This document shows positions 1 to 46,671 of a DNA stretch of 46,671 bases, in pieces. Below the pieces are notes generated by a model. That model ran no database searches, was not told where the DNA came from, and saw only the letters and a program-made list of their open reading frames with translations. Numbering within the stretch: position 1 is the first letter of the stretch; every line of letters begins with the position of its first letter. The stretch is from Verrucomicrobiota bacterium (GTDB lineage: Bacteria > Verrucomicrobiota > Verrucomicrobiia > Limisphaerales > JADLHS01): NCBI GenBank assembly GCA_025350905.1, contig JANXWY010000118.1, positions 1-46,671 of the forward strand. The letters are read 5' to 3'. The position numbers and the translations under genes were made by a program.

Positions 1-105
1 GCGCGGACGGTCCCTCGTCCGCAGCAGTGCGCTACGCTAAAGCGCGCCGCAAGGCTCGATGCGCTCCGGTCTGGCCACGCGCTGCGAGCGAGGGACCGCT
101 CGCGC
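1..105. repeat. Twin-hairpin (REP-like) inverted repeat
   Basis: Two 24-nt arms (1-24 and 82-105) lie in inverted orientation and match at 20 of 24 positions. Each arm folds into a 7-bp hairpin with a 6-nt loop. The four mismatches fall at two base pairs of the stem and are fully compensated: stem GCGGACG/CGTCCGC in the left arm, GCGAGCG/CGCTCGC in the right. The loop sequence is unchanged. This points to selection on the folded form. The element may begin before the window edge. Confidence 0.7.
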
Positions 106-308
106 TCCGTCAGATAGCCTCACCCGACTTTGATCGCGCCCACCCGCAAACCCGCCTGAACAAGGCGCTTGACACCCGCGCCGGCAGACTGAAGATCGGT
201 GGGAATGGACGCGCCGCAAACAGAATTCTCCCGGAACTGCGGTGCCGCGAATGCCAATTCTCCCGCCGTTCGTCAGCCGAAACCCTATTCAGTAATTCCA
301 ATCCTCCC

Positions 309-3300
309 ATGAAAATGACTTCGTCAACCTTAAGCGTTACCCGCCTGCTCCTGCTTCAACTCGGATTATGCCTTGGCAGCGGTGCCGCATGGGCGGCCAC
401 CTTGTCCGTCACGCCGGCAGTGATCAGCAATCAATCCACCGGCATGATTACGCTGGCGATCACGGGGCTGACCAACGGCGAGACGGTCACCTTGGAAAAG
501 TATCTGGACGCGAATACCAATGGCGTGATTGACGGCGGCGATTTATTGGAGCAGCAATTCTCAGTGACGGATAATCAGGCGAGCCTGATCGGGGGCGTCA
601 CCAACGTGAATGTTCCTGGCGATACGAATCCGGCGCTCAGTAGTCTCACCACGTTGCTGAATTTTGAGCGCATTGATCTGGAACACATTGCGGGCCGTTA
701 TTTTTTCAAGCTTTCCAGCCCAACGGCACGCTTCACCCCGGTTACGAATACTTTCAACGTCACCAACGCGGCTTACCTCCAGACGTTCACGGGTCAGGTG
801 CGGAGCAACGGCACCGCCACGGCCATCGCCAATGCCGTCGTGTTGTTGTTTGGCACGAACGCCAACGGGAACAACTTCGTCGGCGGCACGGTGGCGAACA
901 ATGCCGGCAATTATTCCCTGAGCGCGGCGGCGGGCACGTATCAGCTGGCCGCTTTCAAAAACAACTTCGTCGGCGACTTCTCGGCCTCCGCCATCAATCT
1001 GGGCGCCGGTGGCACCGTGACGACCAACGTCAATGCCCTGCCCGCCACGCGCACCGTTTCCGGAAGAGTGGCGGACGCGGGCAACACCAACACGCCGCTG
1101 CCCGGCCTCTTCCTGGTGTTGGAATCGAATGATGGCTTCGTGGCAATCACGTATACCGACGCGAATGGCAATTTCAATGCGCCGGTTACGGCCAGCAATT
1201 GGAAAGTCCGCCCTCAGGATCTGGCGGTACACGGTTACGTTGGCTGGCAAAATGCCAGCCCGGTCAACACCACCACCGGCAGCGTGTCTGGCTTGAACCT
1301 TCTCTTGCCGAAAGGCACCGCCATGATTTATGGCAGCATCAAAGATGACTTGGGCAATCCCCTGCCGGGCCTCAGCGTTTTTGGCCAGGACCAGGACACT
1401 TACCAATATGAATCGGACGGCGTCAGCGATGCCAACGGCAATTACGCCGTGGCCGCCCTGGCCGGGAATTGGAACGCCAATTTGTCCAGTGAGGATCCCC
1501 GCCTCACTAATTACGTTGTTGCGGGCAACCTCGGGAACGTCTTGCTCCTCAACGGCCAGGCGCTGCGGCAGGATTTCGTGTTGAAGGCGGCCACCAATCA
1601 CATCACGGGTTTTGTCCGCGACACTCTCGGCCAGCCGATCGTCGGCGTGAGCGTGTACGCCAACGCCACCTTCAACGGCACCAACTTTGGTACCGGCAAC
1701 ATCGTGACGGATGGCAGCGGCAACTACACTTTGAATGTCGGCAACGGCACTTGGCAGGTCGGCGTCAGTTGCAACGGCGGCAATAACAGTTTGAACCCCC
1801 TCGGCTTTCAGTGCGTCAACGAACAGCCCGTCACGATTGCCGGCAACAATGGCGTGGCCAACTTCACCGCCCAACCCTGCGGTGTTTTGCAAGTGACCAC
1901 CACGACCTTGCCGGGGGGCACGGTTGGTTCGTACTACAACCTGCAAATTCAGGCCTCCGGCTGCGGCCAACCTTTTACCTGGTCGCTCAGTCCCGGTTCG
2001 GGGGTTTTGCCCGCCGGTATGAATTTTGATGGTGGGGGAAATCTTGCGGGCACGCCCACCAGCAGCGGGACTTTTAATTTTTCGGTGCGGGTGACAGACA
2101 ACACCGCGGCCACCGCTGACCGGGCGCTTTCCATTATCATCGGCGCCGCGATCCCACCGTTGCAGGTGACCACCACTTCGTTGCCCAATGGCGCGACCGG
2201 CCAATTTTACAACCAAGCCCTCAGTGCCTCCGGCGGTCAGCCTCCCTACCACTGGTATCTCCCCGGCGGGACGGGCAGTTTGCCGCCCGGCACGATGAAT
2301 TTGTCTACGAATGGAAATCTGTCCGGCCTCCCCACGGCGGCGGGGACGTACAACTTTTGGGTGGGCGTTTGGGATAACAATTCGCCGCTGGTGGTGAGCC
2401 AGTACCTGAGCCTGACGATCATCGCCGTCGCTCCGTTGCAGGTGACGACCACGACTTTGCCGGTCGGCATCGCGGGAATGTTTTACTCAAATCAAGTGAA
2501 TGCCACCGGCGGGCAACCGCCGTATACGTGGTCGATGAGCCCGGGCTCAAGCCCGTTGCCGGCCGGATTGTCCTTGTCAGGCGGAGGGACTGTTTCCGGC
2601 CTGCCGACGACGGCGGGGAGTTTCCCATTCTCGGTCCGGGTTACGGATGCCAATACGAGTTTCGCCGATCAAGCCCTCTCGCTGGTGATCAGCAACGGTA
2701 GTGGCGGCGGAACGCAGTGGACTTACAAACCGTTCATGGCGAACGCTCACGTTGGTGGGGCGGCCGCCACGGTTAACGGGCTCATCTACGTAGTGGGTGG
2801 TTTTAACACCGGGGCGGAAGTACCGGAAGTTTACAATCCCAGTTTCGGCACCTGGCAAAGCCTCGCGCCCATGCCGACGCCTCGCGGGCGGTTGGCCGTG
2901 GGCGTGATCAATGGGAAAATTTACACGGCGGGCGGGGTGGGCGGGCAGGCCGCCCTAGAAATTTACGACCCAATTTTGAACACCTGGAGTAACCGGCATC
3001 CCATGAACGTGTCGCGACTCGGTTGTGCGGGTGGCGTGATGAACAATTTATTTTACGTGGTCGGCGGCACGACGGATTCCAGCAGCACGCTGGAAGTTTA
3101 CAATCCCGCGACGGATACGTGGACCTTGCTCTCGCCGATGCCCACCCCCCGCTGGCTGCTGGCCGCCGGCGTCATCAGCAACCAGCTTTATGCGGTCGGC
3201 GGCGTGAATGCCATCACCGGTGGTGCCGCTTTGACCACCGTGGAGGTTTATGATCCCGCCACCGATTCGTGGTCCCCGCGTCCGTCGATGCCGACCGGGC

Positions 3301-4268
3301 GCGAAGAGTTCGCCGCTACCGTGATCAGTAATCAACTGTATGCGGTCGGCGGTTTTGGCACGCCGCAATTGGACATCTATGATCCGGTCGCCAGCACCTG
3401 GGCCACCGCGCCCTCGCTGCTGATGAGCCGCGGAAATCTGGCCGCGGCCGGGAGCAGCGCGCGCTGTTTTGCGTTGGGGGGCGAGACAGGGCCCGGCGGT
3501 ACTGCGTTGCCCTTTGTCGAACAATACGCCTCTGCTGCGGGTGAAAAACTCGTCACCGCGATACTGACCAGCGGCGCCGGGGTTACGGCTGCGGGCTTGG
3601 GTGCCGGGGCGCCGTCGGTGGCGATACGGAATCGCCTCGATGCCGGCGATACCACGGGTTTGGTTTTCAGCGCGGTCTCGAACGGGGCGGCGGGCAGCAG
3701 CGTCGGCTTGCCCGTTGGCGCCCTAGCCGGCACGCAGATCATCAATATCCCGCCGGCCAATGGGCAGAACGGATTTTTTAGGCAGACGTTCGTGCTGCCG
3801 CCTGGCTATACCGGAATCCAACTCTCCCTCGGGGCCAACGTGGACTTTTACGGACGCGCCTTCGTCAATGGCACCGCCGTCACGCCGTCGGTCACGCAAA
3901 ATGGCCGGATCACCTCGTCCGGGAACAGCTATTTTGCCATTAACAACGCTGCGCTCTTTCACGCAGGGGTGAACGAACTGCTCCTCGCCGACGCGAATTC
4001 CGATGGTGGCGCTAGCGGCGCGGCATTTTTTGCCCTGGTCACTTACCGCCCACTCCCGGTGCTGACTCAGGTGGTGCATCCGTTGAGTAATCAGTTTCAA
4101 TTCAGCCTCACCAACATTTTGAACGAAACCTACACCATCCAGTATTCGACGAATTTGCTATCCTGGACCACGCTCCTCGCGACCAATTCCGCGGCCGCTT
4201 CGATTACCATTCTGGATCCCAACGCCACGAATGCGTCTCGTTTCTACCGCACGCTGGCGGCCCCATGA
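309..4268 (+). CDS. Secreted multi-domain protein with carboxypeptidase-regulatory, putative-Ig and Kelch repeats
   Basis: Protein of 1319 aa. The ATG at 309 is chosen because it begins a good signal peptide (hydrophobic LLLLQLGLCLGSGAAWA, cleavage after AWA, about residue 29). The reading frame stays open upstream to a GTG at 27, but that part runs through a repeat and looks non-coding. Residues ~155-520 carry repeated carboxypeptidase-regulatory-like beta units (patterns such as GNYSLSAAAGTY). Residues ~527-795 hold three putative Ig (He_PIG) repeats, each starting PLQVTTT and containing LPAG and SGLPT-type turns. Residues ~800-1067 are Kelch repeats (YVVGG, YNPATDTW, SPMPTPR), expected to form a beta-propeller. 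The last ~45 residues form a module ending FYRTLAAP that recurs on other secreted proteins here. Probably extracellular or surface-attached; ligand unknown. Confidence 0.85.
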   Translation: MKMTSSTLSVTRLLLLQLGLCLGSGAAWAATLSVTPAVISNQSTGMITLAITGLTNGETVTLEKYLDANTNGVIDGGDLLEQQFSVTDNQASLIGGVTNVNVPGDTNPALSSLTTLLNFERIDLEHIAGRYFFKLSSPTARFTPVTNTFNVTNAAYLQTFTGQVRSNGTATAIANAVVLLFGTNANGNNFVGGTVANNAGNYSLSAAAGTYQLAAFKNNFVGDFSASAINLGAGGTVTTNVNALPATRTVSGRVADAGNTNTPLPGLFLVLESNDGFVAITYTDANGNFNAPVTASNWKVRPQDLAVHGYVGWQNASPVNTTTGSVSGLNLLLPKGTAMIYGSIKDDLGNPLPGLSVFGQDQDTYQYESDGVSDANGNYAVAALAGNWNANLSSEDPRLTNYVVAGNLGNVLLLNGQALRQDFVLKAATNHITGFVRDTLGQPIVGVSVYANATFNGTNFGTGNIVTDGSGNYTLNVGNGTWQVGVSCNGGNNSLNPLGFQCVNEQPVTIAGNNGVANFTAQPCGVLQVTTTTLPGGTVGSYYNLQIQASGCGQPFTWSLSPGSGVLPAGMNFDGGGNLAGTPTSSGTFNFSVRVTDNTAATADRALSIIIGAAIPPLQVTTTSLPNGATGQFYNQALSASGGQPPYHWYLPGGTGSLPPGTMNLSTNGNLSGLPTAAGTYNFWVGVWDNNSPLVVSQYLSLTIIAVAPLQVTTTTLPVGIAGMFYSNQVNATGGQPPYTWSMSPGSSPLPAGLSLSGGGTVSGLPTTAGSFPFSVRVTDANTSFADQALSLVISNGSGGGTQWTYKPFMANAHVGGAAATVNGLIYVVGGFNTGAEVPEVYNPSFGTWQSLAPMPTPRGRLAVGVINGKIYTAGGVGGQAALEIYDPILNTWSNRHPMNVSRLGCAGGVMNNLFYVVGGTTDSSSTLEVYNPATDTWTLLSPMPTPRWLLAAGVISNQLYAVGGVNAITGGAALTTVEVYDPATDSWSPRPSMPTGREEFAATVISNQLYAVGGFGTPQLDIYDPVASTWATAPSLLMSRGNLAAAGSSARCFALGGETGPGGTALPFVEQYASAAGEKLVTAILTSGAGVTAAGLGAGAPSVAIRNRLDAGDTTGLVFSAVSNGAAGSSVGLPVGALAGTQIINIPPANGQNGFFRQTFVLPPGYTGIQLSLGANVDFYGRAFVNGTAVTPSVTQNGRITSSGNSYFAINNAALFHAGVNELLLADANSDGGASGAAFFALVTYRPLPVLTQVVHPLSNQFQFSLTNILNETYTIQYSTNLLSWTTLLATNSAAASITILDPNATNASRFYRTLAAP

Positions 4269-4370
4269 CGGAAGACACCGGACGTTTTTTTTCCGGACCA
4301 CGAGACCCGTTCGCGGCGCGCTCACCAAGCGATGCCTTCCCTCAGCGCGCTTGCCGAGCTCGGGGCGGCT

Positions 4371-4754
4371 TCACTTGTGTTCGGCGTGATGTTGGTGGGC
4401 CGGCGCGTGGCCGGCCGGCGCCAGCGAAAAGCGCTCGAGCGACAATTCGGTCGCGTTCGTGGCTCCCTCTTGAATGCGATACGCGTGGTTGACTTGCAGG
4501 CCGGTCAAGGTTTGGCGGAGGCCCGCGGTCGGCCAGAAAATTTCCACGCCTGAAATCACTATGGCCTAGCCCAGCCCGATTTCCTGGTGCCGCGGGTTCG
4601 CAGCGAAACTGCCGCCCGCGTTGACCGGCTTGTAAATGGCCCACTGGCCTTGGGTCGTCGCCACCGTCACCTTAAGGCATGCGCCAACGGCGGCGCGAAT
4701 CGAGCGCAATCCACCGTCGGCAATGGCTGATATCGCCGCTGCCACGCTGATCAC
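4371..4754 (-). pseudogene. Decayed ASPIC/UnbV (CRTAC1-type) C-terminal remnant with in-frame stop
   Basis: Read on the minus strand, this stretch encodes the hallmark C-terminus of CRTAC1-type ASPIC/UnbV proteins: RAAVGACLKVTV, then NAGGSFAANPRHQEIGLG, then a TAG stop (4566-4568), then in the same frame AIVISGVEIFWPTAG and VNHAYRIQEGA, ending at a stop at 4371. In relatives the position of the stop is normally Lys or Gln (GLGKA/GLGQA), so one base change (AAG or CAG to TAG) explains it. No FG-GAP portion lies upstream; the remnant abuts the stop of the intact paralogue at 4751 in a different frame. It is best read as the leftover of a further family member. The sequence differs from both ASPIC domains of the three intact neighbours, so it is not a simple local duplication. 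Confidence 0.75.
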
Positions 4755-7700
4755 GGCGGGGCGCTCGAAGTTTTGGCTGGAAGCGGCACCGCAGCGGGCC
4801 AGGCGACGTTGATTTCACGGGCGTCCGGGGGGATGTCGTTCGTGGTCATCGGTCCGCCGGGCCAGTGCACCAGGAGTTGTGTGGGCCGGCCCCCGCCGCC
4901 CAGGATTTGAACGGCGCTGTCCTGCGACCAATAGCCGGAACCGGCGTGGATTTCCCGGCTGGGTCCCAGGCGCGGGCCGGATTGGAGGCGCAGCATGGCG
5001 CCGATGCCCGACGGATTGAGCGGCGGCCCCGTCAAGCGAACTCGCAAGCCGGGCTTGGCGGTGACATTTTGAAACAGACGGGTCGGCGCGCCGTTTTGGG
5101 TCACGACTAGATCAATCCGGCCATCCTCGTTGAAATCCGCCAGGGCCGCCCCGCGCTGCTCCCCGTAAATCTTCACGCCGGATTCCTGGCCGGGGATGGC
5201 CCGCAATTTCCCGGTGCCATCTCCCTGCAGCCACAGCCCCCGCCCGGCATCCAGTCGCGGAATTTCCAGGCGGGTGGCGAAAAAATTCTGGCTCACAAAC
5301 ACATCTTCATACCCATCGCCGTTCACGTCGGCCACGTTGATGGCGAATATGGGCGCGACTTGCGCGTCCCGCGGCAGTTCCAAGGCGTCGAAGTGGTTGC
5401 CGCGATTCAGAAAGACCATTGAGGCCAGGGTATTGGCGCGGACTTCGTGGGCGCGCGCCTGCTCCGGCCCCAGCACTTCGGCGATACTGGCTTCACTGAA
5501 AGCCTTGTGGGTAGCAAATCGCCCGCGCAAGAACGGCATGGCACTGGCGAGTGAACTCAAGCGCCGGATCGGGGCGATGACCTCAGTCGCCGGATCCGTT
5601 TCGGCTTCGATCAGATCCATGCTCTCCTGTCCGCCTAGATCACCGTAGTAAATCCGGGCTGGACGCGTGGCCGTCGCCTGCCAGGCGGTATTTAATCCCC
5701 AATTACCCGCGATGATGTCCGGCCGGCCATCCCCATCCAGATCGCCAGTCGTCACGCTGTTCCACCAGCCAGTGTATTTGTCCAAGCCCCACTCGGCCGT
5801 GATTTCTTTCAGTTGACCCGCCCGATTCTTGAAGACGCGCACCGGCCCCCATTGACAGGCGAGAATCAATTCGGGCAAACCGTCGCCGTCCAAATCGCTC
5901 CAGACCGCTCCGCTGACCAGCCCCACATTTTCGAGCGCCCGGGAATTCTCCACGTCGAGCTGCAGTTGCTTTCCGTCATTTCGGAATATGCGCGACGATG
6001 CAGGTTCGGGAAATCGTCCGGGGACGACTCGCCCGCCGACGAACAAATCGAGATCGCCGTCGCCATCCATATCCGCCACGGCGAGCGGGCCGGTACTGGA
6101 ACGGGTTTCCGGCAAACTCAGTCCGGTTTTCAAGGTGCCCTGGTCTGCATCGAGCTCAAGCACGGCGGCGTGATTCGTCGCTTCATAGCTGGCGACGCCG
6201 ACCAGCAGCGCCCGCTGGCCGGGTGCGGGCGTCCAACTCACGATGCCCGCGGTGTCATCCGGCAACACCATGCCCGCGGGGGATTCCATTTTTGAAAAAC
6301 CACCGTGGCCATCGCCGTGGAAAAAGGCCATCGCACCGCCTCGTCCGCTGCCGACAACCAAGTCGTCGTGGCCGTCGCCGTCGAGATCGTGCCACGCCAC
6401 CGCCGGCCCCAGCTGACTGAGTTTGAAGGGCAAGAGCGGCTGGCGGGCATAGTCATCAAAGTTTTCCTCGAAATGACGGTGGGCGAGGACCGCGCTCACG
6501 TCCTTGAACATCGGAACGCTCTCTGCCGGCTTGGTAGGCGCAGTGTCACCGGCGGCCGCCTCATCGAGCTCGTAAATTCGATTGGCCGCGACGCCGCCGA
6601 CCCGGCTCACGCGCCCGCTGCGCCACGTGACCTCGAGGCTCATGTCGCCGATGGCTTTTCCTGCGGCAAACACCAGCATCGGCTCAAAGCCGGACATGTA
6701 GCGACCGCCGCTGACCATCTCCTGGCTTTGCATCGGCACCGCACCACCAAGCAGGCGAATTTTTGCGCCAATTCCCTGCATATTGGGGTTCAGTCCCTTC
6801 AACCGCACTGCCACGCGCGGCGCACTTGTCGTATTGCGATAGCAGCCAGCGGCGGTGCCGAGGTTATTGACGACCACGTCGAGATCACCATCGCCATCCA
6901 GGTCCGCCAACGCGATTCCATGATGCACTCCGGGCGTATTCAAACCCCATTCAACGGTGGTGTCCGTAAAGCGGTATTGCCCGTGGTTTTGAAACGCCAC
7001 AATCGGCGTATTGAGCGGGGGATAAAAGCGTGAATTAAGCATCTTCTCAGCAATGAAGGCCTCATGGGCCGTCATCATTTTTCCCTGGTACTCGATCATG
7101 CCCGTCCCCTTGGGGCGCGCATACGGTTGAGTGCGAATGATTGCCTCGGCATCCAGGTCCTGCACATCTTTATAGTGACCCGTGGTGATGATTACGTCCT
7201 CGTAGCCATCCAGATCGACATCCAGAAACACCGGTTGCCACGCCCACTCGGACGCGGACAAGCCGGCCAGGTCGGCGATGTCCGCGAACGTCCCATCGCC
7301 GCGGTTTTGCATCAACGTGTTGCGCATGATCTGTGGGCGGTCATCCATCGTCCCGATCATCCCCACGCTCGGTTTTTGCGCCAGAACCTGCTGTTTGCGC
7401 CGCCGGTGGTCGCGGCTTAGCATGTCCAAGACTAGGAAATCCGGATTGCCCGATCGATTCAGGTCGGCGAAATCCACACCCATCGAACTGGCACTGGTGT
7501 GGCGTAGGGCCAGGCGATCAATAGCACGAAAATGCCCGTGGCCATCGTTGATCCAGATCCGATCGGGGGTCCAGTAGTCGTTGCAAACGTACAAGTCGGG
7601 CCAGCCATCCCCGTTCAGGTCCCGGAACTGGGCGGTAAAACCCCAGTCCAACGGTGGGCCGGTTAGCGATTTTCCGTCCTCGTCGAGAAAGGCCCCGTTC

Positions 7701-8500
7701 GTCCAGGACACGGGAGTGAACTGGCCTTTGCCGTTGTTCAGGTAAAGCGCATCGGGCTCGCCATACTCCATCACCTGGCCATCAATCACCACCAAACGGT
7801 CTTTCAGGGCCGGCGGGATGATTAATTGACCGCGCGCCATCTTAATTTCCACCGAGCCGCGGTTCCGGATGTCATCCGTCCGGTTGTTGCACACATACAA
7901 ATCCAACGTGCCGTTGCCGTCCACATCCGCCAACGCGAGCGTCACGCTGCCATATTGACTGGCCGTGCCAGCAAACGCGGTGGCATCGGCAAATTTCCCG
8001 TGCCCATCGTTTGTAAAACACAGCACCCCGTTGCCCGTGGTTGCGATCAACAGGTCGAGCCAGCCGTCACCGGTCACATCCGCGAAGACCGCACCGCGAT
8101 AATTCTGACCTGGGCAGACTATCCCCGATTCCGCCGTCACATCCTTGAACGTACCGTCACCCAGATTTTTGTAGAGCACGTTGCTGCCTTGCAGACTGCA
8201 AAAATAAAGGTCCGGCCAGCCGTCGTTGTCGAAATCGCCGGCGGCCAGACCAGAGCCGTTCGGCAGGACGCGGTTGGCGCCAATCTTGAATTCGTCGAGT
8301 TCGTTGGTGAAGTAAATCCCGGTCTGGCTTGGCGGCAGTAGCGTGAAACCCGTCTGGCCACCGGCCGGCACTTCGAGCTTCGCCCACCGGAAGCCGTGCT
8401 CTGTGTGCCAGGTGCGCTCAGCGGCGCGGGCCGTATCAACTGTGAAATCACTCGCCCACACCAGGGTGAGGACACAAAGCCATTTGGCGAAAGGATACAT
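4751..8500 (-). CDS. Two-lobed FG-GAP/VCBS repeat protein with two ASPIC/UnbV domains (CRTAC1-like)
   Basis: Protein of 1249 aa from the ATG at 8500, which starts a signal peptide (MYPFAKWLCVLTLVWA...). The longer open frame to 9046 has no recognisable content. It has two consecutive modules. Each starts with FG-GAP/VCBS repeats with calcium-loop motifs (DFDNDGWPDLYF, DVDGNGTLDLYV, DLDGDGDLDVVV, DMDGDGDLDLFVGG), predicted to fold as a beta-propeller. Each ends in an ASPIC/UnbV domain, at ~570-643 (IGAKIRLLGG, SGGRYMSG) and ~1153-1240 (GSGYWSQDSAVQ, VHWPGG). The family is common in Planctomycetes and Verrucomicrobia and usually lacks a proven function; binding or adhesion outside the cell is the usual guess. 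Two full-length paralogues lie at 12942-20455. No Shine-Dalgarno sequence is visible. Confidence 0.85.
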   Translation of the reverse strand: MYPFAKWLCVLTLVWASDFTVDTARAAERTWHTEHGFRWAKLEVPAGGQTGFTLLPPSQTGIYFTNELDEFKIGANRVLPNGSGLAAGDFDNDGWPDLYFCSLQGSNVLYKNLGDGTFKDVTAESGIVCPGQNYRGAVFADVTGDGWLDLLIATTGNGVLCFTNDGHGKFADATAFAGTASQYGSVTLALADVDGNGTLDLYVCNNRTDDIRNRGSVEIKMARGQLIIPPALKDRLVVIDGQVMEYGEPDALYLNNGKGQFTPVSWTNGAFLDEDGKSLTGPPLDWGFTAQFRDLNGDGWPDLYVCNDYWTPDRIWINDGHGHFRAIDRLALRHTSASSMGVDFADLNRSGNPDFLVLDMLSRDHRRRKQQVLAQKPSVGMIGTMDDRPQIMRNTLMQNRGDGTFADIADLAGLSASEWAWQPVFLDVDLDGYEDVIITTGHYKDVQDLDAEAIIRTQPYARPKGTGMIEYQGKMMTAHEAFIAEKMLNSRFYPPLNTPIVAFQNHGQYRFTDTTVEWGLNTPGVHHGIALADLDGDGDLDVVVNNLGTAAGCYRNTTSAPRVAVRLKGLNPNMQGIGAKIRLLGGAVPMQSQEMVSGGRYMSGFEPMLVFAAGKAIGDMSLEVTWRSGRVSRVGGVAANRIYELDEAAAGDTAPTKPAESVPMFKDVSAVLAHRHFEENFDDYARQPLLPFKLSQLGPAVAWHDLDGDGHDDLVVGSGRGGAMAFFHGDGHGGFSKMESPAGMVLPDDTAGIVSWTPAPGQRALLVGVASYEATNHAAVLELDADQGTLKTGLSLPETRSSTGPLAVADMDGDGDLDLFVGGRVVPGRFPEPASSRIFRNDGKQLQLDVENSRALENVGLVSGAVWSDLDGDGLPELILACQWGPVRVFKNRAGQLKEITAEWGLDKYTGWWNSVTTGDLDGDGRPDIIAGNWGLNTAWQATATRPARIYYGDLGGQESMDLIEAETDPATEVIAPIRRLSSLASAMPFLRGRFATHKAFSEASIAEVLGPEQARAHEVRANTLASMVFLNRGNHFDALELPRDAQVAPIFAINVADVNGDGYEDVFVSQNFFATRLEIPRLDAGRGLWLQGDGTGKLRAIPGQESGVKIYGEQRGAALADFNEDGRIDLVVTQNGAPTRLFQNVTAKPGLRVRLTGPPLNPSGIGAMLRLQSGPRLGPSREIHAGSGYWSQDSAVQILGGGGRPTQLLVHWPGGPMTTNDIPPDAREINVAWPAAVPLPAKTSSAPP

Positions 8501-9287
8501 CGCGCCAAGAAAGTGTGGGTTCGCAGCCCAATTTACAAGCACCAGCGGGAATGGCCCAAGGCTGACGCATGGCCAATGGGGTCGGATCGGTGCGCTGCAC
8601 CTGACCAGCACCGCATGCAGCGGTACAACAGCTCCGTTAGGCAGTCCCGCGGAAAGAAAGGATTCCGGCTCTCTTCGAGCTGGTGGTCGTCGCAGGGTAC
8701 CGACCCTACCACCTGAATTTTTAACCACCTTGGGCCCGGCAATGCCGCCGAATCGGCAAACGTCGTGCGGAGTTTGGAGGGAGTTGCGAGGAAGATTAAG
8801 GTAGCAAGCGGGAAGCAAGGTCTTGGGAATCTGGGTCAGGGGAATGGAAACGATGGTTTGAGCCTTATCCCTCTGACAGCTACTCCTGAACCTTGACCCC
8901 GAGCCCACGCTTGAGCTGGCAGCCTTGGCGCATTTCGGTGGCAGCCCAATCTCCCTACTACCTTCGCGCGGATTGCCGGTCGGCGAAACCGTAAGATGCC
9001 AAATTACGCTCCGAGCCGGAGTATTGGGCTGCGGTATCGGGCTCAATCACGTTGTCACGGTCCTCCCAGTCGTCAAGATTTTGACCCAGTCCGCCTCGAA
9101 CGGCGGAAGCACCTCAGCTGGGACGAGTGGTCGCTTCCCTGGGGCGAAAGTGCGACTTTCTGGGGCCAAAGGACAAATAATTTCAAAAAACCATTGACGC
9201 AAAAATCATTTCATGAGAGTTATTCAGCAGCACAACAACTACCGAACACAAAAAATACGTTTATTCGTTAATTATTCACGCAATCCT
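8501..9287. other. Intergenic region between divergent secreted-protein genes
   Basis: 787 nt with no convincing gene on either strand. It must hold the promoters for the minus-strand FG-GAP gene and the plus-strand gene at 9288. One bulged hairpin is visible at 8682-8713 (left strand GGTGGT and AGGGT, right strand ACCCTACCACC, 6-nt bulge). A TTGACG box at 9194 could be a -35 element for the downstream gene, but no good -10 follows at the right distance. Confidence 0.5.
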
Positions 9288-12200
9288 ATGAGAAAATTCA
9301 TCAGACCAACCGTAGCAGTGCTCGCGGCGAGCTTGCTTCTTGGGGCGGTTACGTCCAGTCGGGCGTCATCGATCAACGTTAATTTCATTGGGAGAAACAG
9401 TGATCAATACCTTGCTCCCACCGACGTTCTTGGCGTCGTGCCCAAACCCGGTTGGATTAACATCAACGAGGCTGCTGTCAACCATGTCGGCACGCAAGCG
9501 AGCATGACCGATGAAGCCGGTGTTCTGACTGGCGTCAACCTCGATTACGTGGCCGCCGACAGTTGGAGCAGTGATGGTCCGACCGTCACCCTCAACGACA
9601 AAATGATGAAGGGCATTCTCAAAGCCACCACCACCGCAGCGGCGACACTGACACTCGCTGGGCTACCTATAACCGGCCATTATGACGTGTATGTGTACAC
9701 ACCCGAGAATGGCGCAGGGGCATTGGGCAACGTAACGGACGGGACAACCACATATTATCTTGAGGCGCAAGCGAGTTTTGCTGGGGCGTTTATCCAAGCC
9801 ACAACCACTACGCCAAATGCGGTCTCTCCGCCTCCTGTCGGGGCATATCCGATTGCTAACTATGTAAAATTTTCCAATATTACGCCGGATTCCGGTGGGA
9901 ACATATACATTACGGTGACCAAGGAAGGCGCAGCTAACGATGGTTTGGGCATCGCTGGGCTACAACTCGTCCAGGTTTCCGGCCCCGCATTTCCGCCGAA
10001 TGCTGTCGCCTGTTCAATTACGACGCCACCCGCTTCGGTCAGCGTTCCGCAAGGCGCCGATTGTTATTTTAGTGTGGTGACCGACGGGCCTTGTAAGATT
10101 CAATGGAAAAAGAATAATGTCGTCATCCCGGGTGAAACCTCCGCCAACCTGATCCTTCCTACCACCGCCGCAGACAGCGGAGCGCAGATTGTTGCAGTCG
10201 CTTACAACAACGTAAATACGAACACGAGCACGGCGGCGACGATCACTTTTGTTACCCCCACAACGCCGTTCAATAAAGTCATCGGTGCAAATTTCATTGG
10301 TCGAGGCGGTGGAAATGCCACTCTGTCTACGGGCGGTTACGCTGGGGTGGTTCCCCAACTGAATTGGAATAATATCGATGAGGGGGCCGTCAATCACACG
10401 GGCAGTTCACAGCTGACCGAAGGTAATGGTGTCGGTACCAGCATCACTCTCGATTACGCAGCCGCAGACAGCTGGAGCAGCGATGGTCCGACCGCTACGC
10501 CGAACGATGTCCTAATGAAGGGCATTCTCAAAGCCACCACCACTACACCCGCGAAGGTGACCTTGAAAGGTTTGCCGGCCGGCACGGCATATGATGTGTA
10601 TGTTTACACAACGGAAAATGGGACTGGAGCCTTGGGTCATATGACGCAAGGCGCTTCCACTTATTACCTCGAACCAGAAGCAAAATTTAGTGGCTCCTTC
10701 ATTCAAGCAACAGTGACGACACCAGATCCCACGGTGCCGCCGCCGGCTTTGGCTTATCCGATCGCTAACTATGTCCAGTTTGCAAACGTATCCCCTGACG
10801 GAAGCGGTAACATTCTCATTACCGTGACTAAGGATGGCGCCGCGAACGATGGCTTGGGCATAGCGGGTGTTCAGATCGTACAGATTACCGGAACCGGCTT
10901 ACCGACGAACAACGCACCGATTGCGATTCTGACCGATCCGACTTCGGTCATCGCAGCGCCTGGCGGTTCGGCCACCTTCAGCGCTTCGGCGGGACCATTC
11001 CCGAAATATCAATGGAAGCGGGATGGAGTTGCCATTCCGGGCGCCACGCTTTCAAGCTACACTTTAAACAACGTCTCCTCGGCGGACAATGGCGCCAAGT
11101 TTACCGTCGTAGCGAATAACAATATTAGTAGCGCCGCCAGCTTGACGGCCACACTCACCGTCGATCCGGCTGGGCCTTATGCTGGTCACCGCGCTTCCAT
11201 CTCGACGCAACCGGTGCCGGTAACCGTGGTTCAAGGTCGGCCGGTAACTTTCACCGAGGGGGTGACCACCTACCCGGCGAATGACGCCATTACCACGCAG
11301 TGGCTGAAAAACGGGGCGCCGATCGCAGGTGCCACGGCCTTAACCTATAATATCGCCTCCGCGCAACTGGGAGACAACAACGCGCAGATTCAAGTCACTA
11401 ACATGACCCCCGCCGGCCCCCTGTCCAGCACGACGGTGATCCTGACAGTGCTTGCTGATACGAACGCACCGGTACCTTCGGGCGGAACAATTACGAGCGG
11501 AAGCTCTGGTGCCACCCAGATCGGCGTCGCGTTCGACGAGCCAATTGATACGACGACCTTGATTGCCGGCAATTTCTCGATCGCCGGAGTGAGCAGCACA
11601 TTCAAGCTCGCTACAAACAGCCTTGGAAATTACGCTGCAGCTGTGCTCGAAGCAACGTTGACTCCGGGTCAGACTTACACCGTCAACGTACAAAACGTTA
11701 AGGACATTTGGGGCAATGCGATCACCAGCGCCTCCTTCCCCGTCACTGCCAACCCGAGCATCGGTTGGGCGGATGCGGGTACGCCGATTGTTCCTTCGTC
11801 CGTCATTCCGGTCGGTACGAACGGCTTTGATGTTCTCAATGGTGGGCGGACGGAGTGGGCCACTTATGACGAAGTAGCTTTGGTATACCTGAAAAAGACC
11901 GGTGACTTCGATGTGAGCGTTCAAGTCATTTATGCCGAGCCTTGCAGCCAGTGGGGCCGCGTAGGTCTCCAGGCGCGCAACAGTCTGGATATCGGTTTGC
12001 CCCGAGCTACCACGACCATGTCCGCGTATGCTCAGACGCATGTGAACCCAAACCAGACCTTGGCGAGTTCAGGTGTATGGGATCCAAATGACCCGGTTCA
12101 ACCGGTAAACCCGACTCCCAACAATGGTCATGAGCAAAACACCCGGCTGGACACCGGTATAGCAACCAGTGGCTGGGGCAGTCCTGGTACTTCGCCGGTT

Positions 12201-12698
12201 TACCCCAATGTTTGGCTGCGTTTGAAACGCGTCAACGATGTCATCTACGGGTATCGGAGTGAAAATGGGCAAAATTGGACGGACCAGGGCAGCGTCACGC
12301 TCACGGCTCAACAGGCCGACATGTTTGTTGGTCCTTCCTTCTCCGCAGAAACGGGCAACATCTGGGCGACTGCTGGCTTCGATGTTTGGGGTCCGTACGA
12401 CCCGAAATTTGACCGCTTGTTCCTGGCCAAGTTCCGTAACTACGGCACAACCCCAGCCCCGCAGCCTGCGGTCATAGTGCCCACGAGGGTCACTTTGGCA
12501 GGAACCATTCAAGATCCGCTGGGCAAGGGTAACTTAGTTCTCACTTGGCCGGTCTCAGGTGTGCTTCAGCAATCCTCAACTTTGGGCGCTACCGCTTCTT
12601 GGGGTCCGGTAACTGGCGCGCCGAACACGGGGGCCGGCGGTCGCATTGAGGTTACGCCGAGCGGGGCGGCTAAGTACTACCGATTGCTCCAGCAATAA
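9288..12698 (+). CDS. Large secreted protein with a duplicated ~210-residue domain, Ig-like domains and a LamG-like region
   Basis: Protein of 1136 aa. ATG at 9288 begins a signal peptide (MRKFIRPTVAVLAASLLLGA, cleavage near SSRASS). Residues ~28-237 and ~328-537 are two copies of one domain, sharing NFIGR, GVVP, W.NI.E.AVNH, ADSWSSDGPT, MKGILKATTT, YDVYVYT.ENG.GALG, YPIANYV and GAANDGLGIAG. Ig-like domains follow each copy (W..NG or WKRDGVAIPGAT patterns). About 723-820 resembles a bacterial Ig/SbsA-type domain (FDEPID, YTVNVQNVKDIWGN), and ~828-1037 a LamG/concanavalin-like beta-sandwich (DFDVSVQV, VWLRLKRVND, GPSFSAE). The C-terminus ends in KYYRLLQQ, like other secreted proteins of the window. 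Likely a surface or extracellular binding protein; no catalytic motif was recognised. A strong terminator follows directly. Confidence 0.85.
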   Translation: MRKFIRPTVAVLAASLLLGAVTSSRASSINVNFIGRNSDQYLAPTDVLGVVPKPGWININEAAVNHVGTQASMTDEAGVLTGVNLDYVAADSWSSDGPTVTLNDKMMKGILKATTTAAATLTLAGLPITGHYDVYVYTPENGAGALGNVTDGTTTYYLEAQASFAGAFIQATTTTPNAVSPPPVGAYPIANYVKFSNITPDSGGNIYITVTKEGAANDGLGIAGLQLVQVSGPAFPPNAVACSITTPPASVSVPQGADCYFSVVTDGPCKIQWKKNNVVIPGETSANLILPTTAADSGAQIVAVAYNNVNTNTSTAATITFVTPTTPFNKVIGANFIGRGGGNATLSTGGYAGVVPQLNWNNIDEGAVNHTGSSQLTEGNGVGTSITLDYAAADSWSSDGPTATPNDVLMKGILKATTTTPAKVTLKGLPAGTAYDVYVYTTENGTGALGHMTQGASTYYLEPEAKFSGSFIQATVTTPDPTVPPPALAYPIANYVQFANVSPDGSGNILITVTKDGAANDGLGIAGVQIVQITGTGLPTNNAPIAILTDPTSVIAAPGGSATFSASAGPFPKYQWKRDGVAIPGATLSSYTLNNVSSADNGAKFTVVANNNISSAASLTATLTVDPAGPYAGHRASISTQPVPVTVVQGRPVTFTEGVTTYPANDAITTQWLKNGAPIAGATALTYNIASAQLGDNNAQIQVTNMTPAGPLSSTTVILTVLADTNAPVPSGGTITSGSSGATQIGVAFDEPIDTTTLIAGNFSIAGVSSTFKLATNSLGNYAAAVLEATLTPGQTYTVNVQNVKDIWGNAITSASFPVTANPSIGWADAGTPIVPSSVIPVGTNGFDVLNGGRTEWATYDEVALVYLKKTGDFDVSVQVIYAEPCSQWGRVGLQARNSLDIGLPRATTTMSAYAQTHVNPNQTLASSGVWDPNDPVQPVNPTPNNGHEQNTRLDTGIATSGWGSPGTSPVYPNVWLRLKRVNDVIYGYRSENGQNWTDQGSVTLTAQQADMFVGPSFSAETGNIWATAGFDVWGPYDPKFDRLFLAKFRNYGTTPAPQPAVIVPTRVTLAGTIQDPLGKGNLVLTWPVSGVLQQSSTLGATASWGPVTGAPNTGAGGRIEVTPSGAAKYYRLLQQ

Positions 12699-12716
12699 TC
12701 GATTGATTCTCTACAC

Positions 12717-12747
12717 GAGACCGGACGCAAGTCCGGTCTCTTTTTTT
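12717..12747 (+). terminator. Rho-independent terminator
   Basis: A perfect 10-bp stem (12717-12726 with 12731-12740), GCAA tetraloop and seven T residues. It lies 18 nt after the stop codon of the gene ending at 12698 and separates that gene from the FG-GAP pair downstream. Confidence 0.93.
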
Positions 12748-12941
12748 GTTAAGCGACTTTGCCATTGAAAAGAAAAACCGTTAAGAGTAACTGCACGCGC
12801 CACCAAATTCCATTAACGACGGCAGAAAGCGATCGGCAGGTAACGGGAAATTGGTTCACTCCAGCCGCCGTTTGGCCTGCCGGAGATAGTTCGCACGCTA
12901 TCTATCCCTTGAGGGAGATCGGTGTCACGGCCAGACTGTGG

Positions 12942-15900
12942 GTGAGGCTGCAATTCGCAATTGCACTTCTGTTTCTGGTCTCCATCGGTACGGCCGCCAC
13001 ACTGGATTGGGAAGCCGGACCCGGTTGCCGACGTGCGAAGGTCCAAGGAGTCGGCTCGGGCAAAGATGGATTTACCCTGATACCCCCCCAACAAACCGGC
13101 ATTTTCTTCACCAACTCCCTTACCGAACAGCGTGCCCTCGCCAGCCAGATCCTGCCAAGTGGATCTGGTGTTGCCGCCGGCGACGTGGATGGAGATGGAC
13201 GCTGTGATCTCTATTTTTGCGGACTGAAAACGGGCAACCGCCTCTATCGAAACCTAGGGGACTGGCGATTCGAGGACATTACCGCGCAAGCGGGAGTCGG
13301 GTGTGCGACGCTCGACGCAACGGGGGCTCTACTGGTGGACATAGACGGCGACGGCGACCTGGATTTGCTCGTTAATTCGGTGGGCGGCGGGACCCACATT
13401 TTCCTCAACGATTCCCACGGACACTTCACGGAAGCGAAGGAAGTCTTGAACCCGGGCATGGGCGGGATGTCGCTGGCCATGGCGGATTACGATGGCGACG
13501 GCCGGCTGGACCTTTATATCGCAAACTACCGTGCTACCACGATTGCCGATCAGCCGGAGTTACGATTCAACCTGCGAACGGTGGAAGACCGGCTCGTTGT
13601 GGCCGGGATCAATGGCCGGCCGCTAACAGATCCGGAATGGACCAACCGCTTCCTCTTCCATATCGGTGACCCAAGGGAAGGGAAGGCCAAGTTTTCTCAC
13701 GAAGAACTTGGGGAGGCGGACGCGCTTTATCACAACCTGGGCGACGGCCGGTTTGAGCGCGTATCCTGGACGGGCGGTGCTTTTCTGGACGAGGATGGAA
13801 AACCACTGGCCAGCGCACCGCTCGACTGGGGGCTGAGCGTGATGTTCCGCGACCTCAACGGCGACGGGAAGCCGGACTTGTACATCTGCAACGACTTCAA
13901 CACGCCTGACCGAGTTTGGATCAATGACGGCCAAGGCCATTTCCGCGCCCTGCCGAAGCTCGCAATGCGGCAAACGCCAATGTCGTCCATGGCCGTGGAC
14001 GTTGCGGACTTAAATCGCGACGGACTCGATGATTTGTTCGTCGTCGATATGCTCAGTCGCGAGCATCGGCGGCGACTGGTCCAGCGCACCAACCTGCGGC
14101 CCGAAGTGCTGCCGCTGGGGGCCATTGAGAACCGACCGCAATACTCTCGCAACATGGTTTTTCTGAATCGCGGCGATGGCACCTACGCCGAGATTGCCCA
14201 ATATTGCGGACTGGAAGCATCGGAATGGTCCTGGACGCCCATCTTTCTGGATGTCGACTTGGACGGTTACGAGGACTTGTTGATTGCCAATGGCTTTGTG
14301 CGCGACAACATGAACGTGGACGCCATGGGAGCGGCGCAACGAGCCGGGAACGCTTTGCGCGGATCCGCCGACGCAACCGTCCAAACGCGCCGCCTTTTCC
14401 CGCGTCTGGCTACCGCCAACCTGGCCTTCCGTAATCTGGGAGGACTGAAGTTTAAGGAGACCAGCCACCAGTGGGGTTTCGACACGCAGGCCATTTCTCA
14501 GGGTATGTGTCTGGCCGATTTGGACAACGATGGCGACATGGACGTGGTCATAAACAACTTCGATGGCGTGGCCGGTCTTTATCGCAACGACAGCGCAAAG
14601 CCGCGCGTCGCCGTCACGTTGAAAGGCCAGCCGCCCAACACCCACGGCATTGGCAGTAAAATCCGGGTGTATGACGGCCCCGTTCCGGTCCAGAGCCAGG
14701 CGATCATCAGTGGCGGACGTTATTTGTCGTGCGACCAGGCCATGCGCGTTTTCGCTGCGGGATCGCTCACAAACGTCCTGCGGATTGAAGTGGATTGGCC
14801 CAGCGGCCGTCGGAGCGTGATCAAAGATGTGTTACCGAACTACTACTACGAGATCGACGAGGTCGCCGCTGGACCGTCGTCCGCGCGCCCCGCGACGCCA
14901 CTGGCGCCTTGGTTCGAAGATGTAAGCCGGCTGATTTCGCACACTCACCACGAGGAGTTATTTGATGATTTTATTCGACAACCGACCCTGCCCAAGAAAT
15001 TCAGCCAACTCGGGCCCGGAGTTTGTTGGGGCGACTTCAACGGTGACGGTTGGGATGACCTCGCCATCGCGAGCGGCAAGGGCGGTTCGCTGGCGTTGTT
15101 CTTCAACGACGGCAAAGGTGGATTCCTATCAGGGCGCGAACCGTGGCGGGATCAGCCTGCCTCCTGCGATCAAACGACCGTGCTCGTCTGGCCTCACGGC
15201 ACCAATCCTCCGGCGCTGTTGGCCGGTGCGGCGAATTACGAGAATGGATCATTGTCTGGCGCTAGTGTGTTCGCTTACGAGCCTGACTCCGGCAAAGTGG
15301 TTGAAGTGGTGCCGGGGGCCGAGGCGAGCGTGGGCGCGCTGGCGCTGACCGACTTGGACGGCGACGGCACGCTGGACTTGTTTGTGGGTGGTCGGGTGCG
15401 GGGCGGCCAGTACCCAGAAGCCGTCAGTTCCCGCATCTACCGCGGCCAAGGAAACCGGCTGGTGCTGGATGAGGCCAACACGAAAACGCTTGCGGCTGTC
15501 GGCTTGGTCAGTGGCGCGGTTTGGAGCGACTTGGACGGCGATGGATTTCCGGAATTAATTCTGGCCTGCGAATGGGGCCCCATCCGCGTCTTCAAAAATC
15601 AGGCGGGCCAACTCAAGGAAAGCACGGCTGAATTGGGCCTGAACCAATATACCGGCTGGTGGAATGGTGTCACCACCGGGGATCTGGATGGCGACGGCCG
15701 GCCCGATATCATCGCGGGGAATTGGGGAGAGAACTCGAAGTACCAGAGCCATCGTGCGGCGCCACTCCAACTCTATTTTTCCGACTTTAATGACGAAGGC
15801 GTGCTAGGTCTTTTGGAGGCTTATCTGGAACCGGCAATCGGGAAGTACGTTCCCGAGCGCCGGCTTGACGTGGTGGCCCGAGCCATGCCGTTCCTGCGAG

Positions 15901-16664
15901 GTCAATTCAGTTCGCACCAAGCTTATGCCGATACCACGGTGGACGAAATTTTGGGAGATCGTAAATCCAAAACCCATTACCGGGAAGCGAACTGGCTGCA
16001 ATCGACCGTTTTTTTCAATCGTGGCGAACGATTCGAGCCGCGCGTAATGCCGCCAGAAGCCCAGTTCGCTCCGGCATTCGCGGTCGTGGTGGCGGACTAC
16101 GATGGCGATGGTTGCGAGGACGTGTTCCTGAGTCAGAACTTTTTCGATGTGGAACCCGAGACCTCGAGATCCGACGCTGGCCGCGGGCTGTGGCTCCGGG
16201 GTGATGGCCACGGTGGTTTACGCGCCGTGCCAGCGTCAGAGAGCGGCGTAATGATCTATGGCGAGCAGCGTGGTGCCGCCGTCGCCGATTTCAACGGGGA
16301 CGGCCGCGTGGACCTGGTCGTCGCCCAGAACGCAGCCGAGACGCGCTTATTCAAGAACGTCCGCGGCCAGCCGGGGTTGCGGGTGCGACTCAAAGGGCCG
16401 CCAGGCAATCCGTGGGGCATTGGCGCTCAACTCCGGGTGAAACAAGGCGACCACTTGGGGCCGGCGCGCGAAGTGCATGGCGGGGGTGGCTACTGGTCGC
16501 AGGATAGCCCCGTGCAGGTGCTTGGAAATGTGCCTCCGGTAAACCAATTGTGGGTCCGATGGCCTGGAGGCAAGAGCTTCACTATCGAAGTGCCAATGAG
16601 GTCGGCAGAGATTCAGATCGGGATCGATGGAGTCGTCACTCAACTCAAGGTGGCCGTCCCATGA
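12942..16664 (+). CDS. Two-lobed FG-GAP/VCBS repeat protein with two ASPIC/UnbV domains (CRTAC1-like)
   Basis: About 1240 aa if translation starts at GTG 12942, which gives a clean signal peptide (VRLQFAIALLFLVSIGTAA). The frame is open upstream to a TTG at 12759, only 11 nt past a terminator. A TTG at 12909 is also possible, and a GGAG-like box at 12914 fits none of these well. No ATG precedes the signal sequence, so the start is uncertain. Architecture matches the minus-strand paralogue: FG-GAP calcium-loop repeats (DVDGDGRCDLYF, DIDGDGDLDLLV, DYDGDGRLDLYI), ASPIC/UnbV at ~556-640, a second propeller (DLDGDGTLDLFVGG, DFNGDGRVDLVV), and a C-terminal ASPIC/UnbV at ~1146-1220 (GGGYWSQDSPVQVLG, VRWPGG). 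The stop codon overlaps the next start (ATGA, 16661-16664), so the two paralogues are co-translated. Confidence 0.85.
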   Translation: MRLQFAIALLFLVSIGTAATLDWEAGPGCRRAKVQGVGSGKDGFTLIPPQQTGIFFTNSLTEQRALASQILPSGSGVAAGDVDGDGRCDLYFCGLKTGNRLYRNLGDWRFEDITAQAGVGCATLDATGALLVDIDGDGDLDLLVNSVGGGTHIFLNDSHGHFTEAKEVLNPGMGGMSLAMADYDGDGRLDLYIANYRATTIADQPELRFNLRTVEDRLVVAGINGRPLTDPEWTNRFLFHIGDPREGKAKFSHEELGEADALYHNLGDGRFERVSWTGGAFLDEDGKPLASAPLDWGLSVMFRDLNGDGKPDLYICNDFNTPDRVWINDGQGHFRALPKLAMRQTPMSSMAVDVADLNRDGLDDLFVVDMLSREHRRRLVQRTNLRPEVLPLGAIENRPQYSRNMVFLNRGDGTYAEIAQYCGLEASEWSWTPIFLDVDLDGYEDLLIANGFVRDNMNVDAMGAAQRAGNALRGSADATVQTRRLFPRLATANLAFRNLGGLKFKETSHQWGFDTQAISQGMCLADLDNDGDMDVVINNFDGVAGLYRNDSAKPRVAVTLKGQPPNTHGIGSKIRVYDGPVPVQSQAIISGGRYLSCDQAMRVFAAGSLTNVLRIEVDWPSGRRSVIKDVLPNYYYEIDEVAAGPSSARPATPLAPWFEDVSRLISHTHHEELFDDFIRQPTLPKKFSQLGPGVCWGDFNGDGWDDLAIASGKGGSLALFFNDGKGGFLSGREPWRDQPASCDQTTVLVWPHGTNPPALLAGAANYENGSLSGASVFAYEPDSGKVVEVVPGAEASVGALALTDLDGDGTLDLFVGGRVRGGQYPEAVSSRIYRGQGNRLVLDEANTKTLAAVGLVSGAVWSDLDGDGFPELILACEWGPIRVFKNQAGQLKESTAELGLNQYTGWWNGVTTGDLDGDGRPDIIAGNWGENSKYQSHRAAPLQLYFSDFNDEGVLGLLEAYLEPAIGKYVPERRLDVVARAMPFLRGQFSSHQAYADTTVDEILGDRKSKTHYREANWLQSTVFFNRGERFEPRVMPPEAQFAPAFAVVVADYDGDGCEDVFLSQNFFDVEPETSRSDAGRGLWLRGDGHGGLRAVPASESGVMIYGEQRGAAVADFNGDGRVDLVVAQNAAETRLFKNVRGQPGLRVRLKGPPGNPWGIGAQLRVKQGDHLGPAREVHGGGGYWSQDSPVQVLGNVPPVNQLWVRWPGGKSFTIEVPMRSAEIQIGIDGVVTQLKVAVP

Positions 16665-19600
16665 ATTTCCCGCCATCCTCAGTTCAAGGCGCACTTTCTT
16701 GCCGGGCGATTTCTTGGGTGATGACCCTAGTGCGGACAAGGCTGGCCGGTGCTCGTACTTCCGAAACCTTCGCCCGGCATCCGGAGACCGTGTCGCTTCG
16801 GGCCCTCGCTGGTCGGCTGCTCTCCAGTGGGCTCCTTCTGGTCTTGCTGTGTTCGACCGTCGCCGCGGCCGATCGGGACTGGAGTGATGGCCCTGGCTAT
16901 CGCTCCCGTCCCGTGCCGGTGCTTAAATCCGGCCCGCCCGGCTTTACCCTGCTGCCGGCGGCAATTACGGGGATTGACTTCACCAACGTCCTGACCGACG
17001 CCCGGGCCGCCGAGAATCAATTGCGCCTGAATGGTTCCGGGGTCGCTTGTGGCGACGTCGATGGGGATGGCTGGTGTGATGTTTATTTTTGCGGCCTGGA
17101 AAATGGCAATCGGCTCTATCGGAATTTAGGCGGTTGGAAGTTTGAGGACATCACCGAATCCGCCGGAGTCGCTTGCGCTGATCAATACTCGACGGGAGCG
17201 GTTTTTGCGGATGTCGATGGGGACGGCCACTTGGATTTGTTGGTCAACGGGATGGGGACGGGGACGCGGTTATTTCTGAACGATGGCAAAGGAAAATTCC
17301 GGGAAGGGGCCAGCAGCGGCTTGGTGCGAAAGTTCGGAGCGACGACGTTGGCGCTGGCGGACGTCAACGGCGACGGTTACCTGGATCTATACGTCGCAAA
17401 TTATCGAACCACAACCATTCGGACCACGGGTCTGCCACTGCTCAAGATCAATGACAAAGTTGTGGTGCGCCCGGAAGATCGCGAGGACTACCAACTGACA
17501 CCGCAAGGGTTGATCATCGAACAAGGAGAACCTCACTTCCTATATCTCAATGACGGAAAAGGGAATTTCCAAGCGGTCGCGTGGACCAACGGGGTGTTTC
17601 TCGATGAGGAAGGCCGTCCGCTAACCCAAGCGCCCAAGGACTGGGGACTGTCAGCGGCGTTTCGAGATCTCAATAATGATCGCGCTCCTGACCTCTATGT
17701 TTGCAATGACTTCAATTCTCCCGACCGGATCTGGATCAATGATGGACACGGACATTACCAGGCGATCGCGCGACAAGCTCTGCGCACGACCAGCACCTTC
17801 ACGATGGCTGTCGATTTCGCGGATCTCAACCACGATGGGTTTGACGATCTGTTTACGGTCGACATGTTGGATATGCGGCATCAAATGCGGGTGGTCGATT
17901 TTCTGGCGGCGGAGTTTCCGATGACGGGCGCCGCCGCGCTGCTGAATCGGCCGCAAGTGGGCCGGAATACGGTTCAATTGAGTCGGGGTGATGGCACTTA
18001 TGCCGAGGGTGCCTATTACTGCGGGCTCGAGGCCTCGGGTTGGACCTCGTCGTCCGCTTTCCTGGATGTGGATCTGGATGGCTACGAGGATTTGGTGATG
18101 TCCACGGGCTACTCGTTCGACACGCAAGATCTGGATGCCGCTTCCCGCATTGATGCCATGGGTCCGATGGGCAAGAATCTGAAATTCAAGATTCTCATGT
18201 ATCCGCGACTTCGGTTGCCGCGGATGGCGTACCGAAATCTCGGCAACCTGCGGTTTGAAGAATGCGGCGCACGCTGGGGCCTCAACGATGAAGGCGTGAG
18301 TCACGGCCTGGCCCTCGCCGACTTGGACAATGACGGCGATCTGGACGTGCTTATGAACAGCCTCAACGAGGGCGCCCGGGTGTATCGCAACAATGCCAGC
18401 GCGCCGCGCATTGAAGTTCGACTAAAAGGAATGGCGCCGAACACACGCGGGATCGGGGCCAAGATATTCGTACACGGGGGCGCCGTGCCGGTCCAAAGCC
18501 AGGAGATGATGTGCGGTGGGCGCTACCTCAGCGGCGATGACAACGTCCGGGTGTTTGCCGCGGGCTCAACCACCAATGGGATGACGATTGAAGTTCGCTG
18601 GCGCGGCGGCCGGAACAGTATGATCGGGAATGTGTCCGCCAATCGCATCTATGAAATCGACGAGGCCGGCTCCGCGGTTCCGGCCGCCCAGGTGGCGTTG
18701 CCGCCGGCGCCATTCTTCAAAGATGTCAGCCATCTGCTCAACCACGAACACCACGAGGAGGCCTTTGATGATTTCCAGCGGCAACCGCTGCTGCCCAAAA
18801 AACTAAGTCAGCTCGGTCCGGGAGTGGCGTGGGGTGATCTGGCGGGCGACGGGCGGGATGATTTAATCATCGGCGGCGGCAAGGGCGGCCGGCTGGCGGC
18901 GTATCGCAACGACGGCCACGGCGGCTTTGCCCCGTTCGGCGGTCCGGCTTTTGACCGGATCATTCCGCGTGATCAAACGGGCGTCTTGCTCTGGTCGGCG
19001 GCAAATACCAAGACCAGGATTCTTATCGGTTCGGCCAGTTATGAAGAGCGCGCGCGATCCGGGGGCCAGGTGCTGGCCCTCGAACCGGTGAGCGGAACCG
19101 TGGAAGACATCGGTGGCGAAGCCGACTCGAGCGTGGGACCGCTGGTGCTGGGTGACATCGACGGGGACGGGAATCTGGACCTTTTCGTCGGCGGACGAGT
19201 GATCCCCGGCCGCTATCCTGAGCCGGCCAGTTCACGTGTTTATCGGGGTCAGGCCGGCAAGTTTGTCCTTGATGCAGAGAATTCCCGGGTTCTGGAGCAG
19301 AGCGGGCTGGTGAGTGGGGCCGTCATGACGGATCTGGACGGCGACGGTTTTCCGGAGCTGGTGCTGGCGTGTGAATGGGGATCGATAAAGGTTTTTAAGA
19401 ATGACCACGGGAAGTTGCGCGAGGCCACCGCCGAATGGGGTCTGGCAAATTCGTCCGGTTGGTGGAATGGAGTGACGGCGGGAGACTTCGACGGCGATGG
19501 CCGCATGGATCTGATCGCAGTCAACTGGGGCTTGAACACAAAATACCGCGCCAGTCTGGAGCAACCGCGTAAAATTTATTATGGTGAGTTTCATGAGCCG

Positions 19601-20455
19601 GGGTCCGTAGATACCATTGAAGCCTGCTTTGACGAACGAATGGGCAAGGAGGTGCCCGAAAGAGAATTCGATGCGGTGGCCGCCGCGATGCCCTACCTGC
19701 GCGGTGTTTTTCCGACGTACCACGCCTATGGCGCCGCCGGCGTGTCGGAAGTCCTGGGTGAGCGGCTGAAACAGGCCAAGGCGGTAAGCGCGAACACACT
19801 GGCGTCGATGGTGTTCTTGAATCGGAGCAACCGCTTCGCTGCGATGCCGTTGCCGGCCGAGGCGCAATTGGCGCCCGCTTTTGCAGCCGTGGCGACTGAT
19901 TTTGATGGCGACGGAACCGAGGACCTCTTTATCAGCCAGAATTTTTTTGCGACAGAAATGCAGACTGCACGCGCCGATGCCGGGCGGGGCTTATGGCTCC
20001 AGGGCGATGGCAAGGGCGGATTTCGGGCGGTGTCGGGCCAGGAAAGCGGGATCACCGTCTACGGCGAACAACGGGGCGCCGCCGCTGCCGACTACGATGG
20101 CGATGGACGAGTCGATTTGGTGGTGACCCAAAACGCGACGACGACCAGATTGTTCCACAACGTCAAAGCAAAACCCGGATTGCGAGTCCGCTTGGCGGGA
20201 CCTCCGGGCAATCCGGTCGGCGTCGGAGCTTGCCTCCGGATCAGATCCGGCGAAAAATTTGGTCCGGCCCGCGAAATTCACGCCGGGTCCGGGTACTGGT
20301 CGCAAGATAGTCCCGTGCAGGTGCTGGCACGCCTGCCGGAGCCGATGCAGATCTGGGTGCGTTGGCCCGGCGGTCAAGTAACTACGGCTGATTTGCCGAC
20401 CAAGGCGCAGGAGGTGGAACTATCCATCTCGGGCGGGCTTAAATTGCTGCGCTGA
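16661..20455 (+). CDS. Two-lobed FG-GAP/VCBS repeat protein with two ASPIC/UnbV domains (CRTAC1-like)
   Basis: Protein of 1264 aa from ATG 16661, overlapping the upstream stop by 4 nt (ATGA), a typical coupling arrangement. The hydrophobic signal (LLSSGLLLVLLCSTVAAA) begins about 50 residues in, so the N-terminus is long; an internal start cannot be excluded, but the overlap favours 16661. Two modules follow: FG-GAP repeats (DVDGDGWCDVYF, DVNGDGYLDLYVANY), ASPIC/UnbV at ~585-667 (RGIGAKIFVHGG, CGGRYLSG), a second propeller (DIDGDGNLDLFVGG, DFDGDGRMDLIA, DYDGDGRVDLVV), and a final ASPIC/UnbV at ~1171-1253 (GSGYWSQDSPVQVL, VRWPGG). It shares many exact motifs with its two paralogues, so the family expanded by duplication. 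It ends 6 nt from the convergent gene at 20462. Confidence 0.87.
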   Translation: MNFPPSSVQGALSCRAISWVMTLVRTRLAGARTSETFARHPETVSLRALAGRLLSSGLLLVLLCSTVAAADRDWSDGPGYRSRPVPVLKSGPPGFTLLPAAITGIDFTNVLTDARAAENQLRLNGSGVACGDVDGDGWCDVYFCGLENGNRLYRNLGGWKFEDITESAGVACADQYSTGAVFADVDGDGHLDLLVNGMGTGTRLFLNDGKGKFREGASSGLVRKFGATTLALADVNGDGYLDLYVANYRTTTIRTTGLPLLKINDKVVVRPEDREDYQLTPQGLIIEQGEPHFLYLNDGKGNFQAVAWTNGVFLDEEGRPLTQAPKDWGLSAAFRDLNNDRAPDLYVCNDFNSPDRIWINDGHGHYQAIARQALRTTSTFTMAVDFADLNHDGFDDLFTVDMLDMRHQMRVVDFLAAEFPMTGAAALLNRPQVGRNTVQLSRGDGTYAEGAYYCGLEASGWTSSSAFLDVDLDGYEDLVMSTGYSFDTQDLDAASRIDAMGPMGKNLKFKILMYPRLRLPRMAYRNLGNLRFEECGARWGLNDEGVSHGLALADLDNDGDLDVLMNSLNEGARVYRNNASAPRIEVRLKGMAPNTRGIGAKIFVHGGAVPVQSQEMMCGGRYLSGDDNVRVFAAGSTTNGMTIEVRWRGGRNSMIGNVSANRIYEIDEAGSAVPAAQVALPPAPFFKDVSHLLNHEHHEEAFDDFQRQPLLPKKLSQLGPGVAWGDLAGDGRDDLIIGGGKGGRLAAYRNDGHGGFAPFGGPAFDRIIPRDQTGVLLWSAANTKTRILIGSASYEERARSGGQVLALEPVSGTVEDIGGEADSSVGPLVLGDIDGDGNLDLFVGGRVIPGRYPEPASSRVYRGQAGKFVLDAENSRVLEQSGLVSGAVMTDLDGDGFPELVLACEWGSIKVFKNDHGKLREATAEWGLANSSGWWNGVTAGDFDGDGRMDLIAVNWGLNTKYRASLEQPRKIYYGEFHEPGSVDTIEACFDERMGKEVPEREFDAVAAAMPYLRGVFPTYHAYGAAGVSEVLGERLKQAKAVSANTLASMVFLNRSNRFAAMPLPAEAQLAPAFAAVATDFDGDGTEDLFISQNFFATEMQTARADAGRGLWLQGDGKGGFRAVSGQESGITVYGEQRGAAAADYDGDGRVDLVVTQNATTTRLFHNVKAKPGLRVRLAGPPGNPVGVGACLRIRSGEKFGPAREIHAGSGYWSQDSPVQVLARLPEPMQIWVRWPGGQVTTADLPTKAQEVELSISGGLKLLR

Positions 20456-20461
20456 TTTCGT

Positions 20462-22087
20462 TCAATGCTGGATCGCTCGATAGAATCTGTGCTGGTAATT
20501 AGTCGCCCCCAGATCGGTGAATTGAAACGGGCTATTGGTCGGGATCAAATTGGTCAGCGAGAGCCACTGCTGCAAGTCAGCCGACGCCGCAATTTCGTAG
20601 TTGAGGCCGGGCGTGGCCGCTACATTGAACCTGAAGGTCCCATTTGCCTGGGCCACGGGGCCGCTCAGCGTGACGGTAGGCGGAGCGGCCGGGAAAGTGA
20701 CTTCCCAAATGCCCTGAGCCCCGCCGTACTCGATCACGTAAATTCGATTGCCAACAATCTCGGAGTCGATGGGATTTGAAAATCCGCCGACGATTCGCGT
20801 CACGGTGGTTTGGTAATTGGTGGTACCCAGCTTGGTCAGGTTCAAGTCCACCATATCCTGGCTGGGATCCTTGAAGGGACCTGCGACGCTATTGCCATTG
20901 AGGTCGCCCGGAGTCCAACTCAGCATGAACCCGTGATTTGCAAAGGGCGCGGCCATGGCGCCCACGCGATCGAAGACCAAACCGAGCGGCGAACGATGGG
21001 CCGTGAAAGTACTCAACGTCGATCCCAGGCCGCTGGCTTCCTTGATCACGCCATCTGCCGGGTCGCGATAGCTGTCCGCATCCGGACCCAGATTGATGAT
21101 TGGCTCGGCAAGATTGTTCGGTGGCGGCGGAAAGGTCGGATCATTGTGGTAGGCACCGGAGGCAACGGCCACGAAGCGGGCATCGAGCAATTTGTCAGTG
21201 CTCGGGTCATAGTTCGGAAATTGTTGCGGATTGTCCGCCCCGCCGATGCGCCAGGGGAATCCGTAGTGCAGGTCTGGCCGCAGCCAGTTGAGCTCCTCAG
21301 ACATATCCCGGTCCGGCCCGTTTTCGGTGGCAAACAGATCGTCATTGGGCGCAAAGGCGAAGTCGAACGAATTTCGAGTGCCCTCCGCAAACACGTACCC
21401 AGCCTGGCGCAACAGAACGATGTCATTCTTCAGCACCAAGCCCGAGCCCGAAGCCGGCAAACGGATTATCTTTGCCGTCAACGCCACTTCGCGAGTGTTT
21501 GGATAGAGATTGTTGTTCGATTCAACTTCTCCATGGTCGGTGCGCGAACCGCTGTTCAGATAAATGTATTGTCCATCGGGGCTGGTGATTATGCCGTTGA
21601 ACAAATGGTCGAAGGCGGTCTTGCTCAGCGGGTAGGGTTCCGTTTGGGCCAGCAACGACCAGGTACGCCCGCCGGCCCCATTGGGCACGCCCTTGCCCAC
21701 GCGGGCGACGGTGCTGTTGCCGCTGTTGGTCGGCGTGTTGCCGACGACATAAATGGTACCTTCCGGACCGATCGCCATGCCTTGCACGTTGTTCGCAATT
21801 CCGTGGTCGGTGGCGCTGTAAACTTTTGTGCTGGTCGAGGCGCCGCTGCCGGGCTGCAGGGTCACTCGATAGATGTCGCCGTTCACCTTCAAGTAATAAA
21901 GCTGGTTGCTGCGCGGATCCTTGGCCAGGCGCACGGAGGCCGGTCCGCCGCTGATGGCCGTGTTCATTATGAGCCGAAGCTGCAGGCTGGGATTGAGGGC
22001 TACCGGAGCGCTGTTGGCAATGGCGACACTCAGCAAAAGCAGTGCAGAACAATGGCACCACCGGGAGTAACGGGACGAAGGTTTCAT
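20462..22087 (-). CDS. Secreted PQQ-dependent sugar dehydrogenase-like (glucose/sorbosone dehydrogenase family) protein
   Basis: Protein of 541 aa. ATG at 22087 gives a signal peptide (SALLLLSVAIANSAPVA). The body is a soluble quinoprotein glucose/sorbosone-dehydrogenase-type six-bladed beta-propeller: QGMAIGPEGTIYVVGN, FDFAFAPNDDLFATENGPD, EELNWLRPDLHYGFPW and the late GLVFDR/PGDLNG strands. Members oxidise sugars in the periplasm or outside the cell; PQQ use is likely but not provable here. A C-terminal addition (YEIAASADLQQWLSL ... HRFYRAIQH) matches the module on other secreted proteins of the window. The gene lies 96 nt after the HEAT-repeat gene on the same strand and may be the last gene of that operon. 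Confidence 0.82.
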   Translation of the reverse strand: MKPSSRYSRWCHCSALLLLSVAIANSAPVALNPSLQLRLIMNTAISGGPASVRLAKDPRSNQLYYLKVNGDIYRVTLQPGSGASTSTKVYSATDHGIANNVQGMAIGPEGTIYVVGNTPTNSGNSTVARVGKGVPNGAGGRTWSLLAQTEPYPLSKTAFDHLFNGIITSPDGQYIYLNSGSRTDHGEVESNNNLYPNTREVALTAKIIRLPASGSGLVLKNDIVLLRQAGYVFAEGTRNSFDFAFAPNDDLFATENGPDRDMSEELNWLRPDLHYGFPWRIGGADNPQQFPNYDPSTDKLLDARFVAVASGAYHNDPTFPPPPNNLAEPIINLGPDADSYRDPADGVIKEASGLGSTLSTFTAHRSPLGLVFDRVGAMAAPFANHGFMLSWTPGDLNGNSVAGPFKDPSQDMVDLNLTKLGTTNYQTTVTRIVGGFSNPIDSEIVGNRIYVIEYGGAQGIWEVTFPAAPPTVTLSGPVAQANGTFRFNVAATPGLNYEIAASADLQQWLSLTNLIPTNSPFQFTDLGATNYQHRFYRAIQH

Positions 22088-22183
22088 CGATGGAAATTGA
22101 GCCGCCCGCAGCCAGAGGTCAAGCCACATCGATCGCTGCAATAGTTGCCTTCTGGTTTTCGCTCGCGTTTGGATGTCCGAGGG

Positions 22184-24640
22184 CTAACGCAGAGGCGCGG
22201 CTTTGCCCTCGACCTTCACGTTTGCCTCACCTCGCGCTTCAAATCGTAATCCAGGAATTTCGGCGCCGGCGGCCGTCGTAATGCGCAGACTCAAGCCGCA
22301 ACCGCCACCATTTTGGGTGATCTTGGCGAGGAGATCATTCCAGCCTGGGCGAAGTCGGGCTCTGACCCGATCCTCGCCTGGGGTTACCCCGCGATCCGTG
22401 TTGTTGGCGTGCGTGACTTCGTGGTTCAACCACAATTTGATTCCATCATCCGAGCCAATCTCCAAGATCACGGATTCGGCTGCCGGCGCGAAGACGCGTG
22501 TTTTCAGGTAGATGACGCAGTTGTCACCCGCCACCTCGCCGGCCAAATCCACCATGCCGGCAATGGCCAGATCGGTCGACCCGGCCGTCGGTCGCCAAGC
22601 CACCGGTCCCAAGCCCGCTTGTTCCGGTGCGAAGGCTATGTCGAACAAGTCGCGCCCAGCCTTGCCGGGCTGGCGGTACGGACCGGCACACAGCCAACGG
22701 GAGTCGAATCGCTCCACCAGCGCCTGAGCCTGCGTGCGGACATTGTCGTCGTGGGCGATTGCCGCGAGCCGCCGGAGGGAGGCTTCGGCGAGGGACGGCT
22801 GCGACGTTACCAGCGCCGAGGCGATTTGCAGCCAGGCAATTTCCGCCTCGGCCTTGACCGTCGCATCCTTGGAAATCTGTTCCACCAATTCCAGCGCGTC
22901 GGGATGAGCAATCCCGGCCAGAACCGCCAGCAGCAACCGCTTGTCTTCCACTCGGGCTGCCAGAACGAGCGCTGGTTTCAGCAACACCACGCGTTGTTGC
23001 GGGGTTACATTCAAACGCTCCCCGTCACCTGCCAGCCGGATGTAGCCTTCCAACGCGAGCGCCCGGAGGTTTGACTCCCCGGCGTGGCGCGCGAGTTTGA
23101 GCTGGTCGGGCATCAATTCCACATCGCGGGAATGGCATATCGCCCGGGCGGCGGCGTCGCGGATCTGGGCTTCCGGGTCTTTCAAGCCGCTGCGCAGACC
23201 TGCACGCACTCCCGCGTTCACGAAACAGGCGCTGACCTCCAATAACGCGATGCGAGTCTCCGTTCGTCCGTCGACCAATCCGCTTACTATGGGGGTGACA
23301 TCAAGGTTTTTCCCGTCTGTCGTCCGCTCGGCTAGGGCTTCCAAAACGCTGCGCACCTCGGTTCGCGCCGCCGCATCGACGGCTTGCATCATAAGTTGCA
23401 CGACGGCCGGGAGGTCCGCTTCCGCGGCGAATTGTTCCAGGCCGCGCAGCGCTGCCCGGCGTGCTGACCCGGTGTTGGTGCGCGCCAGTTCCAACAATTG
23501 GGGGGCCGCAGAGTTGTCCTTTCGCGCCGTCAAAGCCCGGATCAGTTCCACTTGCACGTTGGGATCCGCTATCACCAATTGTGCGACCATGGCGTCACCG
23601 ATCGGGCCGCGGTGCAGCTCGATCAATGCCTGGCGGGCTGCTTTTTGTTCCGTGGCATCGGGCAAGGTTGCGGCGTCGGCCAGGAAGGGAATTGCCGTCG
23701 GGTCCCCCAACGTTTCGAGGGCGGCGATGGCGGCCAGCCGCACCGCCAGATCCGGACTATGCCCTAAGGCGAGGACCGCCGGAGCGGCCGCCGCGTCGCC
23801 GCGTTGTTGGAGCATGCCCAGCAAAGCAATTTGCATGGCGGGCGAGGCCTTCGTGAGCAAGTTCGTAAACGTTCCAGTGGCGGTCGGATCTTGCACGTCG
23901 CGCGCCAATTGCAGCGCCGCCAGCTGTCGGGACACGTCGTTGCCTGCCATCCCCGCCGCTAGAAGCGCGAGGGTCCGGTCGCCGGCCACGCGGAACAACC
24001 CCGCCGCCGCCGCCGTCCGGACCTGTTCCTTCTCCTTGCGTTGGCTGAACTGATCAAAAAGAGCGGCCGCCCGGACTCGATCGCCTTCATCGATTAATTG
24101 CACCGCGCATTGCAAAAGCGCATCCACCATGGCGTTGCGGAGGGGGCTGCGGACGGGATCGAATGCCGGCGGCATCGCTTTGCGCAGGGCGACGACTGCT
24201 TCGCCGTCACCCATCCGCCCCAACGCGTTGGCCGCAGCTATGGCCAGCATCGGGTCCGGATCACTCAACAAACTGGCTAGGTCAGGCATGGCGGCGCGAT
24301 ACCGGCATTCACCCAGTGCGTAAATCGCGCCCGCCTTAGGTTTGCCCGAGGTAGTCTTCAAAGAAGCGCGGAGGGCTTCTCCCGCTTCGGCGTACGGCAT
24401 GACTTCCAGCACATCGCACGCGGCTTGATACAAATGCTCGTCCGCCAGCAAGGTCGCCAACGCCGGCACCGCTTGGGCGGTGCCGATGAGTTTCAGCCGC
24501 CGGCACGCGTCTTCCTTTTCGGCCGGAGTGGCCGCCGATTCCACCACTGCGATCAGCTGCGATTCCTCGGGCACTTCCGCCTGGGCTGGGAAAGCCATCG
24601 CCGCGCAAAACACCCGAATCACCACCGCCAATATTTTCAT
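22184..24640 (-). CDS. Secreted HEAT-repeat protein with C-terminal jelly-roll domain
   Basis: Protein of 818 aa. ATG at 24640 starts a signal peptide (MKILAVVIRVFCAAMAFPAQA); an alternative ATG at 24664 would overlap the upstream stop by 13 nt. Residues ~25-630 are alpha-helical HEAT/PBS-lyase-type repeats (AVPALATLLADEHL, AMPDLASLLSDPDPMLAIAAANALG, DPEAQIRDAAARAI). Residues ~640-818 look like the beta-jelly-roll seen at the end of many planctomycete and verrucomicrobial secreted proteins (SDDGIKLWLNHEV, RPGWNDLLAKITQNGGG). It is probably a scaffold in the periplasm or outer envelope, linked to the oxidoreductase whose stop lies 11 nt upstream. Function unknown. Confidence 0.82.
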   Translation of the reverse strand: MKILAVVIRVFCAAMAFPAQAEVPEESQLIAVVESAATPAEKEDACRRLKLIGTAQAVPALATLLADEHLYQAACDVLEVMPYAEAGEALRASLKTTSGKPKAGAIYALGECRYRAAMPDLASLLSDPDPMLAIAAANALGRMGDGEAVVALRKAMPPAFDPVRSPLRNAMVDALLQCAVQLIDEGDRVRAAALFDQFSQRKEKEQVRTAAAAGLFRVAGDRTLALLAAGMAGNDVSRQLAALQLARDVQDPTATGTFTNLLTKASPAMQIALLGMLQQRGDAAAAPAVLALGHSPDLAVRLAAIAALETLGDPTAIPFLADAATLPDATEQKAARQALIELHRGPIGDAMVAQLVIADPNVQVELIRALTARKDNSAAPQLLELARTNTGSARRAALRGLEQFAAEADLPAVVQLMMQAVDAAARTEVRSVLEALAERTTDGKNLDVTPIVSGLVDGRTETRIALLEVSACFVNAGVRAGLRSGLKDPEAQIRDAAARAICHSRDVELMPDQLKLARHAGESNLRALALEGYIRLAGDGERLNVTPQQRVVLLKPALVLAARVEDKRLLLAVLAGIAHPDALELVEQISKDATVKAEAEIAWLQIASALVTSQPSLAEASLRRLAAIAHDDNVRTQAQALVERFDSRWLCAGPYRQPGKAGRDLFDIAFAPEQAGLGPVAWRPTAGSTDLAIAGMVDLAGEVAGDNCVIYLKTRVFAPAAESVILEIGSDDGIKLWLNHEVTHANNTDRGVTPGEDRVRARLRPGWNDLLAKITQNGGGCGLSLRITTAAGAEIPGLRFEARGEANVKVEGKAAPLR

Positions 24641-24651
24641 CTCTGGTTGGC

Positions 24652-25968
24652 TTAAATTTCCCATGGCGTGCGGTAAGCCGCGGAGAGCAGCCGGTTGGCT
24701 TCGTCGTCATCGACGAAACGTTCGGTTTGAGGATTCCATTGCAATCGACGTTGCAATTGGAGCGCGAGACCGCCCAGGAGCACGGTGCTGGCCGAACGAT
24801 GCGCAGTTTCGACGTCGCAGATCGTCCGCTTGCGCGTGCGGACGCAGTCGAGAAAATTCCCTGAGTGACTATCGCTGTGGTAAAGCCGGGGGCCGTTCGG
24901 ATCCAGAGGGCGCTCCAAGATTCCAGCGGAACTCGCGATGAGATGCTCGCGATCCACGGCAATCCAGCCTTCCGTCCCAATAAACCGCGCGCCGCCGCTC
25001 GATCCGGTGGGGTCGCCGGGAAAATGTTCCGCATGCACGACGACCCCGTTGGCGTAACGGTACTGCAACACGTTGTTCGCGAAGAATAATTCCACGGGCC
25101 CCGTACGATCGGCAGCCAGCGCCCACTGGATGATGTCGTAGTGGTGCGGGCCCCAGTTGATGTCGCCGATCCCACAAAACATGTGCGCGTCGGCCACCCC
25201 GGCGTAGGGTTGCCACGGCGCGGGCCCGAGTGCAAGATCCCAATCGAGCCCCGCGGGCACGGGCTTGGGCGGCCCAAAATGTTTCCATTCCACCAAGCCG
25301 CCGGGACGGCAGGCGTAAATTTCTTTGAGTTCGCCAATGGCGCCGTTGCGGATCAGCTCGCAGGCGCGCCGGAACTTCCCGCCATACTCGGAGCGCTGCT
25401 GCGTGCCCGCCTGATACACGCGGGCATAGCGCAGCACCGTCTCCTTGATCGCCTGGGCCTCGCGGATGGTAATGGCGTTGGGCTTCTCGCAATAAATGTC
25501 CTTGCCGGCCTTGGCCGCCATGATGGTCATCACGCCATGCCAGTGAACCGGGGACGCGATCAATACGGCGTCGATGTCCTCCCGCGCCAGCACGTCGCGG
25601 AAATCCCGATAAGCTTCGCAGGAACGATACGTGCCCTGAGCCAACAATTGCGCATAGTTTTCGTTCACCCGTCGGGTCGCATTTTCTCGGCGGTCCTCCC
25701 ACGCGTCGCAAACGGCCAGCACTTGCACGTCGCGCCGGGCGCTGTAGCCGCCGGGAACATACGTCCACGCGCCGCCCAACAAGTGACCACTGCCCTGACC
25801 GCCCACGCCAATGAAGCCCATCGTGATCCGCTCGCTTGGCGCCGGTACGCCGCCTCGGCCCAAAACCGAAGCGGGTATGATCATAGGGGCCGCGATCGCC
25901 GCGCCCATGGCGGTGGCGCTGCGGTGCAGAAATCGTCGCCGGCTGAAGAGTTTGCGGATGGGTTTCAT
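24652..25968 (-). CDS. Gfo/Idh/MocA-family oxidoreductase with Tat signal
   Basis: Protein of 438 aa. The N-terminus has a twin-arginine signal (SRRRFLHRSATAMGAAIAAP), so the folded, cofactor-loaded enzyme is exported. The NAD(P)-binding Rossmann motif is GFIGVGGQGSGH (residues ~50-62). The family EKP motif is present (IYCEKPNAIT), followed by the substrate-domain GPHHYDIIQWAL, in which the His-His pair sits at the usual catalytic position. Such exported enzymes act on sugars or sugar derivatives, for example in keto-glycoside pathways; the exact substrate cannot be read from sequence. The gene sits 14 nt after the TIM-barrel gene and 11 nt before the HEAT-repeat gene, so the three form one operon. 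Confidence 0.88.
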   Translation of the reverse strand: MKPIRKLFSRRRFLHRSATAMGAAIAAPMIIPASVLGRGGVPAPSERITMGFIGVGGQGSGHLLGGAWTYVPGGYSARRDVQVLAVCDAWEDRRENATRRVNENYAQLLAQGTYRSCEAYRDFRDVLAREDIDAVLIASPVHWHGVMTIMAAKAGKDIYCEKPNAITIREAQAIKETVLRYARVYQAGTQQRSEYGGKFRRACELIRNGAIGELKEIYACRPGGLVEWKHFGPPKPVPAGLDWDLALGPAPWQPYAGVADAHMFCGIGDINWGPHHYDIIQWALAADRTGPVELFFANNVLQYRYANGVVVHAEHFPGDPTGSSGGARFIGTEGWIAVDREHLIASSAGILERPLDPNGPRLYHSDSHSGNFLDCVRTRKRTICDVETAHRSASTVLLGGLALQLQRRLQWNPQTERFVDDDEANRLLSAAYRTPWEI

Positions 25969-25982
25969 GGCGGGAGGATGCG

Positions 25983-27278
25983 CTATTTCAGGACGCGGAA
26001 CAACCGCCCGTCGCCGGGCGTAACCTTGAGTTTCACGCTGCGATTTTTACCGAGGCGCTCGGCGCGGGTCCATTTGCCGGTCTGGCGATTTAATTCCTGG
26101 AGCTGGTTGCCGGGCAGGTTGATGTTCACCATCAGCTCCCTTCCAAGTTTGTAATTCCGGTTGACGATCATGAACGCGTTTGGCCGTTCGGCGCGCGCAA
26201 ACAAACCGAGCACGAATTCGCCGTCACCCTCAATTTGCACGGGGCTGTCGATCGGAATTGCCTCCCCACCATATGGCAGCGGTGCGGTATGATAGACGCC
26301 AACCGAATTCAATTCCAGCAACGCCGGGCCGAATTTCCCAATCTCCTTGTTCAACGCCGTGACATCTTGTATCAGCGGCGCGGGGTGGCCGTCCTGATAG
26401 AGTCCGTTGTATTCCTTCGGTCCCCAATAAGTGAAATAGCTGATGCCACGGCCGCCGTAAGCCATGGTGGTGAAGACCAGCCAGCGGAGCTCGTGCGCGT
26501 TCGGCAGCCGCCAGTTTTTGCTGATGGTGTCGGCCTGGATGATATTCAGGAAGGGCCGGTTCGCGCTCAGCGCGGCCGATCGGATCATGCCGAGGTTGAG
26601 GAAGTATTCCCGGCCATCCTTCTCTCGGCCGTCCGACTCCTTGAGGAAATGATAATGGTCATAGCTGATCAGATCGGGCTGGACGGTTTCGATGAACTGG
26701 TGGAGGTGTTTCCGGTAGCGCACGACCGTTCCCGCATCCGTTGTGCTGGCGCCGGAATCGGTGGGCTGGCCGACCTTGGCGCGTTCGGCGGCATCGGCGC
26801 TGACGCCCAGCTGCTGTTCGTTAGCGTAAGTGGGGTAGAGATTGATATACGCGAGGTGGATTGGGTCGTGTTCGCGCAGGTAGGTGACGAGTTTGCCGAG
26901 ACCGGGAAACGCGCCCGCGCCCGGCTCGTCGGTGAGGTAATACGCTTCGAGCGCCGGATGGCTTTTCACCCGGGCAATGAGCGCATCCAGTTCCGCCCGC
27001 TTGGCCGTGTCTTCGAGCACCTCCGGTTTCAACAGCTCGCTCGTCAACATCGCGCGCAATCCGTGACGCGCCGCCACGTCGAGGCCTTCCGCAGTCGTCC
27101 ATGTGAGGTTGAACCCTTCCGCCGCCACGGCGGAGAGTTGCTCCTCCGTGGCCGGCGGTGGACACCAGAACGTGATGAGGAAATCCTTTTGCGTCCAACG
27201 CCCGGCCAGTTTCGGCACGGCCCCGAACGCGCAAGTGCCGGCGAGCAATAGGCTGGCGGGGAGCCAATAATTCTTCAT
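25983..27278 (-). CDS. Secreted TIM-barrel glycoside-hydrolase-like protein
   Basis: Protein of 431 aa starting at ATG 27278 with a signal peptide (MKNYWLPASLLLAGTCAFGA). The pattern is that of a (beta/alpha)8 glycosidase related to GH42/GH5-type clans: FLITFWCPPPATEEQ at the first strand, AYYLTDEPG (Asp-Glu pair at the position of a general acid/base), LISYDHYHFL, FLNIIQAD, and a late MAYGGRGISYFTYWGP strand. A small C-terminal beta domain (FMIVNRNYKLGRELMVNI) follows. The precise family and catalytic nucleophile are not certain. It is the first gene of the minus-strand operon that continues with the exported oxidoreductase and the HEAT protein, which supports a role in carbohydrate breakdown. 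Confidence 0.72.
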   Translation of the reverse strand: MKNYWLPASLLLAGTCAFGAVPKLAGRWTQKDFLITFWCPPPATEEQLSAVAAEGFNLTWTTAEGLDVAARHGLRAMLTSELLKPEVLEDTAKRAELDALIARVKSHPALEAYYLTDEPGAGAFPGLGKLVTYLREHDPIHLAYINLYPTYANEQQLGVSADAAERAKVGQPTDSGASTTDAGTVVRYRKHLHQFIETVQPDLISYDHYHFLKESDGREKDGREYFLNLGMIRSAALSANRPFLNIIQADTISKNWRLPNAHELRWLVFTTMAYGGRGISYFTYWGPKEYNGLYQDGHPAPLIQDVTALNKEIGKFGPALLELNSVGVYHTAPLPYGGEAIPIDSPVQIEGDGEFVLGLFARAERPNAFMIVNRNYKLGRELMVNINLPGNQLQELNRQTGKWTRAERLGKNRSVKLKVTPGDGRLFRVLK

Positions 27279-28035
27279 ATGTCGATTGTTTGACGAGGGT
27301 AGGTCGGCGTCAACGGTAACTTTGCCACAACCCCATTCTTAGGAACTCGGCTCGCCCTGATTTGAGGAACGAGCATATGGGGACCGCGTGAACTGGAGGA
27401 GCACCGGGGAACAACGGACAAGGGAACCCAAGCAGATAGAAGCGAGTGGCTCAGAGTGGCGGGGCGTTGCTGTTCGAACTCGTAATGCGCCGTCCCCCTA
27501 AAGGAGTGAAATATGCCGGCTCGTTACTCGGGCTGTTCGGGTCGTGGGGTAACTGTAATTCACGATACCGCCATTCAATCACTGGCTAAATAATCGCGCT
27601 TTACAAGCGGAACTTCGGACAGCACGCTCAAGCTCAATATGGATAAATTTTGGAGTGTTTTCGCGATGCCGATTGGCTTGGCGCTGTGTTTCGGCCCCGC
27701 AGTGGTTGTTTGGTGGCTCACGAAGGACAAAGCTGCCGACGGTGAAAAGTCGCAGGATCGCCACTGAACTCGCTGCGGCGGTGGGACTCATCTTTATCGC
27801 CGAAGCACGGACCATGTTGGCAACTGACGCGCTTGATTAACGAATGAAACGAGCACACACAAAAAGCCCAGCCGGACAAACGCCCAACTTCGCGGCTCAT
27901 TAGTGGCGCCGGTCCGGGCAGTTCAAAACTCAGCCGTTGTGCGATGGTGGGCACTTTAGCCCGAGCTTCGTACTGCCGCCGCCGGCGGATCGAGGCGAGA
28001 ATGGGCGTTTGGTGCGGCTGTAAGCATTCGAAGCA
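27279..28035. other. Intergenic region upstream of the carbohydrate operon and left of the insertion sequence
   Basis: 757 nt with little coding signal. It contains one candidate 42-codon gene (27639-27767), listed separately, and a 26-codon open frame at 27513-27593 that I do not accept as a gene. No tRNA, terminator or long repeat was recognised. The promoter of the minus-strand operon starting at 27278 should lie here. Confidence 0.45.
27639..27767 (+). CDS. Possible small single-pass membrane protein (42 aa)
   Basis: An ATG-started frame of 42 codons encodes MDKFWSVFAM followed by the hydrophobic stretch PIGLALCFGPAVVVWWLT, then a charged tail (KDKAADGEKSQDRH). The order of short N-terminus, one membrane helix of about 18 residues and a hydrophilic charged tail is what a real small membrane protein would show. 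There is no good ribosome-binding site, which is common in this window. No family recognised. Chance is a real alternative because the frame is short. Confidence 0.4.
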   Translation: MDKFWSVFAMPIGLALCFGPAVVVWWLTKDKAADGEKSQDRH

Positions 28036-29668
28036 CTAGCAGCCCGTCGGGCTTAGGAAGCGGATTTGTTGGTGCGATTCCGATACGGGTTCGGGTTGCT
28101 GTCACAAAAACATATTTGATCAACGGCGCATAGATCAGATCGGTCACTGGAGGCGATGGTGGATTGGTTTTTGGCCGGATCGCCCCTGGAACTTTCGTTT
28201 TATCCTGTCACCGCCAGTGTTTTGAGCGTGAACAATCGTTTGAGGTTGTAGCTCACGCAGACCAGCAGCCATTCCAGAGACACCTTCTCCCGCCCTCGCA
28301 ACAGAAACCTCCGGAAGCCCAGCACTTCTTTGATGATCCCAAACACCGGCTCAACCGTCTGCTGGCGCCGTTTGTAAAGGGTCTGGCCCGTCGGCGACTT
28401 CATCCGGTGCGCCATCTTCTCTTGGGCACTGGCGTTCTCTCCCAACGGCTCAGGTTCGGGTTGCGGTAACAAATCCGCCACGCTCTTGTGATGGCTCTGT
28501 TTGTCCACCGCCGCATACACCGTCAAGCCACTGGCGGTGCCGTCGCTCGGTTGTTCCACCGCTCGCACCATCGCTTCGCTGTAAAATCCGCTGTCGGCCA
28601 ACACGGCTTTGACGCCTTCTTTCACAACGGGGCTGATGGCGGCAACGTCCGCCGCCAGTTCCTGTTTGTCGTTGGCGGCCACACTCACGCGCTGGCCGAC
28701 GATCAGCATCGCTTCGTCCACGGCGGCCTGGGCGTTGTAGGCTTGTTCAAAGTGTTTCCCGTTGCCCGCTTTCATGATCCGGCTCTCGGGGTCGGTGAAG
28801 TTGTATTGGGCTTTGCCGTCGGGTTGGTCGTCGGGGGCTTTGGGTTCTGGGCCGCGTGGCTTCTTCCCGGCGTCGCGCTGGACCTGTCGCTCCGCCACTT
28901 TGCCTTGATGTTCGTCTTGTTGGGCGGCCGCCATTGCTTTGGCTTGCGCTTCGATGATCTGCCGCGCGTGTTTCAGCGACGCGATGCGTTTCTCGCGCCG
29001 CGCCAGTTCCGCCGGGATGGCCAACGTCTCCTTGGCTTCCTTCCCATCGGCTTGCTCGGCGCGGGCGGTCAGTTCGGCCACTTCGAGTTGGAACTGGGTG
29101 ATGAGTTCGCCGGCGCGCTGGTAACTGACGGCGGCATGTTTGCTGGCATTGGCCTGAATCTTCGTGCCGTCCACGCTGACCGTGCCCACGCGCGTGAGCC
29201 GGAGTTGATGCGCCAGTTGCAACACCGTTACGAACGCGGCTTCAAACGCCGCTTTGTTCTCCCGGCGAAAGGTGCAGATCGAATCGTGATCGGGATGCAG
29301 GTTGGCGCAAAGGAAACGCACAGCCACATCACTGTGCGTGGCGGCCTCAATGGTGCGCGACCCAAACCGTCCCGTGGCGTAGCAATAGATGAGCAGGGCG
29401 AGCATCATCGTGGGCGGATACTGCTCGCTGCCCGTGCCGCGATGGTTCACGTGGAAGTGGCCGGTGGGGATTTGATCCACGGCGTCGAGGATCAAGTGGA
29501 CCAGATGATCCTCGGGCAACCAGTCGCGCAGGTCGCAGGGTAGAAACATCGGCGTGTGTCGATCCAGATTCACAAAACGCGCAGCCATGCAGGATTGGAT
29601 CCTTTCCCCACTCTTTTGTTCAAATCATTTTCAAAAATCCTTCGCGCCTAAGCCCGACGGGCTGCCAG
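28036..29668 (-). mobile_element. Insertion sequence, IS1182-type
   Basis: The element is about 1633 bp, bounded by 22-nt terminal inverted repeats (28036-28057 and 29647-29668, 21 of 22 identical). The core AGCCCGTCGGGCT of each repeat is itself palindromic. It contains one intact transposase gene on the minus strand. No clear target-site duplication is visible (flanks ...AAGCA and GGTGC...), so the exact ends could be off by a few bases or the insertion may be old. Confidence 0.8.
28200..29588 (-). CDS. IS1182-family transposase
   Basis: Protein of 462 aa, full length for the family. It starts at ATG 29588, with an AAAGGA box about 12 nt upstream. The N-terminal domain reads LPCDLRDWLPEDHLVHLILDAVD and PTMMLALLIYCYATGRFGSRTIE. 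The DDE catalytic core is visible: first Asp in VGTVSVDGTKIQANASKH, second in VLADSGFYSEAMV, and a C-terminal Glu in RRQQTVEPVFGIIKEVLGFRRFLLRG in the order typical of IS1182/IS5-superfamily enzymes. A charged insertion of about 90 residues (Lys/Glu/Gln rich) interrupts the core, as usual here. The frame is uninterrupted, so the enzyme may be active. Confidence 0.93.
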   Translation of the reverse strand: MAARFVNLDRHTPMFLPCDLRDWLPEDHLVHLILDAVDQIPTGHFHVNHRGTGSEQYPPTMMLALLIYCYATGRFGSRTIEAATHSDVAVRFLCANLHPDHDSICTFRRENKAAFEAAFVTVLQLAHQLRLTRVGTVSVDGTKIQANASKHAAVSYQRAGELITQFQLEVAELTARAEQADGKEAKETLAIPAELARREKRIASLKHARQIIEAQAKAMAAAQQDEHQGKVAERQVQRDAGKKPRGPEPKAPDDQPDGKAQYNFTDPESRIMKAGNGKHFEQAYNAQAAVDEAMLIVGQRVSVAANDKQELAADVAAISPVVKEGVKAVLADSGFYSEAMVRAVEQPSDGTASGLTVYAAVDKQSHHKSVADLLPQPEPEPLGENASAQEKMAHRMKSPTGQTLYKRRQQTVEPVFGIIKEVLGFRRFLLRGREKVSLEWLLVCVSYNLKRLFTLKTLAVTG

Positions 29669-29751
29669 GGTGCGCGTTTTTGGTCCCGCAATGAAACGCT
29701 AGTACGTGGCCGGGTCGCAGCCTAGCCTTAACGCACCAACATTTCATTACA

Positions 29752-30240
29752 TCAATCGCGCCTTTTGAAAAGTTCGCTGGGGTCGGCCAAATTCATCACG
29801 GAAAGATCCAAGCCGGCCTCCGGATCGCGATCTTGGGCGATGAGGAGCTGGGTCGCGATATCTGTGCGGGTTTCGGTGGCTTGGTATTTTACTATTCCCA
29901 CGCCGACGTTGGAGGGAAAAATCACCATCAAGAGGCAGGATTCGTCGATGTTCGCCACGAAAATGCTAAATTTGTCGCCATGCTGATAAACGCTGTCGAA
30001 GTTTTCCTCATGGACGAGGTTGGCGATGGTTTGATTCGCCATGTAGGCGCCCGAGGCGAGCGCGGCAATCGTTGTCAGGTCGAACCGGCGGCTGTCCCCG
30101 TGGCTGGCAATCAGGAAACCGCCTTTGTCAATAACCAGCGCGGTGGTGGCGTCGCTACGCTCCAGAAACTCGCTCAGGAGATCGTCTATCCGCTGAACGT
30201 CTTCCTCAAACAGTTGGGGGAGAGTAGCCATATCAGGCAT
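29752..30240 (-). CDS. Roadblock/LC7-domain protein
   Basis: Protein of 162 aa (159 if the second ATG at 30231 is used). The start overlaps the stop of the MglA-type GTPase gene (30233-30235), so the two are translationally coupled. The fold pattern is roadblock/LC7: LLSEFLERSDATTALVIDKGGFLIASHGD, then LTTIAALASGAYMANQTIANLV, then FSIFVANIDESCLLMVIFPSNVGVGIVKY. Proteins of this fold bind MglA-type GTPases and, in Myxococcus, act as the GTPase-activating partner MglB. The C-terminal extension (~130-162, DPEAGLDLSVMNLADPSELF) is extra and unassigned. Role as the MglB-like partner is inferred from gene order. Confidence 0.88.
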   Translation of the reverse strand: MPDMATLPQLFEEDVQRIDDLLSEFLERSDATTALVIDKGGFLIASHGDSRRFDLTTIAALASGAYMANQTIANLVHEENFDSVYQHGDKFSIFVANIDESCLLMVIFPSNVGVGIVKYQATETRTDIATQLLIAQDRDPEAGLDLSVMNLADPSELFKRRD

Positions 30241-30847
30241 ACTGCGGTGTACTGCGGTTGATGAACTTGTTAAGCAACATCCGAGTGATCATGTTGAGCG
30301 TCTCGAAGACGCCTTCACATTTGTGCGCGGCGCCGCCGAAGGATGGTACTTGGATGGCGCGGTTATTGAGCAGAAAATCCATGTATTCGATGGGCGCGGC
30401 GTTGGGCAGGTCGCGCTTGTTGTATTGGAGGACGTACGGAATGTCATCAAGATTGAGCTTCAACGCCTTCAAATTGTCGGCCAGATTTTGCAGACTTTCC
30501 ACATTTTCGGTCATCTTCTCATATTGCGAATCGGCGACGAACACGATCCCGTCCACCCCGCGCAGCACCAGCTGGCGTGTGGTGTTGTAAATTACCTGGC
30601 CCGGCACCGTATACAGCTGGAATTTTGTTTTGAATCCCTTGATCGACATCGCTTCGATGGGCAAGAAATCAAAAAAGAGCGTGCGGTCGGAACTGGTTGC
30701 GAGGGACACGAGTTTGCCCTTGCTGCCGGCGGCAGTTTGCACGTGATCGTGAACCTGGACGAGGTTGGTCGTCTTCCCGCACATGGCAGGCCCGTAATAC
30801 ACGATTTTTACCTGCAGTTCCTTGGTCGCTTGGTTGATAATGGCCAT
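30233..30847 (-). CDS. MglA-type small Ras-like GTPase
   Basis: Protein of 204 aa, close to the Myxococcus MglA length. The P-loop is GPAMCGKTT (residues 19-27, GxxxxGKT). The MglA signature around switch I is present (SSDRTLFFDFLP, including the Arg that serves as intrinsic finger in MglA), followed by the hallmark LYTVPGQVIYNTTRQLVLRG and GIVFVADSQ. The G4 motif is QYNKRDLP (NKxD). MglA proteins are soluble switches that mark a cell pole and direct motility or protein placement. The gene lies 6 nt after the 611-aa gene and overlaps the roadblock gene, so all three form one operon. Confidence 0.93.
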   Translation of the reverse strand: MAIINQATKELQVKIVYYGPAMCGKTTNLVQVHDHVQTAAGSKGKLVSLATSSDRTLFFDFLPIEAMSIKGFKTKFQLYTVPGQVIYNTTRQLVLRGVDGIVFVADSQYEKMTENVESLQNLADNLKALKLNLDDIPYVLQYNKRDLPNAAPIEYMDFLLNNRAIQVPSFGGAAHKCEGVFETLNMITRMLLNKFINRSTPQYA

Positions 30848-30853
30848 AATAAA

Positions 30854-32689
30854 TTATTTTTTCTTGCGATCGAGCTCGACGGCGAGGGCAGCCAATTCCG
30901 CGGTTGGCAGCGGTTGGGCCGCGTGGCCGAAAGCGGCAAAGAAGATGGCGTTCACGCGGAAAATTTGCCACGGGATGTTGCCAACCGTAAACTTGAGATT
31001 GTTCAACTCACCCAGGCGCAATTCCTTGGTGCAGTTACTGACTTTGGAGAAAATCTGCGGCAGAAACGCGGCGAGGGTGTCGCCGTTCATGTCCGCTGGG
31101 ATGCGACTCGCCACCATCAATCCATCCGGGAGCGCAATGAGCGCACCGGCCACGCCATCGAACCCCGCCGCGCGGGAAACAATTTCATTCGGCGAAGCGT
31201 AACGCGTGACGAACTCCGTGCCCGTTGACCCGTTACGCTTGATTTCTTCCGCGTGCATCCGCGTCGTGTCGGAGACCTCGTCCCAAATGTAATAGTTCGT
31301 ATCTGCCGGCTTGAGTGGGGCGGCGACCACCGGTGGGTTTGATGATTTGGGGGCCGTTGCGGTGGGCATTAGTTCGATCGGCCCCGGAGGCACGATGGGC
31401 ACGACCGCTTCGATTGGGGCTCGCGGAACTTCTGGCGGTGCGACGACCGGGGCCCGTGAAACCTCTGGCGGCGTAGCGGCCGGTTGCGGGAAGCCGAAAA
31501 ACAGATTCGGGATGGTCTCATCCACGGTGGTTTTCGTCGGGGCTTGGGCGGCGGCCTGTTTCCGGGCGATAAACAACGGTGCAATCACCTTGAGCGGTAA
31601 TTCCAGTTCCATTGCGTCATGCGCCGATGCGCCCGGAACGGTTGCGGGACGGATCCAGGAGCGAAGCTGCTTCCAGGGAAATACCACACGGCCCGTTTTC
31701 AGGGCGGCTTCGACAAAGTCAGTGGGGAGGGCAAGCCTCGCATCCGCAAGTTTGTTTTGTACAATCTCCCGGCGCAGTGGATCGGGCCAGTTGTCCCAAA
31801 GCGCGTTCAAAGCAGTGGTGATTACCGAATTCCCAGGTTTTGCGCCAGTAGTCTGAGGTGCTGCGGCGGGCTGGGGTGTCGGACGCGGGGCTGGGGTGAA
31901 TTGCGCGGGGGCTGCCGGACGGGTTTGGGGAAGCGTCGATTGCGGGCGCGATGCGGGCGCGGACGGCTGCTTGGGGTAAGAAAATGGAATTGTTGTGGCC
32001 GGCGGCAAGGCGGCTGGCGCCGGCGGCGTGGGGACAGAAGAAAGCGAGCCGCGCACCGGTCGGTTGAGACCGGGCGCGGGTTTGTGCGGTGCTGCCGGTG
32101 TCACCGGCTGCGCGTTCCCCACCGAAAGCGAGAGCCCTTTTCCGAATGCGTCGAAGGGGCTACTGATTTCATCGGGGACTTCGATTTGTCGCTGAGCGGT
32201 GCGACGGACGAGGAGGGCGGGGTTGAGGCGCGAAAGGATTTCACCCAGCGGGAGGGCGACAGGCACGCGATCGCTTTCGATTCCAGGGTCGAATACGTGC
32301 GGTGCGGCGGTGCGGATGTCGCCAAAGGGAACCTGCACCATGCCTTGACCAAGTTGAGAGAGGACTTTGTCGAGCGGGATTGTAATCTCGAGATCGCCGA
32401 CGGCCGAGACACGAATTTTTGCCTTCAATTCCAGGGGGAATCCGTTAAGCACCGACTGCAGTGGGATGGCGACGCCCGGAATGTTGTGGTGGCCATTGCC
32501 GTTCTTGGGCACTGGGGGAGGAGCGACCGCGACGGGCGGCGGATTGAGAGCGGGCGCGTCGACCATCACATCCGTTTCGGCATACGACCCTTCGGTGGTC
32601 GGGTCATCGGTTTTTCGGAAAAACCCCTTAAGGTAACCAAACAAACCAGACTTCCCTCTATTAAATGATGCTCTCATGTTCGTGGCCAT
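30854..32689 (-). CDS. Large protein with a duplicated unknown domain and C-terminal roadblock-like domain
   Basis: Protein of 611 aa (or 607 from ATG 32677). Two copies of an unknown ~110-residue domain lie at ~71-183 and ~288-400. Shared positions: a helix ending in a Trp/Phe-Pro (LNGFPLELK; LWDNWPDPLR), a strand with ITIPLDKVLSQL or LALPTDFVEAAL, G-x-V-x-x-P-[FW], R near a second helix, then VALPLGEILSRLNPALL or LELPLKVIAPLFIAR, and a closing DEISSPFDAF or ETIPNLFFGF. Pro/Ala-rich linkers (~184-286 and 401-460) separate them. Residues ~500-608 fit a roadblock/LC7-like fold (VAGALIALPDGLMVAS, PWQIFRVNAIFFAAFG). First gene of the MglA operon, probably an adaptor or regulator of the GTPase. 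Confidence 0.75.
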   Translation of the reverse strand: MATNMRASFNRGKSGLFGYLKGFFRKTDDPTTEGSYAETDVMVDAPALNPPPVAVAPPPVPKNGNGHHNIPGVAIPLQSVLNGFPLELKAKIRVSAVGDLEITIPLDKVLSQLGQGMVQVPFGDIRTAAPHVFDPGIESDRVPVALPLGEILSRLNPALLVRRTAQRQIEVPDEISSPFDAFGKGLSLSVGNAQPVTPAAPHKPAPGLNRPVRGSLSSVPTPPAPAALPPATTIPFSYPKQPSAPASRPQSTLPQTRPAAPAQFTPAPRPTPQPAAAPQTTGAKPGNSVITTALNALWDNWPDPLRREIVQNKLADARLALPTDFVEAALKTGRVVFPWKQLRSWIRPATVPGASAHDAMELELPLKVIAPLFIARKQAAAQAPTKTTVDETIPNLFFGFPQPAATPPEVSRAPVVAPPEVPRAPIEAVVPIVPPGPIELMPTATAPKSSNPPVVAAPLKPADTNYYIWDEVSDTTRMHAEEIKRNGSTGTEFVTRYASPNEIVSRAAGFDGVAGALIALPDGLMVASRIPADMNGDTLAAFLPQIFSKVSNCTKELRLGELNNLKFTVGNIPWQIFRVNAIFFAAFGHAAQPLPTAELAALAVELDRKKK

Positions 32690-33489
32690 CGTTCAGGTCC
32701 TGGACCATCCTTGTTTTGCTCTAAACCACAACCCAGCCCCGGCGGACGTTGAATTCGTCTGGCCTGAGTTGGCATTAGTCACACAAAACTTCACAACTGA
32801 TTTCATTTACTACTTGAAACTATCCTTGCAGCAAACGTGCCACGAGGCGGCGAGGTCATGGAATAGGGAAGAAATCCAGGCCTAGACCTTACAATCGGAC
32901 GCATCGAAACGTTTACGCTGCGACCGTTTGCTTCCGAAGGTGTGCAATTATCGGTACAAAGTGCGGGACGAGCTGCTCCCCCGTAACCCTCGGCCCTTGC
33001 CGGACTGGACGTACCGTGAGTCAGACTTGCAGAAGAACTGTTTTGTAACACGTTGTCTGGAGTCTGGTTCGCGTCCTGAGCCTAACCCTTCACTGCTGCG
33101 CGGACATAGTGAGTGGCGTGGCAGTCGAAGGGCTTACGGGCGGGGCTGCCTCCTCAGCCGGGTGGAAATAAATTGGCGGGTGAGCAACCAAGTGGACTTT
33201 GTGAGACCGTAGTTCCAGGTTGGTTGCCAAACGGCGAATATTTCGAAAGCTTGTCCCATCGCTGGACTGGTTGTCTCGCTCATTGCCTTGGCTTGTCACG
33301 CGTTCGGACGATTCAAGTGCGCTGGTTCCGATTGTCCAATTGCGGAGCGCGTAAAAACAAACGCCAGAGTAGATTATGTTTTTAAATTCAGACGCACGGA
33401 ATACCACTTGCTTGGTACTGGTCGAAGCAGGCCGGGTCTGCGGATCGCGTGGCGAATAACAAACCGGCCGTTCTAACCGAACAGAATAA
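32690..33489. other. Intergenic region between the two divergent signalling operons
   Basis: 800 nt with only short, unconvincing open frames on both strands. It must contain the promoters of the minus-strand MglA operon and the plus-strand response-regulator operon. No repeat, tRNA or terminator was recognised; base composition is less GC-rich than the flanking genes. Confidence 0.5.
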
Positions 33490-34560
33490 ATGGAAACACG
33501 GCCTAAAGCATTGCTAGTGGATGATGATCCGGACCTGCTGGAAGTCTATCGGGAAACGTTCGCTTCGCTGCCCAGTCAGCCGGAGATTCATACCGCCCCG
33601 TCCGGGGCCCGCGCGATCGCGATGCTGGAGGCGGTTCCCTATCGGTTGCTCGTCACTGATTTGAAGATGCCCAAGATGGACGGTCTGCAACTGCTCTCCA
33701 TCGTTCGGCGGAAATTTCCCGAACTTCGCACCGTCGTCCTGACTTCGATGGTGGACGAACAGTTCCGTTCGCGCGTTTACGCGCTCGGCGTGGATCTCTA
33801 CTGGCACAAGCCAGGGACGGAGCCTGAGATGAAGCAATTCATGGAATGTCTCGAATCGCTCCTCGGTCGCGAATCCGAGCCAGGTTTCCGTGGCATGCAA
33901 AGCAAGAGTCTCGTAGACCTCGTCCAACTGGAGTGCATCTCGCAAAGCTCCTCGATGCTGCGCGTCACCAACGGGCCGTTCGTGGGTAGCATCTGGGTGA
34001 ACGATGGTGAATTGATTGACGCCGAAACCGAGGCGGCCCGTGGCGAGGAGGCGTTTCAAGAGATTTTGAGTTGGCGCACGGGCAATTTCGAATTTCTGCC
34101 GCCGGAACCTGGCCGCGCCCGCACCATCTTTAAGTCCTACAACGCGTTGTTGCTTGAGACCGCACAGGCCTTCGACGAAGCCGGCAACACCGATAACTCG
34201 GCCAATGCCATGCCGGGGCAGGCGGCGGGCGGCGATACCAACGGCTTGACGACGCTTGCGCAGCACGACGGGGTGGAGTTCGTACTGCGAATCACGGCCG
34301 AGACCAAAGTGGATTCCCGTGGCTTGGAAAATCCCGAACGTCTCGCGAGCTGGACGCGGCAGAGCCTTGAGCGGTTCCGCACGCTCGGCGAGGCGCTGCA
34401 GGCGGGCACGCTGGAGCAAGTTACCGGCTTGGGCGGCCGACGCAACGTCGCCTTGGCGCAGAAAGGCCCTGTGGCGCTGTGCGTGGGCTGGCGGCAGACT
34501 TTTGGCGCCGGCGAAATCCGCGACCGGATGAGAAAAATTCTGACTTTATGGGGCTCCTGA
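33490..34560 (+). CDS. Response regulator with receiver, DUF4388-like and C-terminal unknown domains
   Basis: Protein of 356 aa from ATG 33490. The receiver domain (1-~125) has the acidic pocket D11-D13, the phospho-acceptor D57 (VTDLKMPKMDG), T85 and K107 (HKPG), so it should be phosphorylated by a histidine kinase not found in the window. Residues ~135-210 match a DUF4388/PATAN-like domain (SLVDLVQLECISQSS, GSIWVNDGELIDAETEAARGEEAFQEIL, WRTGNFEF), often found in signalling proteins next to MglA/roadblock genes. Residues ~255-356 are a third domain (FRTLGEALQAG, VALAQKGPVALCVGWRQTF) with a roadblock-like strand pattern; this is a guess. There is no DNA-binding domain, so output is probably by protein contact. 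It overlaps the next gene by 13 nt. Confidence 0.87.
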   Translation: METRPKALLVDDDPDLLEVYRETFASLPSQPEIHTAPSGARAIAMLEAVPYRLLVTDLKMPKMDGLQLLSIVRRKFPELRTVVLTSMVDEQFRSRVYALGVDLYWHKPGTEPEMKQFMECLESLLGRESEPGFRGMQSKSLVDLVQLECISQSSSMLRVTNGPFVGSIWVNDGELIDAETEAARGEEAFQEILSWRTGNFEFLPPEPGRARTIFKSYNALLLETAQAFDEAGNTDNSANAMPGQAAGGDTNGLTTLAQHDGVEFVLRITAETKVDSRGLENPERLASWTRQSLERFRTLGEALQAGTLEQVTGLGGRRNVALAQKGPVALCVGWRQTFGAGEIRDRMRKILTLWGS

Positions 34561-34871
34561 GCTTTTTTTCCAAACCCACCCGCCCTTTGCTGCAGCTCCA
34601 TTCGGGCAGTTTCAGTTTGGATCGCGGCGGCAGCGTTCTCGCGACCACCCTGCCTTCGAGCTTTCCGCCCGACCTGATCGTGGAGATTGGCCGTTGCGTG
34701 GTGGAAACTTTTCAGGCCGCGCACGCCGCGCAGCTCCCGCTGGACGAGCTCGGCGTTTATTATCCCGGCCTCAGCATCACCGCCCGGGAACTGCGCGGCG
34801 GCGCCCTCGTCTTTCTCACGACCGCGACCTCCTCTGTCTTCACTCACAAACTAAAAACCTCCGATCTATGA
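34548..34871 (+). CDS. Small roadblock-like protein of unknown function (107 aa)
   Basis: ATG 34548 lies within the end of the response-regulator gene (13-nt overlap) and the stop overlaps the next start by 4 nt (ATGA), so it is the middle gene of a tightly coupled operon. The sequence GLLSFFSKPTRPLLQLHSGS, SLDRGGSVLATTLPSSFPP, IVEIGRCVVETFQAAHAAQ, LSITARELRGGALVFLTT alternates strand, strand, helix, strand in the way of a roadblock/longin-like fold. The assignment rests on pattern only; no family was named with certainty. Likely a partner of the response regulator or of the divergent GTPase module. Confidence 0.75.
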   Translation: MGLLSFFSKPTRPLLQLHSGSFSLDRGGSVLATTLPSSFPPDLIVEIGRCVVETFQAAHAAQLPLDELGVYYPGLSITARELRGGALVFLTTATSSVFTHKLKTSDL

Positions 34872-35278
34872 GCAACCAGAAAATGCATCCGCTGATTCAA
34901 CAGACCGAGAATTACCTCGAATGTTGGAAGCAATTCAACCACTTCATTAACATCGCCCGCACCAAAAAATTTGGGTCCGAGGACGAAACGCACTTCCTCG
35001 AGATGAAGAGTGTGCTGGTGCAGGAGCTCGAACGCATCCTGGCGGGCATGGAAGTCAGTTCGCCCACCAAGGAGGAAATTCACAGCCTGATTGGCAACTC
35101 GCCCTCGCTCCGCTACCTGAGCGAATTGAGTGAAGGCGCGTTGCGCAGCCTCGAAAATCAATGGCATAAAATCTACATTGGCTGGCATGCCATTCTCGGC
35201 CAACTCAAGGTTCGGGAACAAGCGCCCGAGACAAAAACCGGCTTCGCCGGACTGGTCGAGCGATTTGGCAAAGCCTGA
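34868..35278 (+). CDS. Small alpha-helical protein of unknown function (136 aa)
   Basis: Start at ATG 34868, overlapping the upstream stop by 4 nt. The protein is mostly charged helix (QTENYLECWKQFNHFINIAR, ETHFLEMKSVLVQELERIL, LRYLSELSEGALRSLENQWH, KIYIGWHAILGQLKVREQ) and has no signal peptide or membrane segment. No family recognised. Being third in a coupled operon with a response regulator and a roadblock-like protein, it may be a cytosolic partner of these. A strong terminator hairpin lies about 40 nt downstream. Confidence 0.8.
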   Translation: MSNQKMHPLIQQTENYLECWKQFNHFINIARTKKFGSEDETHFLEMKSVLVQELERILAGMEVSSPTKEEIHSLIGNSPSLRYLSELSEGALRSLENQWHKIYIGWHAILGQLKVREQAPETKTGFAGLVERFGKA

Positions 35279-35315
35279 ACCCGCCGCGGGCCGAGTTTAT
35301 TCATAGGTTGCGAGA

Positions 35316-35360
35316 GCAAAAGGCTGATTCCGCCGGGCGGAATCAGCCTTTGCTTTTGGC
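35316..35360 (+). terminator. Rho-independent terminator at convergent gene ends
   Basis: A long stem (AAAGGCTGATTCCG with CGGAATCAGCCTTT) is followed by a T-rich tail (GCTTTTGG). It sits between the stop of the signalling operon (35278) and the convergent stop at 35373. The reverse strand has the same stem but a poor T-run, so it works best for the plus strand. Confidence 0.85.
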
Positions 35361-35372
35361 AATTATGCGCGC

Positions 35373-36986
35373 TTAAATTACCTCGCTCGCGGGTGAGGGA
35401 GCGGCGGTTTCCATCGTCGGGTGGGACAAAATTTCCTCCGCGGACTGGCTGACCGGGGCGACGGCGGCTGCGACGGGAGCTTCAACCGGCGCTTCAACTG
35501 GCGCGGTGACTTTCACGACGGTCGGCGCAACGGCCACCGGCTTCGCTTCCGGTTTGAGCGGTTTAGGCGCAGGCTTCTTCGCCGTTTCCAGAAGGCCGTT
35601 TGCAAACTCGATGACGTGCCCTTGGTGCACCAGCCAGTGCAGGTCGCCCACCATCGCGGCTTGCTCCGTCGTCGGTTCCGCGGCGTTCAGCTCGGTCCGG
35701 CTGGCCTCCCCTTCCGCCACCGCAGAGTTGATCGGCGCCGGGGTCGGCACCAGGGCTTCGATCAGTTTGCGCCGGTTGCATTTGGGATGCGCGTTGATGA
35801 AATCCACGATGCGTCGCACCCCCTCGGAAACGGGCGTGGTGTCCAGATCAAGGTAACTGGGCCGCGCGACCGCGACATGGGTGACGGTCTTGTTGACCTT
35901 AAAGAAGTGCAGCCCGCTATGGGCAAAGGACTGGCTCAGTGCCGTGGCAATCTGCATCGGAAAACGCCGCTGATCGGCCAGCAATTGCATCACCACGCGG
36001 CTCAGTCCGCCCCGCAACGATCGACACGCTACGCCGCTGACGATCTGCGACTCGACCGCTTTGATGATCGTGTCCTTGTGCGTGACCCGGAAATGTTTCT
36101 CCACCTCCTCGCGGTTTGGAAGCGTGAGCGGCTCGGGTACATTCAGCGCGACGTATTCCGTCTTCCAGCTTTGTTCCTCAACCCACTGCTTTACCACCGC
36201 CTCATCGCGCACGATCTTCACGCGCGATTTGTAAACGTCAAACGGCATCCGACTGAATCGTTCCGTGTGCAGCTTGCGCAGTTGATTCTGGTAATCGTGA
36301 TGGTTCGGCGGGCCTAACACCACACCGCTCAGGTCGCACTGGCCGACAAAGGTATAAACGCCCTTGGGCGGCTCGGTCGCTGTGCGCTCCGCCCGATAGA
36401 ACGTGGGAAAATGCTTTTGCAGTACATGCGCCACGGCCTCCTCTTCGCTTAACCAAACCGTGTCATCCAGCGCACAAAGGAACATAGGCTGCGCGGGCTG
36501 ACCTGCCGCATTTTTCTCCACTGTCAGGCGAATCGAATAGCGCTCCGGCTTTTGCAAAATTAAGAAGGCGATGTCAAACAACGGAAATGCCCGGCCCGTC
36601 ATTTTCACCTGACGCGCCATGGACTGAACGCCCCGTTCGTCCGGAATCAATGCGGCAGAAATCGGTGGCAGTGGTAACGGCGCCTCGCGACGTTCGGGCG
36701 GGCCCCGGCGATCATCCCGCGGCGGGCCGCCCCGCTCATCCCGTGCGGGCCGCCCAAAACCGCCTTCGCGCCGCGGGCCTCCAGGTCGATCCTGGCGAGC
36801 TCCGGGACCGGCATCACGCCGCGGCGGACGCGGTCCGCCCCGGCGGTCACCGTCGCCCCGTTCACCCCGGGGTGCGCCTTCGTTGCCCGTGTATTTGGCG
36901 TAGCGGTTCGCGTCGGAAACGCCCTGCGCCCAAGCGGGCAGGAACAGTTTCTCCAAGTCAAGGTCCGTTTCCGGATTGATGTTCAT
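35373..36986 (-). CDS. Arg/Gly/Pro-rich N-terminus protein of unknown function (537 aa)
   Basis: ATG at 36986. Residues 1-20 are acidic and conserved-looking (MNINPETDLDLEKLFLPAWA). Residues ~35-105 are a low-complexity Arg/Gly/Pro/Asp segment with many RGG, RDRPGG and DERGGPPRDDRRG units, as in nucleic-acid-binding disordered tails. A folded middle region (~110-420) has helix-strand patterns such as AFPLFDIAFLILQKPERYSIRL, LCALDDTVWLSEEEAVAHVL, GVYTFVGQCDLSGVVLGPPNHHDY, and a helical segment with a Cys-Arg pair (HPKCNRRKLIEALVP). The C-terminal ~90 residues are Ala/Pro/Val rich. An RNA-binding role is possible from the RGG-like tail but unproven; no family named. Confidence 0.78.
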   Translation of the reverse strand: MNINPETDLDLEKLFLPAWAQGVSDANRYAKYTGNEGAPRGERGDGDRRGGPRPPRRDAGPGARQDRPGGPRREGGFGRPARDERGGPPRDDRRGPPERREAPLPLPPISAALIPDERGVQSMARQVKMTGRAFPLFDIAFLILQKPERYSIRLTVEKNAAGQPAQPMFLCALDDTVWLSEEEAVAHVLQKHFPTFYRAERTATEPPKGVYTFVGQCDLSGVVLGPPNHHDYQNQLRKLHTERFSRMPFDVYKSRVKIVRDEAVVKQWVEEQSWKTEYVALNVPEPLTLPNREEVEKHFRVTHKDTIIKAVESQIVSGVACRSLRGGLSRVVMQLLADQRRFPMQIATALSQSFAHSGLHFFKVNKTVTHVAVARPSYLDLDTTPVSEGVRRIVDFINAHPKCNRRKLIEALVPTPAPINSAVAEGEASRTELNAAEPTTEQAAMVGDLHWLVHQGHVIEFANGLLETAKKPAPKPLKPEAKPVAVAPTVVKVTAPVEAPVEAPVAAAVAPVSQSAEEILSHPTMETAAPSPASEVI

Positions 36987-37112
36987 AAATTACAACAGCC
37001 CCGTGGTGGGACTCGATAAATCGTTACCGTGTCAGCATGGGACGTCAGCGCCTGAAATGCAAGCGCTGCTTCAACCTTCCTCAAGCCGCGGGCGCATCCT
37101 GACGCTGCCCGC

Positions 37113-37180
37113 CGGAACGCCGCCTTCAGGCGGCAGCCACTGGCTAAACCTTAACGCTGCCGCGTAAACGCGGCGTTCCG
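37113..37180. repeat. Twin-hairpin (REP-like) inverted repeat
   Basis: Two 25-nt inverted arms (37113-37137 and 37156-37180) match at 22 of 25 positions; the outer 11 nt are identical. Each arm forms a hairpin with a 6-bp stem: GCCGCC-TTCA-GGCGGC and GCCGCG-TAAA-CGCGGC. The closing base pair is swapped between arms in a compensated way; the third difference is in the loop. It lies between the starts/ends of the genes at 36986 and 37277. Confidence 0.72.
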
Positions 37181-37276
37181 ATTGCGCCCCGCCTGGTATC
37201 TTGGGGGCGGTGTCAGGCTGCGCCCTCAAACCGCTCCGAGTGGTCGTGGGCCTTGCGGCGACCGACGGCCTTCGCC

Positions 37277-40039
37277 TCAATCGTCGTCTGCCGCCAAGCT
37301 TACCGCCCATTGCGGGTACGGCGCGGAAGCCCCTTTCAGCGCATGCCAGAGAATGCGGTTGAGTTGGTCTTCCGGACATTGGTCCGCTTGGTCTAGGGGC
37401 AGGCGGGCCGAGGCGTAGGCATTTTTGCGCCGCAGCGGGTCGGAAAGTTTCTTGGGGTCGGGATTTAACTGATCCAGCGGCACGTTGTTGGAAAGCGCGA
37501 TGAACGGCGCAAAATTCGGCACCGAAGTGAAGCAATCGTTCATGGGTGTGGCGGTGGCGTCGAGTTGGTTCATGGGCGGCAAGCCGAGCATCAGCTCCAT
37601 GGTGCGGAGCAGACTAGGCTGGTTGTATTGGGTGCTGATCACTGCCCCGCGTTTGGTGTAGGGGCTGATCACATAGGCCGTCGTGCGATAGCCACTCACG
37701 TGATCCCAACCCGCCTGCGGGTCGTCTTCAATGGCGAAGAGGCAGGTGGCCTTCCAAAAGGAACTCTTGCTCAGGGCCTCGACGATTTGGCCAAACGCGC
37801 GGTCGTTGTCCGCCACGTGCGCCGCCGGGGTTGGCACGCCGGGTTTGGTGCCGCTGGTGTGATCGTTGGGCAGACAAATGACGATGAAATTGGGCAGGCG
37901 ACCGGCTTTTTCGTACTCTCCCAGTTCCTTGATGAACTCCCGCGCCCGGAAAACATCCGTTATATTCATGTCCCAACCCACGGTATTGGTGCAGAGATAC
38001 GGGCGGATGGATTCGATCATCGGCCGGCTCCAGATCCGAAGCTCGCCCGTGCCATTCGTAAAATCCTTCCAATGCTCGGGAAACTTGATGCTGCCTTTGC
38101 GGTTGGGATCCGTCCAGCGCTTTTCCGTCGCGGCAAACTCCCCATAAATGCGCAGGCTCTTGCGGTGGGCGAGCACGTTGTCCCAAATAAATCCAGCCGG
38201 AGAGTATGCCAGTGCATCCACGTCGTCGTCTTCCATGCCGTCGGGATAGCTGCGCGGGAAGCCCGCAAACGACTTCTCCATGTAATCCGTGGTGATGCCC
38301 GTATCCGACCACTGATGCCCGTCGGCGCTAAGAATGCCGGAGCAGTAAGTATTGTCGAGCAGCACGAAATCGCGGCTGACTTTGTGTTGATTGGGCGTGA
38401 TCTGCTCACCAAAAATACAAAGCGAGGGGTCGCCGTTACCCGGGCGGAGGTCGCCGAGCACCTGATCGTAGGTGCGGTTTTCCTTGATGATGTAAACCAC
38501 GTGCTGGAACACGCTGGGCTCGCCGACGCGCAAGGGTACGGGGCGGGGCGGTTGGTTTGGTCGCGCCGGCAACTTCGCCTCCTGCAGCCGGCCGTAGCGC
38601 AGGTTGCCCAACGCAACCTGGGTGAGCCGCGCCAACTCCCGTGGGCCCGGCATCCGCACCAAGGACAAGGTGCCGAAGTATTGGTGGGAGTTGTATTTGA
38701 CCTGCTCGCCCGGTTGGTACCGCTTGGTCGAACCAATGCCTTTGATGTTGGCGATGCAGAGCGTAGCGCGTTGAGCGGAGTGGGTGATTGCAATCGCACC
38801 GGGGAACCAGCCCACGGGAATCAAGCCGCGCAGCTTCGATGCGCCCGGCCGAAAATCAATCACCGCCACGGCGTTCTGCGTCCCATTGCAAGCGAACAGC
38901 GTTTTTCCGTCCCGGTCGAAGGCCAGCGCATTCGGCTGGGCCCCAAACAGGTCGTCCGGGCTTTGTCGCGTCCAGATGGTTTCAATAATTTGATCGGTCC
39001 GCGTATCCACCACACTCAGCGTGTCGTCGCCGGCGTTGGCCACGACGAGCCAGCGGCCATTCGGCGAGCGCACCAAAGCGGACGCGTGCCGACCGGTCAG
39101 AATCTCCACCGTCGAAGCGCCAGTTTCCGGCCGGGTGCGGGGTGCTTCCCCGACCGGCTCGCGCCGGGTCGGAGACCGGCGCTCCAGATCAATCACCGAT
39201 ACCGAGCCTTCGCTGGCAATGTGGCGCACCGGATCCACCCGTACGAAGGTGCCGCGCCCCGCTGGCCCGGTGAGACTCGTGGCAGCCGGCCGTCGCCCGC
39301 CCCAATTGCTCACGTAAGCTTTGTCGCCCGCCAACACGACATCGTACGGGGCCACACCCACCTCCCAAGTGCGCAGCACCCGGCCCTCGCGAGCGTCGAG
39401 TTCGATCAGGCGATTTGAGAGATTGCCACAGACATAGAGCCGTTGGCCATCGGGCGACACCGCAAGACCCGCCGGAATTTCCGGTTTGCGATCCGGCGCA
39501 TTGGCGGGCGGCAGGGAGATGGAAAACAACCCCACCACATTCGTGTGGTGTTCGACGCCGAACACCTTGATGCTGCCGTTGACGTTCGCCAGATAAATCC
39601 GTGCGCCGTCTGGTGAAAACACCAGCCCGGTGAAACTGAGCTGCCCTTCGTCGTCCGGCTTCAGGATATGGGTGGAGACTGCATCCGGCGCCGGATCTTT
39701 GTCGTGGTCCGAAGGTAACAACACGCGCTGAAGGATTTTTCCAGTCGCAGGTTCGATCACGACTAGCTCCGGAGTCTTGCCCGCGGTGACGAGGCGTTGG
39801 CCGTCCGGGCTGAGCGCCAGCGCCTGCGGCCGCAGGTCGGGCAATTCGACTTGGATTCCGGCCGGGGTGATGATTTGATTGGCCGGGGTGTAAAAGCGGT
39901 TTTTCCCTAGCCGCCCAACCGTCGCCGTCGTTGGCCCGGCAGTTACATGGTCGGAATCACTCCGACAGCCTGCCGCCAGGAACACGGTCAGAGCGATGGC
40001 GCCAACCCAGCGCCCGCCGTCCTTCAATTGATAGTGCAT
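37277..40039 (-). CDS. Lipoprotein: YncE-like beta-propeller fused to alkaline-phosphatase-superfamily phosphoesterase
   Basis: Protein of 920 aa from ATG 40039. The signal has a lipobox (VFLAAGC, lipidated Cys 25), so it is anchored in a membrane. Residues ~55-500 are a YncE-like propeller (PQALALSPDGQRLVTAGKTP, AGLAVSPDGQRLYVCGNLSN, ALVRSPNGRWLVVANAGDDT, ALAFDRDGKTLFACNG). Residues ~520-900 are a phosphoesterase/alkaline-phosphatase-type domain (VVYIIKENRTYDQVLGDL, ILSADGHQWSDTGI, FIVICLPNDHTSG, AIEDDPQAGWDHVSGYRTTA, VISPYTKRGAVIS). This 'bifunctional YncE / alkaline phosphatase family' fusion is widespread in Planctomycetes, Verrucomicrobia and Acidobacteria, with no defined substrate. The frame is open upstream to 40171, but the signal peptide fixes 40039. 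Confidence 0.87.
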   Translation of the reverse strand: MHYQLKDGGRWVGAIALTVFLAAGCRSDSDHVTAGPTTATVGRLGKNRFYTPANQIITPAGIQVELPDLRPQALALSPDGQRLVTAGKTPELVVIEPATGKILQRVLLPSDHDKDPAPDAVSTHILKPDDEGQLSFTGLVFSPDGARIYLANVNGSIKVFGVEHHTNVVGLFSISLPPANAPDRKPEIPAGLAVSPDGQRLYVCGNLSNRLIELDAREGRVLRTWEVGVAPYDVVLAGDKAYVSNWGGRRPAATSLTGPAGRGTFVRVDPVRHIASEGSVSVIDLERRSPTRREPVGEAPRTRPETGASTVEILTGRHASALVRSPNGRWLVVANAGDDTLSVVDTRTDQIIETIWTRQSPDDLFGAQPNALAFDRDGKTLFACNGTQNAVAVIDFRPGASKLRGLIPVGWFPGAIAITHSAQRATLCIANIKGIGSTKRYQPGEQVKYNSHQYFGTLSLVRMPGPRELARLTQVALGNLRYGRLQEAKLPARPNQPPRPVPLRVGEPSVFQHVVYIIKENRTYDQVLGDLRPGNGDPSLCIFGEQITPNQHKVSRDFVLLDNTYCSGILSADGHQWSDTGITTDYMEKSFAGFPRSYPDGMEDDDVDALAYSPAGFIWDNVLAHRKSLRIYGEFAATEKRWTDPNRKGSIKFPEHWKDFTNGTGELRIWSRPMIESIRPYLCTNTVGWDMNITDVFRAREFIKELGEYEKAGRLPNFIVICLPNDHTSGTKPGVPTPAAHVADNDRAFGQIVEALSKSSFWKATCLFAIEDDPQAGWDHVSGYRTTAYVISPYTKRGAVISTQYNQPSLLRTMELMLGLPPMNQLDATATPMNDCFTSVPNFAPFIALSNNVPLDQLNPDPKKLSDPLRRKNAYASARLPLDQADQCPEDQLNRILWHALKGASAPYPQWAVSLAADDD

Positions 40040-40177
40040 CGGTCGAGCATGGCGAAAGCAACGGAATGCCCGCAAACCTAATCGCGCCACGGTAGCGACG
40101 ATCCGTTCCCAACTGGTTCTCCGCTGTTTCCGGTGCAACCGATTTAGCCGGCTCCGAGAAATTAGGGTCAACGCTCG

Positions 40178-40367
40178 CCCTCACCCCGGCCCTCTCCCCC
40201 GGGAGAGGGAGCAGCGCTTCACGCGTCTTGAAAGTTCGTTCGTTTTCGGTGCCATCGCCGCTGCTTCCTTATTCGTCGAGAAAGCCGTTCGACAACCCGC
40301 CGTCTCCGCATCGTCAAAACGCGGCGAACGATTCTCCCTCTCCCGGGGGAGAGGGCCGGGGTGAGGG
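40178..40367. repeat. 190-bp module with 32-nt perfect terminal inverted repeats
   Basis: The arms 40178-40209 and 40336-40367 are perfect reverse complements over 32 nt. Each begins CCCTCACCCCGGCCCTCTCC at its outer side and has its own inner palindrome (CCCTCTCCC/GGGAGAGGG). The 126-bp interior is shared with the module at 46080. The right arm ends 53 nt before the nuclease start codon. Confidence 0.85.
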
Positions 40368-40420
40368 CGGTCGTTCACACCATTCTTTTCTTCCGACCTG
40401 CTCAGGTTCATGTTCAGGTC

Positions 40421-40831
40421 ATGCCCGACACAGACCGTGCCCGAGCCTTGCGCCAGAAGCCAACTTGGGCGGAGAAGCTCGTGTGGAGCTGGCTGCGTGA
40501 CCGGCGATTCAGCGCCTACAAATTTCGTCGCGGCCATCCTGTCGGAATTTACTTTCTGGATTTTTACTGCCGCGAAGCCAGCCTCTCCATCGAACTCGAC
40601 GGCGGCGGACACGGGTTTCCCGGACAACAAGCTCACGATGCGGAACGAACCGAGTTCCTTGCTTCAATGGGCATCAAGGAACTTCGTTTCTGGAACTCGC
40701 GATTGCGCCAGGACAAACAAGCCATCCGGGATACTATCTTCCGCGAGTTGCAGGCCCGCGCGCCACACCCATTGCCGGATTACACCAGGCCTATGAAACC
40801 GCCGGATGTCGGGGGAAAAAAGAGAAGTTAA
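40421..40831 (+). CDS. DUF559 endonuclease-domain protein (PD-(D/E)XK, Vsr-like)
   Basis: Protein of 136 aa from ATG 40421, the only start shared with the second copy. The DUF559 core is clear: E18 (AEKLVWSWLRDRRF), the R/H-rich YKFRRGHPVG, D47 in FLDFYC, E58-x-D60 in LSIELDGGGH with H64, and then VKELRFWN-like ending (IKELRFWNSRLRQD). This corresponds to the PD-(D/E)XK nuclease fold also used by Vsr; the catalytic residues all appear intact. Such proteins are usually annotated as endonuclease-domain proteins without known role. The gene is framed by two inverted-repeat modules (53 nt upstream, 11 nt downstream). A basic tail (PPDVGGKKRS) ends it. Confidence 0.9.
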   Translation: MPDTDRARALRQKPTWAEKLVWSWLRDRRFSAYKFRRGHPVGIYFLDFYCREASLSIELDGGGHGFPGQQAHDAERTEFLASMGIKELRFWNSRLRQDKQAIRDTIFRELQARAPHPLPDYTRPMKPPDVGGKKRS

Positions 40832-40842
40832 CTTTACGCTCG

Positions 40843-41033
40843 CCCTCACCCCGGCCCTCTCCTCCGAGGAGAGGGAGAATTGTTGTCCGGCTTCTGGCCG
40901 TCCGTGCGGTTCCAGTTTTCCTGCGGCTGCGGGAGTAAAAAACGAAAGCGCGGGGCTGGCCACGATGTCACCGCAACCATGGCGGCACGCGCTGGCTTCA
41001 CCCTCTCCTCGGGGGAGAGGGCCGGGGTGAGGG
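40843..41033. repeat. 191-bp module with 33-nt terminal inverted repeats
   Basis: The arms 40843-40875 and 41001-41033 match at 32 of 33 positions and belong to the same family as the module at 40178 (CCCTCACCCCGGCCCTCTCC at the outer ends). The 125-bp interior has no obvious similarity to the other two modules although its length is almost the same. It begins 11 nt after the nuclease stop. Confidence 0.83.
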
Positions 41034-41177
41034 CGGTCCAAACCACCATCCGACCGGCGGGGCAATGTTCGGCTCACGCTGGGCTCCACCGAAAACAGCG
41101 AAGAACCTCGCGTAGTTTTCAAACAGGCTCTTACCCAACGATGGATTTGAAAACTGAGGGAGCTACTGCCTTTACTC

Positions 41178-41308
41178 GTAGGACAGGCGTCGTGCCTGTC
41201 TCCATCTGCAACCGGCTACCCACCATTGGGTGACTCAACCCCCCCCACCGAAAAAAACGCCTCAAGGCGGAGGTTTTTAGTTGGAGACAGGCGCGACGCC
41301 TGTCCTAC
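41178..41308. repeat. Twin-hairpin (REP-like) inverted repeat
   Basis: Two 27-nt arms (41178-41204 and 41282-41308) are inverted and match at 26 of 27 positions. Each forms a 7-bp hairpin, GACAGGC with GCCTGTC, around a 5-nt loop. The spacer holds the purF terminator. It is a different family from the other repeats in the window. Confidence 0.75.
41251..41280 (-). terminator. Rho-independent terminator of purF
   Basis: On the minus strand, the hairpin CGCC-TTGA-GGCG (41258-41269) is followed by seven T residues (41251-41257). It lies about 55 nt after the purF stop codon. CCTC and GAGG can extend or compete with the stem. Confidence 0.75.
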
Positions 41309-41322
41309 GGCATCATTCCAAC

Positions 41323-42783
41323 TCACAACAACCGGATTTGTTTGCCGTCCTTCGGCAGCGAGTCGCGCAGGGATTCCACCCGACTCCGGCGGCGCTCCAT
41401 GACTTCTTTGTCCGTCGCCGGATCATAGGGCACGGGATAATCTCCATCCCAACAGGCCAGACAAAAATTGTCCTTCGGCAAGCCCGTCGCCGCCACCATG
41501 CCATCGGTCGAGAGATAATACAGCGAATCGGCGTTGAGATAATCCCGGATGGCGTCGACGGAATGATTCGCGGCCATGAGTTTGCTGCGGTCGGGAAAAT
41601 CAATGCCATACACGCACGGGTGCATGTGGGGTGGACAACTCACCCGCACATGAACTTCCTTCGCCCCCGCTTCCTTCAGCGTCTTGACGCGCGCCTTGCA
41701 GGTCGTGCCGCGCACGATGGAGTCGTCCACGATGACGACGCGTTTGCCGCGCACCAGTTCCTCGATGAGGTTTAACTTCACGCGCACATTGAAATCGCGG
41801 ATGAGTTGGGAGGGCTGGAGGAAGCTGCGCCCGACGTAGTGGTTGCGGATGAACGCCAGCTCGAACGGGATTTTTGATTCCTCGGCGTACCCCAGCCCCG
41901 CATACACCCCGCTGTCCGGCACGGGAATGATCAGGTCGGCGTCCACCGGATGGGCGCGGGCGAGTTGCCGGCCCATTTCGACTCGCACCTTGTAAACGTT
42001 CCGCCCGGCGATTGTGCTGTCGGGCCGGGCGAAATAGACATATTCAAACATGCAGAACGCCCGGCGGGTTTGTTTGGGAAACGCCTGGATGCTATGCACT
42101 CCCTCCCGGTTGATGACCACGATTTCACCCGGTTCCACGTCGCGGACAAATTTGGCGTGGATCAAATCCAGCGCACAGGTTTCGCTGGCCAGCACCCAGG
42201 CATCGTCCACGCGCCCGAGGCACAGCGGTCGAAAACCATGCGGGTCCCGCACGCCGATCAATTCCTGCTCCGTCATGATGGCCATCGAGTACGCCCCCTC
42301 GATGCGGCGCACGGTATGGACGAGATTATTTTCCTCGCCGGCGGGCGTGGGCTGGGCCAGCAGGTTGAGAATGACCTCGCTGTCCACCGTCGTCTGGAAC
42401 ATCACGCCCCGGGCTTCGAGTTCATCGCGCAGCGGAGCGGCATTGATCAGGTTGCCATTGTGGGCCACGGCGATCTGGCCGCGCAGACAGTTGCCGGTGA
42501 GCGGCTGGGCATTGCGCAAATTGCTGGAGCCGGTCGTCGAGTAGCGCGTGTGCCCCAGGGCCATGTGCCCGACGAGATCGTGCAAAATCTGGCCATTGAA
42601 AATTTGCGACACGAGCCCCATGCCCTTGTGCTCGCGGAATTGTTTCCCGTCGCTCGTCACCAGCCCCGCGCTTTCCTGGCCGCGATGCTGGAGGGCGTAG
42701 AGGCCGTAGTAAGTCAGCTCGGCGGCATTCGGATGACCGAAAATGCCGAACACGCCGCAGTAATGTTTGGGGTAGTTTTGCAT
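41323..42783 (-). CDS. purF: Amidophosphoribosyltransferase (Fe-S type)
   Basis: Protein of 486 aa, normal length. It catalyses the first committed step of purine synthesis (PRPP plus glutamine to phosphoribosylamine). An 8-residue propeptide precedes the nucleophile Cys9 (HYCGVFGIFGH), as in the Bacillus-type enzyme, so self-cleavage is expected. The N-terminal glutaminase motifs are clear (LQHRGQESAG, GHTRYSTTG, AHNGNLIN, RDPHGFRPLCLG). The PRPP loop is VVIVDDSIVRGTT. Cysteines at C244 (FCMFEYVYFARPDS), C390 (HPCVYGID), C441 and C444 (CLACWDGDYP) sit at the positions of the 4Fe-4S ligands of the Bacillus enzyme. No purine operon partners lie nearby; its own terminator follows. Confidence 0.97.
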   Translation of the reverse strand: MQNYPKHYCGVFGIFGHPNAAELTYYGLYALQHRGQESAGLVTSDGKQFREHKGMGLVSQIFNGQILHDLVGHMALGHTRYSTTGSSNLRNAQPLTGNCLRGQIAVAHNGNLINAAPLRDELEARGVMFQTTVDSEVILNLLAQPTPAGEENNLVHTVRRIEGAYSMAIMTEQELIGVRDPHGFRPLCLGRVDDAWVLASETCALDLIHAKFVRDVEPGEIVVINREGVHSIQAFPKQTRRAFCMFEYVYFARPDSTIAGRNVYKVRVEMGRQLARAHPVDADLIIPVPDSGVYAGLGYAEESKIPFELAFIRNHYVGRSFLQPSQLIRDFNVRVKLNLIEELVRGKRVVIVDDSIVRGTTCKARVKTLKEAGAKEVHVRVSCPPHMHPCVYGIDFPDRSKLMAANHSVDAIRDYLNADSLYYLSTDGMVAATGLPKDNFCLACWDGDYPVPYDPATDKEVMERRRSRVESLRDSLPKDGKQIRLL

Positions 42784-42865
42784 CGCACAATCGAGACCAC
42801 GAACCCGGCTATTTCAACAGAGCCATGGCGGGCCGCGCAAGCTTCAAGCGCAACCGAGGGCAGAT

Positions 42866-44239
42866 TTAGTTGGGGGTCAACTGAAGCCGATAATAAGCCG
42901 GCGGCGCGGGTGGCAGGAAGTTGGTCGTGAAGGTGGCCAAACCGACCGGGTTCGTGAAGACGGCCGACCAGGAAGTCAAGTTGGTGGAAACTTCCAACTG
43001 GTACACGGCGTCGGCGGCGGTGTCGTAGGTCAGCTGCAACTGCGGTCCGGCGGCGCTCAGCGTCAGCCTCCGTGGCAAACCGAGCGCGAAGAAATCGAGA
43101 TCGTTCCACAGGAGATTGGCGCAATACAGCCCGCCGGCGGAGTTCAAGTGTGTCGCATCCGCCATGAAACCATTGGTGAGCAGCCAGGGATAATTGAAGG
43201 TGGGTTGCATTAAATCCACGTAGGCGCGGTGGTATTTCAGGGCGATGTACCGGACGACGGAATTCTGGTCGAGCGTGGTGGTCGAGTTGGTGTCCACTGC
43301 AGCCCACGGCGTGCCGAGGTAAAGGATGTCGCAGTCGGGTGCGGAATTTGTCCACCAACGCTCACACTCCTCCATGCGGTTGCTCGTGCCGGAACCCAAG
43401 TCCGTCGGTTCCTTCATGTGCCACACGAGCAAATCCGGTTGCAGTGCCGAAAATATCGGCTCGCGAATGGCGAGCGGCACATTGGTAACCGCGCCCAATG
43501 GGATTCCACCCTGATCCATAAAGACCACGTGAACGCCACTCGCTTGAGTCATGAGCAGATGGGGCCCGATGATGTAATTCGTGCCCCCATCGCCGTCCAC
43601 CCGGAGGCGATACTGGTTTGGGGGCAAGGCCAGTTTGGCAAAGCGCCCGACTGGAGTGGGACTAAAGCCATTCAGCAGCAGGCTCGTCATCCAGGGCCCG
43701 CCATTGGTGGAAAGGGAAAGTCGGAAGGGGCCGCCGGCCGGTTGGGCGACATAAAAAATCCCCGCCTGGTCACAATAAACTCCGCCAGGCGTCGGTTGAT
43801 TCTCCCACCAAACGGCGCCACCGGATGGAACCCCGGTATAATACGAATGCCAGTAGTCACCTCCCGGTACCGGAAAGGCCCCGTTTGTTAAATTCACCAA
43901 GGCGGTGTTGGCATAGTTGTTTAGCGAATACCCCGCCACGCCAAATCGCCCGATCATTTTGTTCATGAGGTGAAACGTCACGGAACGATAGGAATCCGCC
44001 ATCGAATCGCCGAAGGAAACTACCGTCACGGGCTGCAGCCGCTGCTCGGCAACCGCCCAGAAATGGCCAAGTGCATCGCGGTTGATGGTGGAATAGTCCT
44101 GTGCCAGCGCCGGAACCACCAGCGACACTGCTGACGCCACCAACGCCCGCCACCAACACACAATGCGGTCGCGCCGGATTTCCCTGGGCGCCGCCGACCC
44201 AGGTTGGACCCGGTAGCTGCCCGCAAGAATTGCGTTCAT
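42866..44239 (-). CDS. Secreted SGNH/GDSL-type hydrolase
   Basis: Protein of 457 aa from ATG 44239, chosen for its signal (WWRALVASAVSLVVPALAQ). The GDSL block I Ser is S79 in VVSFGDSMADS. The block V Asp-His pair is in ADATHLNSAG. The middle (~130-280) is an insertion with beta-sandwich-like sequence (WENQPTPGGVYCDQAG, YRLRVDGDGG). The family comprises esterases, lipases and carbohydrate deacetylases; the substrate is unknown. The C-terminus (VYQLEVSTNLTSW ... AYYRLQLTPN) is the same kind of module as on the other secreted proteins. Divergent from the peptide-transporter gene, with 91 nt between starts. Confidence 0.85.
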   Translation of the reverse strand: MNAILAGSYRVQPGSAAPREIRRDRIVCWWRALVASAVSLVVPALAQDYSTINRDALGHFWAVAEQRLQPVTVVSFGDSMADSYRSVTFHLMNKMIGRFGVAGYSLNNYANTALVNLTNGAFPVPGGDYWHSYYTGVPSGGAVWWENQPTPGGVYCDQAGIFYVAQPAGGPFRLSLSTNGGPWMTSLLLNGFSPTPVGRFAKLALPPNQYRLRVDGDGGTNYIIGPHLLMTQASGVHVVFMDQGGIPLGAVTNVPLAIREPIFSALQPDLLVWHMKEPTDLGSGTSNRMEECERWWTNSAPDCDILYLGTPWAAVDTNSTTTLDQNSVVRYIALKYHRAYVDLMQPTFNYPWLLTNGFMADATHLNSAGGLYCANLLWNDLDFFALGLPRRLTLSAAGPQLQLTYDTAADAVYQLEVSTNLTSWSAVFTNPVGLATFTTNFLPPAPPAYYRLQLTPN

Positions 44240-44330
44240 TGCCAGACCGTGTACTTCACCCGCCAAGTGAATCCAACAATTAACTCGCCTGTTGCCGTGG
44301 GTCTTGCTACCACCACGCCCGACATTCGCC

Positions 44331-45980
44331 ATGAATTCCGCCGCGCCAACTGCCGCCAACAATCGCTGGCCGCCCCAAATCAAATTCATCGTCGGCAACG
44401 AGGCCTGCGAGCGGTTCAGCTTTTATGGGATGAAGGGCATCCTCGTGGGGTACATGACGAGTCAGGTCCTGAAAGGCGGATTGAACATGTCCGACGACAA
44501 GGCCACGAGCCTGTTCCACCTGTTCGTCTTTGCGAACTACTTCGTGCCCCTGCTGGGCGCGTGGGTCTCGGATAAAATCTTCGGTCGCTACCACACCATC
44601 CTGTGGGTCTCGTTGTTCTACTGTCTTGGTCACGGCGTGCTGGCCATGAGCGATATGTTTTCGAGCGTGTCCGGGAAGTTTAACCTGCTCTGCTTGGGAC
44701 TCTCGTTGATTGCCTTTGGCGCCGGCGGAATCAAACCGTGTGTCTCGGCTTTCATGGGAGATCAATTCAAATCCGACCAGGGTCACCTGCTGCAAAAGGC
44801 GTACGGGGCGTTTTACTGGTCCATCAATTTTGGCTCGTTCTTTTCCTTCATTCTCATTCCGCGCATCCGTGACGCCTTCGGCTACGGTTGGGCGTTTGGC
44901 GTCCCGGGCATTCTGATGGGCATTGCGACTGTCATCTTCTGGCTGGGCCGGAAGCAATATGCAACCGTCGAACCGACGGGCGACCCTGACTGGCTCAAGA
45001 AGGTGGGGTGGATTGTCGGCTGCGTGTTCGGAGTGGGAGCAATTTTCTATTTGAAAGCCGCGTTTCACATTCCCGGCCGTTGGCTCGCAGGTTGCCTTAC
45101 CACAGTTGGCCTGTTGGCTTTGGGCGTATTCACCGTGCGGTTGCACCGCCGCATTGACGCGAGCCGGGAGAAGTTCAACGCCAGTGCCTACACCGTTTGG
45201 TGGTACGGGATTACCTGCCCCATCATGGGAAAATCCGGTCGGCTCTGGGATCAGGCAACCCGACACTTCACCCCTCGATCATTGGATCATGGCATTTCTA
45301 TGGGACGCATTCTTTCCATCTTCGCATTGATCCCCGCATTCTGGGCTTTGTTCGACCAGTCGAATTCCACCTGGGTTCTGCAAGGCAACCGGATGCTGAC
45401 GATCCCGCTCACCGGGTTTTGGAAAGACGCTTTGGGTTGGTTCTTTGGCGCGCAGATCAATGCCGAAAATATGCAATCCACCAATCCGGTGCTCGTCATG
45501 TTATTGGTACCGTTGCTGACACTTGGGGTTTATCCTTGGCTGGGGGCCCGGGTCACCCCGTTACGGCGCATGGGCTGGGGAATGTTTGTTGCCGCGTTTT
45601 CCTATGTCATCGTGGGCTGGCTGCAACAACGCCTGGAGGCCGGCGAGCAGCTCAGTGTGGCCTGGCAAGTTCTCCCTTATGTTTTCCTCACCACCGGTGA
45701 GGTCCTGATCTCCGCTACGGGATTGGAATTTGCCTTCACGCAGGCGGCGCCGGAAATGAAAAGTACAATCATGAGCTTCTGGCTGCTCACGGTGGCCGCC
45801 GGCAATGCCCTGGTCTCGATCATCACCAGCGCCCTGAGCAGCAACGTGGGCGGTCATTCGGGCGCGGTCAGCTCGGGCAGATTTTTTCTGTATGCCGGGA
45901 TGACTTGTGTCGTGGGCGTTCTCTTCGTTTTGGTTGCCCGGGGCTACCACTACCGCGACGCCGCGACAGTGGAGAAATAA
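44331..45980 (+). CDS. POT/PTR2-family proton-dependent peptide transporter
   Basis: Protein of 549 aa from ATG 44331. It is an inner-membrane MFS transporter with about 12-14 hydrophobic segments. Family signatures are present: the helix-1 ERFSFYG (ExxER-type proton-coupling motif shortened to NEACERFSFYGMKG), GAGGIKPCVSAFMGDQF, and FWALFDQSNSTWVLQGNRM in the second half. It imports di- and tripeptides driven by protons in known members. It shares an upstream region with the SGNH hydrolase but no operon is apparent; no terminator was recognised before the DUF559 element copy that starts 26 nt downstream. Confidence 0.93.
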   Translation: MNSAAPTAANNRWPPQIKFIVGNEACERFSFYGMKGILVGYMTSQVLKGGLNMSDDKATSLFHLFVFANYFVPLLGAWVSDKIFGRYHTILWVSLFYCLGHGVLAMSDMFSSVSGKFNLLCLGLSLIAFGAGGIKPCVSAFMGDQFKSDQGHLLQKAYGAFYWSINFGSFFSFILIPRIRDAFGYGWAFGVPGILMGIATVIFWLGRKQYATVEPTGDPDWLKKVGWIVGCVFGVGAIFYLKAAFHIPGRWLAGCLTTVGLLALGVFTVRLHRRIDASREKFNASAYTVWWYGITCPIMGKSGRLWDQATRHFTPRSLDHGISMGRILSIFALIPAFWALFDQSNSTWVLQGNRMLTIPLTGFWKDALGWFFGAQINAENMQSTNPVLVMLLVPLLTLGVYPWLGARVTPLRRMGWGMFVAAFSYVIVGWLQQRLEAGEQLSVAWQVLPYVFLTTGEVLISATGLEFAFTQAAPEMKSTIMSFWLLTVAAGNALVSIITSALSSNVGGHSGAVSSGRFFLYAGMTCVVGVLFVLVARGYHYRDAATVEK

Positions 45981-46005
45981 ATAATCCCCGGCCACCGTTC
46001 CGCTT

Positions 46006-46532
46006 GGTTCTGCTCTGGGTTCGGTGGAGCCAGGAGCGAGTCAGGCAATTCGCCGATGGGCCGATGGTAGTTTGGTCCACCCTCACCCCGGCCCTCTCCC
46101 CCGGGGAGCGGGAACAGCGATTCGCGCGTCTTGAAAGCTCGTTCGTTTTCGGTGCCATCGCCGCTGCTCCCTCATTCGTCGGGCAAGCCGTTCGACACCC
46201 CGCCGTCGCCGCATCGCCAAAACGCGGCGAACGATTCTCCCTCTCCCCGGGGGAGAGGGTCGGGGTGAGGGCGGTCGTTCACACCATTCTTTTTTTCTGA
46301 CCCGCCTAGGTTTATGTTCACGTCATGCCCGACACAGACCGTGCCCGAGCCTTGCGCCAGAAGCCAACTTGGGCGGAGAAGCTCGTGTGGAGTTGGCTGC
46401 GTGATCGGCGATTCAGCGCCTACAAATTTCGTCGCGGGCATCCTGTCGGAATTTACTTTCTGGATTTTTACTGCCGCGAAGCCAGCCTCTCCATCGAACT
46501 CGACGGCGGCGGACACGGGTTTCCCGGACAAC
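46006..46532 (+). mobile_element. Truncated second copy of the DUF559-nuclease element
   Basis: The left half of the element at 40115 is repeated here: a 26-nt outer motif (46006-46031), which matches the outer right end of the complete copy at 22 of 26 positions in inverted orientation, a 192-bp inverted-repeat module (46080-46271), a 53-nt leader, and the first 208 bases of the nuclease gene. Similarity stops at 46532, where an IS630-type sequence begins. The right half is not in the window. Confidence 0.6.
46080..46271. repeat. 192-bp module with 33-nt terminal inverted repeats
   Basis: The arms 46080-46112 and 46239-46271 match at 31 of 33 positions. The 126-bp interior is homologous to that of the module at 40178 with about eleven differences. 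Same position relative to the nuclease start (53 nt) as in the first copy. Confidence 0.82.
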
Positions 46533-46564
46533 TAGTATTGTGCCAATATAGTTACGTTACATAA
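46325..46564 (+). pseudogene. DUF559 nuclease gene interrupted by an insertion sequence
   Basis: The first 69 codons are identical in protein to the intact gene at 40421 (ending GHGFPGQ), with all catalytic positions E18, D47, E58 and D60 retained. After codon 69 the frame runs into foreign sequence (LVLCQYSYVT) and stops at 46564. The lost part holds the C-terminal half of the fold, so the product should not be functional. Confidence 0.85.
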
Positions 46565-46671
46565 TGTCGCCCCAGCTTTTGGTCGGCATCCTGGCGGGTG
46601 AAAGTCCATTGAATCTGGCATCCCGCCGCGTTACGTCGTTGTTCCCAGGCCTCCACTTCGGCCTTTAAGTA
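46552..46671 (-). CDS. IS630-family transposase, C-terminal end (partial, runs off the window)
   Basis: Reading leftward from the window edge, 39 codons encode a tail with KAEVEAWEQRRNAAG, WTFTRQDADQKLGRHY, then a TAA stop (46552-46554). This is the conserved end of IS630-type transposases, usually EVxAWExxRN followed by W-x-F-T-x-x-DAR-x-KL-x-x-LYP; here DAD and HYVT replace the usual residues. The DDE core lies outside the window. The element end should be near 46533, where similarity to the intact DUF559 gene stops and a TA dinucleotide, the usual IS630 target, occurs. Confidence 0.75.
   Translation of the reverse strand, partial: YLKAEVEAWEQRRNAAGCQIQWTFTRQDADQKLGRHYVT

Follow-up and report, generated by a model that had tools for sequence, protein, structure and literature searches.

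Is a small DUF559 nuclease gene, bracketed by paired inverted repeats, part of a mobile element, and if so, which of the sequences around it belong to the moving unit? The question is raised by the window, that is, the whole 46,671-nt stretch of DNA analyzed here, which is one entire contig (C84) of the 6.27-Mb draft genome of a Verrucomicrobiota bacterium. Both the sequence and a repeat search of the window agree with the anatomy given in the preliminary description: the DUF559 gene is bracketed by two modules of two inverted arms each, and outside these by a 26-nt imperfect inverted repeat (Table 1). The arms of the left module sit within a 65-nt inverted repeat of 85% identity, those of the right module form a 39-nt inverted repeat of 95% identity, and the two outer repeats pair at 22 of 26 positions when counted by eye. 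Translation of the nuclease likely starts at the ATG at 40421, with the stop codon ending at 40831. The second copy reported at 46006 was recovered as direct repeats of 154 nt (91% identity) and 290 nt (96%) at a spacing of 5903-5904 nt; its gene match stops at 46535, the contig ends at 46671, and the 3' part that is absent here is matched at the beginning of another contig (C461:1-219, 96% identical to 40657-40876 of the window). The sequence directly after the truncated second gene, 46536-46671, is unrelated. The proposed limits of the unit, 40115-41107, did not hold up in general, because the right outer repeat has just three occurrences in the genome at up to 3 mismatches and is therefore not general to the repeat family. 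The conserved part of the window element is the set of inner arms around the gene, the 26-nt outer repeat being a local feature. Inspection of the element by eye revealed no target duplication.

Table 1. Features of the DUF559 element and of its second copy, in window coordinates.
Feature	Position	Strand	Evidence
Left outer imperfect inverted repeat	40115..40140	+	sequence and repeat search
Arm 1, BoxC-type, third-strand head facing outward	40178..40209	+	repeat search, genome core count
Arm 2, BoxC-type, head GGGTGAGGG facing gene	40336..40367	-	repeat search, genome core count
DUF559 nuclease gene, 136 aa	40421..40831	+	PF04480 E=5.7e-31; AF2 model pLDDT 82.9
Arm 3, BoxC-type, head facing gene	40843..40875	+	repeat search, genome core count
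Arm 4, BoxC-type, head facing outward	41001..41033	-	repeat search, genome core count
Right outer imperfect inverted repeat	41082..41107	-	repeat search; genome search of this copy
Outer repeat of copy 2	46006..46031	+	repeat search
Arm 1 of copy 2	46080..46111	+	repeat search, genome core count
Arm 2 of copy 2	46239..46271	-	repeat search, genome core count
5' part of second DUF559 gene, then unrelated sequence	46325..46535	+	PF04480 E=5.8e-19

Each arm consists of a hairpin, CCCTCTCCC-loop-GGGAGAGGG, and, separated from it by 3 nt, the head GGGTGAGGG. The arm core (CCCTCACCCnnnCCCTCTCCC hairpins) occurs 190 times (99 + 91) in the 6.27-Mb genome at up to 2 mismatches, compared with 0 + 0 matches of the reversed control pattern in the same genome; chance repeats, which had already been judged a poor explanation of the nested layout, are rejected by these counts. 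Among the 100 places listed, 16 arm pairs have their heads outward and lie 107-129 or 167-171 nt apart, and a single pair within 250 nt has the opposite order. Upstream of another DUF559 gene (locus L006, contig C376, 880-1450), arms recur every ~209 nt in the manner of a BIME array.

The arms are not a new repeat. The exact core strings, including that of window arm 2, are present in the text of Holder 2015 on E. coli BoxC (PMC4666352), and the arms have the purine stem hairpin and mirror third strand of that repeat, with TTA or CCG as the second loop (CCG in window arm 2). Judged by sequence, the window arms are members of the E. coli BoxC/PIT/"intrastrand triplex" (TM) family, the same repeat as the TM(ECO) of that paper. 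According to its main text, the E. coli repeats have lacked an explanation since the 1990s; TM(ECO) has 23 copies in MG1655, and the motif is found in more than 260 genomes, singly or in inverted pairs, in many bacteria, with no functional class among the flanking genes, and the triplex is formed in vitro by the isolated strand, not by the duplex nor in in vivo footprints (PMC4666352). BoxC is also listed among stem-loop families in PMC2267715. The main text of Holder 2015 names no gene partner (the words ycjD and endonuclease are absent from it), reports no link to mobile elements and takes the polymorphism of the motif as instability (PMC4666352), whereas here we find both a DUF559 partner and insertion. 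Across DUF559 loci, the stems vary (GGGAGAGGG, GGGAGAAGG, GGAGGAGAGGG, GGGGGGAGG and others) and the heads, which end in GGTGAGG, GGAGAGG or GGAGGGG, vary together with them, staying near the mirror image of the purine stem. For 35 distinct stem/third-strand pairs, picked by the 3-nt gap and head composition only, the mirror match of each stem with its own third strand was 7.46 of 9 positions, compared with 6.09 for permuted pairs (maximum 6.94 in 10,000); such covariation would be expected from selection on the three-strand fold or on a protein reading it. Three Geobacter-type loci (Desulfuromonadales; L143, L152 and L170) have a variant arm, GGGGAGG-TTA-GGAGGGG or near, and other Geobacter loci carry the standard arm.

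Arms are strongly concentrated at DUF559 genes. A PF04480 search of 57 genomes, including that of the window, gave matches in 34 genomes at 72 places; 57 places were read (41 stand-alone genes, 6 embedded in other genes and 10 weaker hits), and the 15 left unread all had E values of 4e-14 or weaker. All 41 stand-alone genes of the window genome and its relatives are flanked by an arm within 200 nt, on one side or both (upstream 35/40, downstream 36/38, both 30/37), compared with 8 of 250 control windows taken from the same loci at a distance of at least 700 nt. The nearest upstream arm points its head toward the gene in 35/35 cases and the nearest downstream arm in 32/36, the opposite orientation being found at four loci. 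The weaker hits have an arm in 0/10 cases (0/51 in their control windows), a contrast that is not a blind control because stand-alone and weaker hits were sorted by eye after a first look at which of them lacked arms; a later check found the FRR motif in the domain of 39/41 stand-alone, 6/6 embedded and 0/10 weaker hits, and the sorting therefore has a basis in sequence. Eight of the ten weaker hits sit in frames longer than 500 aa, L062 and L069 sit in shorter frames, and the only one of the ten that was scanned, L063, is a ResIII helicase.

The association extends over many phyla. A named set of 80 loci from Verrucomicrobia, Gallionella, Geobacter, Anaerolineae, Enterobacteriaceae, Cyanobacteria and others, which is a non-random DUF559 sample because it was collected by similarity to the window-type protein, and in which 12 loci duplicating the relatives are still counted, has an arm within 200 nt in 61/80 loci (controls 13/1401) and the standard arm in 24 of 30 genomes of the set. 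A recognizable arm within 200 nt is missing at 19/80 of these loci, which counts against a one-family reading. When the best inverted repeat bracketing the gene was scored in a motif-free test, a score of at least 14 was reached in 43 of 76 loci (4 of the 80 were without flank) and in 2 of 265 controls. The preliminary description had proposed a REP-like logic with an unrelated enzyme and had named arm enrichment near DUF559 genes as its test; this proposal is supported by arms that are scattered genome-wide yet strongly enriched at these genes, in a pattern repeated in the Enterobacteriaceae.

In the latter family, a strong stand-alone DUF559 gene was found in 13 of 119 genomes, and an arm begins 9-54 nt past the DUF559 domain in all 13 of these loci, compared with 0/7 weak enterobacterial hits and 2/104 control windows. 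An arm within 200 nt upstream was found at 0/13 of the strong genes, and the enterobacterial gene is thus not bracketed by arms. In MG1655, the DUF559 gene is ycjD, located between sapF and fabI; the arm at its 3' end is decayed, and an intact BoxC follows 166 nt past the stop codon. E. coli ycjD is the familiar member of the DUF559-arm family. In 3,362 of 5,426 E. coli genomes, at least 80% of the sapF-ycjD-fabI query is matched at one place. The sapF-fabI interval was considered as an empty ycjD site and rejected, since an efflux operon occupies it in the two ycjD-less strains that were read (PMC12817139); with the locus filled in this way, the interval defines no element ends. In ycjD-type genes of some enterobacteria, a strong headless hairpin ends at the start codon (L180 / L181, ~1434-1482; L154, L179, L247, L253), and may be a left end or an operator.

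The window protein matches PF04480 with 107 bits, compared with a curated cut-off of 20.6, so that its earlier assignment to DUF559 stands; the Vsr-like fold that had been assigned along with it has homology and an AlphaFold model (mean pLDDT 82.9) as its basis. The closest solved structure is NGO0050 of Neisseria (3hrl, profile E=6.6e-35), followed by the catalytic domain of the homing endonuclease I-Bth0305I (3r3p), to which the relationship appears in both the profile (E=2.3e-4) and the Foldseek (E=7.3e-4) comparison, then by PvuRts1I/AbaSI and, weakly, by Vsr. Some mitochondrial ribosome chains of Toxoplasma have a matching fold as well. An alignment of 55 sequences, for which 54 of the 80 named loci were taken and 10 others had stop codons, has E58, D60, H64, D73 and R89 among its 14 invariant positions. 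Homology and the model together predict a nuclease of Vsr/homing-type PD-(D/E)XK fold. The proteins that resemble DUF559 by fold similarity, Vsr, PvuRts1I and AbaSI, act in mismatch repair or on modified DNA, and we know of no association of theirs with repeats. A link between YcjD and Vsr is already in print (PMC1189080).

The gene also occurs inside other genes. At 19 loci, the DUF559 domain lies within a host protein, with host sequence on both sides; the hosts are hsdR (L041, L044, L045, L163, L171), hsdM or N6-methylase (L042, L055, L074, L176), valine-tRNA ligase, valS (L120, L123), methionine-tRNA ligase, metG (L130), methionine synthase, metH (L125, L142), HrpA-like helicase (L121, L122), MmeI (L156, L177) and an Eco57I-type methylase (L127). 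None of the 19 embedded frames is interrupted by a stop in a stop-to-stop search in which masked bases counted as no stop, and the arms are translated as linkers, for example PSPPSPLPVGEG (L055) and LPSPAGRRAGDEG (L042). Insertions in protein loops would thus survive in frame because the arms read stop-free as Pro/Ser/Gly/Arg-rich linkers. Arms accompany 5 of the 6 embedded loci of the relatives, with their heads outward in 4/4 upstream and 5/5 downstream cases, so that heads face stand-alone genes and point outward around genes embedded in hsdR/hsdM, a difference in orientation that speaks against a one-family reading. The hsdM genes of three relatives differ by frame-keeping insertions at four sites, each seen with and without insert; at two of these sites the insert is a DUF559 gene between arms, and the same or other sites hold just arms or are empty. 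Gene-bearing hsdM inserts bring arms at both ends, and insert-free sites are without both. Three Anaerolineae (L125, L142, L149) have a DUF559 insertion in methionine synthase, and those of L125 and L142 precede the same point of the B12-binding region. The recurrence of similar hsdR, metH, valS and hrpA-like sites fits homing-like gene conversion between alleles, or common descent. Homing endonucleases and inteins likewise reside in frame at recurring sites of conserved genes; in contrast to inteins, the ends here are many-copy repeats, and Pfam searches of 18 host frames (some scanned in part, and some family scans taking stops as X) gave no intein family, the nineteenth frame, L123, having an NCBIfam scan only. 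Rickettsia palindromic elements are small palindromic repeats that are also inserted in frame in protein genes; we liken them by description only, and know of no nuclease-bearing copy of them.

Arm number follows the presence of the gene. Among the relatives of the window genome, the median is 66.5 arms in the 22 genomes with a strong stand-alone DUF559 gene and 1 in the 35 others (p=8e-9), the 22 being hand-picked from tables and the counts being inflated where the reversed control matched too (G012 43, G048 30). The corresponding medians in Enterobacteriaceae are 31 with the gene (13 genomes) and 0 without it (106 genomes; p=3e-13), and the difference keeps p=7e-9 once 45 reduced genomes, also hand-picked from tables, are removed. 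Many arms without a strong DUF559 gene are found in 6 of the 35 relatives (at least 9, up to 55) and in 5 of the 106 enterobacteria (up to 70); such arm-rich genomes could have lost the gene or have it in a gap of the draft assembly. One enterobacterium (G154) has the gene and variant arms but no standard arm. Arm type, in turn, follows the nuclease: on a tree of 64 labeled nucleases, weakly resolved and built without 12 named loci duplicating the relatives and without rows shorter than 75 aa, head type changes 5 times, compared with 9-15 times in 500 label shuffles. Two nuclease clades coexist in the window's genome and in one relative (G003); the GGTGAGG-type and GGAGAGG-type nucleases there are each accompanied by the corresponding arm type.

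We consider it fairly probable that BoxC/PIT/TM repeats and the small, YcjD-type DUF559 nuclease are two parts of one mobile DNA family. The repeat probably spreads together with the nuclease gene, and the direction of cause would run from the gene to the spread of the arms, rather than from existing arms to insertion of the gene. The reverse, in which BoxC arms are old, passive and structure-prone, and a homing-type DUF559 gene cleaves at them and inserts beside them without spreading them, seems to us unlikely but has points in its favor: the nearest characterized relative in both sequence and fold is a homing endonuclease, the hsdR, metH, valS and hrpA-like sites are occupied across several genomes as homing predicts, and some genomes hold arms without the gene. 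Passive arms do not readily explain why arm number tracks gene presence in two distant groups, why arm type tracks nuclease clade within one genome, or why the gene-bearing hsdM inserts have their own arms at both ends when the insert-free sites have neither.

Within E. coli, arm numbers differ between strains (31 in H240, 14 in KE47), and of five polymorphic sites, four were aligned, the fifth being yhfS-frlR. Adjacent to soxR, 2 of 40 sampled rows contain the full-length BoxC pair; of the others, 37 cover 821-824 nt where the full length is 1000 nt, and 1 aligns with nothing but the arm. The extra 178 bp of the occupied allele, found in M12 and KE47, are made up of 154 nt plus a repeat of a 24-bp sequence; the three shorter alleles read (K-12, KKa019 and AVS0710) have this sequence once, and the KKa019 allele is 99.5% identical over the matched part. 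The soxR site is a clean insertion of a BoxC pair, with 154 nt inserted and a 24-bp target duplication; a check of 30 E. coli arm loci gave no other flanking direct repeat longer than 13 bp. A clean junction was found at 1 of the 4 aligned sites and is absent at recA-recX, gcvP-ygfF and argE-ppc, where the alleles differ beyond the insert; recA-recX is occupied in 12/40 sampled rows, and its flanks differ outside the insert. One BoxC arm lies on the E. coli plasmid p94_0962-1, between flgF and flgG (L227, 1501-1538), and may have been brought along by the flagellar genes. Deletion by replication slippage, in line with the reading of Holder 2015, would explain BoxC polymorphism without any insertion, and both the three sites without a clean junction and the many small intergenic losses reported at E. 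coli TM loci (PMC4666352) are compatible with it. We nevertheless think slippage improbable, as the occupied soxR allele is the rare one, with 37 rows ~178 nt shorter, and the 24-bp flanking repeat is single in the shorter alleles. Occupied and empty sites, whose comparison the preliminary description had suggested, thus both exist, in hsdM of the relatives and at soxR; since arms are enriched at DUF559 genes and empty sites are found, neither of the two patterns that it had named as speaking against a mobile element, namely, arms scattered with no such enrichment and loci never seen empty, was observed.

In another reading, which we regard as quite improbable, the arms would serve the DUF559 gene as terminators or regulatory hairpins, and its product would be a repair or restriction nuclease like Vsr. 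A Caulobacter DUF559 protein, VsrA, is genetically tied to cytosine methylation (PMC12907096), many in-frame hosts are restriction-modification genes, and the enterobacterial arm lies solely 3' of the gene, in the position of a terminator; such a role does not suit arms found on both sides of 30/37 stand-alone loci in the window's group, many arm copies far from the gene, or arms and gene inside the valS, metG and metH reading frames.

In its overall architecture, the mobile family that we favor resembles REP/REPIN repeats and their RAYT enzymes: in both, an enzyme gene lies between two inverted palindromes (here in the 30 bracketed window-group loci, the Enterobacteriaceae having the downstream arm only), many solo and paired copies exist, and repeat and enzyme types co-segregate (PMC2817692). 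The differences concern the enzyme, which is Y1/HUH there and a PF04480/DUF559 PD-(D/E)XK Vsr-like protein between the arms here, the head, which is GT(A/G)G there and a triplex third strand here, and, in the present case, one 24-bp target duplication and in-frame copies inside genes. DUF559-BoxC thus lacks two defining REP/RAYT features, the Y1 enzyme and the GT(A/G)G head. The E. coli RAYT gene yafM has Y and Z2 repeats at its borders (PMC2817692), and the E. coli genome therefore has two repeat families with two unrelated neighbor enzymes. The window itself also contains a different inverted repeat (41177-41207 / 41279-41309, CGTAGGACAGGCG..CGCCTGTCCTACG), GTAG-tagged like classical REPs, with more than 10 additional matches in the genome. 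Movement of the arms by a REP-type Y1 (RAYT) or other transposase, with DUF559 as a passenger, is suggested by this architecture and by the GTAG-tagged repeat (41177-41309) but is very improbable, given that the E. coli RAYT gene has Y and Z2 repeats and ycjD has BoxC, that DUF559 is the recurring neighbor of arms across phyla (in searches that covered PF04480), and that a 24-bp target duplication is unlike IS200/IS605 transposition.

The mobile family that we infer would resemble REP/REPIN but use a Vsr/homing-type nuclease in place of the Y1 transposase. Gene-bearing copies would be its autonomous form, and single arms and arm pairs would be its non-autonomous, REPIN-like form. We speculate that exposure of an arm as single-stranded DNA, as at a replication fork, lets it fold into a hairpin or a three-stranded structure, which the nuclease may recognize and nick; staggered nicks in the target, followed by repair fill-in, would then yield a long target duplication and a new copy, in a copy-paste manner. 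The moving unit would be variable: a single arm, an arm pair or arm-gene-arm. On a broader proposal, we are evenly divided: a mobile class distinct from DDE, HUH, tyrosine, serine and Cas1 systems, in which a stand-alone Vsr/homing-type PD-(D/E)XK nuclease moves the triplex-forming BoxC, both in cis and in trans, to sites between genes or, in frame, within essential proteins, in at least Verrucomicrobiota, Pseudomonadota, Geobacter-type bacteria, Chloroflexota and Cyanobacteria, with E. coli ycjD/BoxC as its laboratory model.

What is new here is the partner gene, DUF559, for BoxC, the repeat itself being already known; a search of open-licence literature found no link of DUF559/YcjD to BoxC, REP or other repeats. 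A partner enzyme turns the nature and spread of BoxC into a question for knock-out and biochemistry in K-12. Peptides resembling LTPALSPGERE are common in predicted proteins, and one such frame was seen here; if the proposed family is real, these peptides would be read-through arms. A function would then be available for a common domain of unknown function, REP-like logic would have arisen twice, around enzymes unrelated to each other, a natural DNA triplex motif would be tied to a nuclease, and a nuclease-carrying element would be living in frame inside essential enzymes without an intein.
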